Below, one piece after another: positions 1-64,000 of a stretch of DNA of 64,000 nt; within the stretch, counting starts at the first letter, position 1, and every line of letters begins with the position of its first letter. A program made the position numbers and the translations under genes. The notes under the pieces were generated by a model. It was not told where the DNA came from. It searched no databases and saw only the letters and a program-made list of their open reading frames with translations. Source of the DNA: Microvenator marinus (GTDB taxonomy: Bacteria; Myxococcota_A; Bradymonadia; Bradymonadales; Bradymonadaceae); NCBI RefSeq assembly GCF_007993755.1, contig NZ_CP042467.1:769501-833500 (forward strand), written 5' to 3'.

Positions 1-1
1 C

Positions 2-757
2 CTTGTAGTCTGGGAATACGCACCGCCAGTCGCCCCAAATCTCGAACCAGAGGATATCGACCTTGAGATTCTTTACGAGGACGCCGATCTTGCAGTGGTG
101 AACAAGCCCCACGGTATGGTCGTGCACCCAGCACCAGGCCATCCTAGCGGTACCTTGGTCAACGCCCTGCTCTACCATTTCAAAGACTTGCCCGGAGTCG
201 GTGGGGTGTTGCGCCCTGGCATCGTACATCGCATCGACAAAGACACCTCCGGCGCGCTGGCCATCTCGAAATCCGACGCAGGGCATCAGCACTTAAGCGC
301 ACTCTTTAAAGCCCATACGATAGCGCGCGAGTACCATGCGCTGGTTTTCGGGCCCGGACTCGAAGAACGCGGCACCATCAAGACGCTTTATGGCCGAAAG
401 CCCAATGACCGAATTCGCTACTCCTCGAAAGTCGAGAGTGGAAAGGTCGCGATCACCCACTACGAGGTTGCCGAGAGATTCCACAATGGTGTCTGCCTCG
501 TGGTTTGCCGCCTTGAAACGGGTCGAACCCATCAAATACGCGTGCATCTTTCAGACATCAATGCCCCTCTTCTTGGAGACCAAGTCTACGGCGGAAAAGC
601 AGCGTCGCAGTGTAAGCTGATCTCACGCCAAGCCCTTCATGCGAAAACTCTGGGTTTCCCAACGCTCGATGGTGCCGACATTCTCTCTGAGGCATCATAT
701 CCAGCGGACTTTTCGGAAGCGCTTGAAGCCCTTAGAGCAGGCAAGGATTGGCGATGA
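2..757 (+). CDS. RluA/RluD-family 23S rRNA pseudouridine synthase, 5' truncated by window edge
   Basis: Converts uridine to pseudouridine in large-subunit rRNA. The frame is open from base 2, and residues encoded before the first internal GTG (95) already match the family (DLAVVNKPHGMVVHPAPGH), so the gene begins outside the window; an N-terminal S4 domain would be expected there. The catalytic-Asp motif HRIDKDTSG is present, as are the family's ETGRTHQIRVH and LLGDQVYGG-type motifs near the end. It ends by ATGA overlap with the UbiB-like gene, suggesting co-translation. RluA, RluC and RluD cannot be told apart with confidence; the long PGHPSGTLVNAL segment favours RluD. Confidence 0.93.
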   Translation, partial: LVVWEYAPPVAPNLEPEDIDLEILYEDADLAVVNKPHGMVVHPAPGHPSGTLVNALLYHFKDLPGVGGVLRPGIVHRIDKDTSGALAISKSDAGHQHLSALFKAHTIAREYHALVFGPGLEERGTIKTLYGRKPNDRIRYSSKVESGKVAITHYEVAERFHNGVCLVVCRLETGRTHQIRVHLSDINAPLLGDQVYGGKAASQCKLISRQALHAKTLGFPTLDGADILSEASYPADFSEALEALRAGKDWR

Positions 758-2475
758 GTAAGAGCTCAAAACGAGGAGTTTTCAAAGGCGCACTCCACGA
801 CGCGCGGAGATTGCGTGAAATCGCGTTCGTGCTCAGCAAACACGGTTTCAAAGAATTAACACGTGGCCTCGGACTCGACTCCTACGTCTCTGACTACGAC
901 GAAACTGACTCCGCGAGCGAAGCTCCGCTCGCCATTCGCGTGCGACGTGTTTTCGAGGACCTGGGCCCAACTTACATCAAGATGGGCCAGATTCTGAGCA
1001 CACGTCTCGACCTCTTGCCTCCCGTCTACATTCAGGAGCTCCAAAAACTTCAGGACCGTGCTCCGAGTGTCCCATTCGAGGAAGTCGCAGCGCATATCGA
1101 ATCGGAATTCGGCCAACCTCTAGACAAACTCTTCTCCGAGTTCGATGCCGAGGAGATCGCGACGGCGAGCATGGCTCAGGTTCATCGCGCGACGCTCTTT
1201 GACGGCCGAGAGGTCGTCGTCAAGGTGCAGCGTCCCGGCATTGCCCCCATCATTCGAAGCGACTTGGCCATTCTCTACTATCTTGCGAGGATCGGCGAGG
1301 CAACCATTGATGAAATCGGACTCTTCAATCCGGTCGCTATCGTCAAGGAGTTCGAGCGCGCGATCATTGAAGAACTAAACTTCATGGGTGAGGCTTCAAA
1401 CAACGAGCGCGCGCGCCTTAACGCCGTAGACATCCCCGAGGTGCTCATACCCGAGGTTATTGCCGAGTTTACAACTCCGACGATCATCACGCAGACCTAC
1501 GTCGACGGCCACAAACTCTCGACTATTGAAATCGACTCCTACCGCGCACAACGGCTGGCCACGATCGCCATGGAGGCCGCATTTCAACAGATATTTGTGG
1601 ACGGGTTCTTTCACGGTGACCCACACCCGGGAAATATGCTCGTCACCGAAGATGACCGCGTAGCTTTCCTAGACTGGGGCCTTGTCGGGCGCCTTTCACG
1701 CGGTCAACAAGACGAACTTGTAGACCTTATCATCTCCGTCATCACCGACGATATCGACGGCATCACGCGCACCGTGTTGCGCATGGGATACCCTGATAAG
1801 CGCGTCAACTTGAGGCGGCTTCGCAGAGATATCTCCAAGGTCCGCGATACACATCTAACGCGGAGTCTGAGCGAAATGGATCTTTCGTCACTGATGGAAG
1901 ATATCATGGAGATTGCGCACGAGCACCGAATCCATATCAACCCCGAGTATGCGCTCGTCACCAAATGTACAGCCACGGTGGAAGGCATCCTGAGGTCCGT
2001 GTACCCATCTTTGGATATCATCGGTACGCTCCGCCCGTTTGCTGAAAGACTATTCAAAGAGCGATACTCGGCAGAGCAACTCATGAAGCGCGGTTTGGTT
2101 ACACTTACCAGCCTGAATCACCTGCTCAAAGATGTTCCGATGCAGTTTGACCAGGTCCTCATGGACCTCGAGGCCGGTGATATCCGCGTCAACGTGGCAC
2201 ATCCCTCGCTCGACCAACATCTCTCGGCCGTAAACGTGCTCGGCAGCCGCATTTTCCTTGGATTTCTCGCAGCAGGTTTCATCGTCGCAAGCTCTGTGCT
2301 GATCTCGACGTTTGATTGGAGACCCTGGGATATCCCACTTCTAGCGATTTTGGGCCTTTTGGGATTCTCGACGGCCATGATTCTGAGCTTCGCTGCGCTC
2401 GCCTGGCACTTTACTCAGGGCGGACTCAAGAAAGTTCGCGTGGGCCCCATTTTGAAGTTCTTTCGGCGAAAATAG
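754..2475 (+). CDS. ABC1/AarF/UbiB-family atypical kinase-like membrane protein
   Basis: Member of the UbiB/ABC1 (ADCK) family, atypical kinases or ATPases that support quinone synthesis or membrane lipid handling. Visible motifs are KMGQILSTRLDLLP (the KxGQ signature replacing a normal Gly loop), VVVKVQRPG with the ATP-binding Lys, GFFHGDPHPGN as catalytic loop and VAFLDWGLVGRL as metal-binding DxG-like motif. Two hydrophobic helices close the C-terminus (around IFLGFLAAGFIVASSVL and AILGLLGFSTAMILSF), as in UbiB. The ATG at 754 overlaps the preceding stop as ATGA; a TTG at 748 is less likely. Its TAG stop directly abuts the stop of the convergent kinase gene. The quinone role is by family only. 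Confidence 0.93.
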   Translation: MSKSSKRGVFKGALHDARRLREIAFVLSKHGFKELTRGLGLDSYVSDYDETDSASEAPLAIRVRRVFEDLGPTYIKMGQILSTRLDLLPPVYIQELQKLQDRAPSVPFEEVAAHIESEFGQPLDKLFSEFDAEEIATASMAQVHRATLFDGREVVVKVQRPGIAPIIRSDLAILYYLARIGEATIDEIGLFNPVAIVKEFERAIIEELNFMGEASNNERARLNAVDIPEVLIPEVIAEFTTPTIITQTYVDGHKLSTIEIDSYRAQRLATIAMEAAFQQIFVDGFFHGDPHPGNMLVTEDDRVAFLDWGLVGRLSRGQQDELVDLIISVITDDIDGITRTVLRMGYPDKRVNLRRLRRDISKVRDTHLTRSLSEMDLSSLMEDIMEIAHEHRIHINPEYALVTKCTATVEGILRSVYPSLDIIGTLRPFAERLFKERYSAEQLMKRGLVTLTSLNHLLKDVPMQFDQVLMDLEAGDIRVNVAHPSLDQHLSAVNVLGSRIFLGFLAAGFIVASSVLISTFDWRPWDIPLLAILGLLGFSTAMILSFAALAWHFTQGGLKKVRVGPILKFFRRK

Positions 2476-5400
2476 TCAGTCGAGCACAACTTTGGCCACC
2501 GAGAGAATCTGCCGATTGATGTTCCGGTTCATGAAGAGAGATTTTTGTTCTTCATCGTTCAAGTAATCTCGCCGGTGCAAGAGGACCTCGCGCGAGCGAG
2601 TAAGCGCTTGGCGTCTCTCGGTTTGAAACTCCTCTTCATCCGGCAGAATCTGGGAGTGCTGAAAGAGAATTTCTTCCATCGCATAGATTTCGCCGTCGTC
2701 GATCAGTCCGAGCGCGCGCCGCGAATGCTCGATCGCGTTGTCGCGCTGACCTAAAAGCTTAAATGCCCGCGCCATCAACATTTCGGAAGCAGCAATTCCC
2801 CAGGTCATCTCAGCGCCCTCGGAGCGCTCCAAGGCATCCTCTGCCTGCATAAGCGCGATTCTGGCTTGCTCGCTATGCCCAGAACTCAGATTCACCTGCG
2901 CCAAGAGCAAGGTCGCGTGAACGCTCAAATAGACATTTGGAATGGAATCCGCGAGCCTGAGCCCTTCGTGCAACGATTGCTCGGCCTTAGACCACTCCTG
3001 CGTCTCCACATAACAAGCGCCGAGCGTGATGAGCCCATCGGCAAGCACAGCATGAGAGTTGGTCTTTCTGGCGAGGTAGTTTCCGCGCCGCGTAATCGTG
3101 ACGGCTTCTTCGGTCGCACCGCGCAAGAGATGGGCATGGCCCATGTTGATCAAAAGCCCGGCCTCCTCGCGCACATGGCCAAGCTGTCTAGCTTCATCGA
3201 GCGCGGCCTGATATTTCGCAAGCGCCTGCGAGAAGCGCCCCAGATACGCAAGGCTCACACCCAGACTTGAGAGCAGGCTCCGCCTTTCGCGCCGAAGCCC
3301 TTGCTCCTGCGCAACCTCAAGCCCCTTCTCAAATGCCTCAAGTGCGCGTTGGTGATGGCCTGATTGCCGATGTAGCACCCCAAGTTGGTTCCAAGCGCGC
3401 ACGAGGTTGGTCGCGAGGTGTCCATCTTTTAGCGACTCCAGAGCCTCCTGCACGTGGCTCAGCGCCTCATCTCTACTGCCCTCACTGGACCTAATCTGTG
3501 CCAGGACCAAAAGCACACTCGTCTGAAGCTCGAGCAAAATCTCGGGTTCATCGATGTCTGCAAGAGTGCTTTCCACCTTTTCAAGCCAATCTTTGGCGCG
3601 CCTCAACTCAGATTGATCGAACTCAAAATTGGCGAGGTCCAATTGGACCTTCGCAAGACCCAGCGCGTCTTGACGCGTCTTGGCCAGCATCTCGAGTTCC
3701 CTCAACGCATCACCAAGGCTATCTCGATTCCCGAGCTCCGCCAGCGCCCTGGCCTTAACAGTCAAAGCATCAAAGTAGAGCTTGCTCTGAGGTGGCACAC
3801 GCTCGAGGACCTTCTCACTCAAGCGAATCGACTCCGCCGCCCCAAACTGGTCGAGCGCAGACGCAGCCGCTTCAAAATAGTACTCGACCGATTTGTCAGT
3901 CTCCCCGGCTCCGTCAAAGTGGCGAGCGATGAGCGCGTTTGAATAGAGCGCCCTGCTCTCGCCGGACTCAAGCAGGTGTTTTGCGAGTCGACGGTGCAGC
4001 TCCACAGCTTCTTCGGGAACGAGCCCCAAGGCTGCTACATCCTGTGTGAGCGCATTACAGAACCGAAACTCTTGTTCTTCAAAAGACTTAGCATCCTGAG
4101 CGTCCAGCATCAGCAAGAGTTCACGGTCGACAAGAGCCTGCACTTCTAAGAGTGAGTCTTCATCGAGTACGAGAGCCGCCTCTGCACCCGTAAACGGTGA
4201 CCAGAGCAAGGCCAGACGCTGCAATGCCGTCTTTTCGTTGAGTTCAAGACGGTCAATTCTGGCACGAATCAGACCATCCACGTTGCTCGGAATCCAATGC
4301 CCACCATCGCCATTTGAGAGATCCGCCTGAGCCTTAAGAAGGCCTCGATCTCTTAGAACCTCAACGACTTCCTTTATGAAGAGTGGGTTTCCACCGGAGC
4401 GCCTGAGAATCTCCTCCTCGAGCTTTGGGTCTTCAATTCGGTGGTGCTTTAGAACTTCTCGCACCAGGAGCTCGGACTCGGACTCGCCCAGCTCATTTAG
4501 GGCCTCGGTCCAGACAAATTTTGCGGCCAAAAGCTCGTCCCAAGTCGCCTCTCCCTCAATGAACGAGGGGTCGAGCGCCAGCACGAAGACTGCGGGTGCG
4601 GCTTGCGTCGAGTTGAAGAAACCCACGCCAAACTCGACCGTCATCGAATCCAGATGATGCGCATCGTCAATTGCGATAACCAGCGGCATTTTCTCCGCAA
4701 ACCTATTCAAAAGCTTACGAATCGAGAGAAAAATGCGGTTCTTGCGCTCATCTGGGTCCAGGGTCTCAAAACCCGAATCGGCGAACCTGATGCCGAAAAG
4801 AGAGCCTACCGAGTGAATGATCACGCCTCGCTCAGCCTCATTCTCATCGGCGAAGAGCGCGTTAATCCGAATCGATAGCGCATCGCGAAGCGCTCTAAGG
4901 TCGTCTCTTGGCCCAAGCCTCAACATCTCAGATAGCAATCCCGCCATCGCCCCCAGTGGAACGTCACGCTCATAAGGAGGAACCACCCCTCTCAAGACGC
5001 GCACAGCGCGGTCATCGAGGCCCTTTAGAAATTCTTCAAGCAGCGTTGATTTACCAAGGCCAGGCCCACCCTGAAGCACGACCGCCCCTGCGCGTTTGTC
5101 GAGCTGTATCTGGCGATATCGCTCGCGAACCTCTTTCAGAATCAGTTCACGACCATAAAAGCCATGATAGGCGCGGCGCACCTCGGTGATCTTGTCTTCT
5201 TGAGATTTAGGTTCGATCAGTCGATACGCCTGCACATTGAGCGGCGTAGCGCCTTCTTCCTCCTGATAAGAAAGACTATCGACCTTATCACACCGAAACT
5301 CGCGCTTGATCCGTCTGAAAATCTGACCACCGAGGAGAATCTCGCGGGCCATCGCAACCCGGGCGAGTCGGTCCGCGAGCTCGTGAGAAGAGCCGAAGAA

Positions 5401-6846
5401 CGACCAGGTGAACCGCCTCCCGGTCTTGTCGACCTCCTGCTCGAGCACCACATCGCCCATCGCAAGACCGATGCTCAGATTCAGCGGGCTCACAAGGCTT
5501 GGGTTCATCCCCGCAACCGCCTCGTGGAGGTCCATGGACACTCGCACCGCACGTTCAGCGTCGTTCTCACTCGATACAGGAATCCCAAAAATCAGCGTAA
5601 AACCATCTTCGTTGACTCGATGAACGATGGCTTCCTTTTTATACGCAATCGAATCTACAATCCGCGTATACTCTTGAAGGACCTGCAACCATCGGTCTTG
5701 ACCGAGCGTTTGACGAAGCGAAAAGAGCCCCTGCACATGCCCGGAGACGATGACACACTCCTTGCGCTCCCGCAGATGGGAGTCCGGAACTCCCTCATCG
5801 GCAATCCGTGTCACGGGCGTGTTGCTGGTCTGTACCATGGTGCCGCCAGTCGCCGTACGTTGCGCTCCCGGCACGGTACGTACCAGGCTCCCCGTGGCTA
5901 CGGCAGTCGACTGATGGTCGCCCTTGCCCTCCAAATAAGGCTCCAAACCCGTCAGGTAGGTCGCGAGGGTCAACGAGTCGTGAATCTCGTCAAGCCCGTA
6001 AAGAATCTTCGTCAGGTCAAGCTGCACATCTCGTGCGCTCTGCGGACGCTCATCTGGCTGCTTCGCAAGAATCCGGTAAAGCAAAGCCTCTAAAGCCTCC
6101 GGGATCTCTTCGTTTAAACTCCGAATGTCCGGTACCACCGCAGACTTCACAAGACTCAATGTCTCTTCCTGAGTCGTGTGCTTGAAGAGTGGACGGCCAC
6201 ATACAAGCTCGAAAAGAAGCACGCCCAGGCTGAAGATATCGCTGCGATGGTCCACCTTCCATCCCGAGGCCTGCTCAGGGCTCATGTAGCTGAACTTGCC
6301 CTTGACGACGTGCGGATTTTCGTCGCTGACGCTCGAAGCCTTCGCGATTCCAAAATCGACGATTTTTACGGTTCCATCGCGTGAAACAAGCACGTTCTGA
6401 GGACTGATATCGCGATGCACAATATTGAGCGGTGATCCGAAATGGTCGCTTCGCCGGTGCGCGTAATCCAAGCCCTTGGCAATCTCGGCCACCAGGAAAA
6501 TGGCATCTCCAAGTGCGATAGGACGCCCTGATTTTCTGCCACCCGAAACAATATGTGCGACGTCAGCCCCGTCCACAAACTCCATGGCCAAGAAGTACGT
6601 CTGTTCAACCTTTCCGAAATCGTAGATCTGCACGATATTCGGATGGTTGAGGTCCATGGCGATCTTGGCCTCCGAGATGAACATCTCCACAAATCGACGA
6701 TTGCTCGTGTACTCCGGCAAGATGCGCTTGATGACAAGAATCTTCTCCAGCCCTTCAGCGCCAAAACTCTTCGCCAGAAAGACCTCAGCCATTCCCCCTA
6801 CGCCGATTTTCTCTATCAGCTCGTATTTGCCGAACGACTTTTCCAA
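2476..6846 (-). CDS. Ser/Thr protein kinase fused to a class III cyclase-like domain, AAA-type ATPase and TPR array
   Basis: A 1456-residue signalling protein. Residues 8-270 form a Hanks kinase with all catalytic residues (K40, HRDISPQN with D146, DFG with D164). Residues about 362-540 resemble a class III nucleotide cyclase, but the first metal-binding Asp position appears to be His370 (VSGHVQGLF against the usual FADIxGFT), while the second Asp is kept (NEDGF, D414); cyclase activity is doubtful. A STAND/AAA-like ATPase follows (Walker A GGPGLGKST at 593-601; Walker B LVIAIDD at about 722-728), then many TPR-type helices to the end. No membrane helix was seen. The start is a TTG four bases after the trmL stop, needed to include the Gly loop. 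Probably a cytoplasmic integrator whose output is unknown. Confidence 0.93.
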   Translation of the reverse strand: MEKSFGKYELIEKIGVGGMAEVFLAKSFGAEGLEKILVIKRILPEYTSNRRFVEMFISEAKIAMDLNHPNIVQIYDFGKVEQTYFLAMEFVDGADVAHIVSGGRKSGRPIALGDAIFLVAEIAKGLDYAHRRSDHFGSPLNIVHRDISPQNVLVSRDGTVKIVDFGIAKASSVSDENPHVVKGKFSYMSPEQASGWKVDHRSDIFSLGVLLFELVCGRPLFKHTTQEETLSLVKSAVVPDIRSLNEEIPEALEALLYRILAKQPDERPQSARDVQLDLTKILYGLDEIHDSLTLATYLTGLEPYLEGKGDHQSTAVATGSLVRTVPGAQRTATGGTMVQTSNTPVTRIADEGVPDSHLRERKECVIVSGHVQGLFSLRQTLGQDRWLQVLQEYTRIVDSIAYKKEAIVHRVNEDGFTLIFGIPVSSENDAERAVRVSMDLHEAVAGMNPSLVSPLNLSIGLAMGDVVLEQEVDKTGRRFTWSFFGSSHELADRLARVAMAREILLGGQIFRRIKREFRCDKVDSLSYQEEEGATPLNVQAYRLIEPKSQEDKITEVRRAYHGFYGRELILKEVRERYRQIQLDKRAGAVVLQGGPGLGKSTLLEEFLKGLDDRAVRVLRGVVPPYERDVPLGAMAGLLSEMLRLGPRDDLRALRDALSIRINALFADENEAERGVIIHSVGSLFGIRFADSGFETLDPDERKNRIFLSIRKLLNRFAEKMPLVIAIDDAHHLDSMTVEFGVGFFNSTQAAPAVFVLALDPSFIEGEATWDELLAAKFVWTEALNELGESESELLVREVLKHHRIEDPKLEEEILRRSGGNPLFIKEVVEVLRDRGLLKAQADLSNGDGGHWIPSNVDGLIRARIDRLELNEKTALQRLALLWSPFTGAEAALVLDEDSLLEVQALVDRELLLMLDAQDAKSFEEQEFRFCNALTQDVAALGLVPEEAVELHRRLAKHLLESGESRALYSNALIARHFDGAGETDKSVEYYFEAAASALDQFGAAESIRLSEKVLERVPPQSKLYFDALTVKARALAELGNRDSLGDALRELEMLAKTRQDALGLAKVQLDLANFEFDQSELRRAKDWLEKVESTLADIDEPEILLELQTSVLLVLAQIRSSEGSRDEALSHVQEALESLKDGHLATNLVRAWNQLGVLHRQSGHHQRALEAFEKGLEVAQEQGLRRERRSLLSSLGVSLAYLGRFSQALAKYQAALDEARQLGHVREEAGLLINMGHAHLLRGATEEAVTITRRGNYLARKTNSHAVLADGLITLGACYVETQEWSKAEQSLHEGLRLADSIPNVYLSVHATLLLAQVNLSSGHSEQARIALMQAEDALERSEGAEMTWGIAASEMLMARAFKLLGQRDNAIEHSRRALGLIDDGEIYAMEEILFQHSQILPDEEEFQTERRQALTRSREVLLHRRDYLNDEEQKSLFMNRNINRQILSVAKVVLD

Positions 6847-6850
6847 CGGT

Positions 6851-7384
6851 TCACTTCGCCTGCAGTGGGGTAAACGATAATTGCCGCAGCGCCTCGTAGG
6901 TCACGATGGCGCACGCGTTAGAAAGGTTTAGGCTGCGCACCTTATCCGTGGTCGGAATCCTCAGAAGTCTATCCTCGTAGTCCTTCAAGATTTGGTCGGA
7001 GAGCCCTTTTGTCTCACAGCCGAAAATCAAGACCGACCCTGGTAAAAACTCTACCTCTGTATACGGATGAGAGGCCTTTTTACTCAAAAAATGAAGCCTG
7101 TTTCTGGGGAATCGCTCGGCGAGCGACTCAAACGAAGGATGCACACAGAGCCTAACGTGCGGCCAGTAGTCGAGCCCTGCCCGCTTGAGATACCGATTCT
7201 CCAACTCGAAGCCCAGAGGTTCTGTCAGGTGCAACCAGATATTTGTCCCAGCGCAAAGCCGGCCAATATTCCCCGTATTTCCGGGGATTTCGGGTTCCAC
7301 CAGCACGATGTGTAATCCCTTATCTTCGTCGCTTCCCCAGTGTTCCTCGGGTGGAAGCACCCTGAACCCTTCGTGTTTCGGCAT
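6851..7384 (-). CDS. trmL: tRNA (cytidine/uridine-2'-O)-methyltransferase TrmL (SpoU/SPOUT)
   Basis: Methylates the 2'-O of the wobble nucleotide 34 in certain leucine tRNAs. The sequence carries the SPOUT family marks: EPEIPGNTGNIGRLCAG near the N-terminus, LGFELENRYLKRAGLDYW, FGCETKGLS, and the knot region IPTTDKVRSLNLSNACAIV that binds S-adenosylmethionine. Length about 177 residues, slightly longer than typical because of a short N-terminal extension. The ATG at 7384, one base after the upstream stop, is preferred to the TTG at 7393. It sits between a secreted nuclease-fold lipoprotein and the giant kinase; co-transcription is likely but a functional link is not evident. Confidence 0.95.
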   Translation of the reverse strand: MPKHEGFRVLPPEEHWGSDEDKGLHIVLVEPEIPGNTGNIGRLCAGTNIWLHLTEPLGFELENRYLKRAGLDYWPHVRLCVHPSFESLAERFPRNRLHFLSKKASHPYTEVEFLPGSVLIFGCETKGLSDQILKDYEDRLLRIPTTDKVRSLNLSNACAIVTYEALRQLSFTPLQAK

Positions 7385-7385
7385 T

Positions 7386-8339
7386 TCAATCAACCATCAA
7401 AAAAGTAGCGCCAACCGCGGCATGGTCTGAGCCACCAAATCCACCGCCGGCATCCAAAAACTGCTCCAGCGTCCCCTCGTCATAAGCGCCTCCGCCATTC
7501 TCGGCCAAAATCAGATGGTCGATATGTTGACGCTGCGAATTGAACTGATACGACCAAAAATCGGTCTCCGTCAGCAAATTCAAAGCCGGGTCTGAAACCA
7601 CGGGACTCAAGGTATCGGAATCAGGTGTGTCATTGAGGTCCCCGCCCCATACCACCAGGGCGTCCGGAAATTCTGCGGCGGTACTCTTCACGATGGTACG
7701 TCCAGCCTCCGCCTCTGCGATTCGTCGGCCCGGGTCATCATCGCGTTGTGACCGGAAATGTGATGAGAACAAAACCACTCGCTCTCCATCCACATCGACA
7801 TGGACTTCCAAAAACTCACGAGCAAATGAAGTTCTACTACCATCCGGACGATAGATTGGATTCTCGCGATGGGTCCTAGTCTCGATGAACTCCCCACGAC
7901 TCAAGACAACCACATCAAGACTTGCCGAAGTCCCGATTTCTCCCATGACTGCCACTTCAAATGGCACCTCAAGCGCACCCTGAATCGCGTCCATGACGGT
8001 TTCATTCTCAATCTCTTGCAGAAGGACCGCGTCGGCATTCATTTCTTCGATCGAAGACACCACTTGGGAGAGCTTGAAGTCGAATTCGGCCTGGCTCTTC
8101 TGATCTTCGAATGAATTTGCCCCACAATTATTGGACTGACACACCGTGTCGAAAAAACGCTGCGTGTTGAAGGTCACCACTTTGAACCGGGGACCATCCG
8201 GCGTCCCCATATCTTCAACGGGCTCATCAGAATCCGGAAAATCCAAGTCCGGAGTATCAACGGGCGTTGTGCCCTCGGTTCCATCGCCACACGCGGTGGC
8301 CAAAAACGAGAGCACCAAAATCCAAGAAATTCTTTGCAT
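7386..8339 (-). CDS. Endonuclease/exonuclease/phosphatase (DNase I-fold) lipoprotein
   Basis: Predicted exported lipoprotein: starting at the ATG at 8339 gives a signal peptide ending in LATAC, followed by an acidic linker. The ATG has a strong GGAAGG ribosome site; an upstream in-frame start at 8399 would spoil the signal peptide. The rest is an EEP domain with VVTFNTQRFFD, LLQEIEN (metal Glu), SSHFRSQ, WGGDLNDTPDS (catalytic Asp/Asn) and GSDHAAV (catalytic Asp-His). Such enzymes cut nucleic acids or phosphoesters; the substrate is unknown. A secreted nuclease for scavenging DNA or prey material is one inference. Transcribed divergently from the beta-propeller lipoprotein gene. Confidence 0.88.
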   Translation of the reverse strand: MQRISWILVLSFLATACGDGTEGTTPVDTPDLDFPDSDEPVEDMGTPDGPRFKVVTFNTQRFFDTVCQSNNCGANSFEDQKSQAEFDFKLSQVVSSIEEMNADAVLLQEIENETVMDAIQGALEVPFEVAVMGEIGTSASLDVVVLSRGEFIETRTHRENPIYRPDGSRTSFAREFLEVHVDVDGERVVLFSSHFRSQRDDDPGRRIAEAEAGRTIVKSTAAEFPDALVVWGGDLNDTPDSDTLSPVVSDPALNLLTETDFWSYQFNSQRQHIDHLILAENGGGAYDEGTLEQFLDAGGGFGGSDHAAVGATFLMVD

Positions 8340-8384
8340 GAGACCTTCCTTCTTCGGGGCGAATACTCCATGTTTCTGCCTTTT

Positions 8385-8400
8385 GATGCAACGGTGCATC
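8385..8400. promoter_or_regulatory. Palindrome GATGCA-acgg-TGCATC in divergent promoter region
   Basis: Perfect 6-bp arms spaced by 4 bases lie in the 134-bp gap between two divergent lipoprotein genes, just upstream of a sigma70-like promoter. The placement fits an operator for a dimeric regulator, but arms this short can arise by chance. Confidence 0.3.
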
Positions 8401-8414
8401 GACCACTAATCGCT

Positions 8415-8443
8415 TTGTGAATGGAATCAAAAACGGGTACACT
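8415..8443 (+). promoter_or_regulatory. Sigma70-like promoter for the beta-propeller lipoprotein gene
   Basis: A TTGTGA -35-like box and a TACACT -10-like box are separated by 17 bases, followed about 18 bases later by the GGGAGG ribosome site of the gene starting at 8474. Read by eye only. Confidence 0.45.
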
Positions 8444-8473
8444 TGCCTACATGGTTTATACGGGAGGCCAGAA

Positions 8474-10330
8474 ATGAAGAAATTGGCTATATTTACAGCC
8501 CTCGCGGCACTCACACTTTGGGGTTGCGACTCGGAAGTCACGACGAATCAGGGCGACAACAACGCTCAACCAAATAACATCGATCCGAACAACACCTCGG
8601 CACAAAACAATCCGCAGTGTCTGCAGAACTCCGATTGCGCCAGCGGGCTATGCTCGCCCCAAGGCACCTGCATTGGAAATGGCAACACCACCAACAATGC
8701 TGAATGCACCGAAGGAGTCTTCAACGCTGAGTGCGGAAACTGCGACCCGAACTGCGTCAAAAACGGCGTCGGCAGCCCTGACAATCCGTTCAATCTGGAT
8801 AATAACGGCAATGACGATGAGTCGTCTCAAGGTGTCGTGCTCGACCCTAACGGCGGCATTACTATCGATATTCAGCGCGTAGAAGCCCAGTTCATCTGGA
8901 TTTCGAACACGGGCGAAGGCACGGTTTCGAAATTTGACACCCGCACGTTCGAAGAAAAGGGTCGCTACTTCACAGGTCCTTCTGGCGCCGGAAACGACCC
9001 ATCACGCACCTCCGTCAACACCTTCGGAGACGTGTTCGTCGCCAACCGAAGTGGCATGACGGTCAGCAAGATCTCAGCACTCGGAGAAGGATGCCCAGAC
9101 ACCAACGGCGACGGCGTAGTTACGACCTCCTCGGGCTCTGATATCTTGCCATGGGGACAAGATGATTGTGTGCTTTGGAACGTAGCCCTTAACGGCGGCG
9201 GAGTTCTTCGTGCCGTGGCGGCTCAAGACGTAAGGGCATCTGACGACACCCTGCAACCCGCCGTTTGGGTCGGTGGTTGGTCAGGACGCGTCTGGAAGCT
9301 CTCGAGCGATACCGGTGCAGTTCTCGTCGACACCGCTTCCCCGGTGAGCACCTACGGCTTCGCGCTCGATGGGCGTGGCAACCTCTGGATTTCCGGGTGG
9401 ACCGATAACGCCATCGGCCGAATCAACACGAACCTATGCCTCACAACAGATTCCTGTGCTGACCCGGTTTGTGACTCAAATGGCGATGGAAGCGGCGACG
9501 CCTGCGTCAAAGAGAGAATCGCTATCGGCTACTCGCCGTATGGAATCACGGTGGACTTCAACCAACGCGTTTGGGCCGGTGGGCAGAATATCTTGCGCTA
9601 CGACCCTCAAGCCGCAGCAGGAAGCCGAATCGTCTCGGCACCTGCCTCGTTCATCCACGGCATCGCTGCGGACGATAAGGGCTTCATCTGGGCCGCTGCG
9701 ATGACCACCGGTGTGGTCCGTTATAGCGCGGACGACCCTACCCAAAGCGTCGCCGTGCCCGACACGCAATTTAGCTCGAAGGGTATCGCCGTGGACTTGG
9801 ACGGAAAGGTTTGGTCCATCAATCTCTCAAACTCAAGCGCCACCGTGGTCGTGCCGGGGCCAACGCTCAACGACCATACCGCCACAACACCCATCACTAA
9901 TCTCGTTTCCCCATATACCTATTCGGACATGACGGGCTCTCAGCTTCGCTTTGCAACGAATGAAAGAGGCTTCTACCGCCGTATCTTCGAAGGATGCGAT
10001 AACTCCAACAGCGCTGGAATTGAGACAGATTGGCAAGAGCTTCGATGGACGGCACAAACGCCTGGCGCATCGTCCATCACATTCCGCGCTCGCGGCGCAA
10101 ACTCGACCACGGCTTTGACTACGGCAGAGTGGATCGACCTCGCGACTGTGCCACCTACGACATCACCCTTCGACCTCGCTGCTGCCCTTGCGGCCGCCAA
10201 CCTCGACGGTGTTCGATACGTAGAGCTCGAAGCGTCGCTAACAGCCGTGCGTGACGCGTCAAACAACGTGTCCGCCCCTGTGCTTCAAACGATGGAAGTT
10301 ACCTACTCATGCCCGGTAATTCTTAACTGA
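8474..10330 (+). CDS. NHL/virginiamycin-lyase-like beta-propeller lipoprotein
   Basis: Exported lipoprotein of 618 residues: signal peptide [18 protein letters not shown] with a lipobox Cys, then an Asn-rich linker and a Cys-rich segment with a CxxDSDCASGxC-like pattern. The central part shows repeated blades ([58 protein letters not shown]) typical of NHL or Vgb-like six-bladed propellers that bind ligands or protein partners. Calcium-binding-like DxNGDG segments ([17 protein letters not shown]) are inserted. The ATG at 8474 has GGGAGG upstream. The stop region overlaps the convergent purL end by 8 bases. No catalytic residue can be assigned; surface binding or adhesion is inferred. Confidence 0.85.
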
Positions 10331-12503
10331 GGCCCTTGAGACCACTCTCGTGAGCCGCTTCCAAGGCAGACACTGCCACTTCTCCATGCCCGCTCACCCT
10401 AAGGACTGGCGCATGGATAACTCGCCCAAGCACCTCAAACTCAATCTGGTGCCGTTGGGCTAGTCCCTTGATATCAGCCAGGGAATCGGGATCAAAGCTC
10501 AAGGCAATGCGGCTGGCGCTCTCTCCAAATGCCACATCCGTCAGCTCTCCGTCCGGCAACGCGACCTCTAGTCCCAGTTTAGAACCCAACGCTTTTTCAG
10601 CCAGACAAACCAAGAGTCCACCTTCTGAACAATCATGGGCTGAATTCACGTACCCCAGAGAAATCGCCTCGATAATGAACGCCTGCAGCCTCGCCTCGCG
10701 CTCCAAATCGATCTTTGGCGGCATGCCCTCAAACGCACCCTTGAGGCGTTGATACTCGCTGCCCCCGAACTCGCCAGGGAGCGTCACGCCTACCAGAGCC
10801 ACAAGGTCGTCTACTGTCCGAACTCGCGAGCCGCACGTGATGAAGGACTCAGACTCGAACGCCCCAACGCAACCGAGCGTCGGTGTTGGAAAAATATCCT
10901 TTCCGGCAGACGCGTTGTAGAGGCTAACGTTCCCACCGACGATGGGGGCATCTAGCGCCAGACACGCCTCGGCCATGCCTCGAATCGCCTCCGCAAACTC
11001 CCACATGATTTCCGGGTTTGTGGGATCGCCAAAATTGAGACAATCCGTGGTCCCAAGAGGCTTTGCCCCTGTACACGCCACATTTCGCGTGACTTCGGCC
11101 ACGGCGAGCTTGGTGCCTTCGTAAGGATTGAGGTAGACGAAACGACTATTGACGTCGACGGCCGCGGCGATGGCACGATTCGTACCAGGAATCCGCAGAA
11201 CTGCTGCATCGGCACTCCCCGGCCCAAGTACGGTTCCAAGCCCCACCATATGGTCAAACTGCTCGTAAATCACTCGGCGAGAGCAAATATTTGGCGCACC
11301 TAAGAGCTGGACCAAGTCGCCAAAGAGGTCCGCTGTAGGCTCCACCTTTGCGGGTTGAGCCTCGCGGATCCGCGCCGGCTCGGATTGTGGTCGATCGTAG
11401 ACCGGTGCCGATGACGTCAGCACACTCACCGGTAAATCGCACTCCACCTTGCCATGGTGCACGACTTCAAAACGCCCGGTATCGGTGACCTCTCCAATTT
11501 TTGCCCATTCGAGTTCCCACTTGGAGAATACGCGACCGACCTCCTCTTCGCGCCCCTGCGCAATCACAACGAGCATCCGCTCCTGGGACTCACTGAGAAG
11601 AACCTCGTACGCGTTCATTCCCTCTTCGCGCATCGGAACATCTTCGATGACCAATCTGAGACCGGTTCCTCCGCGGTCCGCCATTTCGACCGACGAGCTC
11701 GTCAATCCCGCAGCCCCCATGTCCTGAATCCCGATAATCGCGCCGGTCTCCATCAACTCAAGACACGCCTCGATGAGCAATTTCTCACGGAATGGGTCAC
11801 CAACCTGGACCGTCGGGCGTTTGTCTTCAGACCCTTCGTCAAATTGCTCGCTAGCCATGGTCGCGCCGTGAATACCGTCGCGGCCCGTTCCAGCCCCTAC
11901 GTAAAAGACCGGATTTCCAGGCCCCGTCGCACTTCCCTTGAAGATGCGGTCGATCTTCGCGACACCCACGGTAAATACGTTCACCAGGATATTGCCGTTG
12001 TAGCAGTCGTCGAAATAGACCTCACCCCCAACGGTCGGAACGCCAACACAATTGCCATAACCCGCGATTCCACCGACAACGCCATGAAAGAGGTGTTTCG
12101 TCTTCGGGTGATTGATATTCCCAAAGCGCAGACTGTTCAGATTGCCGATGGGTCGAGCCCCCATCGTAAAGACGTCGCGCAGAATACCACCCACACCTGT
12201 CGCCGCACCTTGATACGGCTCAATGAAGCTCGGGTGATTATGGCTCTCCATCTTGAAAATCGCGGCGAGCCCGCCACCGATATCCACAGCACCAGCGTTT
12301 TCACCGGGCCCTTGAACCACCTGAGGACCGGTAGTCGGCAACTTCTTGAGGTGAACGCGACTCGACTTGTACGAACAATGCTCGCTCCACATCACACTTA
12401 AGACGCCGAGCTCGCACAACGAAGGCTCCCGCCCCAACTCATCCAAAATGCGCTGGTACTCGTCGGCGCTCAAACCGTGTTCTTTGGCTAGTTCCTCCAT
12501 CAT
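10323..12503 (-). CDS. purL: Phosphoribosylformylglycinamidine synthase subunit PurL (small type)
   Basis: Catalytic subunit of FGAM synthase, converting FGAR, glutamine and ATP to FGAM in the fourth step of purine synthesis. Its 726 residues match the short PurL that needs PurS and PurQ, both encoded just upstream. Visible marks include [41 protein letters not shown] and the second-half glycine-rich GGNVSLYN motif. The ATG at 12503 overlaps the purQ stop (ATGATGG context) with GGAGG six bases upstream. Last gene of the pur operon; its end overlaps the convergent lipoprotein gene by 8 bases. Confidence 0.97.
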
Positions 12504-13201
12504 CGAACACCTCCACTTCCCCAGCCGACAAAAGATTCAAAGATTGCGCGACCATCTTCACCTCCCAATATCAACTCGGAGGCGCGCTCAGGATGGGGCA
12601 TCATACCCACTACATTTCCACTTCGGTTCGAGATTGCTGCGATATTGCCCAAACTGCCATTGGGGTTAAACGCATCGCCAACCTCACCAATCGAGCTCGA
12701 ATAGCGCATCACGATCTGATCGTTGTCCTCAAGGCTCTTAAGTTCATCTTCGCCCACGGTGTAATTTCCTTCAGCATGCGCAATCGGAAGGTTTAAAATC
12801 GTGCCGCGAGGAAGCCCACGAGTTGCCGAAGAACGCGACGTCTCCACGCGAACATCAACGCGCTTGCACACAAACTTCAGGCTCCGATTGTGCAGCATCG
12901 CCCCGGGAAGCAAGCCACTCTCAAGCAAGATCTGAAAACCGTTACAGATTCCGACCACCGCACGCCCCGTGCTCGCGAGCCGCCGCACCTCATCCATGAT
13001 GGGACTCAGCTTTGCCATGGCTCCACAGCGAAGATAATCGCCATAAGAGAACCCGCCCGGTATAACCACGCCATCAAACCCCTCGAGGGAGGTTTCTCGG
13101 TGCCAAACACCCACAGCTTGGACGCCCAACACGCTATTGAAGATATGGAGGCAATCTCGGTCACAATTAGAGCCGGGAAACACGATAACCGCGATTCGCA
13201 T
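12500..13201 (-). CDS. purQ: FGAM synthase glutaminase subunit PurQ
   Basis: Class I glutamine amidotransferase that supplies ammonia to PurL. The 233-residue sequence begins with [16 protein letters not shown], contains the nucleophile elbow VVGICNGFQ with the catalytic Cys, and the MPHPERASE motif carrying catalytic His and Glu. It lies between purS (two bases between stop and start) and purL (overlapping). All three FGAM synthase subunits are therefore translationally linked, as expected for a 1:1:2-type complex. Confidence 0.97.
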
Positions 13202-13203
13202 GA

Positions 13204-13446
13204 CTACTCCTCGATCTCGACGACGTAATCTTCGATCACTGGATTTACCAATAACTCACGGCACATCTTCTCAACCTGCGCCAGGATCTCCTCAGAGGTC
13301 CCGCTTTCAAAATGCAGGTCGATAACCTTGCCGACCTTCACCGACTTGACCTGATGACCTAGACGCTCAAGACCGCCTTCAACCACCTTTCCTGCGGGAT
13401 CAAAGACGCCTTTACGGTTGTGAATCAATACTCTCGCTCTAGGCAT
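13204..13446 (-). CDS. purS: FGAM synthase subunit PurS
   Basis: Small bridging subunit of the FGAM synthase complex. The protein is 80 residues, normal for PurS, and shows the family pattern ARVLIHNRKGVFDPAGKVVE, then LERLGHQ and a central VKVGKVIDL strand. The chosen ATG at 13446 has GGAGGAG seven bases upstream and overlaps the end of purC by 8 bases. Longer in-frame starts exist inside purC but lack support. Confidence 0.96.
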   Translation of the reverse strand: MPRARVLIHNRKGVFDPAGKVVEGGLERLGHQVKSVKVGKVIDLHFESGTSEEILAQVEKMCRELLVNPVIEDYVVEIEE

Positions 13447-14155
13447 GCTCTCCTCCAATTGTAATTCCAAGCCGGTCAACCACCTCGCGATAGCCAACCA
13501 TGGGGTCTCCAAGGTCGCGCCGGAAGACGTCTTTATCCAGCCGTCTGCCACTTTCGGTCTCCCAAATTCTACAGGTGTCTGGACTGACCTCATCACCTAA
13601 GAGCAGTTCTCCAGACTCGTCGAAACCGAACTCAAGCTTAAAGTCCACCAGCGTCAAGCCCGCCTCGTTGAACCAAGGCCCAAGAACCGAGTTGACCTGA
13701 AGCGCTCTTGTTTTCAGCTCGGCTAGTGTTTCCTCGGAACAGATTCCGAGCACAAAGACATGTGAATCGCACACCAAGGGGTCTCCGAGATCGTCTCGCT
13801 TAAAGTAGGTCTCTACGATCGGAAACTTCAGCGTGACGCCCTCTTCGAGCCCTAGTCTCTTTGAAAGACTGCCCGCGACCACATTACGAACCACCACCTC
13901 AAGAGGTACAATCTTTAACCGCTTGATTCGCATATCTCGCGCGTTCTCAAGACCCATGAAATGAGTCGATATCCCCGCACTCTCTAACTTCAAGAAGGCA
14001 GCCGCGCTCATTGCGGCGTTGATCTCTCCCTTTCCTTCGAGTTCGGCTTTTTTCTGACCATTAAACGCTGTGGCAGAATCCTTGAATCGCTGAATAGCCA
14101 CGTCGGGCTCAGCAGTAGGAATGATCTGTTTGGCTTTGCCCTCATATTCGATCAT
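13439..14155 (-). CDS. purC: Phosphoribosylaminoimidazole-succinocarboxamide synthase
   Basis: SAICAR synthetase: ligates aspartate to CAIR using ATP in purine synthesis. Its 238 residues include the N-terminal YEGKAKQI nucleotide-binding strand, the VPLEVVVRNVVAGSL signature and LVDFKLEFGFD / LLGDEVSPDTCRIW near the active site. Length and motifs are those of the bacterial single-domain form. It follows purB by 9 bases and overlaps purS, so the order purB-purC-purS-purQ-purL forms one unit. Confidence 0.97.
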   Translation of the reverse strand: MIEYEGKAKQIIPTAEPDVAIQRFKDSATAFNGQKKAELEGKGEINAAMSAAAFLKLESAGISTHFMGLENARDMRIKRLKIVPLEVVVRNVVAGSLSKRLGLEEGVTLKFPIVETYFKRDDLGDPLVCDSHVFVLGICSEETLAELKTRALQVNSVLGPWFNEAGLTLVDFKLEFGFDESGELLLGDEVSPDTCRIWETESGRRLDKDVFRRDLGDPMVGYREVVDRLGITIGGEHA

Positions 14156-14164
14156 GAGCGAACC

Positions 14165-15463
14165 TCAATGTGAGAAAACTCGTTGAAAAATCTCTTCGAC
14201 GCGTCGCAGGACGTGCTCCAAATCGAAACACTGGTTTAGCTCTTCTTGGGTGATTCCATCTTTAAACTCTTCAGCCTCGAGTGCGAGCTCCTCAAATCTT
14301 TGGTCATTTTCGAAAGCGCGCATCGCCACTGCCTGAACCTTGGCGTAGGCCGCCTGCCGAGAATCACCGTTCTGAATCAACTTGAGTAAAATGCCCTGGC
14401 TGAAGATCAAACCACCACTGAGCTCGAGATTGCGCTTCATTCGGTCGGGATAAATCACGAGGTCACGAACCACTCTCGTAAACCGATGGAGCGCAAAATC
14501 AAGGGTGACGGTGGCATCCGGTGCGATGACTCGCTCTACCGATGAGTGGGAGATATCCCTCTCGTGCCACAAGGCCACGTTTTCAAGAGCCGGCGTCACG
14601 TAGCCTCGCACTATCCGCGCAAGCCCCGTCACGTTCTCGCTCAAGATCGGGTTTCGCTTATGAGGCATCGCGCTCGACCCCTTCTGCCCCACATGAAACT
14701 TCTCTTCTGCTTCGCCCACTTCCGTGCGTTGCCAGTGCCGAATCTGCACCGAAAATTTCTCCAGGCTCGACGCGATCAAACCAAGGACACAAAAGAACTC
14801 GGCATGCCGATCTCTTGAAACCACCTGACTTGCGGCGAGTTCCGGATTGAGCCTGAGGACTTCGCATACGTGACTCTCGACTTCGATTGGGATCTGCGTG
14901 AAATTGCCGACTGGCCCCGAGATCTTTGCAGTATTGACGCTCTCGCGAGCAGCCTTAAGACGGATACGATGCCGACGCACCTCGTCGTACCACATGGCGA
15001 AGACAAGTCCGGCCGTCATCGCTTCCGCATGAATTCCATGCGACCGACCCACCATAGGCGTATGTTTGTGCTCCATAGCCCGGGCTTTGAGCGCCGCCAT
15101 GAGGCCCTGGAGCCCTTCGTCCAAGAGATCCGATGCTTGGACTAGCTGGAGGGCAAAAGCTGAATCCAGAACGTCTGACGACGTCATTCCGTAGTGAATC
15201 CACCTGCCGTACTCCTCACCCACGCTCTCTTCGAGACTCTGCACAAACGCAGCCACGTCGTGGCGCGTAACTGCCTCAATCTCCGCAACTCTTGCGGGGT
15301 TTAAGACCGCATTCGCCTGGATGTGCGCTGCAGCCTCTTGGGGAACCACGCCCACTTTGGCCCAGCCCTCAACGGCCGCCAACTCAACCTCGAACCAACG
15401 TCTAAGCTTGGATTCCTCGCTCCAAATCTCAGCCATTTCGTTTCGACTATACCTTGGAATCAT
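14165..15463 (-). CDS. purB: Adenylosuccinate lyase
   Basis: Catalyses two eliminations of fumarate in purine synthesis (SAICAR to AICAR and adenylosuccinate to AMP). Of 432 residues, the sequence shows the HYGMTSSDVLDSA segment, catalytic-His region VGRSHGIHAEAMT, and the fumarase/aspartase signature SSAMPHKRNPILSEN with the mobile-loop Ser. The ATG at 15463 is preceded by GGAGG. Only 37 bases separate it from the upstream zinc-ribbon/pseudokinase gene, with no U-tract hairpin visible, so read-through from that gene is likely. Confidence 0.97.
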   Translation of the reverse strand: MIPRYSRNEMAEIWSEESKLRRWFEVELAAVEGWAKVGVVPQEAAAHIQANAVLNPARVAEIEAVTRHDVAAFVQSLEESVGEEYGRWIHYGMTSSDVLDSAFALQLVQASDLLDEGLQGLMAALKARAMEHKHTPMVGRSHGIHAEAMTAGLVFAMWYDEVRRHRIRLKAARESVNTAKISGPVGNFTQIPIEVESHVCEVLRLNPELAASQVVSRDRHAEFFCVLGLIASSLEKFSVQIRHWQRTEVGEAEEKFHVGQKGSSAMPHKRNPILSENVTGLARIVRGYVTPALENVALWHERDISHSSVERVIAPDATVTLDFALHRFTRVVRDLVIYPDRMKRNLELSGGLIFSQGILLKLIQNGDSRQAAYAKVQAVAMRAFENDQRFEELALEAEEFKDGITQEELNQCFDLEHVLRRVEEIFQRVFSH

Positions 15464-15500
15464 GCTCGCCTCCGGCTTGGCTTCCCCCTGCTCTTACAAT

Positions 15501-17702
15501 TTATTCAGGGTCAGCGCAGCAACGAAACCCGATATCCCCAGCAGAGGACCCTGGCGCTTTGGCCGAGGAGTACTTGCAGCTGGCAACATCCTCGTCGCTC
15601 TCAAAGCTACCACCGGCAATTCGCTGCTCTTCAAGCCACTCGTGAACGTTACCGCTCATGTCGTAGGCACCTGAGCGAGAACGGCACTTTTTGGATGAAC
15701 CCACCGCCTTTAGTGATCGTTCAAAGCCATCTTCGTCCGCTGTATTGCATGCCTCAGCGTCAAAGCTATTTCCGTATGGGTAGTTGCCGCCACAAGCTGA
15801 ACGCCACTCACTAGACGCGCAAAGCCGCTTTCCCGAAGACGTACAGATTTTCTTGGCTTCGAACCAATTCACACGGGTTTTAGGTTTACCGGACCCTGGA
15901 TATTCGTAGGTATCGATACACACATTGCCGGCCTTTCTTTTGACCAGCCTCATGCCTGACGGACACCCTGTTCCGTCCGACTTGGCCACGGGCTCAGCCT
16001 TTGCCACAGGCTCTACCTTGGCGGCAGGCTCTGTTTTAGCCGGCTCGACCTTCGCAGGCTCCTCAACTTTGGGCTCTTCTTTGGGTTCGGCTTTTTCTGC
16101 AACTTCCGGAGTCACTTCTGCGGGATTGGTCTCGGCTGGGTTGGTTTCAGTCGACTCAGTGTTTTGAGGCTCAACCGCCTCTGCCTGAGTGTTCACGGCC
16201 ATTGCCACTGTATCAGACGCCTTTTCCGCAGCCTCAGCTATCTTTGGCGTCTCAGCCGCTTCAGGCGCCTCAACTTTGCCCTCTACCTTAGGCTCCACCT
16301 TGGCGATCTTCTCTTTTGAACCGAGCTGAACGGGCTCTTCCTTCTTCTGCCCGACATTGGCGGCGATCACACCTATCACGACCACCAACAAGACGATCCC
16401 GATCAGGAGTTTACCCATCCCGCTATCTTCTTGTTGGCCTGGAGGGGCACCAATCGCCGTTTGCGTGTGAGCGCGCTCCGAGCGCTCCTTCGGCGCTTCG
16501 GGTGGCTTCTCACGCGTTCGCGAGACCTCGGTCGTAGGCAAAACGTCCATAATTTCGGCGTCTCGACTGTATTCGACCGTAGAAAGCGACTCTTCGTCTA
16601 CCGAAAGTTCCTCGCGCTTTGAGGCTTTCTCCGAGTTGGCCGGAGCCTTTGGAGCTGGAGGCGGCCCAGGAGGTGCCGGTGGCGGAGTTGAAGCCGCTGG
16701 AGCCCCCGGAGCAGGCGGTGGTGCAGGAGGTGCTGGTGGCGGTGCAAGCGGCGTGTGCACGCCCGAATCAAAGTCCTGAGAGCCAAGAGAACCAGTCTCC
16801 ATCAAAGTGACGAGGTCCCGAGACATAGCGCTCAAGTCCGAATACCGCTCAAGAGGATCAAATGCAGTCGCGCGGCGGCAGATCGTGTCCAGGCCAGAAA
16901 GTTCGGAAGGTGCTGTGCCCGGCGTGTAGTCTGACCCGAAGACCATTTCACCCAGAATTATGCCCAAACTATAGACGTCCGCCTGAGCACCTGCCTCGAC
17001 TTCTTCCGAATGCAGCTCTGGAGCGACGTAAGGACTCTGGGAGTCTTGATTCGCAATCCGAGCCACATCCAGCGAATTGAGAAGATAGAAGTCTGTGATC
17101 TTCAGCATATCTGGCATGAAGATCAGATTTTCGGGCTTCAAATTGCCATGCACAGACCCGCCAATGGCGGCCGCAATCTGACCCAGAATTGGCTCGACTT
17201 CGTCAACGCTGAAGCTCTCTCCTTTTGAGCGCCGCAAGCCCAACACCTTCCTAAGGCTCAAGCCCTCAAGGTATTGCATCGCGACCCAACCATGGTCCTT
17301 ATGCATCCCACAATCGTGTATTCTCACCAGATTTGGATGGGTGCGGTTTCGCGCCGCGCGCGCGCCAGACAGAAATTTCTCGTGATGGAGCGGATTCAGC
17401 GTGAGTTCCTTCTTGAAGATCTTCAACGCAACATCGGCATCGATCTCTTCATCTCGAGCGCGATACACCTCACCAAAGGGTCCCTTACCTATCAACTCAC
17501 CTAACGAATATCTCTCAGCTATCTTCTCGCCAGGAGGAAAGAGCTGGTCGTCCAGGCGTATGGCCTTGAGTTCTTGCGAGATTCGCAAGCCCTTCGATGA
17601 CGCGATATCGAATCGTTTGACCGATTTGACTAAGTCAGCACCACAATTAGAACAGGTCGTGTCGGATGCCTCTACCGGGCTGCCGCATTGATGACAAAGC
17701 AC
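15501..17702 (-). CDS. Zinc-ribbon / pseudokinase / transmembrane / FGE-sulfatase-fold protein
   Basis: A 733-residue membrane protein. Residues 3-20 form a CxxC...CxxC zinc ribbon. Residues about 64-325 have a Hanks kinase fold with the ATP-binding Lys (K94), but the catalytic loop reads HGNLKPEN, with Asn187 instead of the proton-acceptor Asp, and DFG reads DFY (D204); this is probably a pseudokinase. A Pro-rich linker, one membrane helix (LLIGIVLLVVVIGVIAANV) and a long Glu/Ala/Lys/Pro tract lead to residues 579-733, an FGE-sulfatase (SUMF1-like) fold ending in GFRC. Only one of the paired catalytic cysteines of true formylglycine enzymes seems present (C709), so a binding role is likelier. 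GTG start with GGAG upstream. Directly upstream of purB. Confidence 0.9.
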   Translation of the reverse strand: MLCHQCGSPVEASDTTCSNCGADLVKSVKRFDIASSKGLRISQELKAIRLDDQLFPPGEKIAERYSLGELIGKGPFGEVYRARDEEIDADVALKIFKKELTLNPLHHEKFLSGARAARNRTHPNLVRIHDCGMHKDHGWVAMQYLEGLSLRKVLGLRRSKGESFSVDEVEPILGQIAAAIGGSVHGNLKPENLIFMPDMLKITDFYLLNSLDVARIANQDSQSPYVAPELHSEEVEAGAQADVYSLGIILGEMVFGSDYTPGTAPSELSGLDTICRRATAFDPLERYSDLSAMSRDLVTLMETGSLGSQDFDSGVHTPLAPPPAPPAPPPAPGAPAASTPPPAPPGPPPAPKAPANSEKASKREELSVDEESLSTVEYSRDAEIMDVLPTTEVSRTREKPPEAPKERSERAHTQTAIGAPPGQQEDSGMGKLLIGIVLLVVVIGVIAANVGQKKEEPVQLGSKEKIAKVEPKVEGKVEAPEAAETPKIAEAAEKASDTVAMAVNTQAEAVEPQNTESTETNPAETNPAEVTPEVAEKAEPKEEPKVEEPAKVEPAKTEPAAKVEPVAKAEPVAKSDGTGCPSGMRLVKRKAGNVCIDTYEYPGSGKPKTRVNWFEAKKICTSSGKRLCASSEWRSACGGNYPYGNSFDAEACNTADEDGFERSLKAVGSSKKCRSRSGAYDMSGNVHEWLEEQRIAGGSFESDEDVASCKYSSAKAPGSSAGDIGFRCCADPE

Positions 17703-17828
17703 TTGCGCTACTCCACTTATGGGCGAGCTACGCCCAATTTACCACTAAGCGCCACTGCCTTAGCAGATTGAACCCGCACCCGCAACCTGTGTGGACTTTG
17801 ACTACCCGCGATGCGGGCGAGAAGAAAA

Positions 17829-18335
17829 CTACTTGCGGCGCAATACGATGACGGTCTTGGCGAGCGCCTTTTGACCATAACCTCGGGAAAACACCATCAA
17901 GTACTTACGGTCAGGAGCAAATCGTTCCTTGGAGAGACGTTGATGCCCCGCCAAGATGTTGTGCTTGGCATTCTCGGGATAGAACGTGAACGTATCCACC
18001 AGCTGCTCTGTGCCCTTCACCGTCACATCGTAGAACGTAATCGAAGCCTGAAGCGTGCCCACTGGCTTCTTCAAAAAGGTCATGTACTCGAATTCCCAGT
18101 CTTTTTCGCCCGTGGCAAAAAGCTCATGAGTGTTGACCTTCTTCATGTGCTTAATCATCTCCTTGTCCGAGTCAAAACGACTGGGGAATCGCTTCTCACT
18201 GACGATGATTTTACCGCCCAATTTCTTTTCAGGGGACGCCATCGCGAGTTGAGGGAAGCTCAACATCATCAGGGTAATCCCAAGTAAAATGGTCATGAAC
18301 GGGGAGAACGGCTTCGCGGTCGTGACGCTTCTCAC
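17829..18335 (-). CDS. Hypothetical secreted protein
   Basis: About 168 residues, not recognised. An N-terminal signal peptide is visible (hydrophobic MTILLGITLMMLSFPQLAMA, cleavage likely after AMA), followed by a Lys-rich mature domain of mixed beta character (KIIVSEKRFPSRF, EFEYMTFLKK, ASITFYDVTV) ending LMVFSRGYGQKALAKTVIVLRRK. The GTG at 18335 has GGAG six bases upstream and supplies the positive residues of the signal peptide; TTG at 18341 and ATG at 18296 are alternatives. It lies between two kinase-family genes on the same strand. The pattern suggests a small periplasmic or surface beta-sandwich, without further support. Confidence 0.7.
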   Translation of the reverse strand: MRSVTTAKPFSPFMTILLGITLMMLSFPQLAMASPEKKLGGKIIVSEKRFPSRFDSDKEMIKHMKKVNTHELFATGEKDWEFEYMTFLKKPVGTLQASITFYDVTVKGTEQLVDTFTFYPENAKHNILAGHQRLSKERFAPDRKYLMVFSRGYGQKALAKTVIVLRRK

Positions 18336-18483
18336 TATCAACTCCGGGTCTGTTGGAACATTGTCTGGACGCAGTATAAAAGATTAATTGCGTCATAAAC
18401 AATGATGAATTTCAAATGGTCGAAGAACTAAAAGGTCAAACGAAAGCACGTCCCTAATATTCAAGTTTTTTGGGAGAAATCTT

Positions 18484-20343
18484 TCAGTCGATCATTTTTG
18501 GAGGAAGCACACCGCCTGGGGCTTCGTCTGGCACTTCTTCAGACTCTTTCTCCGGCACCGGTTGATTTGCGACCTCGGGCTCCTTCGCGACCTCGGGCTC
18601 TTTCACAACCTCGGGCTCTTTCACAACCTCAGGCTCTTTCACAACCGCAGGCTCTTTCACAACCGCAGGCTCCTTCACGACCTCGGGCTTCTTCACAACC
18701 GCTGGTTTTTCGGGAGCGTTTGAGCCTTGAGGATCGTCAACTGGCTTTGTGGTAGGCACCTTAATCTGCCGCTCCTCACATCGGACCAATGGTCCCTCGA
18801 TCATCGCTTTAAATCCCTGCGCGCCTTGATCCAGCGACTCAAGCATTTGCCGTGCGTGGCCACACTCCTCATTCCGAATATGCCCCAAGAAGTCAGTCTT
18901 AAACCGATCGTATTCGGCCAGTCGTTCAGCAGCCTCGGTCGCCCTAGCCCTCAAGTCAGAGAATTCCTGGGGAATGGATGTCGTCGAAGGCATCATACCT
19001 CGCGCACCTTCAACATCACCCTTCACCAAGAGCGCCTCAACATTCTCGAGCTTGGTCTCTATCTCCGTTCGAGAAACTTCAGTTTCGGGCGCAAGCGCAT
19101 TCCAAGGAGACCACCAGATTAGCCCGCCAATCACCACCAAAGTGGCGATGATCAACATATTTCTCAGGTGCTTCGACTCACGATCCTCGGTGGCGGCCTC
19201 ATACGGCCTCGAAATCTCCACGGAGTCCAAGACTCCCGGCGTCAAAGGGTCTTCCCATCCCGCCATCGTCTCGGCGTGCGGATCTGTCTCCTCGGCGTCA
19301 TTGAAATCGCCGAGCATCACCGTATTTGCACGCACGGACTTAAAGATCTCTTGACTGGAATCCACACTAATCTTTGCCGTGGAACCCCCAGATGGAGACT
19401 GCAGCTCTTCGAGTGCCTCATAGAGGTCATCTGCGCTCTGGTAACGCTGACCGCGCTCTTTGTTCAAACACTTGAGGATCACCGCTTCTACCTTCGGTGA
19501 AAGGGATGAATTCAAGCCTGTTGGGCGAGGAGGTGTCTCATTGAGCTGCTTGTTCAAAACGATGAGCTTATTCTTGCCTCGAAACGGCAACTTCCCGGTC
19601 GACATGAAGAAAAGGATGATTCCCAAAGCGTAGATATCGCTTCGTGGATCCGCCACTTCACCGCGCGCTTGCTCGGGAGACATGAACTCCGGCGTACCAA
19701 AAACTGACCCAGTTTCCGTGGTCGGACCGTCCTCTTCATCCACGATCTTGGCGATCCCAAAATCCAGAACCTTCACCGCGAAACGTCCCCGCGCCGTCGG
19801 CGTCAGCATCACGTTATCCGGCTTTAGATCGCGATGAATCACGCCCTGAATGTGGGCCGCAGAGAGAACCTCGCAAATCTGCATGCCAACCTGAAGAATC
19901 TGAGCAGAGGTAAACTCGCCTAGCTCTTTCATCGTCTCCGCAAGGTTCTTGCCCTCAACGAACTCTGTGATGATGTAGAGCGTTCCATCCTCGTGCTGCC
20001 CATACTCAAGCAGTGTCACGGCGTTTGGATGATTCACCCGGCAATACGAGCGCGCTTCGTTCAAAAACCGGCCAACGATTCCCTCGTCATCGGCGAGCTT
20101 TCGGCTAAGAAACTTGATGGCAACCTTCTGACCGAGCGAATCGTTGATTCCAAGATAGACCTCGCCCATCCCGCCCTGCCCTATCTTACGCTCGATCCGA
20201 TACTTCCCGCCGATCGTAACGCCGAGCAAACGGTCGTCCTCTTGAACCACCGACACCTCACTCAAAGCGGATGGCTGGTAGCTATCGGGCACCGACGTGT
20301 CCAACCCGCCCAACTTTGGCTCTCGTTCGTCCAACTCATCCAA
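18484..20343 (-). CDS. Transmembrane Ser/Thr protein kinase with VVKEPx tandem-repeat tail
   Basis: Canonical Hanks kinase at residues 48-310 with GQGGMGEVYLG loop, K77, HRDLKPDN (D172) and DFGIAK (D194), so active by sequence. A membrane helix near residue 390-412 (LIIATLVVIGGLIWWS) puts the C-terminal part outside. That part has a predicted helical segment with two Cys, then at least seven six-residue repeats (VVKEPE/VVKEPA) and an acidic end. The repeats resemble wall-spanning Pro/Lys/Glu linkers. TTG start with GAGG about eight bases upstream. Divergent from the YhaM-like gene. External input sensed by the tail is an inference. Confidence 0.93.
   Translation of the reverse strand: MDELDEREPKLGGLDTSVPDSYQPSALSEVSVVQEDDRLLGVTIGGKYRIERKIGQGGMGEVYLGINDSLGQKVAIKFLSRKLADDEGIVGRFLNEARSYCRVNHPNAVTLLEYGQHEDGTLYIITEFVEGKNLAETMKELGEFTSAQILQVGMQICEVLSAAHIQGVIHRDLKPDNVMLTPTARGRFAVKVLDFGIAKIVDEEDGPTTETGSVFGTPEFMSPEQARGEVADPRSDIYALGIILFFMSTGKLPFRGKNKLIVLNKQLNETPPRPTGLNSSLSPKVEAVILKCLNKERGQRYQSADDLYEALEELQSPSGGSTAKISVDSSQEIFKSVRANTVMLGDFNDAEETDPHAETMAGWEDPLTPGVLDSVEISRPYEAATEDRESKHLRNMLIIATLVVIGGLIWWSPWNALAPETEVSRTEIETKLENVEALLVKGDVEGARGMMPSTTSIPQEFSDLRARATEAAERLAEYDRFKTDFLGHIRNEECGHARQMLESLDQGAQGFKAMIEGPLVRCEERQIKVPTTKPVDDPQGSNAPEKPAVVKKPEVVKEPAVVKEPAVVKEPEVVKEPEVVKEPEVAKEPEVANQPVPEKESEEVPDEAPGGVLPPKMID
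18571..18696. repeat. Seven 18-bp in-frame tandem repeats in kinase tail
   Basis: Seven near-identical 18-bp units (for example aacctcgggctctttcac) run without interruption and encode VVKEPx hexapeptides on the minus strand. Units differ at a few positions, mostly third codon bases or the Glu/Ala position. Such arrays can gain or lose units by slippage while staying in frame. Confidence 0.95.
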
Positions 20344-20457
20344 GGGAAACCTCGATGCTCAATACAGGAACATTGTGCTCTAACTTCTCGAATCACTTCA
20401 ATGGATCATTATCCAGAAAATCGCTACGCTTCACGCTTTAACATAGGGGTGCTTGGC

Positions 20458-21537
20458 GTGAAAAAGCGATTATTCGTGACTGATATTAACTTACCCGGTC
20501 ACGTCCAAACTATATTCCTTCTGATGGGGTGGCGTCGAAAAATTAGTCGCGACCAGCAACCTTATCTCGAACTTCAACTCGCCGACCGAACCGGTCAGAT
20601 CAAAGCGAGAGTCTGGCGAGACACTGAGCTCATCCAGGAGCGCCTCACGTCCAATTTTGTTGCCATTCGAGGGGAAGCCGAACCTTTTAAGGATTCCCTC
20701 GTCATCACGATTCATGACCTCGAAGCGATCGATCCTCAGTCTATCGAGCAAGCCGACTTCTTTGAGGCGTCTAGATGGAAGGCAGAATCACTACTCGCAC
20801 AAATCGAAGACCTGATCGCAAACGAGATCAAGAGTGAGTGGATACGCTCCGTCTTGAGTTTTATCCTCGAAGATCAAGACTTGAGGGCGAAACTCTTGGC
20901 CGCGCCAGCCGCGAAGAAGAATCACCATGCCTATCGCGCGGGTCTACTAGAGCACGCGCTTTCCATGTCACGACTCGCCCTGAGAATTTGTGAACATTAT
21001 GCCGCCTACTATCCCGGACTGCTCAATTCCGATTTAGTGGTGGCCGGGTGCCTACTGCATGATTTGGCCAAAGTCGAAGAACTGAGCTTTGCCGGCCCAA
21101 CCGAGTACTCCACGAGAGGGAAGCTCGTCGGACACATTGCGATGGGGACCATGTGGTTGGAAACCGCGGCAAAAGAGATGTCACCTGCACCTCCGGCCGA
21201 TCTCATTACAGAACTTCAGCACCTCGTTCTCTCGCATCACGGACGCCTCGAATATGGCTCCCCAATCCTTCCCCAAACCGCGGAAGCCTACCTCTTGCAC
21301 CAAATCGACATGATCGACAGTCGCCTGAATCGACTCTTCGACGTGATGCCCAAAGAGCCTCATGCAGACGAAATTTGGAGCGATTGGGACCGTTCACTTG
21401 GTGGCTCGTTCCACTTCAGAGGCGAAAACTCCCGGAGTTGGGATTTACCGCACGCGGAACTCGACCTTGAAGGGCCGGGCAAATCGCGAGATAACGAACC
21501 TGGTCAAACGATGGACCTCTTCGGAGAAAAGAAATGA
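20458..21537 (+). CDS. YhaM-like OB-fold/HD-domain 3'-5' exoribonuclease
   Basis: About 359 residues. The N-terminal half is an OB-type nucleic-acid-binding fold (PYLELQLADRTGQIKARVW); the C-terminal half is an HD phosphohydrolase domain with HHAYRAGLLEHALSM, CLLHDLAKVEEL, GHIAMG and LSHHGRLEYGSP, ending in a metal-ligand region HQIDMIDSRL. This is the architecture of Bacillus YhaM and related exonucleases. The GTG at 20458 with AGGGG upstream fits homologous N-termini (VKKRLFVTDINLPGH); the ATG at 20401 is an alternative. It overlaps the PspA-like gene as ATGA, an unusual pairing of an RNA nuclease with a membrane-stress protein. Confidence 0.87.
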   Translation: MKKRLFVTDINLPGHVQTIFLLMGWRRKISRDQQPYLELQLADRTGQIKARVWRDTELIQERLTSNFVAIRGEAEPFKDSLVITIHDLEAIDPQSIEQADFFEASRWKAESLLAQIEDLIANEIKSEWIRSVLSFILEDQDLRAKLLAAPAAKKNHHAYRAGLLEHALSMSRLALRICEHYAAYYPGLLNSDLVVAGCLLHDLAKVEELSFAGPTEYSTRGKLVGHIAMGTMWLETAAKEMSPAPPADLITELQHLVLSHHGRLEYGSPILPQTAEAYLLHQIDMIDSRLNRLFDVMPKEPHADEIWSDWDRSLGGSFHFRGENSRSWDLPHAELDLEGPGKSRDNEPGQTMDLFGEKK

Positions 21538-22274
21538 GCATATTGGACCGTTTAAACCTCCTTATCCGATCTGAACTCAATGAGATTTCGAGCCGAGATC
21601 GCTTCAGGTCTACGATGTCTGACGTCGAAAGCTCGCTGCGCGACGCTCGTCGCCAACAAATCGAGTTGAGAAAGGGAGAGCGACAACTCATCGAGGAGAT
21701 CAAGAGTTCACGGCAAAAAGTCGACCTCTGGGAGCAGCGAGCGGTGCTCGCGCTAAAGGCCGGTGAAGAGGACCTCGCCCGCGAAGCCTTGGTCCAGAAG
21801 AACAAGACCCTCTCGGCAATCGAAAAACTCCGCGACCAACTCGACGATCAGCGGGCGTACCTCAAAGACATCACCCGAGCACTCGAGGCCTTGGAACTCA
21901 AACTACAGGGCACCCGCATGCAGTCTGACCGTCGAAGCACACCGAGCACTTCCGAGCAACCGCTCAACGACGAGTCAGCCTGGGACCGCGAGCTCAAGCG
22001 AAGGCTCGCCGCAAAGGGCGGTGACGTCCCTGAGATGGATTCTAGCGACGCGTCTTCGGTTTCCCCTGGAAACGAGCGCACGTTCAACGAGTTCGACCGT
22101 ATGGCTGATAAGATCCGAGGGTTCGAGGCGAGTATCGAGGCGTTTCAGGAACTCTCGGTGGATGACATTGTGGATCCACGTCGCAAAGAACTTGAAAACG
22201 TCTTCAACCGGATGGAACGGCAAAAGAAGACGAACGACGACTTGGAAGACCTGAAAAAGAAGTTCGGAGGCTGA
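21534..22274 (+). CDS. PspA/IM30-family coiled-coil protein (copy 1)
   Basis: A 246-residue, highly charged coiled-coil protein beginning MSILDRLNLLIRSELNEI, the amphipathic helix typical of PspA/Vipp1, followed by long heptad-rich helices (SLRDARRQQIELRKGERQL, AVLALKAGEEDLAREALVQK). The AL.AG.EDLAREAL segment is a family hallmark. These proteins bind stressed membranes and can assemble ESCRT-III-like polymers. Its start overlaps the YhaM-like stop as ATGA. A second, less related copy lies at 31263-32030. The C-terminal third (residues about 150-246) is more divergent than in classical PspA. Confidence 0.88.
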   Translation: MSILDRLNLLIRSELNEISSRDRFRSTMSDVESSLRDARRQQIELRKGERQLIEEIKSSRQKVDLWEQRAVLALKAGEEDLAREALVQKNKTLSAIEKLRDQLDDQRAYLKDITRALEALELKLQGTRMQSDRRSTPSTSEQPLNDESAWDRELKRRLAAKGGDVPEMDSSDASSVSPGNERTFNEFDRMADKIRGFEASIEAFQELSVDDIVDPRRKELENVFNRMERQKKTNDDLEDLKKKFGG

Positions 22275-22286
22275 TTCTTCCGAGGC

Positions 22287-23912
22287 TTATTGAGCGATGC
22301 GAACAGACTCGGCGAATCCGTCAGCTCCTCTTCCATCCGCACTCGCGGCGGATCCACCAACACCGGCTTCACCCTGAGTCACCATGGTATTGATGGGTTG
22401 AACACTCAGCGCGCGGTTTGAGAAAAGCCCGATCGATGGTCCACCAGCGCCACCGCCGCCCTCGCCTCCACGGCCACCAGTCCCACCTCGACCTCCTGCG
22501 CCGCCGTTTCCGCTGTTTTCCTCTTTGTTGCCGCCACTTCCTCCGTCGCCACCTGTTCCGCCTTGACCTCCCCCACCACCGGAACCTCCGGCACCTCCAG
22601 CACCGCCGTAGATCTGACAATTTCGGATCGTGATATCGCTTTCCAAGAGCATCACCGCCACAGAAGCACCTCCATGACCTCCGCCCTCTCCACCGGCACC
22701 ACCACAGCCGCCGCTACCACCACCGCCTCCGGCACCGCCCCAGGAATCACAACCGATTGCTTCCGAGCCACCACCACCTCCGCCGCCGCCACCACCGCCT
22801 TTACCAGGGGCACCGGCTTCGCCAGGTTGACCACTTTCACCTAGCCATTGCCAACCGTTGAACTGTCCTCCCGAACCTCCCCCCGCTCCCGGCGCACCAC
22901 TGCTCCCCGATGGGCCATCTTGCCCCTTAAACCCTGCCGTGCTCTGACCACCCCCATTTCCACCTTCGCCGCCACTATCGGGCGCTCGCTGACCACTCTG
23001 GCCGCTCGATGAGCCCTTTCCAGACCTTCCTCCAGCGCCGCCTCGGCCAACATCGGAACCACACGCTGGCTCAGCGCCCGGACCTACACTCGGAGCATCG
23101 CTTGCATCTTGATTCTTGCAGAAACCGAGGGTACCCGAATCCGGAGGCGCATTTTCCCCGTTGCTGCCACGATTCCCAGTGGTTCCGGTTGCCCCCGTAT
23201 CTCCAGATGCTCCATCACCTCCACGGCCACCCGTGACCCGCAAATTCTGAAGAATCAGGCCCGTACTTCCTTCCACCAAGATGCCCACTGCCGTCTGACC
23301 TGGCTCCCCGGTCCCTCCTTCCACCGTCAAGTCCATCACAAGAGTTCGGGACGAAATATTCGTAGCTCGAATCGACGGATTGCCACCGCGAATGGTGGTC
23401 TTCGCACGTCCATCTCGGCGCCAGCCAAAGCCATAGCCGCCCGCCAGATTCACGCCGTCGACCAGTTCAAAACCGCCATCGTAGAGACTCTCTTCCACGA
23501 GCACCCACGTCTTTCCGGTAGCAGCGGCTTCTTCGATGGCGGCTCCAACACTGGCTTTCGGCAAAGACTTTGTGCCCGGATTCGCATCATCACCGTAAGT
23601 GGCTACAAAAACACTTTGCGATTCGTCACCGTCGATACCATCACAATTCGCGTCAAAAAACGAAGGGTCTGGCTCATCCAACTGGTCTGGAGAGCACTCC
23701 CCCATTTCCTCTTGAGGGCCCATATCTTCCCCCGGAAAGACCACGTTATTGGTGATTCCGGTGTTCCCGTCGTCTGGACCGGTAGTTTGGGTGCCCGAAT
23801 CTGATTCCGAGTTATTCGATTGAAGCAGCGGCGGATCATCGCCTCCGCAGGCGCTTATGCCAAATACCGCCAAGAGTGTGAGGACTCGCCACATCGCCGA
23901 GCAATCGTTCAT
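22287..23912 (-). CDS. Glycine-rich lipoprotein with parallel beta-helix-like N-terminal region
   Basis: A 541-residue predicted lipoprotein (signal ending FGISAC). Residues about 95-225 look like a DUF1565/right-handed beta-helix start (VFVATYGDDANPGTKSLPKA, then IRGGNPSIRATN, LVMDLTVEGG, LILQNLRVTGG). From about residue 228 to 491 it turns into a glycine-dominated region with GxG and GGxGG patterns, one run of eleven Gly, and a Cys-containing insert. The ending (SNRALSVQPINTMVTQGEAG) returns to normal composition. The DxNCDGIDGDE motif resembles calcium-binding segments found in myxobacterial surface proteins. Downstream of sbcC by 57 bases. A cell-surface or matrix role is inferred. Confidence 0.85.
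   Translation of the reverse strand: MNDCSAMWRVLTLLAVFGISACGGDDPPLLQSNNSESDSGTQTTGPDDGNTGITNNVVFPGEDMGPQEEMGECSPDQLDEPDPSFFDANCDGIDGDESQSVFVATYGDDANPGTKSLPKASVGAAIEEAAATGKTWVLVEESLYDGGFELVDGVNLAGGYGFGWRRDGRAKTTIRGGNPSIRATNISSRTLVMDLTVEGGTGEPGQTAVGILVEGSTGLILQNLRVTGGRGGDGASGDTGATGTTGNRGSNGENAPPDSGTLGFCKNQDASDAPSVGPGAEPACGSDVGRGGAGGRSGKGSSSGQSGQRAPDSGGEGGNGGGQSTAGFKGQDGPSGSSGAPGAGGGSGGQFNGWQWLGESGQPGEAGAPGKGGGGGGGGGGGSEAIGCDSWGGAGGGGGSGGCGGAGGEGGGHGGASVAVMLLESDITIRNCQIYGGAGGAGGSGGGGGQGGTGGDGGSGGNKEENSGNGGAGGRGGTGGRGGEGGGGAGGPSIGLFSNRALSVQPINTMVTQGEAGVGGSAASADGRGADGFAESVRIAQ
22440..23231. repeat. Low-complexity glycine-codon-rich region
   Basis: About 790 bases of GGN-rich sequence on the minus strand encode the Gly-rich domain of the lipoprotein at 22287-23912. 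Several antisense open frames here are composition artefacts. No single fixed repeat unit is evident; it is degenerate GGxGG material. Confidence 0.85.
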
Positions 23913-23953
23913 TAGTCATCCGATTCAATCAGTTCTCTTTAGAGTCGCAAAAG

Positions 23954-23965
23954 CCCGCGCGCGGG
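23954..23965 (-). terminator. Possible weak intrinsic terminator after sbcC
   Basis: On the minus strand a perfect CCCGCGCGCGGG palindrome is followed by CTTTTG just after the sbcC stop. The stem is short (4-5 bp with a small loop) and the U-tract has only four U, so the call is weak; it may reduce read-through into the glycine-rich gene. Confidence 0.25.
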
Positions 23966-23969
23966 TCAA

Positions 23970-26900
23970 TCATTTGACGACGGAGATTTTGGAGCGCCCA
24001 AAGCCTTGAGGCTCAACACGAATCTGAACCGGAATCATTTCCTTAAGCGACTCTACGTGACTGATGAGCGCAATCTGGCGTGCACTCTGCGCCTCGAGGC
24101 GCTTCAGAGTCGAGACCGCAACACGCAAGGACTCCTGATCGAGTGTCCCAAAGCCCTCGTCCAAAAGAAGGATTTCCACAGGGAAGTCGATGCTCCGAAA
24201 CTCGGAAAGCCCAAGCGCAAGCGATAGACTCACTAGGAATGACTCGCCGCCCGAGAGCGTGGTCAACGGGCGAATCCTAGAGGCCTGGTACTTGTCGAGC
24301 ACGTCGAACTGAAGTGTCGGGAGGCCGTCACGCTCAGCCACGACCAGCTCAAAACGAGGGTGGAGGTAGCGCAGATGGCGATTCGCCCGCTCGACGAGTC
24401 CACGCAAGTTCAACGTCTGAGCAAACTCGCGGAACTTCGCACCCTCATTGGTTCCGATGAGATTCGCGATTCGCACCCAAAGCTGGTCACGCTTACGAGT
24501 TTCCTCAAGAACATCGTGCATCTGAGACAGCTTTTCGCGCATTCGATCGTCACTCTCAGCGCGCTCTTTCAGGCGCCCAAGTTCAACACCAAGCTCGTCG
24601 TAGCGTTGGTTCAACGCCGAAACCCGCTCCTCAAGCAAAGTCCTACCCTCATCACTTGTTTGCACCTCACCCAGGGGCTCTAGTTCAGACCGGATTAGGC
24701 GCGCCCGCTCCTCAAGCTGAGTTCCGGTAGATTCGACCTCTCGGATCTGAGCTTCGAGTTGGCTTCGCACCTCTTGGGAAAGTACTCGGCTAAGCACCTC
24801 GTCCTCACTCAGCTCTAATCGGCTGAGCTCCTCTCTCAGGGTCGACGAAACCCGGTCCAAATCTTGGCGAGCATTCTCGATTTGCGACGCAAGTGAGACA
24901 GCCTCCCCTACCCACTGCGCCTCGACCTGAGCTGATTTTGAAAGCTCTTCGGTCCACTTCCTGACCTCCCTCTTTGCCGCCGAAATCGCCGACTCATGCC
25001 ATGCCTGCCGCGCACTACCCGCGAGAGGAATTCCGTCTTCTATCTCCGAGATTTCCCATTTCTGTGAAAGCTCCTGAAGCGGCTGAACGTACTCGAGCCA
25101 CCTCGCCTCAACCTCCTCCGCCTTCTTCCGGGCATCTTCCAAGCTGCGTCGCGCATTGACCAAATCTCGCTCGAGAAGCCTAACCTCTTCCTTCAACTCG
25201 GGACGTTTCAAGTTCTCAAGCTCCTTCTCGAGATCCGCAACCTGGGCATTAAGCTTTCGGACCCGGCTCAGAAGTTCTCGCTTCTCCTCATTTCGGGCCA
25301 CCAAGGCCTCTTCTTCGGCCTTCAACACGCTTTGGTCGCGAAGCCTGTACTCTTCCAAGGGTTGGAATCCGGCATCGATCAGTGCCTTGGAAAAGTGGCG
25401 CGTGGCATCTTCTAACTCTTGAGTGATGCCCAACAAACGAGACTCGCTGTGTTCTTTTGAGGTTTTTAGTCCCGTGAGACGGTTTCTTAGCAAATCCAAA
25501 GAGCGCTTCTTCTTGTCTAGCTCAAACTTCGTCTCCTCTAGTTCGCGCGTCTTAGTCAAGATCTCCGCGTCGCCCTTCTCGTCGATCTCCCTGACTTCTT
25601 CCGACTCAAGATAAGGGTGAAGCGGAGAGCCACAAAGCGGACACGGCTCACCCATGGCGAGTTCTCGACGCCATTTGGATAGCGAGAGGATCTCGCGCAC
25701 ATGAGTCACCGCTGCATCCCTTGCCTCCAAGAGCGACCCAAGCAACTCTAGATTCTCCTGAACGGCCGAGATTTCCTTCTCAACATTCGAGATCTCAGCC
25801 GAGGTCGAATCCAATTGCCCCCGTCTATCCTCTCGTTCCGATTTAAATCGCTCGATCTGACTGAAGTGTGAGGACGCCGCTCGTATCGAGTTCAGCTTCT
25901 TGTCTAGTGCGACCAGTTCATCCTGGATCTTTGATTCGAAATCTTCCGAAGCGCCCTCGATCAGCGTCTTCAGTTTCTCCCGTGAGCGCTCAATTTTCTT
26001 GGTCAACGGTTGAATGGCTTCTTCGTTTTCGGCGACGAGACTTTGCCGCTCCTCCAAGAGTCTCGAGGTCTCCTCGACTTTGGCCCTAACCAAGTCTAGA
26101 CCCTCGCGGCGCTCCCTGAGCACACCGAGAAGCCCTTTTGCCCTGGCCTCTAACGCCAGCGCATCCTCTAGCTGAGCTTGCTCAGCACCAATCTTAGCCT
26201 CCGCTGCGCCTAGCCCACCTCGAGCCTGCTTTTCCTGACGTCTAAGCTCCTGCCATGTGCCAAAGATTCTATCCCAGAGCTCTTGATGTCGCTCTACCCT
26301 TTCGCCCAGCCCCTGCATAGATGCCGCCGCGCGGTTCCTCGAGACCACCAACTCAGCGGCGTCTCGCACCGTTGAATCATCTTTCAACCGTTTGCGTTCA
26401 ATGTTCGCGCGCTCGTGCTCGAGCTTCCAAAGGTTCTGATCTTTCTCAACCTGAACAAGGTCACTCTTGAGCTTTTGAGCACGTTTTAGAACCTCAAGTT
26501 CTTCCTGAGCCTTCTCGGCGCTCTCCTTGGCCTCCTGCAGCCCTGCTACCAATGACCCAATCTCTTTGTTCAACTCTTCGCGAGCCTCCTGACCTAGGAC
26601 GGACACGCCTTCGGCACGTCTCTCAAGGTCTCTCAGCTCGTTCTCGGCATCACGACGCCGCTGGGCCGCACGCGCCCCGATCTTTTGATAGATCTCGGTG
26701 CTCGTGACCCTTTCAAGAATACTCGCCTTTTCCGAATCACTGGCCTTCAGGAACGCCGCAAAATCGCCCTGTGCGAGCAAGATACTGCGCTTGAAGTCCT
26801 CCACACTCAGACCGCGAAGAGCACGGTCGAACTCAGGCTGGTAGAGCTTCACCCGATGGTCAGAGACCAAGAGTTTTTGCGCCCCAGCCTCAATTTTGAC

Positions 26901-27272
26901 TAGCGAACGCTCAGGGCGCTGCGGCTTGCCATCGGGATTGTCTCGAGCTCGGCGCATAGACCACGCCGCCACGTAGCGCTCTCGACGTCCATCGTGGGCA
27001 ATCATACTGAACTCGAGCTCTACAAAACACTCCGCCTCACCGATGGACATCACGTGGTCGACGTCGTGCTCAGCGTGTCCCGTTCGCCTATCGAGCCGTG
27101 GTGTTTGTCCGAAGAGTGCCAGGCAAATCGCGTCCAGAATCGTGGACTTTCCAGCCCCCGTTGGACCCACGATCAGGAATAACGCAGCCCCAGGAATGTC
27201 GGCGTCAAAGTCGATGACGTGTTCGCCATACAAGGCATTGAGATTCTTGATACGAAGCTTGTGAAATCGCAT
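23970..27272 (-). CDS. sbcC: Exonuclease subunit SbcC (Rad50-like ATPase)
   Basis: SMC-like ATPase of the SbcCD nuclease that opens DNA hairpins and processes double-strand ends. The 1100-residue protein has an N-terminal Walker A (GPTGAGKSTILDAICLALFG), long coiled coils flanking a zinc hook CPLCGSPLHP at mid-length, and the C-terminal ABC signature TLSGGESF with Walker B LLLDEGFGTLDQES. ATG start at 27272. It lies 12 bases after sbcD, the usual order sbcD-sbcC. Full length and all motifs are intact. Confidence 0.97.
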   Translation of the reverse strand: MRFHKLRIKNLNALYGEHVIDFDADIPGAALFLIVGPTGAGKSTILDAICLALFGQTPRLDRRTGHAEHDVDHVMSIGEAECFVELEFSMIAHDGRRERYVAAWSMRRARDNPDGKPQRPERSLVKIEAGAQKLLVSDHRVKLYQPEFDRALRGLSVEDFKRSILLAQGDFAAFLKASDSEKASILERVTSTEIYQKIGARAAQRRRDAENELRDLERRAEGVSVLGQEAREELNKEIGSLVAGLQEAKESAEKAQEELEVLKRAQKLKSDLVQVEKDQNLWKLEHERANIERKRLKDDSTVRDAAELVVSRNRAAASMQGLGERVERHQELWDRIFGTWQELRRQEKQARGGLGAAEAKIGAEQAQLEDALALEARAKGLLGVLRERREGLDLVRAKVEETSRLLEERQSLVAENEEAIQPLTKKIERSREKLKTLIEGASEDFESKIQDELVALDKKLNSIRAASSHFSQIERFKSEREDRRGQLDSTSAEISNVEKEISAVQENLELLGSLLEARDAAVTHVREILSLSKWRRELAMGEPCPLCGSPLHPYLESEEVREIDEKGDAEILTKTRELEETKFELDKKKRSLDLLRNRLTGLKTSKEHSESRLLGITQELEDATRHFSKALIDAGFQPLEEYRLRDQSVLKAEEEALVARNEEKRELLSRVRKLNAQVADLEKELENLKRPELKEEVRLLERDLVNARRSLEDARKKAEEVEARWLEYVQPLQELSQKWEISEIEDGIPLAGSARQAWHESAISAAKREVRKWTEELSKSAQVEAQWVGEAVSLASQIENARQDLDRVSSTLREELSRLELSEDEVLSRVLSQEVRSQLEAQIREVESTGTQLEERARLIRSELEPLGEVQTSDEGRTLLEERVSALNQRYDELGVELGRLKERAESDDRMREKLSQMHDVLEETRKRDQLWVRIANLIGTNEGAKFREFAQTLNLRGLVERANRHLRYLHPRFELVVAERDGLPTLQFDVLDKYQASRIRPLTTLSGGESFLVSLSLALGLSEFRSIDFPVEILLLDEGFGTLDQESLRVAVSTLKRLEAQSARQIALISHVESLKEMIPVQIRVEPQGFGRSKISVVK

Positions 27273-27284
27273 GAATTTTCAGCG

Positions 27285-28487
27285 TCAGTCCGCTGCTCCA
27301 TCAGTTTGAATTTCACTCAAGAGCTCACGAAAAGCAGCCAACTCCAATGGCCCAGGAGGCTCCTGATACTGAGCCTTCCAGTTCATCACAAAGACTTCCT
27401 CTGGCGTGTAGGAATCGAGTCCTCGCGGGTCGAAGGCCTCCTCTTCCTCAACCTGCACCTCAAGCACTTTGCGCCTGAACGATGCAATTCGCGGAGTTGC
27501 GTCGGGGAACTCGACACTCAAGATGCGCTGAAAAAAGTCTGGGCCAATCCCTTCGCCATCAAGCTCCATATAGAGATAGGGCGGGAGCTCACACTCCCAA
27601 ACCAGATTCTCCACCACGTCTCTCAATTCTTCTGCCGTCCCCTCGATCACCCACAAATCGCGCCATCGTGGGACCTCGACCCGCTTAACCGTTCCGTTCT
27701 CCCAAAGCATCACGTACCTCGGAGAAAACGCCTCGGTAATCGCGGTCGGAACCGGCGTGCCCGAATACCAAACATGCGGCGCAGGCGCATGACACCTGTG
27801 TATATGACCCAGCGCCACATACTCCCACGCCTGCCCAAAAATATCCGCGCTCAGCCCCGAGATCATCATCGCTTGATGCAGAGGTGTTTGGTAATCACCC
27901 TCCTCGCTCGGCTTGTCGCCAACACATGTCAAATGCCCGGTTGCGATCATCCGAGCATCGGGCCACCTCTCGCGCGCGCTGTCCGCGCACGACATGTAAA
28001 TCTCGCGAAAGCGTTGATTGTACTCATCCCGAATCTGCGCGGCATCCTTATCCGTCGTGACAATCCCGAGCTTGGACTCCGAGATATACGGAATCGCGGC
28101 CACAACCAAACTCTCTTCTCCCCGCTCCACATGGATCAAACACTCTTCCAAGTTCTCGGGAAGGTTCCCCACCACATGCACATTGAGATTCTTGAGTAGG
28201 GCCTGCGGAGCATCGAGACGAGACGGTGAATCATGATTACCGGCAACCACCACCACATCCAGGCCCGGGATTGCTGAACTTCGAGCCAAGAACTCGAAGA
28301 ACTGCGCCTGTGCCGCGGCCGATGGCTGCGTGTAGTGAAACACATCTCCCGAAATCACCAGCACATCTACTCGCTCTTCGGTCAATTGACCTAGAAGCCA
28401 GTCCAGAAAGAGTTGGTGCTCCTCGTGCCGAGGCGCCGTGTCAGCGCTTACTCCAAGATGCCAGTCCGATGTGTGCAGTACTCTCAT
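27285..28487 (-). CDS. sbcD: Exonuclease subunit SbcD (Mre11-like nuclease)
   Basis: Metallophosphoesterase nuclease partner of SbcC. The five Mre11 motifs are visible: TSDWHLG, VISGDVFH, VAGNHDSPSR, TGHLTC and LGHIHRCH. The protein is 400 residues from the ATG at 28487, where the domain begins (MRVLHTSDWHLGV); a longer frame to 28565 adds 26 residues without homologous character. The ribosome site is weak. Divergent from the AbgT gene with about 106 bases between. Confidence 0.96.
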   Translation of the reverse strand: MRVLHTSDWHLGVSADTAPRHEEHQLFLDWLLGQLTEERVDVLVISGDVFHYTQPSAAAQAQFFEFLARSSAIPGLDVVVVAGNHDSPSRLDAPQALLKNLNVHVVGNLPENLEECLIHVERGEESLVVAAIPYISESKLGIVTTDKDAAQIRDEYNQRFREIYMSCADSARERWPDARMIATGHLTCVGDKPSEEGDYQTPLHQAMMISGLSADIFGQAWEYVALGHIHRCHAPAPHVWYSGTPVPTAITEAFSPRYVMLWENGTVKRVEVPRWRDLWVIEGTAEELRDVVENLVWECELPPYLYMELDGEGIGPDFFQRILSVEFPDATPRIASFRRKVLEVQVEEEEAFDPRGLDSYTPEEVFVMNWKAQYQEPPGPLELAAFRELLSEIQTDGAAD

Positions 28488-28593
28488 GCAGGGCCGTATA
28501 TCGCATCGTGGAGTTTGTGCACAGCCGCGTTGCGCCGGCTCCAAGTCTCTGTTATCGCTCCCCACACAATTTTTTCAATGTCTAAGGAATCTT

Positions 28594-30165
28594 ATGTCTT
28601 CCAAGGCACCCTCCCAAAACATCGTAGTTCGAGCGCTTGAGCGTCTCGGCGATTTTGGTAATAAACTTCCCGATCCACTTACGCTCTTCGTGATCTTCAC
28701 GGGTCTAGTCGTGCTCGCGTCCATGGTATTCCAAGGGCTGAGCGCGGACATGGTCCAGCGAACCGGCGAAGTCAAAACCATGACTGTCGTCAGCCTCTTG
28801 AGTGCCGAGGGCATCAAGTGGATGTTCCTCAACGTGGTGGACAATTTCGTGGGGTTTGCACCGCTCGGGCCTGTATTGACCGTGATGATCGGCATCGGGA
28901 TCGCCGAGAAGACTGGATTTTTCGCGATGGGCCTTCGGCTTCTCGTGAGCTCTGTGCCAGCCTCTTTGATTACGGCAACCCTCGTGTTTGCGAGTGTCAT
29001 GAGCTCCATGACCGCAGACGCGGGTTATATCGTGCTGACGCCGTTAGGCGCTTTGCTCTTCGCGGGCATGGGAAGGCACCCACTAGCAGGATTGGCTGCC
29101 GCTTACGCCGGCGTTTCGGGCGGCTACAGCGCTAACCTTCTGATCACGGGTCTTGACCCGATGCTTGCAAAACTCACCCAACAAGCAGCGCAAACCATCG
29201 ACCCCTCGTACTCGGTGAATGCCACCTGCAACTACTATTTCATGGTGGTGTCCACGGTGCTAATCACGGTGATCGGAACCGTTATCACCACACGAATTGT
29301 CGAGCCCATGCTTGGCGAGTGGGAGCGCCCGAAGTCGCTGGACATGAACACCGATGAACCTGACGACGAACACAAAAGAGCGTTCAAGCTCGCGTCTGGG
29401 GTCGCCCTTTTGGTCGCCGGTGCACTCTCCCTGCTCGCGCTCATTCCCTCTTCGCCGCTTCGCCAGCCCGTTGCAGAAGGCATGCCCGCAATCGAAGCTT
29501 ATGCGCCCTTCTTCGACTCCATCGAGATCCTCATCACAATCCTCTTCATTTTCCCTGCGATTGTGTACGGCTACCTGACTCGCCAGATTCGCAACGACAA
29601 AGACGTCGCCGCAATGGCCGGCGAAGCCATGGGAACCATGGGCGCCTATATCGTGCTCGCGTTCGTGGCTGGGCAGTTCGTTGCTTATTTCAACTGGACC
29701 AACCTCGGCTCCGTGACCGCTGTCAAAGGCGCTGAATTTTTGCGCGATATTGGCCTCACCGGCCTCCCGCTACTACTCGGCTTTCTGGTGGTCTCCTCCC
29801 TTATGAACATGTTGGTGGGCAGCGCTTCAGCCAAATGGGCCTTCATGGCACCGATTTTCATCCCCATGTTGATGCAAGCTGGAATGGCTGGCAATGGCTC
29901 AGGTTTTAGCCCCGAGCTCGTTCAGGCCACCTACCGCGTAGGTGACTCAGTGACCAATATCATCACGCCCCTGATGCCCTACCTCCCAATCATCATCGTC
30001 TTTGCCCAGAGATACGATCCCAAGGCGGGTATGGGCACCATACTTGCAGCCATGGTCCCCTACTCGATCGCGCTCGGAATCGGTTGGACCATCATGATCT
30101 TCATTTGGTACACGCTTGGCCTCCCACTTGGACCTGGCGCACCGATCTTCTACCCGGCGCCTTAA
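28594..30165 (+). CDS. AbgT-family transporter
   Basis: Inner-membrane transporter of 523 residues with about a dozen hydrophobic helices. AbgT-family traits include LGDFGNKLPDPLTLF at the N-terminus, SSMTADAGYIVLTPLGALLF, GVSGGYSANLLITGLDP and the C-terminal YRVGDSVTNIITPLMPYLP. Characterised members import p-aminobenzoyl-glutamate (E. coli AbgT) or export sulfonamide-like antimetabolites (MtrF, YdaH). The ATG at 28594 follows AAGGA. No abgA/abgB hydrolase genes are nearby, so which activity applies cannot be told. Its end is 11 bases from the convergent nucleotidyltransferase stop. Confidence 0.95.
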   Translation: MSSKAPSQNIVVRALERLGDFGNKLPDPLTLFVIFTGLVVLASMVFQGLSADMVQRTGEVKTMTVVSLLSAEGIKWMFLNVVDNFVGFAPLGPVLTVMIGIGIAEKTGFFAMGLRLLVSSVPASLITATLVFASVMSSMTADAGYIVLTPLGALLFAGMGRHPLAGLAAAYAGVSGGYSANLLITGLDPMLAKLTQQAAQTIDPSYSVNATCNYYFMVVSTVLITVIGTVITTRIVEPMLGEWERPKSLDMNTDEPDDEHKRAFKLASGVALLVAGALSLLALIPSSPLRQPVAEGMPAIEAYAPFFDSIEILITILFIFPAIVYGYLTRQIRNDKDVAAMAGEAMGTMGAYIVLAFVAGQFVAYFNWTNLGSVTAVKGAEFLRDIGLTGLPLLLGFLVVSSLMNMLVGSASAKWAFMAPIFIPMLMQAGMAGNGSGFSPELVQATYRVGDSVTNIITPLMPYLPIIIVFAQRYDPKAGMGTILAAMVPYSIALGIGWTIMIFIWYTLGLPLGPGAPIFYPAP

Positions 30166-30176
30166 GGCCTTCTGCC

Positions 30177-31190
30177 CTAAGAAGGAATCGAAACCACCTT
30201 TCCAGCAACGGCAAGGCAGTCTTCCCATTCGCCTTCAATCCGGCCCATTCCGTAGAGAATCGCGTTCTTGACCTTTGCGCCGGACGCAACCTCTACACCA
30301 TCCATGACAACGTAAGGGCCAACAAACGCTTTGGCCTCGGTTTTGACGTTCATGCCGAAAAAGAGAGGACCACTCACTTTGGACTCACCAGAGATATCCT
30401 CCTGGCGCAAGATATGGAGCTTATCTCCAATCGCCTCACCGAGAGGCGCCAATCCAAAGACTTCGGGGGCGTCCAAAACCGCTTTAGTGGCGTCGAAGAT
30501 CAGCCTTGGATTGTCGAGAGCAGCCCAAAAACCGCCTTCGGCCACCGAGAATCCAATGGCCTCATCGGCCTGAACCATCGGCCCATAGAGCTCATCCACC
30601 ACATCACTCGGCTCAAGCTCCAGACGGCTGATCGCACGATGGCTCAGAATATGAACCCCCGTGAACTCGTACTCCGTCAATCCAGATGCGCCCGGACGCC
30701 GATAGTCCCGAATCCCCGCAATGCCCTTACCCTGCCCAACAAATACTCGCCCCGGTTGACCTTCGGTCTTCGCGCGGATGACCAGTGTCACGTCGGCGCC
30801 AGATGCATGATGCGCCTCGATATGAGGGGCGAGTTCGATATCGCTCACCGAATCCCCATTCAACACCGCAAGCGTCCCCTCTGGCTCACCGAGCGCCTCC
30901 CAAATCCCTCGGATACCTCCGCCGGTTCCCAAGATTTCCCACTCTCGCGAGTAAACCGGCTTAACGCCCAGTACCAGAGCCAGTTTGTCCACCACGGGTG
31001 GAACTAGATCCGCCAGATGATGAAGATTCAGACCGACCCTCTCGATGCCCGCACTTCGAAGGTTCTGAAGTGGGTACGCCACGATGGGTGTGTTCAGAAA
31101 TGGCACTAAGGGCTTGGGCACAACCTCCGTAATGGGTTTGAGACGCGTTCCAAAACCTGCGCAAAGGATCCCGCCAAAGACTTCAGGCAT
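30177..31190 (-). CDS. Sugar-1-phosphate nucleotidyltransferase (MurU/GMP-type) with left-handed beta-helix tail
   Basis: About 337 residues. The N-terminal Rossmann-like domain carries GILCAGFGTRLKPITEVVPKPLVPFLN, the nucleotide-binding signature with catalytic Arg and Lys, and later LAVLNGDSVSD and EYEFTGVHIL. The C-terminal 80 residues have hexapeptide-like strands (SKVSGPLFFGMNVKTEAKAF, GPYVVMDGVEVASGAKV). Such enzymes make NDP-sugars (GDP-mannose, dTDP-glucose or UDP-MurNAc); the substrate is not decidable. The ATG at 31190 has GGAGG. An intrinsic terminator separates it from the upstream PspA-like gene, so it probably has its own promoter or relies on read-through. Confidence 0.9.
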   Translation of the reverse strand: MPEVFGGILCAGFGTRLKPITEVVPKPLVPFLNTPIVAYPLQNLRSAGIERVGLNLHHLADLVPPVVDKLALVLGVKPVYSREWEILGTGGGIRGIWEALGEPEGTLAVLNGDSVSDIELAPHIEAHHASGADVTLVIRAKTEGQPGRVFVGQGKGIAGIRDYRRPGASGLTEYEFTGVHILSHRAISRLELEPSDVVDELYGPMVQADEAIGFSVAEGGFWAALDNPRLIFDATKAVLDAPEVFGLAPLGEAIGDKLHILRQEDISGESKVSGPLFFGMNVKTEAKAFVGPYVVMDGVEVASGAKVKNAILYGMGRIEGEWEDCLAVAGKVVSIPS

Positions 31191-31208
31191 CTTTTCCTCC
31201 GAATTCAC

Positions 31209-31238
31209 AAAAAAAGAGCCCCCGAATCTCGGAGGCTC
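31209..31238 (-). terminator. Rho-independent terminator after PspA-like copy 2
   Basis: On the minus strand GAGCCTCCGAG-att-CGGGGGCTC forms a strong GC-rich hairpin immediately followed by seven T. It lies 25 bases after the PspA-like stop and just before the ribosome site of the nucleotidyltransferase gene. Confidence 0.9.
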
Positions 31239-31262
31239 ATTCCAGAACAAGAGCCGCTAGGG

Positions 31263-32030
31263 CTAGAAATCTTCAGTGTCCCAGGTGCCACGACCCGCAG
31301 GAACCGACTGCTTCTTCTCTTGCTTCTCTTCAAACTCAAACTTCTGCTCGGCTTGTTGGCCCATGCCCATCTTGGCCTTCAAGGCCATCAGAGCTTCGTC
31401 GGCACCATGATCCACTTCGAGGTCCTCAAACTTCGACGCGAGATTATCGCCGGACATGCCCTCTGCAAGCTCAGCAGACGCCTCAGCTTCTGCTTCCATT
31501 TGCTCGATCTTCTGCGACATGCGGTCGAAGGTATCGAAGGCCGACGTGTCATTCAGACCAGACATCGTCTCTTGAATGGTCTTCTGAGCTTCGGCGCGCT
31601 TCTGACGAGCGATGAGGAGGTTCTTACGACGCTTCGCCTCCTCGATCTTATTGTTGAGTTGACGCAACGAGTCGCGAAGCTTGTCTGAAGCAGCCTTCTG
31701 CGCCTCCCAGTGAGCCTGAAACTCGGATGCCAGCTTGTCGTGTTCGGTCTTGCGTTGAAGAGCCTCACGCGCGAGGTCATCTCGGCCAGCGCGAACCGCC
31801 ATCATCGCCTTCTTCTCCCACTCCCTCGCCATGTGCAATTCGTTATCAAGCTGCTTCTTGAGCCGCTTTTCATCTGCAATTGCGACCGCAACCTGCTTCT
31901 TGGCTTCGATCAATTGCTCCTTCATATCGAGGATCAGCTGGTTAAGGATTTTCTCAGGATCCTCTGCCTTGCTGACCAGATCGTTGATATTTGCTTTAAG
32001 GAGCGTGCCGATACGATTGAAAAGACCCAT
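31263..32030 (-). CDS. PspA/IM30-family coiled-coil protein (copy 2)
   Basis: A 255-residue protein closer to classical PspA than copy 1: MGLFNRIGTLLKANINDLVSKAEDPEKILNQLI matches the family start, then WEKKAMMAVRAGRDDLAREAL and a long coiled coil. The C-terminus is variable (Gln/Glu/Lys-rich, ending VPAGRGTWDTEDF). Predicted to bind the inner face of the membrane under stress. It follows a YbjN-domain gene by 69 bases and ends at a strong terminator. Two divergent PspA proteins in one segment suggest separate roles. Confidence 0.94.
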   Translation of the reverse strand: MGLFNRIGTLLKANINDLVSKAEDPEKILNQLILDMKEQLIEAKKQVAVAIADEKRLKKQLDNELHMAREWEKKAMMAVRAGRDDLAREALQRKTEHDKLASEFQAHWEAQKAASDKLRDSLRQLNNKIEEAKRRKNLLIARQKRAEAQKTIQETMSGLNDTSAFDTFDRMSQKIEQMEAEAEASAELAEGMSGDNLASKFEDLEVDHGADEALMALKAKMGMGQQAEQKFEFEEKQEKKQSVPAGRGTWDTEDF

Positions 32031-32099
32031 CTCGTGTCTCCGCTTTGTCCATTAGTGGACTTAAGTTCTAATTGCTTTTCCGATGTTCAACAAATTGCG

Positions 32100-32495
32100 T
32101 CAGTTACCGCTTGGGTTAAACCCACTCAAATCCGAATAATGTTCCCGAACCGCAAACGCGATGGCGTCTATTGAAGCTTGAAACTCATTATAGTCGAGAT
32201 TCTCGCTCTGAAGCGAGTCAACGATGACCACCGAATCATCCTCAAGCGCGTACGCGCCTGCCACCATTGCTGACGCATTTAGATGGAGCAGATGTCGGAA
32301 AAGTTCTTCACGCTGGTCGCCTTCGGGCACATCCATAAGCTTCACGCGGAACGTAATCACAGGCGGAGTGTGGACCACCACGATATTATCTACTGCGTCA
32401 CTTTCGTCATGGATGATCCAAAATCCGTCCTTGACGCGCTCAAACGGTAATTGCGTTTCGATCAGATAAGCTTCGATCTGGTCATTCGTCGTCAT
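32100..32495 (-). CDS. YbjN-domain / secretion-chaperone-like protein
   Basis: A 131-residue acidic protein with the alpha/beta layout of YbjN and type III chaperone-like (CesT/Tir) folds: helix IEAYLIETQLPFERV, strands WIIHDE, NIVVVHTPPVITFRVKL, helix REELFRHLLHLNASAMVAGAYAL and a strand VVIVDSLQSENLDYNEF. No catalytic residues are apparent; family members act as regulators or binding partners. ATG at 32495. Upstream of the PspA-like gene, with which it probably forms an operon linked to envelope stress (inference). Confidence 0.8.
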   Translation of the reverse strand: MTTNDQIEAYLIETQLPFERVKDGFWIIHDESDAVDNIVVVHTPPVITFRVKLMDVPEGDQREELFRHLLHLNASAMVAGAYALEDDSVVIVDSLQSENLDYNEFQASIDAIAFAVREHYSDLSGFNPSGN

Positions 32496-32668
32496 GCATA
32501 CTCCCTTTGCCCGGACAATTCGGTCGATTAAGGTTGAAACCCGGGAATCTTAGGGGTCACCTTCTCGCTGTGTCAAGCGAAGCTCAACTGAGATTCTAAC
32601 GTTGGCAGCACCTGTACTTTGGCGTAAGGTCTTTCGACTAGTCCCGGTCTGAATCTTCTGGAGCTCGA

Positions 32669-33958
32669 ATGGAGCCAAGCAAGCTCTCTCAATTGATGTC
32701 GGCTATCAACGATGCCGTCGATCAAGATGACCACGAGGTCGCCCTTCGTATCATTCTCGCCAACTTTTCGCGCTTTGACGATAACGTCCCATTGCGCGAA
32801 CGCGTTGCCCTCATACTTGCGCAACAAGGCAGAAAGCGAGAGGCAGTCGACATCTATCAGGCTGTTGCCCGGCATTTCGCAAACGCCGGTCATCCCATGC
32901 GAGCCATCGCGGCCGCCCGGCAGATGCTCGCCCTGAATCCAGACACGCCAGTCGTGCTCGACCATATCGCGACCCTCTACAATATTCGAAGCCCGTTCAT
33001 ATCGTCGGAAGTCACGAGAGTGCCGCTTCCGGAACCTCGCGAATCACTCGACCTTCAAGGTCGATCATGTGATGTGCCTGACGATGAACTCTTGGACCGA
33101 GCTTCCGAACTTGCGAGTACGCGTACTGGACTTCTTTCACAGCCCGGTGGCCTTCCGTCGGTTCCGCTTCTGAGTTTGTTGCCGCAAGAGGCCCTCAGGC
33201 GAGTCCTCGACCTTATCGAATATAATGTCTACGACCGGACGCAACGCATCGTTGAGAAAGACAAACGAAGCGTGGACCTCGTTTGGACGGTCTCAGACGA
33301 GCTCATCGTGAAGGCCGAGACCGGGATTTTCTATCTCCAACCCAACGATCTTATCGGACTCGCTTGCCAGGGAAGCTCTGGACGGCCTTCTGAAGTGGAC
33401 GTTTTTGCTCAAACGGGCTCAGAGATTCTGAGACTGACCGAGGCAGCGATTCAAACGCTGAGCGTTCAATTTGGAGATTTCCAGAACCGAATTGCAACGC
33501 TTCGCCGGCACGCCATGACAGAACATATCCTGGCGCGCCACCCCATGTTTAATGGGCTCTCCGATGAGACCCGTGCTGGGATCATGGACTCGTTCACCGG
33601 ACTGCGACTCAAGAAAGGCGATTCGCTCATCATTCAAGGTGTCCCTAGCCCTGGCCTCTTCATCGTGCTCGACGGCAAGGTCGATGTCGTCCGCAAAGAC
33701 GACGAATGGGAAATCACCATCGCTACACTCAAGAGCGGTGAGATTTTCGGCGAGATCGGACTTGTGGCCGACACACCTGCTGTGGCTGGGTGTGTGGTGT
33801 CGGAGTCAGGTCACGTCATCCATCTTCCGCGAGCCGATTTCGAGGCCCTGAGCCTCAAGCACCCCTCCATGGCGCAATACACCTCAAACATTGCTGCCGA
33901 ACGCTTACACGACAATTCGCACTCGTTGAACGCGTCCGACCTCTCAGAAGTCGACTGA
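32669..33958 (+). CDS. TPR and cyclic-nucleotide-binding-domain protein
   Basis: A 429-residue cytoplasmic protein. Residues 1-100 look like TPR helices (RVALILAQQGRKREAVDIYQAVARHFANAG). Residues about 170-270 may be a degenerate first cNMP-binding fold. Residues about 290-410 form a clear cNMP-binding fold (HPMFNGLSDETRAGIMDSF, GDSLIIQGVPSPGLFIVLDGKV, LKSGEIFGEIGLVADTPAVAG). In CRP-like pockets the phosphate cassette ends in an Arg (RxA); here that position reads A in TPAVAG, so classic cAMP or cGMP binding is doubtful. No DNA-binding helix-turn-helix follows. ATG with GGAG upstream; divergent from the YbjN gene. Role unknown, perhaps scaffolding. Confidence 0.86.
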   Translation: MEPSKLSQLMSAINDAVDQDDHEVALRIILANFSRFDDNVPLRERVALILAQQGRKREAVDIYQAVARHFANAGHPMRAIAAARQMLALNPDTPVVLDHIATLYNIRSPFISSEVTRVPLPEPRESLDLQGRSCDVPDDELLDRASELASTRTGLLSQPGGLPSVPLLSLLPQEALRRVLDLIEYNVYDRTQRIVEKDKRSVDLVWTVSDELIVKAETGIFYLQPNDLIGLACQGSSGRPSEVDVFAQTGSEILRLTEAAIQTLSVQFGDFQNRIATLRRHAMTEHILARHPMFNGLSDETRAGIMDSFTGLRLKKGDSLIIQGVPSPGLFIVLDGKVDVVRKDDEWEITIATLKSGEIFGEIGLVADTPAVAGCVVSESGHVIHLPRADFEALSLKHPSMAQYTSNIAAERLHDNSHSLNASDLSEVD

Positions 33959-34057
33959 AATCAAAAAAATTTGGTTCCGGGGAATGCAACGTGCCTCAAG
34001 ATTCGTTACACTTGATGTAAAGAGGCGATTTACGCCGACTCTCGCAAAGAGGACAAC

Positions 34058-35926
34058 ATGACGAAAATCCAACGCACACTAGGGCTCAGCCTGGGAATCG
34101 GAACACTCCTCCTCGCGTCGCACGCTCACGCGGTGACTCCGGTGGACCGCTTTCAAGAGTGTATCGGCACAAGCCAGACCACCACAGATAACGCCATTCC
34201 TCATAACCCAGCCCACGCCACTTTCGGAGTTCAGATCTCCGATACGGAACCTCGTTGGGATGAAGTCATTCTAGATTTCGACGACGATGTCTCGCACGAA
34301 GAAGCCGTGGCTTTTGCAAAGTCGTGGGGTCTAGATGCGGACCTTAACAGCCCCACTTCTGACGCCCCGAACATCTACGTGGCTAAAGTCGAGGAAGGCG
34401 CGGTTCCGTTTATTCGAGACTGCCTGAGTTCAAACTCAATCCTTGAAGGGGTGGAAGAAAATATCGAGTATCAGACCTTTGGAGCCCCAAACGATCCCCT
34501 TTATCAGTTCCAGTGGAACTTTAAGCAGGTGAATGCTGAGAGCGCATGGAAGATGGCGACGGGCAAAGGTGTCGTCGTGGCCGTGATCGATACAGGTGTT
34601 GCCGCCGAAGACGATAAGGCCAAGAACATTATTGCGGCAAAAGACCTCGCGGATACAGCTTTCGTCAAAGGCTACGACTTCGTCGACAAAGACGATTTTG
34701 CTTGGGACGGACACGGACACGGAACACACGTGGCCGGTACCATCGCCCAAAGCACCAACAACAAGTACGGGGTCGCAGGGCTCGCGTACAACTCCAAGAT
34801 CATGCCGCTCCGCGTGCTAAACAGTCGTGGATTCGGTCAAGTCGCAGACATCGCTGACTCGATTCGATTCGCAGCAGATAACGGCGCCAAAGTCATCAAC
34901 ATGAGCCTTGGCGGACCACTTCCGAGCCTCGTAATGAAAGCGTCGATCGAACACGCCCACAAGAAGGGTGTGACCATCATCGCTGCCGCTGGAAACGCCG
35001 GGAAACGCTCACCTAGCTACCCTGCTGCCTACGATAAGGTCGTAGCCGTCGCGGCCACGCAATTCGACCAGCACACTACCTTCTACTCTCAATGGGGTCC
35101 TTATGTGGACGTCGCTGCGCCAGGTGGAAATACTCGCATCGACCAGAACAAAGACGGGCGCCCAGATGGCGTGATGCAAGAGACGCTCAAAGACGGAAAC
35201 ACAGCCGTCCATGACTTTGCCCTCTACATGGGAACGTCGATGGCATCACCACACGTAGCCGCGATCGCGGCGCTGATCATCGAACAAGGCGTGACGCACC
35301 CCGACAAAGTCGAAAAAATCCTGAAGCAGAGTGCGGATGAGTCTCAAAAGAAGCGCTACTCCAACCCAAAAGAGTTTGAAGAGCGCTACGGCGCAGGCAT
35401 CGTGCAAGCTGATGCGGCGGTCAAAGCAGCCGTCACCGAACAAGGTTCGACCCGTTTTGGTGCTGGCCTATTGCTCGCCCTCTTGGCCTTCGCAGGAGTG
35501 CGACGAAAGGACATGCTTGGAATCGCCCCGAAAGCGAGCCCACTCTTCTTCACAGGACTTGTCGCAGCTTCAAGTGGACTCTTCTTCTTGCCTTTGATCG
35601 CTGGAGACCTCTCATGGACCGCATGGTTCTCAAGACCGCTTGCGGAGCTCGACATGATGCTCCTCGGCGTTGGGTTCCACCAGACCCCGATTTTTGCGAG
35701 TGCGTTGCTTCCTCTCGGCGCAGCAGCGTTCCTTAATGGCTCGAAGACACTTCGCGCGCTGAGTGCTGGCTTGGCCATCGGTATGGCGGGATTCCTGCTC
35801 GCCGAGTCGTTCATTCTGACTTCCGATGTACTTTGGATTCCTGGCGCGGGCATGCTTGACAGAGTTTGGCTTGCAGCCAACGGCCTCTTCGCCTTTGCAA
35901 TCGGTTACCTGACGCTCAAGCGCTAA
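34058..35926 (+). CDS. S8 subtilisin-like protease with C-terminal polytopic membrane tail
   Basis: A 622-residue secreted serine protease. A signal peptide (to about residue 25) and a prodomain-like segment (residues about 50-140) precede the peptidase, with catalytic D178 in AVIDTGV, H224 in HGHGTHVAGT and S394 in GTSMASPHVA. Unusually, residues about 465-622 contain four to five hydrophobic helices separated by short loops (GAGLLLALLAFAGVRRKD; SPLFFTGLVAASSGLFFLPL; IFASALLPLGAAAFL; AIGMAGFLLAESFI; AANGLFAFAIGYL), so the protease appears anchored by a polytopic domain. GAGG precedes the ATG. Possible function: envelope protein processing or predation; unproven. Confidence 0.94.
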   Translation: MTKIQRTLGLSLGIGTLLLASHAHAVTPVDRFQECIGTSQTTTDNAIPHNPAHATFGVQISDTEPRWDEVILDFDDDVSHEEAVAFAKSWGLDADLNSPTSDAPNIYVAKVEEGAVPFIRDCLSSNSILEGVEENIEYQTFGAPNDPLYQFQWNFKQVNAESAWKMATGKGVVVAVIDTGVAAEDDKAKNIIAAKDLADTAFVKGYDFVDKDDFAWDGHGHGTHVAGTIAQSTNNKYGVAGLAYNSKIMPLRVLNSRGFGQVADIADSIRFAADNGAKVINMSLGGPLPSLVMKASIEHAHKKGVTIIAAAGNAGKRSPSYPAAYDKVVAVAATQFDQHTTFYSQWGPYVDVAAPGGNTRIDQNKDGRPDGVMQETLKDGNTAVHDFALYMGTSMASPHVAAIAALIIEQGVTHPDKVEKILKQSADESQKKRYSNPKEFEERYGAGIVQADAAVKAAVTEQGSTRFGAGLLLALLAFAGVRRKDMLGIAPKASPLFFTGLVAASSGLFFLPLIAGDLSWTAWFSRPLAELDMMLLGVGFHQTPIFASALLPLGAAAFLNGSKTLRALSAGLAIGMAGFLLAESFILTSDVLWIPGAGMLDRVWLAANGLFAFAIGYLTLKR

Positions 35927-36003
35927 AAAATTGTCCTAGTCCCAGCGCGTGATATTGCTTTTATGTCGGGCAACGGTGCCCCAAGTCGACACGGAGGTCG
36001 GAC

Positions 36004-36342
36004 ATGAGCGAAGTCAGAAAGCAAGAACGTATCAATTGCGACATCATCTTCAATAAGGTGGAAAGCGGCATGATGACTATCTGCCGAGCAACTAACATCT
36101 CACTCGGTGGGATGCGGGTTGAGCGCCTTCTTGAACCCTTTGATGCCAAAGACGAAAAAGTGAGACTCGAGATAGAGCTCCCCGGAGATAGCGAGCCATT
36201 GCTCATCGGCGCTAAGAAGACCTACGATGCCCAAGGGCATTTCGGTCTCAAGTTCACCGAGATCTCACACCGCCACTTCGTTCGACTCCGAGATTGGGTC
36301 CACGGACAAAACGCACCGATTCACCTTCCAGCCTTTAGATAA
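36004..36342 (+). CDS. PilZ-domain c-di-GMP-binding protein
   Basis: Single-domain PilZ protein of 112 residues. The N-terminal Arg-rich switch (VRKQERINCDI, fitting RxxxR) and the NISLGGMRV motif (D/NxSxxG) are the c-di-GMP contacts of the family. The rest is the expected beta barrel (VRLEIELPG, KTYDAQGHFGLKFTEI) ending in a short helix. GGAGG precedes the ATG. It lies between the subtilase and a hairpin terminator, and may report c-di-GMP to a motility or secretion partner; the partner is unknown. Confidence 0.92.
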   Translation: MSEVRKQERINCDIIFNKVESGMMTICRATNISLGGMRVERLLEPFDAKDEKVRLEIELPGDSEPLLIGAKKTYDAQGHFGLKFTEISHRHFVRLRDWVHGQNAPIHLPAFR

Positions 36343-36370
36343 GTTTTCCGACTGGCCTCGGAATATGAGG

Positions 36371-36401
36371 GCGGTACATCCCAATGGGATGTGCCGCTTT
36401 T
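36371..36401 (+). terminator. Rho-independent terminator after PilZ gene
   Basis: GCGGTACATCCC-aat-GGGATGTGCCGC forms a 12-bp stem with one G-T pair, followed by TTTT and further T-rich sequence. It lies 28 bases past the PilZ stop and 50 bases before the next start. Confidence 0.9.
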
Positions 36402-36452
36402 CAGTTTCTTGTCGAAGAGATACACTCGCCCGAATTCTGATAGGGAGACCCA

Positions 36453-36884
36453 ATGACCGATGTCCTTCTGAACACACTTCGAAAATCCCCTTTATTTGAG
36501 CAGGTTTCCGAAGACCTTCTGCAAATGCTTTCCGAAAACGCTAAGTTAGTTTCGTTTTCTTCCGGTCAAAGCTTGATCGAAGAGGGAAAACAAGTGGAGA
36601 ACCTGGTCCTGGTGGTCGAAGGTTCGATCAAGGTGTTTACGAATGCGTTTGGAAAGCATGTCGACCTCAAAGAAATGGGACCTGGCGATTATGTGGGAGA
36701 GGTTTCGTTGCTCAGCGGAAAAGCTGCAACAGCAACTGTTCAAGCGGCGAGCGACGTCGAGGCACTCTTGCTACCCAAGAAGGCCATCCAAGACGCGGTG
36801 GCGGCTGACGAACACCTCAGAAAAAGAATCGAAGGAACAACGCTTCAGCGTGCCAAAGATACACTCGGAAAAGTTCTACAATAA
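36453..36884 (+). CDS. Single-domain cyclic-nucleotide-binding-fold protein
   Basis: A 143-residue stand-alone cNMP-binding fold: LRKSPLFEQVSEDLLQMLSENAKLVSF, SSGQSLIEEGKQVENLVLVVEGSIKV, then the phosphate-cassette region MGPGDYVGEVSLLSGKAATATVQA. Glu is kept in GEVSLL, while the Arg of the consensus RxA is replaced by Lys (KAATA), so ligand binding may be altered. There is no effector domain. It is the first gene after a terminator and is followed 51 bases later by the lipoprotein gene, so it probably opens a four-gene operon through the matrixin protease. Confidence 0.9.
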   Translation: MTDVLLNTLRKSPLFEQVSEDLLQMLSENAKLVSFSSGQSLIEEGKQVENLVLVVEGSIKVFTNAFGKHVDLKEMGPGDYVGEVSLLSGKAATATVQAASDVEALLLPKKAIQDAVAADEHLRKRIEGTTLQRAKDTLGKVLQ

Positions 36885-36935
36885 ATGGTTAGGTGGCCAG
36901 CTGAGTGGGCTACCTCAGTTGAGCTAGAGAAGAAC

Positions 36936-38837
36936 GTGAAAAAACTGCTTTTATTAGGTCTCGTAGGCATCCTTTCATGTGCAGAGGACGTGGAAGAACC
37001 GTACGTGCGTCCCCCCAAAGATTCGGACGAGCCTTGGGTTTTAGTGGACGTGTATCACACCACAAAACAGAACCCCGTCGACTATCGGCTCGACAAAGAT
37101 GAGTTTGGATATCAGGGAGTCTTTGGATTTTGGAGGGCATTCGAGCACCTCAAAAATAACGAATACAATTGGACGGCCATAAGAACCGAACCGTTTTCGG
37201 CCCCACGGCTCGAAGGGTTCGATGTTATCTTCATCAATCTACTCTCCGAGGATCGACCTGATTTCACCGACGAAGAGATCGACGTGATCTTAGAGTTCGT
37301 AGAGAACGGTGGTGGCCTCTTTGTTATCGCGGATCATACCAACGTGTACAGGCATGCGGAGAGGATTAACCGCTTCTTGATTCCGATGGGTATAGAAGTC
37401 ACCTACCACACCGCCACAGATCAGCCGCCTGAGTACGCCGTTGCGGGACTCGGGTGGACACTTACCTGGGACTTTGTGCCGCATCCTGTCACCCAAGATC
37501 TGGAGATGATCAGCCTTCAGACCGGTGGCCCCATGATCTCCGAATCTGGCGGGCTCGCTTTTACTTCTGAGGGCTCTTTTGCTGACTATTGGGATCCCAA
37601 CGCAGGTGGTGGTCTCTTTGGAAACTGGCGTTGGGACGGCATCAACACCGTTCATACGTTGACGTTGGACGAGGAGATTACTGAGTCAGCGCGTTTCGCG
37701 TTTAGCATCGAAGGTGTTCCGGTGGAGTACACGTCAGGCGCTGAAGAAACGCCTGCCGAAATCGTGACAGCCATCGCAGAAGCCATCAACGCCTCGAGTG
37801 AGCTCGAAGGGGTGGTAACGGCAACGCCTAGCCAAAACACGGGTACCGTAAGAATCAAGGCCGTCGCCGAATGGAAGGCCTTTGAATCTGCATGGACCGA
37901 AGGCCCCGCCACGCTCGAAGAGACTCTCCCTCTGGAAGCTTTAGAGAAGAAAGGCCCGCTCGAAGTGGTAGCCGCAGAGGAATACGGCCAGGGTCGCGTC
38001 GTGGTTGCGGGCGACCAAAACATGTTCGGAGACGCCTGGCTCCATTTTGGGGACAACTTCGAGTTCTTCATGAATGCGATGGAATGGGCCGCAAAAATGG
38101 ACGGGGCCGAGACGCCGTTGCGCGACATCAAGCCGATGGGTATCAATATCGGCCTCTATCAAACCAAAACAAACTTCAAAGCGGGTCGTAACTCCAACGA
38201 AGGATTCTTCGCGTTCTTCACCAACGCCAACCGAGATCTGGACGTGACTGCGCGTGCCACGACCCGGCTCGAAGCGACCGATGACATCATGTTCGTGATG
38301 ACGCCCGAAGAGGAGTTCACTCAAGATGAACTCACCGCTCTCAGCCAATACACACGGGACGGGAAAAAGTTGGTGGTGACATTCAGCCCAGATCAAATCA
38401 ATCAGGTAACGACACAGGTCTTGCAGCACGTGGCTCCTGGTTTTGACCTGAATGGCCGCACGCTTGACGACCCGACATTTGGCGCCAACACGAGCTCAAT
38501 TTTGACAGGCCCTTTGCCTGCACTCTCAGAGAAGCTGGACGTAGGTGGCCTAGAGATTGCCGACTACGAGGAAGGCGAGGATAGCGCCGCTCGTATCTTC
38601 AATATCACTTCCACCTGGGGAGAGTCGCTGGTTCAAGCAGGTGAGACCGACGTGGTTGATGTTGCCAGAACGCTAAAAACACCAGAAGGTGGAGAAATCA
38701 TCATCTGGATGCAAGATGGTATGTTTAGAGGTCGCTCGATGGGGTCCTATCTAGGAAACCCAAAGGAATGGAACCGACCTCAGATCGAGTTACACTATCG
38801 TCTCTTTGATTACCTCAAGCGTACCGAAGAAGAATGA
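36936..38837 (+). CDS. GATase-like-fold lipoprotein with inserted module
   Basis: A 633-residue predicted lipoprotein. The GTG at 36936 gives signal peptide VKKLLLLGLVGILSC; an ATG at 36885 would place 17 extra polar residues first. The N-terminal part resembles the class I glutamine amidotransferase-like fold of GldG/DUF4350-type proteins (GFDVIFINLL, VENGGGLFVIADHTN, VVAGDQNMFGD) with no catalytic Cys. Between residues about 238 and 318 a module (FSIEGVPVEYTSGAEETPAE, then IVTAIAEAINAS and GTVRIKA) interrupts it; this pattern resembles small beta-alpha modules in phage tail-sheath-type proteins. The C-terminal third has a second GATase-like fold (IMFVMTPEEEFTQDELTALSQ). Ends in ATGA overlap with the next gene. 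Confidence 0.82.
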   Translation: MKKLLLLGLVGILSCAEDVEEPYVRPPKDSDEPWVLVDVYHTTKQNPVDYRLDKDEFGYQGVFGFWRAFEHLKNNEYNWTAIRTEPFSAPRLEGFDVIFINLLSEDRPDFTDEEIDVILEFVENGGGLFVIADHTNVYRHAERINRFLIPMGIEVTYHTATDQPPEYAVAGLGWTLTWDFVPHPVTQDLEMISLQTGGPMISESGGLAFTSEGSFADYWDPNAGGGLFGNWRWDGINTVHTLTLDEEITESARFAFSIEGVPVEYTSGAEETPAEIVTAIAEAINASSELEGVVTATPSQNTGTVRIKAVAEWKAFESAWTEGPATLEETLPLEALEKKGPLEVVAAEEYGQGRVVVAGDQNMFGDAWLHFGDNFEFFMNAMEWAAKMDGAETPLRDIKPMGINIGLYQTKTNFKAGRNSNEGFFAFFTNANRDLDVTARATTRLEATDDIMFVMTPEEEFTQDELTALSQYTRDGKKLVVTFSPDQINQVTTQVLQHVAPGFDLNGRTLDDPTFGANTSSILTGPLPALSEKLDVGGLEIADYEEGEDSAARIFNITSTWGESLVQAGETDVVDVARTLKTPEGGEIIIWMQDGMFRGRSMGSYLGNPKEWNRPQIELHYRLFDYLKRTEEE

Positions 38838-39352
38838 AACACGCCCTACTCTCCCTCTTCATCGTCGCACTTGTGAGCTTCAGTGCCCACGCTGCGACCG
38901 TCCTGCATATGGACCTCAAGACACTCTCCAAGGAAGCTGATGCGATCGTGGTGGTGAGTGTCGAGGATGTTCAGACCGAGGTGAAAGACGGTCGAGTCTT
39001 TTCGAAGGCCACCTTTCGAACCGAAGACGTTTGGAAAGGCCAGCCGATGGATACATTTTCAATCCGTTATCTCGGCGGGAGGCATGGCAACCTCGTGACT
39101 CGGGTTCCGGGTTTGCCGATGTTTGCAGAAGGCTCTCGAGAAATTCTCTTCCTTGAGTCACACCCGAAACACAAGGGATGGGCAGTCCTGGGCCTCGAAC
39201 AAGGCCGCTTTGTTCTCAAAGAAGACCGCGTCGAGCGTAGTCCTGATGCTCACCTCCATCCGATCTCAGAAGACGGCAAACCTGTAGAGATGTCCGAATT
39301 TCCGAGCGACCTCAAGTCGTTCATGGCTGAGGTACTTGGAGCCAATGAATGA
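38834..39352 (+). CDS. Hypothetical secreted protein
   Basis: A 172-residue secreted protein with a clean signal peptide (MKHALLSLFIVALVSFSAHA). The mature part begins ATVLHMDLKTLSKEADAIVVVSVEDV, then KATFRTEDVWKGQ and a strand-rich domain ending in a short helical tail (DLKSFMAEVLG). The pattern EADAIVVVSVxxVxxxVxDG is common in uncharacterised myxobacterial exported proteins, often beside matrixins, but no function is known to me. It overlaps the lipoprotein gene before it and the matrixin gene after it, each as ATGA, so the three are likely made together. Confidence 0.85.
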   Translation: MKHALLSLFIVALVSFSAHAATVLHMDLKTLSKEADAIVVVSVEDVQTEVKDGRVFSKATFRTEDVWKGQPMDTFSIRYLGGRHGNLVTRVPGLPMFAEGSREILFLESHPKHKGWAVLGLEQGRFVLKEDRVERSPDAHLHPISEDGKPVEMSEFPSDLKSFMAEVLGANE

Positions 39353-40185
39353 AAGTCTGGGTTGTTCTTACGCTACTCCTCTTGTCTTTTGACGTATCGG
39401 CCTGGGTTCCAACCACCACTTGTACCGAATTCGGAGCTTTTCGATGTAAGGCTGGAGAGGTCCCAAAACAGGTGAAGTGGAACGCACGCTGTGTGAGCTA
39501 CTATCTCCATGAGGCTGGAAGCGCCGCCGTACCCACCGAAGACGGGATTCTTTCTGACGAGCTACTCTCAGCGGTAAATCTGGGCTTCGAAGCCTGGCAT
39601 GAAGTTGAGTGTTCTGACCTCCAGATTCTCTACGGGGGCGAAACCGACGATTCGCGCGCCGCCGCGGACGGAAAAGCCAATATTGTGGTCTGGCGAGACG
39701 ACGAGTGGCCCGAGGGCTACAGCCGAACGGCATTCGCACTGACGAGCGTGACGTATAACGCTGAAACGGGCCATATCGTAGATGCGGACATTGAGTTGAA
39801 CGGAGAATTCCATAACTTCACGGTCGGTGACGACAACCCAGAAGTGGACGTGCAAAACACGCTGACCCACGAAGTGGGGCACTTCATCGGCTTGGACCAC
39901 ACGCCCGAGATGACCGCCACCATGTTTGCATCAGCTGCGATCGGAGAGACCAGGAAGCGAACGCTCGAACAAGACGATATCGACGGTTTGTGCGCCATCT
40001 ATCCGCGGCTTACAGAACGTCGAACTTGCGATGCCCCGCCCCCTCATGTTTTTGAAGAAGACGTTGAAGAAGGTTGTTGCGCTACCGCTCCCGCAAAGCG
40101 CACTAGCACCCCGCTCGCCCTACTCTTCGGATTGCTCGGCTTGATTATTTTGAGATCACGCCTTCATCGAGCAGATAGACCGTAA
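39349..40185 (+). CDS. Matrixin-type zinc metalloprotease with MYXO-CTERM-like sorting tail
   Basis: A 278-residue exported metalloprotease. After a signal peptide (to about residue 18), the M10-type zinc site HEVGHFIGLDH (H174, E175, H178, H184) and a Met-turn (M192 in TATMFAS) are intact. The C-terminus has CDAPPP, an acidic linker, GCC, a hydrophobic helix (TPLALLFGLLGLIIL) and a basic end, matching the tripartite MYXO-CTERM anchoring signal of Myxococcota. No long propeptide Cys-switch is evident. ATGA overlap with the preceding gene. Its last 41 bases overlap the convergent rsmA gene. Confidence 0.95.
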   Translation: MKVWVVLTLLLLSFDVSAWVPTTTCTEFGAFRCKAGEVPKQVKWNARCVSYYLHEAGSAAVPTEDGILSDELLSAVNLGFEAWHEVECSDLQILYGGETDDSRAAADGKANIVVWRDDEWPEGYSRTAFALTSVTYNAETGHIVDADIELNGEFHNFTVGDDNPEVDVQNTLTHEVGHFIGLDHTPEMTATMFASAAIGETRKRTLEQDDIDGLCAIYPRLTERRTCDAPPPHVFEEDVEEGCCATAPAKRTSTPLALLFGLLGLIILRSRLHRADRP

Positions 40186-40981
40186 GGGCGAGAAATTCGT
40201 CAAATGAGACCCGCTCTGGGCGGATTTTTTCGTCCAATCCAGCCTTCTCTAGAGCTTCACGACCAGTTTCAGGCGGGACCCCAAATCGCTTCAAACCGTT
40301 CAACATGGTCTTGCGACGCACTTCAAAGACCGTCTTCACAAGCTTCTTAAACGGCTCGTGTAGCGATTTGTCGGCGATTCTCGACCCCTGCACAGGCTTG
40401 AATGTAACTACGGCGCTATGGACCTTTGGCGGCGGCACAAAGGCACCAGGGGGAAGCCCCATCACCTTTCGCGTGTCGGCCCAGAGCTCGACCATGACCG
40501 AAAGGGACCCATACGAAGAATCACCTGCTCGGGCGACGAGTCTGTCGGCGACCTCGCGTTGATACATCAACGTAAGGCTAGAAAAGCGCTCACTTTCCAA
40601 CATGCCGAACGTCAGGTCCACTGCCACATTATAGGGCAAATTTGCCACGGCGATGGTGCCCTCTTGGATCTGGCTCCAATCGAACCTGAGCGCATCGCCC
40701 TCGATGAGCTCAAAGCCGTCCACGCTGAGCTCTTCGCGCAAGAATTCCGCAGCATCACGGTCGATCTCGAGTGCCATGACTTCGGCGCCTCGCGCCAACA
40801 TCGACGTGGTCAACGTCCCGCATCCTGGCCCTACTTCTACAACCTGGGCGCCTTCTTTAACGCCGCCGAGATCACAAATCTTTCCGAGGATTTGGGGGTC
40901 CACGAGGAAATGTTGGCCGAATTGCTTCTTTCGCGAGTTCCCATAGGTCCGCGCCAATTGCGACGCATCTGGAAGACTCAC
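40145..40981 (-). CDS. rsmA: 16S rRNA (adenine1518/1519-N6)-dimethyltransferase
   Basis: KsgA/RsmA dimethylates two adenines in the 3' hairpin of 16S rRNA late in small-subunit assembly. In its 278 residues the family markers are QFGQHFLVDPQ, the SAM-binding VVEVGPGCGTLT, and the catalytic NLPYN motif; C-terminal helical domain FEVRRKTMLNGLKRFG is present. Start is a GTG (40981) overlapping the stop of the universal-stress-protein gene as GTGA. Its 3' end overlaps the convergent matrixin gene by 41 bases. Confidence 0.97.
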   Translation of the reverse strand: MSLPDASQLARTYGNSRKKQFGQHFLVDPQILGKICDLGGVKEGAQVVEVGPGCGTLTTSMLARGAEVMALEIDRDAAEFLREELSVDGFELIEGDALRFDWSQIQEGTIAVANLPYNVAVDLTFGMLESERFSSLTLMYQREVADRLVARAGDSSYGSLSVMVELWADTRKVMGLPPGAFVPPPKVHSAVVTFKPVQGSRIADKSLHEPFKKLVKTVFEVRRKTMLNGLKRFGVPPETGREALEKAGLDEKIRPERVSFDEFLALTVYLLDEGVISK

Positions 40982-41427
40982 GACTCCTCACCCGGGACCA
41001 GGAGCACCGGACGTTGGGCGCCCACAAATACACGGTGACTTGTGGACCCGAGAGATGCGCTTGAGTCGAAGGGCCTTCTTCCAAGGACAAGCAGATCCAC
41101 ACGTTCGTTGGCTGCCTTGTCCAAAATCACCTTCCAACGCGGACCGATCTCGATGTGTTGGCGCACGACGACCTTCTTCGATGTCCAATCGCTGATCCGA
41201 CGCTCTAGCTCGCTCTCTGCACGTTGACGTAATTTGGCGTAGAACGCCTCGAACTCGGCCAATTCCTCGTCGTCAGGACTCACGCCAACAATTGGCTCGA
41301 TGGCACTCACCACATGCAGTACAGCCGCATATTTCACGGCCAAATCCACGGCCAATTCTTCGGCGGGTGTACTTCGATGCGAATAGTCCGTTGCCAGAAG
41401 TATGCTATCTATTCGTGTCTCACTCAT
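40978..41427 (-). CDS. Universal stress protein (UspA family)
   Basis: A 149-residue single-domain Usp protein beginning MSETRIDSILLATDYSHRS, with the ATP-fold strand order and C-terminal LLVLGRRP...LGSTSHRVFVGAQRPVLLVP region. The G-2x-G-9x-G(S/T) ATP motif is only partly kept (second Gly not evident), so it may be a non-ATP-binding member. The ATG at 41427 is favoured over a longer frame to 41499 by the fold start. It overlaps rsmA. A divergent promoter to the Cys-rich lipoprotein lies upstream. Confidence 0.93.
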   Translation of the reverse strand: MSETRIDSILLATDYSHRSTPAEELAVDLAVKYAAVLHVVSAIEPIVGVSPDDEELAEFEAFYAKLRQRAESELERRISDWTSKKVVVRQHIEIGPRWKVILDKAANERVDLLVLGRRPFDSSASLGSTSHRVFVGAQRPVLLVPGEES

Positions 41428-41467
41428 GATCGTTCCAAAACAAAAGGTGGATGGAGCATAGATGCGC

Positions 41468-41495
41468 TTGTGGGGAATTCCAACCTTTTGATAAT
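41468..41495 (+). promoter_or_regulatory. Sigma70-like promoter for Cys-rich lipoprotein and PAP2-like genes
   Basis: A TTGTGG -35-like box and a GATAAT -10-like box (five of six consensus bases) are 16 bases apart, about 35 bases upstream of the GGAAGG ribosome site of the gene at 41544. Confidence 0.5.
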
Positions 41496-41543
41496 GCAAA
41501 TTTCCAGAATCCTAGTTACCCTGCCGAAACGGGAAGGACCAAG

Positions 41544-41876
41544 ATGTACCGATTATTGATTTTGTTTGTCTGCGGACTCGCTGCGTGTTTGCCTGCTGTG
41601 GAGGAGACCTGCGAGACGCTTGCAACTCAACATTGTGAGCAATGCACCACGTGCTCTGACGAGTTTTCGTCCAATGCACTTTGCGACGTGGATGCGAACA
41701 CTTGCCGAGATTCCATCATCACAAGATGCGAAACTCAGGCCGCCACGGTACCTGATCCCAAAAACGAACTACAAACCTGTGCTGATGCGCTTGAGGCGTA
41801 TCAATGCACAGAGTTTATGAGTGATTACGCATCTGGTGCGCGACCACTTCCACAAGAGTGCGACTACTTTCTCTGA
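41544..41876 (+). CDS. Small Cys-rich lipoprotein
   Basis: About 110 residues. The ATG at 41544, with GGAAGG upstream, gives a lipoprotein signal MYRLLILFVCGLAAC. The mature part is rich in Cys (about ten), in patterns such as CETLATQHCEQCTTC and CDVDANTCRD, pointing to a compact disulfide-bonded domain outside the inner membrane. No family is recognised. Its stop overlaps the start of the PAP2-like gene (TGATG), so the two are translationally coupled. Confidence 0.83.
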   Translation: MYRLLILFVCGLAACLPAVEETCETLATQHCEQCTTCSDEFSSNALCDVDANTCRDSIITRCETQAATVPDPKNELQTCADALEAYQCTEFMSDYASGARPLPQECDYFL

Positions 41877-43027
41877 TGAGCACGGGAGTTTCAGTGTTTT
41901 CAAAGTTTTTTCTAGTTCGCTTCCTTTGCGCGTTGATAGCTTTCTCTTTCGTTTCTCCAAGCGTGGTTGAAGCCCAAGACTCGACGAAGTCCTCCAAGAA
42001 GAAAAAGTCTTCGAAGAAAACCAAGAAGGAAGAGCCACCGCCTGAGGAACCTGAAGTTGAAGACGAGGCTGCGGCTAAGGCGGAGGAACTCGAGGCTGCA
42101 GTTGCCGAAGAAGCCGAAGAGGTTGTTGAGGAAGAGCCCGCCGCTGAAAGTGTCTTTGCCACAAGCTCGATCGCAGACATCGAAGCAGAGAAGCGCGCCG
42201 AAAAAATCGCCGCAGAGCGTATCCCCCGCGAAGCGAACTTCTCGGGAGCCGGACTTGTGCTGGATACGACGGTTCTTGCGCTGGGCGGCGTGCTCACATT
42301 CATGGGGCAAGACCTTGTCGGAACCACCGACCCATCGTTTGGCGCACCACAGCGTGGCAGTTGGGACTACGATATTTCCCTTAAGTTTCACGGCGATCTC
42401 GCTGAAGGCTCGGGCTTCCTTTTTGGAGTTGGAGACATCGCCGGATACGCTGTAGTCGGCGTTCCGGCCCTCGCTCTGGGCTCAACGTACCTCTGGCTCA
42501 TGCTAAACGAAGAGCCGATCTTAGCGACTCAATCTCGCAACGTTGACCACGCGTTTTGGGGCTTCTTTCGCACCATGGCTTGGACTTCCTTGTCCGTAGG
42601 CATCACCAAGACCTTGTTCGCGCGCCAACGCCCCTACCAAGCATTCGTTCGCACGGCCTACGGAGATAGCGACGTCAACGACTCTTTCGTTTCCACGCTC
42701 ACCACCTTTGCCTTTGCGTCGGCTTCCTATTCCTCATGGGGCCTCAGAGACTGGATGGTCAACGATCTTGGGTATTCGAATTTTGCGGGGACTCTGATTC
42801 CGTTCGGAACTTTCTACGGCCTGGCTACGCTCACAGCTGTAGCGCAAATCTACCAGCAAGAAGCCTACTTCTCCGACGTCCTCGTCGGTGGTCTTATTGG
42901 GTCTTTGGTTGGGAATTTGGTGTACGCCACCCACTTCGACCATCTGGGAACTCCCGAAACCAGAATCTCCACCCTTCCCTACTTCTCAGAGGACGGCGCG
43001 GGTCTCGCACTCAGCGGTCGTTTCTAG
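41876..43027 (+). CDS. PAP2-fold membrane protein with degraded phosphatase motifs
   Basis: A 383-residue protein. An N-terminal signal or anchor helix is followed by a Lys-rich then Glu/Ala-rich disordered tract (residues about 36-118), then a PAP2-type multi-helix domain. Motif 1 KxxxxxxRP is intact (K245 to P253). Motif 2, normally PSGH, reads VSTL within SFVSTLTTFAFA (270-275), losing the catalytic His. Motif 3, normally SRxxxxxHxxxD, reads QIYQQEAYFSD (324-334), keeping Asp but not Arg or His. The fold is kept while catalysis is probably lost. The start overlaps the lipoprotein stop. The 3' end overlaps the convergent TatD-like gene by 17 bases. Confidence 0.85.
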   Translation: MSTGVSVFSKFFLVRFLCALIAFSFVSPSVVEAQDSTKSSKKKKSSKKTKKEEPPPEEPEVEDEAAAKAEELEAAVAEEAEEVVEEEPAAESVFATSSIADIEAEKRAEKIAAERIPREANFSGAGLVLDTTVLALGGVLTFMGQDLVGTTDPSFGAPQRGSWDYDISLKFHGDLAEGSGFLFGVGDIAGYAVVGVPALALGSTYLWLMLNEEPILATQSRNVDHAFWGFFRTMAWTSLSVGITKTLFARQRPYQAFVRTAYGDSDVNDSFVSTLTTFAFASASYSSWGLRDWMVNDLGYSNFAGTLIPFGTFYGLATLTAVAQIYQQEAYFSDVLVGGLIGSLVGNLVYATHFDHLGTPETRISTLPYFSEDGAGLALSGRF

Positions 43028-43772
43028 AGAAAAACGCGTAAGCGTTGTCGAAGAGAATTTTTCGAGTCTGAGTTCCAGGCTCGAGTTCCCGTTCAAGTTT
43101 TGCCAACGCCAACACATCTACAGGACCTTCGCCAGCATTGGTTGCGACGGTAATTCGTTCGCCCAGCGACGACTTTGAGAGCTCAACGGCACTTTCAAAA
43201 TCGCCAACGACACGCAGCCCTGCGTAAACACCCGAGGCCAGCACCGCTTCGAGAGATATACGATTCACATCTAAGACCAACACGTTCGCATTATCGATCT
43301 TATCGGCAACTATGACGTCCAACATCTTGTAGGTCATGGTGACTCTGAGGTCGTCAGGCGGACTTATCACGACGGGAACGCTGAACTCCCTGGCCAGCCG
43401 CAACTGGCTCTTAAAGAGGTCCCACTCGTTCGCATTGTCCCCAAACACTCCAATCGGTCCGAGGCCAGCGATCTCGCCCTGCGAAAGATACGTTTCCAAA
43501 AGCCCCAAGACCTCGGCGTAGCCTCGGCCTGGGAAATTGCGCGCAGTGAGCCCGAGCCCGAGAAATGCATGAATATCGGCCGCCGCAAGGCGAGCCCTCT
43601 CGTACTTCATGAATTCGTCCCACCTTCCCCGCAACTCGTCCAAGGTTTTCGGGCAGGTGGAGAAGTAGGCGCTCGTGAAAAGATGAGTGACGCCGAAATA
43701 ACTCAGATTGTGCAGATCCTCCTGAGTCCGGCAAGAGGTGTGCAAATGCGCATCGAAAAGTCCTAGAGCCAT
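43011..43772 (-). CDS. TatD-like TIM-barrel metallohydrolase, divergent metal site
   Basis: A 253-residue TIM-barrel protein of the TatD-like amidohydrolase group, starting with the HxH metal motif FDAHLHTSC. Later family positions look changed: the usual VIHxR strand reads VVISPPDD, and the usual LLETDAP reads TVATNAGEGP. The GEIGLD-type strand is GEIAGLGPIGV, keeping Glu. A reduced or altered metal centre is therefore likely, and nuclease activity is uncertain. Its ATG overlaps the end of moaC by about 10 bases; the 3' end overlaps the PAP2-like gene. The role beside moaC is unknown. Confidence 0.82.
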   Translation of the reverse strand: MALGLFDAHLHTSCRTQEDLHNLSYFGVTHLFTSAYFSTCPKTLDELRGRWDEFMKYERARLAAADIHAFLGLGLTARNFPGRGYAEVLGLLETYLSQGEIAGLGPIGVFGDNANEWDLFKSQLRLAREFSVPVVISPPDDLRVTMTYKMLDVIVADKIDNANVLVLDVNRISLEAVLASGVYAGLRVVGDFESAVELSKSSLGERITVATNAGEGPVDVLALAKLERELEPGTQTRKILFDNAYAFFSRNDR

Positions 43773-44263
43773 TCAAAGCCCTCGGAACCCCCTGGGGGAT
43801 CTGGGTGAGTCCAGTGCCCGGTCTTTCCTCCAATCTTCTGCACGACATGAACACCGAAAATCACCGCTTCAGGGCAACGCGCCTTGACCATATCGAAAAT
43901 TGTGGCGAGTCCGATTTGCACGCCGACCAAGGCCTCCATCTCCACGCCTGTGGCCCCACGGCACCGCGTCGTGACTTCCAAGCCCACGACATCTGGCCCA
44001 AGACCAAAACGGATTTCTGCGTGGTCGAGCCCAATCGTGTGACATAGAGGGATGAGCTCGTCGGTTCGCTTCGTCGCCATAATCGCTGCAAGCCTCGCCA
44101 CCTGTAGCGCATCGCCCTTGGGTCCCTTAAGAAGGCCCACAACTTCGCCCGAAAGTTGGATAAAACCACGAGCTACTGCGGACCTAGCGGACATATCTTT
44201 TTTCGAAACATCCACCATTTGGGCGTCGCCCTTTTCATCGAGATGAGTGAGTTGTGATTTCAT
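43763..44263 (-). CDS. moaC: Cyclic pyranopterin monophosphate synthase MoaC
   Basis: Second step of molybdenum cofactor synthesis, forming cyclic pyranopterin monophosphate with MoaA. The sequence from ATG 44263 (GGGAAG upstream) shows AQMVDVSKKDMSARSA, KRTDELIPLCHTIGLDH and the C-terminal GVEMEALVGVQIGLATIFDM with the catalytic Asp/Lys region. Length about 166 residues, normal. moaA and other cofactor genes are not in the window, so moaC is isolated. It is divergent from a TPR lipoprotein gene with only 41 bases between starts. Confidence 0.97.
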   Translation of the reverse strand: MKSQLTHLDEKGDAQMVDVSKKDMSARSAVARGFIQLSGEVVGLLKGPKGDALQVARLAAIMATKRTDELIPLCHTIGLDHAEIRFGLGPDVVGLEVTTRCRGATGVEMEALVGVQIGLATIFDMVKARCPEAVIFGVHVVQKIGGKTGHWTHPDPPGGSEGFEWL

Positions 44264-44304
44264 GGCACTTCCCTTCAACCCGAGGTGTCGAGTATGACCA
44301 CCTC

Positions 44305-45153
44305 ATGAGAGTGAAAACTACCACGAAACTATTTGCATTGTCGCTCGTCCTCCTCACCGCTTGTGAAAGTGTTGACCATATGCGCGAGGCCCAGATGGCC
44401 TTTGAACGCGCCGAATACGAGGAGACGATTGAAGTTACTGCGGATGTTATCGAAGATAACGAAAGCCACCGAGAAGCACGCGAGCTCAAGGCCGCGGCCC
44501 ATCGAAAACTCGCCCTAAGTGCGGTCGAAAGCGAGAACTTTGAGTTAGCACTCGAGCATTTCGTAGAGGCTGCACGAGCCGAACCCTCTCGCACACGTCG
44601 CGGCCAGGATGGACTTCGAGCCTCAAGGGAAGCTCAAGACTTGGGTAACCAGGAACTCGCGGTAGAGATGGCTAAACTCGCTGTGGATGCAGACCCTTCG
44701 TCGATGGAGATTCGCGTGCATGCGGCCAAAACCCTGGATAACGCCGGAGATGCGACGTCTGCGATTCCCCACTACCTCTGGGCCTGGGAGGTCGATCGCA
44801 AAGAGCTAACCATGGGTCTGAGGCTCGGGGCGCTCTACGCGCAGAATGAAGCGTGGTCAGACTCTCGGGCCATCTACACACGCATTCTTGAGATTTCACC
44901 CGAGCACGTCCAAGCAGGACTTGGCAAAGCAGAAGCGTGCGAAAAGCTGCGCGAGCTCGAGTGCGCGGAAGCTCAGTATCGCCAGCTCATAGAGGCCTTC
45001 CCGGAAAATGCGCTCCTGCTTTTCCGCTACGCTGACTTTTTAGACCGAGAAGGACGCACCGAACGCGCGGCCGAGATAAGGGCAAAAGCACAAGGCGAGC
45101 TACCCGCCACCCGTGAACGAAAGCTCCGCCCGCTAAAACCATCGAAACGTTGA
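44305..45153 (+). CDS. TPR lipoprotein
   Basis: About 282 residues. The ATG at 44305 yields a lipobox signal (MRVKTTTKLFALSLVLLTAC); the ribosome site is poor and a GTG at 44311 is also possible. The mature protein is almost wholly TPR-like helices (AQMAFERAEYEETIEVTADV, SRAIYTRILEISPEHVQAGL, AEAQYRQLIEAFPENALLLF), suggesting a periplasmic scaffold attached to a membrane. Partner unknown; BamD/PilF-like roles are not supported by specific motifs. The stop is ten bases from the convergent kinase gene. Confidence 0.88.
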   Translation: MRVKTTTKLFALSLVLLTACESVDHMREAQMAFERAEYEETIEVTADVIEDNESHREARELKAAAHRKLALSAVESENFELALEHFVEAARAEPSRTRRGQDGLRASREAQDLGNQELAVEMAKLAVDADPSSMEIRVHAAKTLDNAGDATSAIPHYLWAWEVDRKELTMGLRLGALYAQNEAWSDSRAIYTRILEISPEHVQAGLGKAEACEKLRELECAEAQYRQLIEAFPENALLLFRYADFLDREGRTERAAEIRAKAQGELPATRERKLRPLKPSKR

Positions 45154-45163
45154 GCTAAAACTC

Positions 45164-47539
45164 TTAGGCGGACTCAGGGCTCATGATCGCATCGGCGATC
45201 TCTTTTGCCGACTGGTATCGAGCGTCTGGATTCTTCTCCAACATCTTCAGAATCACCCGCTCCAAATCCTTTGAAAGCGTGGAATTGATTGAACGCGGAG
45301 TCGGTGGCCTCGTGTGAACGTGGTGGTACGAGAGGTCGCCTTTGAAGAAAGGAACGGTTCCCGTCGCACATTCAAAAATAGTGCAGCCGAGGCTGTAGAG
45401 GTCAGAGCGGAAGTCGATATTCTTCCCGATGATTTGCTCAGGGGACATGTAGAATGGCGTTCCGACCTGTTGTGTATGCTCTTTTTGGTACTCACGCATA
45501 AACTTCGCGAGTCCAAAATCCATGATCTTCAGAGCTTTTTCTCGCGTGATCATCACGTTTCCGGATTTGATATCGCGGTGAATCACGCCCTTAGAATGAG
45601 CGTATTGAAGCGCGCGACAACAATGCACCAGGATGTAGCGCACCTGATCCTCAGGCAAAGCTCCCTTCTTTTTAATCAACTCTTTGAGCGTCGTACCCTC
45701 AACGAACTCCATGGCCATATAGTATTCGCCATCTTGTTCACCAGCATCGAAGATCGTCACGATATTTGGGTGTGAGAGAGCCGCAGCCGCCCTCGCCTCC
45801 CGTAGAAAATACTTAACGGCTGTCTCATTATCCCGAAGGTTCTCACCTAGAATTTTGAACGCCACAATCCTGCCAAGGACCGTGTCACGGGCCTTATACA
45901 CAATACCCATTCCGCCGCGAGCAACCTCTTCGAGAATCTCGTATCTGGGCCCCTCGACGCCATCGGGTGCGGCAAAAATCCCGCTCGAGGTCGTACCCGG
46001 AACCGTAGACTTACGCCCTCTACCGAGAAGCCCCTTCACGCGAACAGAGACATCTTCGTAGGTCTTATCCACGGCGAGTATCGCGTTGTAGTGCTCGAGC
46101 GCGCCTGTCCGGTCTTGCTCATCTTCAAGCACCCTCCCCATCTTGTAAAACAGGGCCAGCGTCGAAGGATTGCAGTCGCGCATTCCAAGCGCTGCCCGAT
46201 ATCTAGAATAGGCTTTCTCAAAACGCCCCTGTGCCCGCAGGATATCGCCCTGAAGCTCGATTGCACGTGGATAGATTGGGTCTCGAGAATCGATATTCTG
46301 AAGGGTTTCAAGCGCCTCGTGGTGTCTGCGGTGTTCGAATTGCAGGCGCCCAGCGCGGAAAAAATCGCCCTGCTGTACCAAAACCCGAATCTCTCCGTCG
46401 AGGTCTTGAGCCTGCCGATAAAGTTCGCTCGCCCGTTCGAGACGCCCCAGTGACTCGGCACAGCGCGCCGCATTGCCAAATCTCTCTACGCGCTCATAGA
46501 GTTCCATGGCCTTCTCTAGGTCACCGAGTTCTTCGCGAACTTCCGCCGCGTCACCCCACGCTTCACACTCTTCGAGGAGCCCAACCGCGCGCTCAAGATC
46601 ACCCGCTTGACGAAAACGCTCTGCCGCAGTTCTCAAGTCACCAGACTTCAGCGCAGCCTCAGCTCTCATTTTGGCGGCCTGAACATCCTCACCGGCCTCC
46701 TCGAGTATCTGTGCCGCCTTCAAAGGCTCTGAAGCCCTCATGTAGAGCTGAGCCGCGCGAGCAAGCTCTCCACTTTCTCTCAACGCATCGGCCGCTTCGA
46801 CCAGATATCCCGCTTGTTCAAAGATCTGACTGGCCTTGGAATAATCGCCCAACTCTTGAAAGGCTTTGCCGGCGCGAAGCGCAAATGCGCGGTCCTCCCC
46901 GATCTCATCTAGCCCACCCTGACGACTCATCGCGTCTTCAAAATAATGAGCAAAATTCTCGGCCGCGCGGACCTCGTCCCCTGCTTTCTCATAGAGTTCG
47001 CCAGCGCGCCGAAAGTTCTTTACCTTTTCATGCGTCTCGGCAGCACGGCGCCAGTCCTCGGCTTTTTCGTATTCAGTAGCAGAAGCTTCATACTCACCTG
47101 CCTGAAAGTACTCAGCAGCAGCAGCCATGTGCTGTCCCATGGTTGCATAGACCTGAGCTGCTTGAGAAAACTCCCCTGCTTTCTTAAAACAGTGAACCGC
47201 CTGAGTGTGATTTCCAGCCTGTTGAAAGGTTTTTGCTGCTTTGATGAAACTACCGGCCTTCATGAACGTTTCGGCAGCCTCCGTTAACGATCCCGCCTTT
47301 AGGTAGAGGTCGCCCGCGGCTTCGTAGTTTCCCGACTCAATATGATTTCTGATCTTCTTTCGGTCGCCGAGGTCCATCGATGTGCTCGCGCCTCCGCCTC
47401 GATTCGCATTGAACCAGCGAAACGCGAAGTACGCGGCCACCAGACACAGAGCCACGAGAAAAATCCCGCCCACCACACCAAACACGGATGACCAGTTCGT
47501 ACCTGACTGATTCCCAGCCGCGATATCGATATGAGACAT
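45164..47539 (-). CDS. Membrane-anchored TPR protein with C-terminal Ser/Thr kinase
   Basis: A 791-residue protein with reversed layout: an N-terminal membrane helix (residues 19-40, VFGVVGGIFLVALCLVAAYF), then about a dozen TPR-like repeats rich in Ala (pattern AAxxFxxAGxxxxAxxxY, residues about 60-490), then a complete kinase (about 515-785) with ARGGMGIVYKA loop, VAFKIL Lys, HRDIKSGN and DFGLAK. Activity is likely. Start at the ATG 47539 with AAGGG upstream; a longer frame from 47584 would put 15 extra residues before the helix. The repeat array near the membrane could be a dock for substrates. Downstream of the PEGA gene. Confidence 0.93.
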   Translation of the reverse strand: MSHIDIAAGNQSGTNWSSVFGVVGGIFLVALCLVAAYFAFRWFNANRGGGASTSMDLGDRKKIRNHIESGNYEAAGDLYLKAGSLTEAAETFMKAGSFIKAAKTFQQAGNHTQAVHCFKKAGEFSQAAQVYATMGQHMAAAAEYFQAGEYEASATEYEKAEDWRRAAETHEKVKNFRRAGELYEKAGDEVRAAENFAHYFEDAMSRQGGLDEIGEDRAFALRAGKAFQELGDYSKASQIFEQAGYLVEAADALRESGELARAAQLYMRASEPLKAAQILEEAGEDVQAAKMRAEAALKSGDLRTAAERFRQAGDLERAVGLLEECEAWGDAAEVREELGDLEKAMELYERVERFGNAARCAESLGRLERASELYRQAQDLDGEIRVLVQQGDFFRAGRLQFEHRRHHEALETLQNIDSRDPIYPRAIELQGDILRAQGRFEKAYSRYRAALGMRDCNPSTLALFYKMGRVLEDEQDRTGALEHYNAILAVDKTYEDVSVRVKGLLGRGRKSTVPGTTSSGIFAAPDGVEGPRYEILEEVARGGMGIVYKARDTVLGRIVAFKILGENLRDNETAVKYFLREARAAAALSHPNIVTIFDAGEQDGEYYMAMEFVEGTTLKELIKKKGALPEDQVRYILVHCCRALQYAHSKGVIHRDIKSGNVMITREKALKIMDFGLAKFMREYQKEHTQQVGTPFYMSPEQIIGKNIDFRSDLYSLGCTIFECATGTVPFFKGDLSYHHVHTRPPTPRSINSTLSKDLERVILKMLEKNPDARYQSAKEIADAIMSPESA

Positions 47540-47599
47540 CCCTTGAACTCGGAGGTCCCAAAATTGTGGCACGTGGAATCTCAAGCAGGTTCCTCGGAA

Positions 47600-48586
47600 C
47601 TAGAAGGTACCCTGAAGCCCAACTGAGGCCCCTTCTGGGTTCGGACTAACGAACAACGATGTACCCGCTGGCTCGTCCTGAAGCGCATCGATGATGAGCA
47701 GGGTAACACCTGCAGCAGTCAAAACGCCACCCGCGGCATAGAGATAGATCGAAGAGTCGTAGTAGCCGTTGGCGTCATCTTTCAAGCCATTCAACTCGGC
47801 CTGAGTGGCGCCCGGTGCGCGCTTGTCATAGGAGTTCACGTCGTCTGTCGCCTGCATGCTGAGGAATGAAAACACCCCGCCAGTTGCCAAAGTCGCGACG
47901 CCTAGACCGGTTGTCACCCATCCCCAAACCGCGAAGTTTGTACCCTCGCTTTCGGTCGAAGCTCCCACCGATTCGTTGGGATCCACAACGGCCAGGGAGC
48001 GAGCCTCTTTTAATGTCACCGTGATGGCAGGGTTCTCGCCGCGTTTCGCCTCAGCGTTTCGCACTTCGTTCTGAAAGCCTTCCATCTCGAAGAAGAACAC
48101 CCTCGAGCCAGGCTCAACATCCACTTGTAGCGGTGTAGTTCCCAAAGCCTCGGACTGCATAGAATCGGCGTAAACAGTGGCTCCAGCTGGATCACTCTCC
48201 AACATGAACCTCGCCGGCATCTTTGCCCGCAGGTCCTCCAGACGCTCCGCAACTTGCTTTGCCGTCTTATCGTCAGGCACCGCGTCCACGAATCGTTCGA
48301 GATAGTCGATAGCATCAAAGATGTTTCCAGTGCGCTCAGCACTCAAACCCATTCTGTAGAGGAGCGAGGGGTCGGGATAAAGCTCAAAGGCTTTTTTGTA
48401 CTTCTCAAGCGCAGGACCAAACTCTTCAGCGTCGAAATGGGCATTGGCCTCGGCAATCAAGGCGAGTATTTGTTTCGCATCAACTTGCTCTTGCGCCTGT
48501 GCATCTGCGGGCAAAGTACCCACTGCCCCCATCAAACACATTCCGAAAACCAATTGAGACGCGCGCCGTTTCAACATGCTTGCCAT
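47600..48586 (-). CDS. Secreted TPR/PEGA-domain protein
   Basis: A 328-residue exported protein with a signal peptide ending around PADAQAQ. TPR-like helices follow (ANAHFDAEEFGPALEKYKKAF, LLYRMGLSAERTGNIFDAIDYL), then a PEGA-type beta domain (FMLESDPAGATVYADSMQSEALGTTPLQVDV) and two C-terminal hydrophobic helices (VTTGLGVATLATGGVFSFL; YAAGGVLTAAGVTLLII) flanking an Asp/Asn-rich loop. This layout is common in myxobacterial envelope proteins of unknown role. GGAG precedes the ATG. A perfect 21-bp palindrome lies 40-60 bases upstream. It precedes the TPR-kinase gene by about 60 bases. Confidence 0.9.
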   Translation of the reverse strand: MASMLKRRASQLVFGMCLMGAVGTLPADAQAQEQVDAKQILALIAEANAHFDAEEFGPALEKYKKAFELYPDPSLLYRMGLSAERTGNIFDAIDYLERFVDAVPDDKTAKQVAERLEDLRAKMPARFMLESDPAGATVYADSMQSEALGTTPLQVDVEPGSRVFFFEMEGFQNEVRNAEAKRGENPAITVTLKEARSLAVVDPNESVGASTESEGTNFAVWGWVTTGLGVATLATGGVFSFLSMQATDDVNSYDKRAPGATQAELNGLKDDANGYYDSSIYLYAAGGVLTAAGVTLLIIDALQDEPAGTSLFVSPNPEGASVGLQGTF

Positions 48587-48625
48587 ATCAGCTCCAATCT
48601 ACACTTCGAATTTTCTCTGGACTCG

Positions 48626-48646
48626 TTGACCGACATGGTCGGTCAA
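48626..48646. promoter_or_regulatory. Perfect palindrome TTGACCGAC-atg-GTCGGTCAA
   Basis: Nine-base perfect arms with a 3-base centre lie in the gap between the 53-residue membrane gene and the PEGA gene, 40 bases upstream of the latter. It could be an operator for a dimeric regulator. On the plus strand it is followed by TTTTT, so a plus-strand terminator is an alternative, though no plus-strand gene ends nearby. Confidence 0.5.
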
Positions 48647-48667
48647 TTTTTGATTTCGCGCAACTAC

Positions 48668-48829
48668 TCACTCAGCCGTTGCAGTCGGAGCATCAATTTG
48701 AGTCACGCCACAGCCTGCCCGCGGAAACGCAAAGAATCCCACGATGATAAAGACGACCAAGACGATCTCAATCGGACTCTCACGCGACCATTTCCAACGC
48801 AACAGCGGCTTCTTTCCTTCACTAATCAT
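48668..48829 (-). CDS. 53-residue single-pass membrane protein
   Basis: A short gene read directly from the sequence. ATG at 48829 is preceded by GAGGAAAAGTA, a strong ribosome site. The peptide starts MISEGKKPLLRWKWSRESPI, basic and aromatic, followed by a hydrophobic helix EIVLVVFIIVGFFAFP, then RAGCGVTQ and an acidic end. The Cys after the helix might be a lipobox (RAGC), but Arg at that position is atypical. It lies 21 bases after the FAD dehydrogenase stop and before the PEGA gene on the same strand, so it is likely co-transcribed. Function unknown; a small membrane partner of a neighbouring protein is plausible. Confidence 0.68.
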   Translation of the reverse strand: MISEGKKPLLRWKWSRESPIEIVLVVFIIVGFFAFPRAGCGVTQIDAPTATAE

Positions 48830-48850
48830 TACTTTTCCTCAGTTCGAAAG

Positions 48851-50458
48851 CTATTCAAGCTCTTCTAGAATTTGCTCTGCAATACGTAAACCGTCAATGG
48901 CAGCGCTGACGATCCCGCCGCCATAACCAGCACCTTCGCCAACCGGATAGAGATTTTGAATCGTGCGCGATACGTAGCGCTCATTTCGAACGACTTGAAC
49001 CGGGGAGCTCGTGCGCGTTTCAACTCCAATCAAGACCGCATCTTCTGTCATAAAGCCTCGCAGCGTGCGTTCAAAATTCTCAAGCGCAGCCTTCAAGTGT
49101 TCTATGACAAATGCGGGATAGAGTCCCGTCAGATCCGTTCCGTGCACGCCTGGCTTATAGGTCGTTTTGCGTATGTCCGCCGTCGGTTTCCCAGCTTTGA
49201 AATCCGTCAACTTTTGGGCTGGCGCAATGAATCCTCCGCCTCCTGCCTCGTACGCCCGACGCTCGGCTTCCCGCTGAAAGGCTACGCCGTCCAATAGGCC
49301 GTCAAAGTCACCAAGGCCTTCAACGTCCCCAAACGAGCCGAAATCCTCTGGTTTGACCGATACCACCAGCGCCGAATTCGCCCAGAGCCCCTTGCGAGCT
49401 GCGTGGCTCATCCCGTTGACACAAATGCCTCCCGGCTGCGTGGGAGATGGCACAACCTGGCCACCCGGGCACATGCAAAACGAGTACACGCCTCGGTGGG
49501 CATCGCCTTTTCCAAAATTGGCCGCCAGTCGGTAATCCGCCGTCGGCAGTCCTTCGAGCTTGGCGAATTTTCCGTACTGAATCTCGTTGATCAATGTTTG
49601 GGGATGCTCGACTCGAAATCCAACAGCAAATGGCTTTTGAACCATCTCAACGCCGTATCCTGCCAACCATCGGTACATCTCACGCGCCGAGTGCCCAACG
49701 GCGAGCACTACGCGATCGCATTCGATGCGCTCACCGTCCCTCAGGATAACCGCCGAAACCTCCCCATTTTTGAGTTCAAAATCGCTTACGAACGCCCCGA
49801 ACCGAACCTCACAGCCTTCTGCCTCAAGCCTTGCTCGAAACGCCTTACAGAGCGCAACGAGCCTATCAGTGCCGAGGTGGGGCTTGCCTTCCACTAGGAT
49901 CTGCTGAGGTCCGCCGAGCTCCACGATGGTCTCGAGCACCTCGCGCACTCGCGTGTCATTCACGCGCGTGTAGAGCTTGCCGTCCGACCAAGTCCCGGCT
50001 CCGCCTTCGCCAAAACAAATATTCGAGTCTTCGAGCAATTCACCACGATGCATCAAGCCGGAGACGTGGCGCCCCCGAATCTCTACCGGTTCGCCACGGT
50101 CCAAAAGAATCGGCTTTAGCCCAGCCTCCGCCATTCGATGGGCACAAAAAAGTCCAGCCGGGCCGGCACCAATGACCACCACACGTTCATCTTTTTTCGG
50201 ATTAAAGAGGCGTTTGGGCGCGTCTGTGAGTCCCGGCATTTCAACGATATCGCCCTTCAGATTCACTGCCGACTGAGTCACTGCGTCCACATTGCAGGTC
50301 CAGCTCGGCCGCCCCCGCGCATCGAGGCTCCTCTTGACGAGAGTTACGTCTAGGAGTTCACCGGCGCTTAGTCCAAGCGCCTTGGCCACCTTTGGTCGAA
50401 GTTCGCTCTCTGGCTCTTCGAGACCAAGAACCACCCCGTGTACACGATATCTTTTCAT
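48851..50458 (-). CDS. FAD-dependent dehydrogenase (COG2509-type)
   Basis: A 535-residue flavoprotein. After an N-terminal 90-residue domain with RYRVHGVVLGLEEPESEL, the dinucleotide-binding motif VVVIGAGPAGLFCAHRMAEAG starts the FAD domain, followed by SNICFGEGGAGTWSDGKLYT, a hallmark of this uncharacterised family, and the C-terminal GEGAGYGGGIVSAAIDGLRI that closes the FAD site. Related proteins are widespread but have no assigned substrate. ATG at 50458 preferred over the GTG at 50461. It sits between a kinase/AAA gene and the 53-residue gene; a role in redox signalling is only an idea. Confidence 0.93.
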   Translation of the reverse strand: MKRYRVHGVVLGLEEPESELRPKVAKALGLSAGELLDVTLVKRSLDARGRPSWTCNVDAVTQSAVNLKGDIVEMPGLTDAPKRLFNPKKDERVVVIGAGPAGLFCAHRMAEAGLKPILLDRGEPVEIRGRHVSGLMHRGELLEDSNICFGEGGAGTWSDGKLYTRVNDTRVREVLETIVELGGPQQILVEGKPHLGTDRLVALCKAFRARLEAEGCEVRFGAFVSDFELKNGEVSAVILRDGERIECDRVVLAVGHSAREMYRWLAGYGVEMVQKPFAVGFRVEHPQTLINEIQYGKFAKLEGLPTADYRLAANFGKGDAHRGVYSFCMCPGGQVVPSPTQPGGICVNGMSHAARKGLWANSALVVSVKPEDFGSFGDVEGLGDFDGLLDGVAFQREAERRAYEAGGGGFIAPAQKLTDFKAGKPTADIRKTTYKPGVHGTDLTGLYPAFVIEHLKAALENFERTLRGFMTEDAVLIGVETRTSSPVQVVRNERYVSRTIQNLYPVGEGAGYGGGIVSAAIDGLRIAEQILEELE

Positions 50459-50474
50459 CACCAGAGCCTGGTAC

Positions 50475-53400
50475 TTAACTCAATTCCGCCAGGCGGGAAG
50501 TCAAAGTGGTTTGAAGCGCGGCCGCTCTCGCGGGTTCAATCACCTCGTAGATCGCGATCGCGCGTCGGGTGCCCTCGTACCAGAATGGGAACGCCGCGTC
50601 AGCCAATCTCTCCTCGATTTGAGAAATTTCGGCCGCATCAGGGCGCTGGCCTCGTTTGGTCTGAACGCTCATCAGAGAAATCTGGGCGAGGTCGCTCCAA
50701 GCGTTGTGTTCAACGGCGGCAGCGAGCCACTGTGCCTCACGCATGCGGTCCATGGCCTTGTCGAGCTCACCATTCTCTTGGTGCGTGAGCCCGAGCTCGA
50801 TCAATGCCTCAGCACAGAGATCGGGTCCTCCCACTCGAGTAGCGACCTCGAAACACTCAGAAAACGCGCGTGTCGCTGCATCAAACTTGCGACGAGCCCT
50901 CAGGCTGATTCCGTATCCAAGCAACGCCGCGGCATAAGCAGCATCCACACCCGCGTCTCGCCCAGATTCTACAACTGCACTGATAAACGCGTGGTCGGTG
51001 TCTTTCGAAAGCCAGCTCGAAACACGAGAAAGTAGCGCGCTGACATGAACCACACCGGCATGGCATCCGTAGTACTCGAATCTGGTCAACGCCTTATTGA
51101 GCTCGCGCTCAGCCTCTCCAACTTTGCCTTCGGCCACCTTCAAACGTGCCCGCCAGAACTGAGTCCAAGGCTGCTGCCCAAAGGTTGGCATCAAATCGTC
51201 AATTCGAGCCAGCCAATGATTCGCCTGTGAAATCTGACCGAGGCTCCAACTCAGACGCAAACCAGCCAGAGTGACTTGATACATCAAGATCTCGCGGCTT
51301 GAGCGCTCTGCGGCCGTCCATGCAAAATCGAGGTACTCCACAGCACTTCTCGTGTCAGTCAGCCTCTGCGAGACTTCAGCGAGCCGCAGATTGAGCTCCA
51401 CAAGGGCCGGCCCGCTCGCGACCTCGAGGCTTCGCTGGTAGAGCTTCGCCGCCATCTTCAGATCATCAAGTGCTGCAGTATGACCAGCAATCTCGAGCCA
51501 CATCTGCGCCTTTTCATGACCACCCAGATCCATTTGCCGCGCGACCTCGGCCGAGCTTCCTTGACCCCGACAAAACTCTTTGTGCACGCGCTCGGCGATT
51601 CGCCGATGGAGCGCTCTCTTCCATTCCGGACTCATGGGTCCCGTGAGAACGTCGCGAAGGTCTTCATCGATAAGCTTTAAGCGCCTTCCCTGCGTGTTCA
51701 GATCGATCGAGATAAACTGCCGCCAGCGAAGCATCTCGATATTCCGGTCGATCTCTTCCGGGTCCTTCTGCTCCACACTCGCCACAAGTTTGCGAAGCAC
51801 CGACCACTCGACCGGGCCATCCGAGAGGGCAAGGATCTCGAGGTACTCGCGCCCCACATGCCCGAACGCATTGAGCCTTCGACGAAAACTCTCCGATTTG
51901 GTCTTCGGGAGCGGAAACGAGAGAAGATCGGAGACATTGAGAGACCATTGGATCGAAGAGCGCCGCTTCAGAAGCCCAGAGTCGATGAGATGCCGCGTGA
52001 GCTCTTCTACATACGAAGGGTTTCCTCGTGAGTAAGTGGTCACGCGCTCCAGCCATTCCTGCGGGATACCTGCGACGCCCAGCCTTGACTCAAAGAAGTA
52101 GCGTACATCTTCGCTTGAAAGCCCCTCGCACTCCGTCACTTCGGTATTGGCACAATTGTAGAGAACATCGGCCGGACTCGCGGCGTTGGCCGTCATCACG
52201 ACCCCGGGAATCGAAGGACGCGAGTCGTTAAACTCTTTCTCAAGGAAGGCGAGCGACTCAGAATCAGCCCAGTGTGCGTCCTCGATCAAAAAGACCACGC
52301 GTTCAGGATTCAACAAAACCTGCAAATCGCCAAAGGCTTGATTCATCCACCGAAGATTGGTCTCGCCACGGTTCGCCGAGTCTCCGAGCCAGGTCGAAAG
52401 CCTGCGCAAGAGCGAGATATTCGGCCGTAAACGCTCACCCACCGAGAGCCCTCGGCTATCCACCACATCTACGAGGGCACTCAACATGTCCAAAACCAGG
52501 GCATGCCGCAGCATACTTGGACGACAACTCAAACTAATCACCTGAAGACCAGCGATTTTCAGAGCCGCGCCGATCTCGCGCAAAAGGCGAGACTTCCCTA
52601 CCCCTGGGCCACCACGGATGATTCGAAGGCGCCCGGTTCTCTCCGCCAATATCTTATCAACAAGCGTCTCTTGAAGAAGCGGCTCGTCTTCCACAATGCC
52701 GCGCTCAAAGTAGCCGCGAAGCACCGGAGGAGCTGCCACATCGAGGTTGTTCGCCAATTGCCCCGCGGCGTTGAGATCGATCGAGTCACTATCAGCCGCC
52801 AGAGATTGCAGCGCCTCGCCTGCATCCATGTACTCGAACCCCGGCAATTGACGAAGCAGCACCATCGTAAATCGGCTCAAATTGAGCGGAACTTCGGGAT
52901 TGAGGCGATGGGGCTCAGGCGGGCGGAAATCCTCTTCGCTCGTCGGCGGATCTTCCTTTGTCCTTGGCCCAAAAGGCAACACACCACACATCGCATAGTA
53001 GAGCGTCACACCCAGGCTGTAGAGGTCTGAGCGAAGCTCGCCTTTATCTCCTCGGATGATCTCAGGCGCCATGTACGAGCGTGTGCCACCGCGCAAGGTG
53101 TCGCGGGTCGGATCGGCGCTCGACAAGCCGAAATCCACAAGTTTGACCATCGGACGAGCGTTCGCGTCATCGAGCCAGAGCAACATCACGTTTGCCGGCT
53201 TGATATCACGATGAATCATCCCCATGCCGTGCAAGTAGCTCAACGCATGCAAGAGCTGGAGTGTAATGTCGATGAGCCCCTCTGGCGGAATAAGAGCTCG
53301 GGCATCTTGCAGACTAAAGCCGTCGATGTACTCCTCTGCCAAGAAGACACCCCCATCCGGCATGGCGCCATAATCGTAGACACGCACCAAATTTGGGTGG

Positions 53401-53609
53401 TCGAGTTTTGAAAGGATCTCAAACTCGCGCTTGATCATCTTGCCCTGAACTGTGGCAAATGCTTCCGCTGAGAGGACTTTAACGGCGACTTCACGCCCAC
53501 CCGCTTGAATGTCTTCGCACAGGTACACGGCACCACCAGCCCCTTTGCCAAGCGGCTTCAAATACGCGTACCGTCCGGCAAAGATTTTTCTACGATCTCC
53601 AGCAACCAC
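50475..53609 (-). CDS. Ser/Thr protein kinase fused to AAA-type ATPase and TPR domains (PknK-like)
   Basis: A 1044-residue soluble regulator. Residues 14-275 form a complete kinase (GKGAGGAVY, K44, HRDIKPAN with D135, DFGLSS with D159). A STAND-like ATPase follows with Walker A GGPGVGKSRLLREIG and Walker B VVFLIEDAHWADSES, then a winged-helix-like section and TPR-type helices to the end (residues about 700-1040). The order kinase-ATPase-TPR matches PknK-type proteins and the giant kinase at 2476-6846, but without the cyclase-like part. GTG start with AAGGA upstream. Divergent from manC by 125 bases. Confidence 0.94.
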   Translation of the reverse strand: MVAGDRRKIFAGRYAYLKPLGKGAGGAVYLCEDIQAGGREVAVKVLSAEAFATVQGKMIKREFEILSKLDHPNLVRVYDYGAMPDGGVFLAEEYIDGFSLQDARALIPPEGLIDITLQLLHALSYLHGMGMIHRDIKPANVMLLWLDDANARPMVKLVDFGLSSADPTRDTLRGGTRSYMAPEIIRGDKGELRSDLYSLGVTLYYAMCGVLPFGPRTKEDPPTSEEDFRPPEPHRLNPEVPLNLSRFTMVLLRQLPGFEYMDAGEALQSLAADSDSIDLNAAGQLANNLDVAAPPVLRGYFERGIVEDEPLLQETLVDKILAERTGRLRIIRGGPGVGKSRLLREIGAALKIAGLQVISLSCRPSMLRHALVLDMLSALVDVVDSRGLSVGERLRPNISLLRRLSTWLGDSANRGETNLRWMNQAFGDLQVLLNPERVVFLIEDAHWADSESLAFLEKEFNDSRPSIPGVVMTANAASPADVLYNCANTEVTECEGLSSEDVRYFFESRLGVAGIPQEWLERVTTYSRGNPSYVEELTRHLIDSGLLKRRSSIQWSLNVSDLLSFPLPKTKSESFRRRLNAFGHVGREYLEILALSDGPVEWSVLRKLVASVEQKDPEEIDRNIEMLRWRQFISIDLNTQGRRLKLIDEDLRDVLTGPMSPEWKRALHRRIAERVHKEFCRGQGSSAEVARQMDLGGHEKAQMWLEIAGHTAALDDLKMAAKLYQRSLEVASGPALVELNLRLAEVSQRLTDTRSAVEYLDFAWTAAERSSREILMYQVTLAGLRLSWSLGQISQANHWLARIDDLMPTFGQQPWTQFWRARLKVAEGKVGEAERELNKALTRFEYYGCHAGVVHVSALLSRVSSWLSKDTDHAFISAVVESGRDAGVDAAYAAALLGYGISLRARRKFDAATRAFSECFEVATRVGGPDLCAEALIELGLTHQENGELDKAMDRMREAQWLAAAVEHNAWSDLAQISLMSVQTKRGQRPDAAEISQIEERLADAAFPFWYEGTRRAIAIYEVIEPARAAALQTTLTSRLAELS

Positions 53610-53734
53610 TGATTATTTCCTTATTCAAAACTCTCCTCAAGCTACCCCGTTCCACCCCCGGCTGCAATGCTCTGCTCTTGCAAGTTGACCCGGATTGGCC
53701 TTACTAGACACGTGGAAATTTTTCGAGGATTCCT

Positions 53735-54790
53735 ATGCACGCACTCATTCTAGCTGGTGGTTCTGGCACACGCTTCTGGCCCTTGAGCCGACCCGAGCGC
53801 CCCAAACAACTCGTTCGTCTCTTCGGAGAAGGCTCCATGGCATTTGAGACCGTTCGACGGCTCGACGGCCTGATTGAGAAAGAGGACATCCGAATCGTTT
53901 GCGGGAAGTCTTTGGCCCATGACACCGTGGAGTCGGCGGGTTTGCCTCTTGACCAAGCTGTGGTTGAACCGATGGCCAAGAACACCTGTGCGGCAATCAT
54001 TCTCGGCGTGGTCGCCGTTGAAACTAAGGTGGAATCCGACCCTGTGATTGTAGTGATGCCATCAGACCATTTTGTTGCAAACCAAGGTCGGTTTCAGAAG
54101 CTCTTGGCCGAGGCAGCTAAGCTGGCCGAAGCAGGCAATATTGTGACGCTCGGCATCACGCCAACGCGGCCGGAGACCGGATTTGGCTACATCAAGTTCG
54201 CTGACTCACATGGCTCCGGCTTCAACGTGGACCGATTCGTTGAGAAGCCTGACCTGGATACCGCGCTTAGCTACCTAAACGATGGCCACTACCTGTGGAA
54301 CGCAGGCATCTTCATTTTCAAAGCCTCCACAATCCTTGCAGAACTCAACCGCCAAAAGCCTGAGATGGCGCAGGCCTTCGACCGCATACGAGACTCCTTC
54401 AACACCGTGAACTTTGAATCCGTGTTGGAGGAAGAGTTTAGCACAATGGAAAGCGTGTCGATCGACTACGCGATTATGGAAAACGCAGCGAATATGGTGG
54501 TCATCCCGGCTGATATCGGCTGGTCAGACGTAGGCCATTGGGCGGCAATCCCCGAAGTCATTGAAGCCGGCGAACACGGGAACGTGAGCAATCACGACCC
54601 TGTCTTGATCGACACACATGATTCGATTGTTTTCAGCGAAAAGAAGGACCGAACGATCGCGCTCGTGGGCGTGCGCGACTTGGTCGTTGTAGATACCCCA
54701 GACGCCCTCCTCGTCATCCCAAAATCAAGGGCCCAAGACGTGAAATTCGTGGTCGAGGAACTGGCGAATCGGCAGACTACTCGAAAGTAA
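53735..54790 (+). CDS. manC: Mannose-1-phosphate guanylyltransferase
   Basis: Makes GDP-mannose for surface polysaccharide. The 351-residue protein has the GMP signature MHALILAGGSGTRFWPLSRPERPKQ with pyrophosphorylase Lys, VVMPSDHF metal site, GFGYIKF and FVEKPDLDTA, and WNAGIFIF. No C-terminal phosphomannose isomerase domain is attached, so it is the single-function form. GAGGA precedes the ATG. Its end overlaps the convergent large unknown gene by 14 bases. Confidence 0.95.
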   Translation: MHALILAGGSGTRFWPLSRPERPKQLVRLFGEGSMAFETVRRLDGLIEKEDIRIVCGKSLAHDTVESAGLPLDQAVVEPMAKNTCAAIILGVVAVETKVESDPVIVVMPSDHFVANQGRFQKLLAEAAKLAEAGNIVTLGITPTRPETGFGYIKFADSHGSGFNVDRFVEKPDLDTALSYLNDGHYLWNAGIFIFKASTILAELNRQKPEMAQAFDRIRDSFNTVNFESVLEEEFSTMESVSIDYAIMENAANMVVIPADIGWSDVGHWAAIPEVIEAGEHGNVSNHDPVLIDTHDSIVFSEKKDRTIALVGVRDLVVVDTPDALLVIPKSRAQDVKFVVEELANRQTTRK

Positions 54791-56681
54791 TCACGCGCCC
54801 GTCATAGCTCTTGACGCGTTGCCCCTGCACCCAGTCTAGGATGGTCGAGAGTTTGGCATCAGCCCCTATCGAACTTTGGTCTCCGACCGGAACTTTGTGC
54901 AGCGCAGGGTCCGCGACCGCAACCCGCGGGTAGAATCCGTCTGCTTGCGTCATCTTCCGAATACGCTCAATCCGAGATTCCTCGTCTTCCCATTCCAGGG
55001 TCGACGTAATCATGTGTTGCGTGTCGAACCAGACCCACTCTCGGTCCTCGCTTACGACTGCAAGTCCGAGCGGCACAAAGACGAACTCCAAAATATCCGC
55101 CATCCATGCTCGATATGCATCCGTGTGCCCTGCCTCGTTCATCAAGCTCGGCCGCTGAAACGGAATATAGAGCGCGGACCCCGTGCCATCGAGCGCAACG
55201 CCAAGCGTCACGAAAATCACATACGAGGTCACCATTTGGTAGAGCTCAACCATGGCATCCACCGGATACCAATACCCGCCTTGCTCACGGCTCAATAAGT
55301 CCAGAAACCCTTGACGCGCCATGGCGACAATACTCTTCGCGATCAGATACTCTGAATTGAGCAATTCATCAGGCGTATCCAACGGATCCTTGAGAAAACC
55401 TGCGCCGGTCAGCTCGGGCTCCACGCCCTCGGCGAGCATCCAAATCGCGGCGCCGTCAAAACCAATGCGCTGTCCATACGCTTGCCGCCAAGACTCATCG
55501 AGCCCCATCGCTCGCGCAAAATGCTGCTCGCCGACGTCCACGTACTGGCCCGAACACCAGCGGTCCAAAACCCGGCAATAGAACTGAGAACGGGACATAT
55601 TCGCCAATTCTTTAGACTCCTTGTTCAGCTTGAGCGGACCGGTCCAATCGCCGAGGGAGGCGAGCCCGACCAAGAGCCAAATTCGTTTGCCCCACCAATT
55701 TTCGTCGAATTCACTCACCTGGGTCAGAGACTCGACGAGCCCACCACCATCAATCGACTTTCGTTCAGCCAAGACCAAGAGAGCGGTCCGTATCCAACCT
55801 TGCGGGTCCACTGGCGGCTCATGAGAAGGAAGCCGTTGCATCGAATCGTGAATAGCTTCGATCGTATCGCGCATCCACGCGCTCAACCATTCAAGTCCGA
55901 GGTCCCACAAGGGCTCCCAGAACTCTTCAGGCACGACGAGCATGCTATGCGGCCCCTCACCTACCTTGAATATCAGACCGCACTTTTGCAGCTCAGACGC
56001 CATATCAATTTCGAGTTCCAAATCTCCGCGGCGCATCATCGGAACAACCTGGGAATCCTCCTCAGCTTCAAAACCGAAGACCTCTTGCCAGAAACAAAGG
56101 CCTCCGAACTCAAGCGCCATGAGCGGAGCGCTCAAGTATTCAGGATCATGCAATTCCGCCAGAATGCGGTCGAGCGCCCCCTCAGATACCATCGCGTTAG
56201 CCACGCCAATAATAGTCTCGAGTTGTGAGCCAGCCTTGACCTCCCAATACCTTGCGAGCTCAGCCAAACGCTCAGGGCTCAGCGTACCCAGAAGAACGAT
56301 TCCAGAATTAGGCGTGCCAGGGAAAAACGGGGCCAAAATCGCTGCAATGGCTCCGGCCATGGTGCACTCGGCGCCCTTTAACGAAACGAGCCCAAGGGCT
56401 TCCAGATTTTTGGCCAGTTTACGAACATGAGCAGGCAATTTTACCACCATGCTATGGTCGTAAATCATGTTGTAGACAAGGTCCCACTCATCGGAATCGT
56501 GAATCTCACGTTCTACTACCTCACGAACGAGGTCGAGGCTCGCAACGAAGAACTTGGCAAGCTCCAAAGGGGCAGACTCGGCCGCGCCGTATCGCTTGGC
56601 GACATCCACTCGCTTTTGGGCGGAGTAGGACGAAAACTGCTCGACGAGCTGGTCAAAAAAATCAGGTTCTGGACGCTTTTC
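54777..56681 (-). CDS. Large conserved-looking protein of unknown function
   Basis: About 634 residues from a GTG at 56681 with GGAAGAAG upstream (a GTG at 56723 has no visible ribosome site). I do not recognise it. The protein is acidic, Trp- and Leu-rich, and mostly helical, with no signal peptide or membrane helix. Segments such as AGAIAAILAPFFPGTPNSGI, LMALEFGGLCFWQEVFGF and EEFWEPLWDLGLEWLSAWM suggest winged-helix or ARM-like bundles. It is coding by length and by a stop-free 1.9 kb. Neighbours are manC and a divergent TPR protein; neither gives a clear hint. Presumed cytoplasmic. Confidence 0.85.
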   Translation of the reverse strand, partial: EKRPEPDFFDQLVEQFSSYSAQKRVDVAKRYGAAESAPLELAKFFVASLDLVREVVEREIHDSDEWDLVYNMIYDHSMVVKLPAHVRKLAKNLEALGLVSLKGAECTMAGAIAAILAPFFPGTPNSGIVLLGTLSPERLAELARYWEVKAGSQLETIIGVANAMVSEGALDRILAELHDPEYLSAPLMALEFGGLCFWQEVFGFEAEEDSQVVPMMRRGDLELEIDMASELQKCGLIFKVGEGPHSMLVVPEEFWEPLWDLGLEWLSAWMRDTIEAIHDSMQRLPSHEPPVDPQGWIRTALLVLAERKSIDGGGLVESLTQVSEFDENWWGKRIWLLVGLASLGDWTGPLKLNKESKELANMSRSQFYCRVLDRWCSGQYVDVGEQHFARAMGLDESWRQAYGQRIGFDGAAIWMLAEGVEPELTGAGFLKDPLDTPDELLNSEYLIAKSIVAMARQGFLDLLSREQGGYWYPVDAMVELYQMVTSYVIFVTLGVALDGTGSALYIPFQRPSLMNEAGHTDAYRAWMADILEFVFVPLGLAVVSEDREWVWFDTQHMITSTLEWEDEESRIERIRKMTQADGFYPRVAVADPALHKVPVGDQSSIGADAKLSTILDWVQGQRVKSYDGRVITFE

Positions 56682-56791
56682 CACGTTCTTCTTCCGGCTA
56701 AGATTCGCCCCGCTAGGTATCACAAAGAATCGTTTTCACCAAAGTTGATCCGGCGTACAATCCACCTCACAACGCTTTGTCGAGGGTCCAA

Positions 56792-58099
56792 ATGGCAGAC
56801 TTGAATCGATATATCGAAAATCTCGAAAAACACCGCATTTCAAAATCACAACTCACCGATGAGGACTTAAGACAGCTTGCGTTGGAACTCGGCTACACCG
56901 AAGAGGACCTCCAAAGCATTGAACATGCGACTCAGGCTCACATCGCAAGGGGGCAGAATTTTCTGCAAAACCAGCTTCACACGGACGCGATCCTTGAGTT
57001 CAAGGAGGCACTCTCCCTCAAACCGAATTCGCCCTTGATTTTAGTCGGTCTCGCGCAAGCGTATCTGGGTCAATGGCAGGCGGACAAGCAGTCTCCCGAC
57101 AAGCATCAAGCTGAGCATTTTGCGAGGCAAGCCCTGGCGATCGACCCCAAACAACAAGAGGCCTATGCCGTAATTCGTGCCCTGGGGTTAAAAGCGGAAG
57201 GCCGGAGCTCGGCTCCGATCGTGGCTATCGCCGCAGCCATGGCCATCGTCGTTGCTGGTGCAATCGGAGCCTCAACGTTCATGCTTGTTTCAGACGATTC
57301 CAGTGGGGGGCCCGTATCCTCAGGTCCTGACCCTTCACTGGTCACCAATCTCACGCCTGAAACGCAAGAGGACCAACCTACCCCAAACACGGCAAAGCTT
57401 CCTGCTGGCCAGCTACCCGTTGAACTGCACATGCCAGACGGCCTTGGGCTTGTTCTTGAGGTTCGTGATTCGACTCAGGACAACTACCCGGCTAGCTCCT
57501 TCTACAAATACTCTTATTTGTTGACCAATAAGGGCGACAAGGAAATCAAAGAGATGAAGGGCCGCATTGAGTTGCTTGACGCATCTGGCGACGCCGTCGC
57601 TCTTCATCAAGCGTACATCATGGGCACGCACGACTCGAAACTTCGGCCCGGCGATTCGCATGGGTTCTCGAGCACTTTGAAGAGCTCCCCGGACGTCAAG
57701 AGCGTACGCCTCTACGTGGACTCAGCACCGACCCAACCAGCGGCTAAGAACTACCCACCAGGCAAGCCCGTTCAGGTATATTGGGACATACCTCAATCCA
57801 ATAAATCGGCCTTCAGCGCGAAAGAGAGGAACTTGAGGATTGACGATGCGTCCAAAAATCTCGCGTTCTTCAGAGGTGATTGGGAAATACAAAACTCGTC
57901 TGGACAGACTTTTGAGCTTGTACGGTTCAACATCGTCCTCAAGGGCCCGGATGGCAAGGAAGTGGATCGTGTCAATCGATATCTCCTCGGAGGAAGCGAC
58001 CCGTACTTTGCGGACGGCGAGACCAGGCTCCTATCCACAACCAATCAACTCAAGAGCCCCGTTACTTCTTACGAATTGCACGTCGTCGAGGTTCAGTGA
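56792..58099 (+). CDS. TPR membrane protein with C-terminal extracytoplasmic domains
   Basis: A 435-residue protein. The N-terminal 130 residues are helical with TPR character (RGQNFLQNQLHTDAILEFKEALSLKPNSPL, shown here in part: HTDAILEFKEAL). A membrane helix (APIVAIAAAMAIVVAGAIGA, residues about 146-168) leads to an external part with two beta-rich domains (YLLTNKGDKEIKEMKGRIEL; NFAFFRGDWEIQNSSGQTFE-like region). The first has the look of a FxLyD or DUF3426-like immunoglobulin-type fold. GAGGG precedes the ATG. It is divergent from the large unknown gene and precedes the DUF3108 protein; an envelope scaffold role is inferred. Confidence 0.82.
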   Translation: MADLNRYIENLEKHRISKSQLTDEDLRQLALELGYTEEDLQSIEHATQAHIARGQNFLQNQLHTDAILEFKEALSLKPNSPLILVGLAQAYLGQWQADKQSPDKHQAEHFARQALAIDPKQQEAYAVIRALGLKAEGRSSAPIVAIAAAMAIVVAGAIGASTFMLVSDDSSGGPVSSGPDPSLVTNLTPETQEDQPTPNTAKLPAGQLPVELHMPDGLGLVLEVRDSTQDNYPASSFYKYSYLLTNKGDKEIKEMKGRIELLDASGDAVALHQAYIMGTHDSKLRPGDSHGFSSTLKSSPDVKSVRLYVDSAPTQPAAKNYPPGKPVQVYWDIPQSNKSAFSAKERNLRIDDASKNLAFFRGDWEIQNSSGQTFELVRFNIVLKGPDGKEVDRVNRYLLGGSDPYFADGETRLLSTTNQLKSPVTSYELHVVEVQ

Positions 58100-58212
58100 T
58101 TAGTTTGACCCCGGCGCTATCCGAAAAAAACACAGCTAAATGAATGATTTCAAGCTCGGGAGCGTTTATCCTTAGGCGGCCCACCCGTTGTACCTTCATT
58201 CGTGAGACTTCT

Positions 58213-59046
58213 ATGCGCCTTTTAGCCTTCAAAACTGCCCTCATTCTGGCTGTTTCTCTTGGCTCAGGTGTGGCACCTGCCGAAGAGCTCTCAAAGCCGG
58301 CACCTCAACAATCCCCAGAGTTTAAATTTGCGGGCGAAGAGTTCTACTACTCTGCGAGACTCAACAACGTAGAAGCGATGCGCATCGCGGTCCGCGCTGG
58401 GGATATCAAGTACAAGGATAAGGTTGCCTACGTGCCAATCTCCGGTTCCGCGCAATCGACCGGTTTCTTCCATTCCATCTATCCCATCAACGATCAGGCA
58501 AACACCTTCCTAAACCCTCAGACCTATCGCCCTTTGCGCTCTGAGAAGTACTTTGATGAGAAGGGAGACGTGCGCACCTACAAGGTCGACTTTGTCCATA
58601 GCACCTACCGAGCCCGCGTTGAGCGAGAACGAAACGACACCCAGCGCCGCTTTCAGATGGCCATCCCTGGCACGACTCACGACATGATCTCTTGGTTCTA
58701 CGAGCTGAGAACCCGAGAGGACTTCGAGCTTGGGCGCCAGATGACCTTCTACATTTACGATGGATGGAAGCTCAGTGCGTTGCGAGCCAAAGTGGTTGCC
58801 AAAGAGGATGTTTACACGCCTATGGGCTGGTTCAAAGCCTGGCGAGTGGACTTCGAAAGAGATGTTTTGAACTCGAGGGGACAGCGCGACAAAGAACCCA
58901 TTCTCAAGGTCCGCACACAACGTCAGTCCACCGCGAGTCTCTGGGTTTCACGCGATGAGAATCGACTGCCAATCAAGGTTGCGGTTTCTACGCCGTTGGG
59001 TAACGCTGAGGCTGTTCTCATCAAGATGAAACTCGCCTCAGACTAA
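58213..59046 (+). CDS. DUF3108-family secreted protein
   Basis: About 277 residues starting at ATG 58213, which begins a signal peptide (MRLLAFKTALILAVSLGSG, cleavage near APAEE). The mature protein shows DUF3108 marks: FAGEEFYYSARLNNVEAMRI, YPINDQANTFLNPQTYRPLR, DMISWFYELRTREDF and the final strand LWVSRDENRLPIKVAV. Such proteins are periplasmic beta-barrel-like binding proteins with roles in envelope biogenesis suggested by context. The stop is five bases before the LD-carboxypeptidase start, so the two genes are likely one operon. Confidence 0.92.
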   Translation: MRLLAFKTALILAVSLGSGVAPAEELSKPAPQQSPEFKFAGEEFYYSARLNNVEAMRIAVRAGDIKYKDKVAYVPISGSAQSTGFFHSIYPINDQANTFLNPQTYRPLRSEKYFDEKGDVRTYKVDFVHSTYRARVERERNDTQRRFQMAIPGTTHDMISWFYELRTREDFELGRQMTFYIYDGWKLSALRAKVVAKEDVYTPMGWFKAWRVDFERDVLNSRGQRDKEPILKVRTQRQSTASLWVSRDENRLPIKVAVSTPLGNAEAVLIKMKLASD

Positions 59047-59051
59047 CTGAA

Positions 59052-59996
59052 ATGAAGCCTCTAGAATTTTCCCTTCCCCGACTCCAAAGCGGCGATACTG
59101 TTGCGGTTGTGAGCCCATCGGGGCCGGTCCTCCCGGAAAATATCGAGGTCGGGCTTGCTACCATTAAGTCTTGGGGGCTCAGAGCGGAGCTCATTGGCCC
59201 TTTTGAACGCCATGCCGGCTACCTCGCCGGTAGCGACGAACATCGCGCAAGAGCACTCCAAGAGGCCTTGGATGGCGATTTCAAGTGCATCATGGCAACC
59301 CGAGGCGGCTACGGCGCCATGAGAATTCTGAGCAAGCTCGACTTCACTCGATTCTCAGAATCTCCAAGTCTGCTTTGCGGCTTTAGCGATATCTCCGCAT
59401 TACACCTTCATATCGCCGGAAATCTCGGTATCCCAACTCTGCACTCACCCGTGCTAAAGAGTTTCGGAACTCAAGAACAAGACCTCCCTCTCTTTAGAAA
59501 GCTTCTCTTTGGTGAAGTGGGGCCAGACGATCTGTGTTGGACACTTCGGCCACTAAACACGCCAGAAAGCTCGATCGAGGGGCCGCTAATCGGCGGCAAC
59601 CTCACATTGCTGACCTTGATGTTGGATTCCGATTTCTGCCCCGATCTACAAGGAGCCATTCTCTTTGTAGAAGACGTGGGCGAGGCCGACTACCGCGTCG
59701 ACCGCCTTCTGACTTCTCTTCGGCTCTCCAACAAAGCGAAACGAATTGCGGCGCTGGTGCTCGGCGATTTCACAGAATGTCAGGGGGTCTATGCAGGCCC
59801 AGAGGCGATCCAAGGCCTTATAGAAGAGACCGCGGCCGAGTTTGACTGCCCGGTCTTCACTGGCTTGCCCGTAGGTCACGGCCGACGAAACGTCCCCTTA
59901 CCTCTTGGACTTCGAGCCAGGATAGAAACGCCCCGTGGGGCTCAAGCTTCTTCTTTTTCTTTTGCTGATTCGATCTTCGCGAGAATCTCCGCGTAG
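59052..59996 (+). CDS. S66-family LD-carboxypeptidase
   Basis: Serine peptidase that trims D-Ala from murein tetrapeptides during wall recycling (LdcA) or cleaves related isopeptide-like bonds (MccF). In 314 residues the markers are VVSPSGPV near the start, RGGYGAMRIL, the nucleophile motif GFSDISAL (S112), LFVEDVGEADYRVDR with the catalytic Glu and VGHGRRN with the catalytic His; the triad is intact. No signal peptide, so cytoplasmic. The last 55 bases overlap the convergent TPR gene, the longest overlap in the window. Confidence 0.95.
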   Translation: MKPLEFSLPRLQSGDTVAVVSPSGPVLPENIEVGLATIKSWGLRAELIGPFERHAGYLAGSDEHRARALQEALDGDFKCIMATRGGYGAMRILSKLDFTRFSESPSLLCGFSDISALHLHIAGNLGIPTLHSPVLKSFGTQEQDLPLFRKLLFGEVGPDDLCWTLRPLNTPESSIEGPLIGGNLTLLTLMLDSDFCPDLQGAILFVEDVGEADYRVDRLLTSLRLSNKAKRIAALVLGDFTECQGVYAGPEAIQGLIEETAAEFDCPVFTGLPVGHGRRNVPLPLGLRARIETPRGAQASSFSFADSIFARISA

Positions 59997-60928
59997 GAGT
60001 CCTCAACTTCCTCTCTTGGAAGGTTTCCTGCTTCAAGGACAGGATCTGCGAGTTTTCGACACTCCTCGTAGAAGATCCTCGCGCGCTCCAAAATCTGAGG
60101 ATGATCCCCAACAACGTCCAAGGCTTTGAAAAGAGCGTTCTCGGCATCGGCAAAATGTCCAAGACCTTCGTGGAACGAAACAAGGTTAATCTGGCTAGTG
60201 ATATAGACGGGAAGCGCTGGCTCCCCGTGAGCCTCGTACGCTCGCTCCGAGTAGTCTTCGGCCACCAAGCCCCAATGCCGTGCACGCTCCATCTGCTTTT
60301 GATTGAAGAGAGCCACGCTGATTTGCTGAGCCGACTGTGCCACCTGCACTGAAATCTGCTTCTTCCCGTCCTCGTTGAGGTCAGAGAGCGCCTCCATGCC
60401 TTGAGTCATGGCCTCATCAGCCTCTTCGAACTTCTCGGCGCGCGCCGCGATCACAGCTAGATTTTGAAGCGCACCAAATTTCAAATTGATCGTCGAAGGG
60501 TTGGGCTCAGTATTCATCGCCTCTTCAGCTAATTCCACCGCACGTCGGTTTGAGACTAACGCGGCATCAAAATCAGACGACTGAGCCAGAATGCTGGCCA
60601 GATTGATATGAGTTGCAGCCGCATTGCCGTGAAAAAGAACTCCATCGGCGATCAATGCTTCGCAAATCTCGGAGGCCTTTTGATGAAGCACTCGCGCTTC
60701 GTCAGACTTGTTTTGTCGCTGGCGCACAAAGCCAAGCTCGTTCGAAATCTGGGCTCGAACTTTGAGTGCGTCCTGCGAGTCTTCAACCACCATGTCCAAA
60801 ATAGCCAGAGCCTCGGTTAGAGCAGGCTCGGCTACTTGTAGCTGATTTTGACGCAAGGCCTGACCGCCCTGATTCGCCAGTGCCTTTGCCGCCTCGAGCT
60901 CACGATTTGTCCACTTTTGTACTTCCAT
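59942..60928 (-). CDS. TPR protein
   Basis: A 328-residue cytoplasmic protein composed of TPR-like helices (MVVEDSQDALKVRAQISNEL, SEICEALIADGVLFHGNAAA, SSDFDAALVSNRRAVELAEE, LGHFADAENALFKALDVVGD) and a Lys/Glu-rich end. The ATG at 60928 has GAGG seven bases upstream; the frame is open to 61114 but overlaps the FHA gene without reason. It follows the zinc-ribbon/FHA gene by two bases, so the pair may form a phospho-dependent scaffold. Its 3' end overlaps the LD-carboxypeptidase gene. Confidence 0.9.
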   Translation of the reverse strand: MEVQKWTNRELEAAKALANQGGQALRQNQLQVAEPALTEALAILDMVVEDSQDALKVRAQISNELGFVRQRQNKSDEARVLHQKASEICEALIADGVLFHGNAAATHINLASILAQSSDFDAALVSNRRAVELAEEAMNTEPNPSTINLKFGALQNLAVIAARAEKFEEADEAMTQGMEALSDLNEDGKKQISVQVAQSAQQISVALFNQKQMERARHWGLVAEDYSERAYEAHGEPALPVYITSQINLVSFHEGLGHFADAENALFKALDVVGDHPQILERARIFYEECRKLADPVLEAGNLPREEVEDSYAEILAKIESAKEKEEA

Positions 60929-60930
60929 TT

Positions 60931-61431
60931 CTATCCTCTTATCTGTGGCTTGAGCCACACTTTCATCTCTACGTTTCCAAATTTTACGATATCGCCGTTT
61001 CGAAGCTCTACCGGACGATGAATTCTCTCCGAGTTCACGTACGTCCCATTGGTGCTCGCTGAGTCCTGCAGGCGAATTCGTTCCGGGCGAACGATGAGCA
61101 GCGCGTGGAGCCATGAGACAGCAGGCCTGTCGATCATGACATCGTTTTTGTCGCCAGCTCCAACCGTGAGTTCTCCCTCTCTCAGCTCGTGCTGTGTCTC
61201 AGGTCTTTCGGGGTCAAAGAGAATCCCAATCAAGTCGGGGTCTTCAAAAACTTCCTCATCCAGCGACCGGTTTTGAAGCGTTTTCGCGAATGAATGGCCA
61301 CAGATTCCACAGAATTGCGCACTCGACGGGAGAACGATCTCACACTCGGGACACACGCGCAGAGGAGTACCGCAAAACGCACAAAATCGCGCTCCCTTGG
61401 GTACCTCTGCGTGGCAGTCCAGACAATTCAT
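60931..61431 (-). CDS. Double zinc-ribbon and FHA-domain protein
   Basis: A 166-residue adaptor. The first 45 residues have four CxxC pairs (CLDC, CAFC, CPEC, CGIC) forming two zinc ribbons. Residues about 75-160 form an FHA domain that reads phospho-Thr peptides: DRPAVSWLHALLIVRPERI, then TNGTYVNSERIHRPVELRNG and a final VKFGNVEMKVWL strand; the Ser/His and TNGT contacts are kept, though the first loop GAGDKNDV differs from the usual GR. It overlaps the upstream lipoprotein gene as ATGA. It is the only clear phospho-Thr reader near five kinases, making it a candidate effector (inference). Confidence 0.92.
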   Translation of the reverse strand: MNCLDCHAEVPKGARFCAFCGTPLRVCPECEIVLPSSAQFCGICGHSFAKTLQNRSLDEEVFEDPDLIGILFDPERPETQHELREGELTVGAGDKNDVMIDRPAVSWLHALLIVRPERIRLQDSASTNGTYVNSERIHRPVELRNGDIVKFGNVEMKVWLKPQIRG

Positions 61432-61886
61432 ACACGTTCACACTCAAGCATGACCGATGTGGCCCCAAGGTCTTCGAGGACAAACACCTCGGACTCAAAC
61501 GGCTCGCCACCCAACGGGGTGATCACCACCGTATACTCTGCGGCAATATCCACCCCCACCCGCTCATCGTTCAGCCACAATCCACAACCGATATCCCAAG
61601 TAAAGACATGCGGAACATCGGTATCTCTTGGAACGGTGGGAACTCGAAGGGTTCCGTCAGAGCCAGAGCCTTCAAAGGCAACGCCACACGAGGCGCCATC
61701 ACAAATTTCAACCGTGATCTCGGCGTCATCTCCCTCGAAGTCTTTCAACGTATAATTGACCACCACGTTTGCGGCCGACAATTCAATGGGGCCGATGGAC
61801 GTCACTTCCACGGGCGTATCGGGAACATCGATCGTTTCCGAACAGGAGAGAGCAAGCACGGCTAAAATCAGTAGAAAATACTTCAT
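61428..61886 (-). CDS. Hypothetical lipoprotein
   Basis: About 152 residues from ATG 61886, which starts a lipobox signal (MKYFLLILAVLALSC). The mature part is acidic and beta-rich (VEVTSIGPIELSAANVVVNY, AEITVEICDGASC, EYTVVITPLGGEPFESEVFV), resembling one or two immunoglobulin-like sandwiches with several Cys. No family recognised. It overlaps the FHA gene and the inositol-monophosphatase gene, each as ATGA, so three unrelated folds are translated as one set. Confidence 0.87.
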   Translation of the reverse strand: MKYFLLILAVLALSCSETIDVPDTPVEVTSIGPIELSAANVVVNYTLKDFEGDDAEITVEICDGASCGVAFEGSGSDGTLRVPTVPRDTDVPHVFTWDIGCGLWLNDERVGVDIAAEYTVVITPLGGEPFESEVFVLEDLGATSVMLECERV

Positions 61887-62671
61887 TTCTCTTTTCCAAG
61901 AGCTAGGAGGACCGAGTCGTGTATCGACCCGTTGGTGGCAACGATCCCGGTTTGCCAACCCGTATAACCCGCACCACGTTCGTTCGTCACCTTTCCTCCA
62001 CCTTCAGCGACCAACAAATACCCAGCAGCGGTGTCCCAGGGACTCAGGTTAAATTCCCAAAATCCGTCTAATCTACCAACAGATACGTATGCTAAATCGA
62101 GAGCAGCAGAACCCAGTCTTCGAATATTTCTCGTCTTGCGGGCGAGGTCAGCAAAATGCGGGATATTATCCACATCATCACGACCTCTAGGAGGCGGAAA
62201 CCCTGTAGCCAACACGGCTTCAGACATTTCCTCTATCGCTGACACACCCACAGCCTTCCCGTTTAGATTCAGTCCCTCACCGATCGCAGCGCTAAAGAGT
62301 TCGTCTCGGTTGGGATCGTAAATCACCCCCACCACGCTCTCGCCATCGACCTGAAGAGCGATGGAAACAACGTACATGGGGATGCCGCGCGCAAAATTCA
62401 GCGTCCCATCAATCGGGTCGATCAACCAAACACGCGCCCCCTCGCCGTCTTCGCCATATTCTTCGCCATGAAAACGATCTTCGGGGAAAAGCGACTTGAG
62501 CGCGGCCACGACATGCCTTTCAACCCAACGATCCACGCGAGTGACCACATCATTAGGCGCCTTGTACTCCACTTCAAAGCCGCGCCGACGCTCTTCGAGG
62601 AGCAAATGCCCCGCCTCACGCGCAACGGCCTCGGCACAACGCCTTTCGAGAGCAAAACTTCCCATAATCAT
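61883..62671 (-). CDS. Inositol-monophosphatase-family phosphatase
   Basis: A 262-residue Mg/Li-sensitive phosphatase fold. Metal and catalytic motifs are intact: GEEYGEDGEG, the signature WLIDPIDGTLNFARGIP and WDTAAGYLLVAEGGG. Bacterial members act on inositol-1-phosphate, fructose-1,6-bisphosphate, histidinol phosphate or PAP; the FARGIPMYVVSIAL segment fits the SuhB-like branch, but the substrate is open. ATG at 62671 three bases after the metallophosphatase stop; ATG at 62665 is an alternative. Ends in ATGA overlap with the lipoprotein gene. Confidence 0.93.
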   Translation of the reverse strand: MIMGSFALERRCAEAVAREAGHLLLEERRRGFEVEYKAPNDVVTRVDRWVERHVVAALKSLFPEDRFHGEEYGEDGEGARVWLIDPIDGTLNFARGIPMYVVSIALQVDGESVVGVIYDPNRDELFSAAIGEGLNLNGKAVGVSAIEEMSEAVLATGFPPPRGRDDVDNIPHFADLARKTRNIRRLGSAALDLAYVSVGRLDGFWEFNLSPWDTAAGYLLVAEGGGKVTNERGAGYTGWQTGIVATNGSIHDSVLLALGKEK

Positions 62672-62674
62672 CTC

Positions 62675-64000
62675 TTAGTGTTTGTGTCCGGCATGATCAT
62701 GGCCCGGGTGATCGTGCCCAGCATGATCGTTGGTCGGCCGAAATTCGGGGCGCTTCTTCTTTCTCTGGGCCACCAGAGCTTCGATCGAAGGCACCTGCGG
62801 CACGTCCAGCTTCAGCGCGATAGCCCGAAGGTCGATGTAATCTGCACCGGTTGCTTTGGCTTGGGAGCCAGCAATCTGGGATTGAACCGACTCAGCAGCC
62901 TCGGCCAACTCCTGGCTCGAGATCTGAACGCGCGTCCAAAACATCCCACGCTCCTTCTCAGCAAACTCTCTTCGCCCTGGCTCCACATCAGCTGGAAGCT
63001 CAAGAATGGCTCGCTCCGCCTTATTGAACCGAGCCTTCGCGCCAACGTAAACGCTCATCGCCTTCTGATAATCTCGCATCACCATCTGAGGATTGACCGA
63101 CTTGTTTTGAAAACCCGTAAACTCAGCTCCATTGCGGAAGATGTCCGCCCGAAGCGCATACTTTCCCTGGCTCAAAGCTTCGACCATAGCTGTGTCACCC
63201 ACCCATTCTGGCCGTTGGGTCAGTCGGTTCGAACCAGACAAGACAACCACATGGGGTCGCTCACTTGCCTCAAGCCCCTCAAGCATGACGCGAGTTTCAT
63301 CGTGGCCCAAATTCGAAAGAAGAATTTTCAGGTTGGTACCAGCCAACGAAGGCCACGCCGCCTTATACGACTCGACGGGGTCCTTGACCTCGAGTCCTCT
63401 CTCGGACCAAAAGTCGCTTAGCCTTGATTTCTGCCGTGTAAGCCCGATCACTCCCACTTTTTGGCCGTTACGCTCAAACGTGAATGTCGGCTCGAGCCAC
63501 GGCTTAGAGTCCTTCATCAGATTCGCGGAGATGAACTTCTTACCGCTCGTCTCCATCAACTCAGTGAAATTCTCGGTCCCAAACACCAGATCAAGCTCAC
63601 CCGCAAGGAACACGTCAATCGGCATTTGCTTTAACGCCATTGCCGCTGTGAGAGCATCATACTTCGCCTGAGCCTGAGTCGACTCCGCCGCTTTCGCAAG
63701 CGTTGGATTCTTATAGAAAAAGTCCCCGGCATCTACAGCAACCAAGGTCGCCTCTCCCCTCTTCGTCTCACCCCACCATTTCACTGCATCGACGTGCGTG
63801 GGATCGAGCGATAGTTCCATCATGCGGGCGCGACGGGCGAGGCCTCCCAAGGGGTTGGCCTTGCAGCCACAGTCCTCGGTCTCTCCGTGATTATTGCCAC
63901 CCACATGAAGCGTAAAAATATGGCCTTCAGCAGCCACCTCTTTCACTTCGTTTGAGGCGGACGACGTGTCTTGAGGCGTCGCGCGGACCGCGGCACCCAA
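62675..64000 (-). CDS. UshA/5'-nucleotidase-like metallophosphatase with His-rich tail, 5' end outside window
   Basis: At least 441 residues in frame to the window edge, so the N-terminus is missing. The calcineurin-like fold is suggested by LVAVDAGDFFYKN, DVFLAGELDLVFG, FISANLMKDS, VGVIGLTRQKS and ILLSNLGHDETR. Near the visible start, GGNNHGETEDCGCKANPLGGLARRA matches the E..CGC...GGLxRR pattern of exported metallophosphatases linked to cytochromes (shown in part here: EDCGCKANPLGGLARR). The C-terminus is HAGHDHPGHDHAGHKH, a probable metal-binding tail. Typical substrates are periplasmic nucleotides. It leads an overlapping five-gene set. Confidence 0.85.
   Translation of the reverse strand: MGAAVRATPQDTSSASNEVKEVAAEGHIFTLHVGGNNHGETEDCGCKANPLGGLARRARMMELSLDPTHVDAVKWWGETKRGEATLVAVDAGDFFYKNPTLAKAAESTQAQAKYDALTAAMALKQMPIDVFLAGELDLVFGTENFTELMETSGKKFISANLMKDSKPWLEPTFTFERNGQKVGVIGLTRQKSRLSDFWSERGLEVKDPVESYKAAWPSLAGTNLKILLSNLGHDETRVMLEGLEASERPHVVVLSGSNRLTQRPEWVGDTAMVEALSQGKYALRADIFRNGAEFTGFQNKSVNPQMVMRDYQKAMSVYVGAKARFNKAERAILELPADVEPGRREFAEKERGMFWTRVQISSQELAEAAESVQSQIAGSQAKATGADYIDLRAIALKLDVPQVPSIEALVAQRKKKRPEFRPTNDHAGHDHPGHDHAGHKH

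Follow-up and report, generated by a model that had tools for sequence, protein, structure and literature searches.

The gene at 15501..17702 of the window (the whole stretch of DNA that was analysed, 64,000 nucleotides) encodes a membrane protein, here called PSK, that joins a kinase fold to an FGE-like fold, each of which has lost residues that active enzymes of its kind require; the gene holds an ancient position beside the purine (pur) operon and has stayed under purifying selection in relatives from which that operon has gone. Our preferred reading, to which we give about an even chance, is that PSK is a pseudokinase of ancient origin with a single membrane pass, acting as a receptor or scaffold, which would signal through a partner protein and be general in its role rather than a purine switch. 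Its parts are as follows.

15501..17702, minus strand: PSK, 733 aa, membrane protein (zinc ribbon, pseudokinase, transmembrane segment, linker, FGE-like domain); ORF, Pfam, orthologues
17631..17696, minus strand: N-terminal zinc ribbon, residues 3-24; Pfam Zn_Ribbon_1
16827..17510, minus strand: pseudokinase domain, residues 65-292; Pfam Pkinase PF00069, E 7.8e-29
16353..16412, minus strand: single transmembrane segment, residues about 431-450; one strong segment by hydropathy
15504..15974, minus strand: FGE-like domain, residues 577-733 (157 aa); Pfam FGE-sulfatase PF03781 at 603-728, E 1.1e-14

Reading along the chain from its GTG start codon, which has a Shine-Dalgarno-like stretch (GTGGAG) ahead of it, we see a zinc ribbon whose four cysteines are all invariant in an alignment of 29 orthologues, the kinase fold, a Pro-rich stretch, the transmembrane segment, a Glu/Pro/Lys-rich linker and finally the FGE-sulfatase domain; Pfam and hydropathy thereby agree with a reading made earlier from the sequence alone (the sequence-only reading), which had described a membrane protein joining kinase and FGE folds. 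Kinase folds are cytoplasmic. As the C-terminal domain carries 10 cysteines that are invariant in the family alignment, and these fit an oxidising compartment, we infer a topology with the kinase fold in the cytoplasm and the FGE-like module beyond the inner membrane.

A model of the zinc ribbon and kinase fold (AF2, pLDDT 86) finds its best PDB matches in PknA, PknB and PknI, and the best sequence matches are likewise of the StkP/PknA/PknB type. The window's protein retains Lys94 (in VALK), the Asn of KPEN (Asn192) and the Asp of DFG (Asp204), with HGN (His185-Gly186-Asn187) standing in for HRD and DFY (Asp204-Phe205-Tyr206) for DFG, just as had been noticed earlier; to this we add that Gly113 occupies the position of the αC Glu. 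Measured against active Hanks-type kinases, PSK has the fold and the VAIK Lys and lacks the αC Glu, the HRD Asp and the DFG Gly, and so falls within the definition of a pseudokinase, i.e. a kinase fold conserved without at least one of the required catalytic residues. The same holds broadly across 30 orthologues of the class. HRD, the retention of which would speak against the proposed loss, is found in none of them, its Arg being replaced by Gly throughout, whilst the Asp position is occupied by Asp in 13, Asn in 14 and other residues in three (Asp absent from 17/30); the αC Glu is missing from all 30 and the Gly of DFG from 28, two retaining DFG. Members from another class have HGG, and one of them (L172) has Glu at the αC position. 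The catalytic Asp has not been lost everywhere, since the nearest relative (L028/L066, 62% identical) carries HGD, yet a conventional active site is seen in none. We conclude that the kinase fold is probably catalytically dead. That it is instead an atypical, active kinase, making use of HGD or HGN as divergent kinases do, would fit with the retained Lys94, KPEN Asn and DFG Asp and with HGD in 13/30 orthologues, and some of these (about half with HGD, two with DFG) could retain activity, which we count against the receptor reading; we nevertheless judge it very unlikely for PSK itself, given the universal absence of the αC Glu, the Asn at the window's catalytic position and the absence of the DFG Gly from 28/30.

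The C-terminal domain (AF2 model, pLDDT 88.7) has human FGE (SUMF1; PDB 2aft/1y1e) as its top fold match, the paralogue SUMF2 (1y4j) also being among the best, the shared fold being indicated by profile as well as by model. Here the alignment overturns one detail of the sequence-only reading, in which one of two catalytic cysteines had seemed to be kept: neither is, as Cys336 and Cys341 of the human enzyme, the catalytic, copper-binding pair, correspond to Ser702 and Ala707; every sequence of the family alignment has the Ala and almost all have the Ser. Cys709 and Cys728, which are kept, correspond to Cys346 and Cys365, each of them a partner in a structural disulfide of the human enzyme (PMC4505483); Cys709 was accordingly rejected as a retained catalytic residue. 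PSK therefore has the FGE-sulfatase fold, in a shorter form (157 aa) than SUMF1, without the catalytic pair, and is probably catalytically dead at this end also. The domain is absent from some orthologues (L090, L093) and from L192 and L193, and L092 has a different end; its absence is a point we count against the receptor reading. L192 and L193, from a more distant family (f43), are pseudokinase-like genes that lie directly downstream of pnp.

The window's genome (G000, 5.85 Mb; the window is 769501-833500 of its contig C1) holds 103 kinase-like matches to the PSK kinase domain and at least three kinase-FGE fusions; a search of the available literature on such fusions found no direct description. 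Two other copies (G000:C1:1845025-1846530 and 1943888-1946083) carry, as PSK does, a kinase and an FGE-sulfatase domain within a single frame, but at least one of the two has an intact HRDLKPDN, whereas in PSK catalytic residues are gone from both folds. With PknB/StkP-type Hanks kinases it shares a cytoplasmic kinase fold, a single transmembrane segment and an extracytoplasmic C-terminal module, from which it departs in its missing catalytic residues, its N-terminal zinc ribbon and an FGE-like ectodomain in place of their PASTA repeats.

Around PSK the window is organised as follows, all genes being on the minus strand.

18484..20343, minus strand: KIN, a membrane Ser/Thr kinase with canonical VAIK/HRD/DFG; ORF, Pfam, hydropathy
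17829..18341, minus strand: product of 170 aa that belongs to no known family, encoded between KIN and PSK; L066 and L177 have it too, and so does L073, there in the reverse orientation
15464..15500, minus strand: 37-bp gap from PSK stop to purB ATG, with a GGAGG Shine-Dalgarno sequence 5 nt before the ATG
14165..15463, minus strand: purB (adenylosuccinate lyase); ORF, Pfam
13439..14155, minus strand: purC; ORF, Pfam
13204..13452, minus strand: purS, with some doubt over its start codon (the ORF at its longest reaches 13596); ORF, Pfam
12500..13201, minus strand: purQ; ORF, Pfam
10323..12503, minus strand: purL; ORF, Pfam

The order purB-C-S-Q-L downstream of PSK and the exact length of the gap bear out what had been read from the sequence. 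No promoter-like or terminator-like match was found in the 37 bp, a scan of little power since site counts for the region lie below the shuffled expectation, and an Rfam/riboswitch search of the operon returned none, its two chance matches lying far below threshold.

Whether the adjacency with purB recurs among relatives, the check proposed in the sequence-only reading, can be answered in the affirmative. Orthologues were sought with a kinase-domain profile in a set of genomes of which many are fragmented; PSK is single-copy in 18 of 21 genomes of the window's family, which includes Lujinxingia vulgaris (L030). Several other families of the class have it too, as does a second class (G336, G381, G383, G387) of the same phylum, apparently the Myxococcota to judge from named relatives and PMC11509652. 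Six genera of the window's family (G000, G003, G006, G008, G009, G013) have PSK followed directly by purB-C-S-Q-L, and in G004 the FGE end is followed by purS-purQ. Beyond the family, G044 and G048 of family f6 have the order infB-DHH-truB-pnp-dut-PSK-[REC-GGDEF]-purB-purC-purS-purQ-purL-purF, with FGE-GGDEF-purB in G041 and G042 on contigs that start within the PSK linker; in the other class (G381, G336) we see infB-DHH-truB-pnp-dut-PSK-purB-purC-purF. An FGE-only version is found in G031 of family f3 (L133:7212-7853), where a lipoprotein with the FGE-like domain alone and a lipobox-like LGTAGC has its end overlapping the start of purB. In all, native pur and PSK are linked in 12/12 genomes where both can be followed, these coming from two families and another class, besides the FGE-only version. 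Confinement of the adjacency to the window was thus rejected, as was the absence of any pur link hinted at by the first three loci, where PSK was apart from pur in two, which wider sampling overturned. Between the pseudokinase and purB of the f6 loci L083, L084, L122 and L123 lies the REC-GGDEF gene, with a degenerate GGDEF motif in L083.

From the PSK stop to the next start, the window has 37 bp, whilst the other loci of its family have 96, 132, 152, 10 and 23 bp and those of the other class 2 and 7 bp; in f6, where the GGDEF gene comes next, the spacing is 2 or -1 bp. As local gene order is high within the window's family, only the recurrences across families and classes carry weight, but these, with gaps down to 2-7 bp, make co-transcription likely, and PSK is probably co-transcribed with pur where pur remains. 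The arrangement pnp-dut-PSK-purB predates the split of the two classes; in the window's family the left flank has since been replaced (pnp now lies elsewhere) and the right flank retained. This history bears on the suggestion that there is no functional link at all, PSK being an envelope protein kept where it is by the slow turnover of a housekeeping cluster, infB-truB-pnp-dut-PSK-pur, whose transcription it shares. Housekeeping genes make up all the flanks in other families and in the other class, the window's family conserves the neighbourhood in its entirety (so that adjacency there says little), and PSK survives the loss of either flank. That the pnp-dut flank broke in the window's family with PSK-purB kept, that gaps in the deep lineages are short enough for translational coupling, and that KIN and GGDEF genes recur next to PSK all speak against it, and we regard it as possible but rather unlikely.

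PurL could not be detected in nine PSK-bearing genomes of the window's family (G001, G002, G010-G012, G016-G019; completeness 77-99%), seven of which are also without a detectable adenylosuccinate-lyase C-terminus; in any one MAG such an absence is weak evidence, but all nine show it, several at 96-99% completeness, and it agrees with the loss of purine synthesis reported for this group by Mu et al. 2020 (PMC7460792). Saying that, PurE was found in the window's genome and other pur-positive genomes, contrary to the statement of PMC7460792 for its 13 genomes. Eight of the nine loci are readable, G016 being at a contig edge, and in each the operon has gone from beside PSK, which is followed instead by the genes normally found beyond pur (c1 gene, acyltransferase, epimerase); an orphan purC remains at the locus in G001. 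Since G003 has PSK-purBCSQL-c13-acyltransferase, the operon was lost from between PSK and those genes. Relatives with PSK unlinked to purB, which the sequence-only reading had named as counting against it, do therefore exist, but mostly through loss of pur itself.

PSK has remained intact in these lineages; among the Lujinxingia-type, pur-less copies, dN/dS is 0.03-0.05 for the kinase domain and 0.02-0.05 for the FGE-like one. A purine regulator would be lost or relaxed once pur was lost, and all nine PurL-less genomes keep the gene. Two further genomes, G015 and G020, have a different purEKBCSQL set on other contigs; the native locus beside PSK is absent in both, and unresolved in G014. Genomes of another family with a different, unlinked pur set still have PSK after pnp-dut. 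The distinct purE-K-B-C-S-Q-L cluster is seen at L127, L128 and L129 (G014, G015 and G020), with purF too in L128, and is possibly a horizontal gain or assembly contamination.

These observations bear on the proposal that PSK is a dedicated envelope sensor, co-transcribed with purB-L, that tunes purine synthesis by altering the activity or expression of the pur enzymes. Adjacency with purB in six genera, another family and another class, gaps of 2-10 bp in several, and the overlap with purB of the FGE-only lipoprotein in G031 would all favour it, as would the precedent in Gram-positives of kinase control of PurA, exerted by Stk/PknB in staphylococci and streptococci (PMC3179523). Set against this are strong purifying selection on PSK where purL and purB have been lost, and its retention where pur is foreign, or different and unlinked (G015, G020, G046, G047, G053); we think such a sensor distinctly unlikely, and the purine-linked envelope sensor originally put forward is not supported, in view of the persistence of PSK, under purifying selection where measured, in PurL-less genomes. 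Nor is a link between a membrane Ser/Thr kinase and purine synthesis new as such; the Stk/PknB kinases differ from PSK in being active, acting on PurA and having no FGE domain, and linkage to purBCSQL genes is not described in PMC3179523. The function of PSK needs no purine genes, given that it is kept under selection where they are lost.

Under the receptor or scaffold reading, the zinc ribbon and a dead kinase fold that still bears an ATP pocket would sit in the cytoplasm, with the long Glu/Pro/Lys-rich spacer holding the disulfide-rich FGE-like module, also dead, beyond the inner membrane and most likely available there to bind a ligand; nucleotide binding or a conformational change may then relay the signal to a partner. 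Conformational relay of an extracytoplasmic signal is the simplest mechanism to fit all the observations, and has been proposed for other pseudokinases (EcpK, PMC12004946). In the window's family that partner would most likely be KIN, the active membrane kinase encoded just upstream, and in the sister family f6 possibly the REC-GGDEF protein encoded just downstream. Any coupling to purines would run through shared transcription and growth-related expression, with no dedicated switch. KIN adjoins PSK in 13 genomes of the window's family (the window included), pur-positive and pur-less alike, and this constancy with or without pur likewise tells against the purine link first proposed. KIN is not beside PSK in G001 or G006, nor at any locus outside the family, which counts against the receptor reading and led us to reject KIN as the ancestral partner. 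A bolder version, in which an ancient, catalysis-free envelope receptor links an outside signal with purine synthesis, dUTPase and PNPase, hence nucleotide metabolism, in at least two Myxococcota classes, in one family by way of a c-di-GMP enzyme whose gene separates PSK from purB, and came under a new arrangement with a partner kinase when predatory lineages gave up purine synthesis, attracts us less, and we would give it only a slim chance.

Bacterial Ser/Thr pseudokinases are mostly known as lists of degenerate sequences; in Myxococcus xanthus, 11 of 99 STPKs are reported to be pseudokinases, and a scaffold role has been proposed for the pseudokinase EcpK (PMC12004946; PMC6791715). PSK has in common with these a kinase fold without catalysis, but EcpK is a bacterial tyrosine pseudokinase of different fold, and none of them has been shown in a pnp-dut-pur cluster. 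PSK, in comparison, occurs once per genome in its family, keeps to one place in the genome and is conserved across the class and beyond, and the deletion of the purine operon from several lineages in which it stayed amounts to a natural experiment through which its partner and function become open to direct test, as well as a caution against taking operon adjacency as regulation. Further upstream, at 22287-23912, the window encodes a very Gly-rich, secreted-looking protein with no Pfam match, beside a PspA/IM30 homologue; its gene recurs upstream of PSK in 11 loci.
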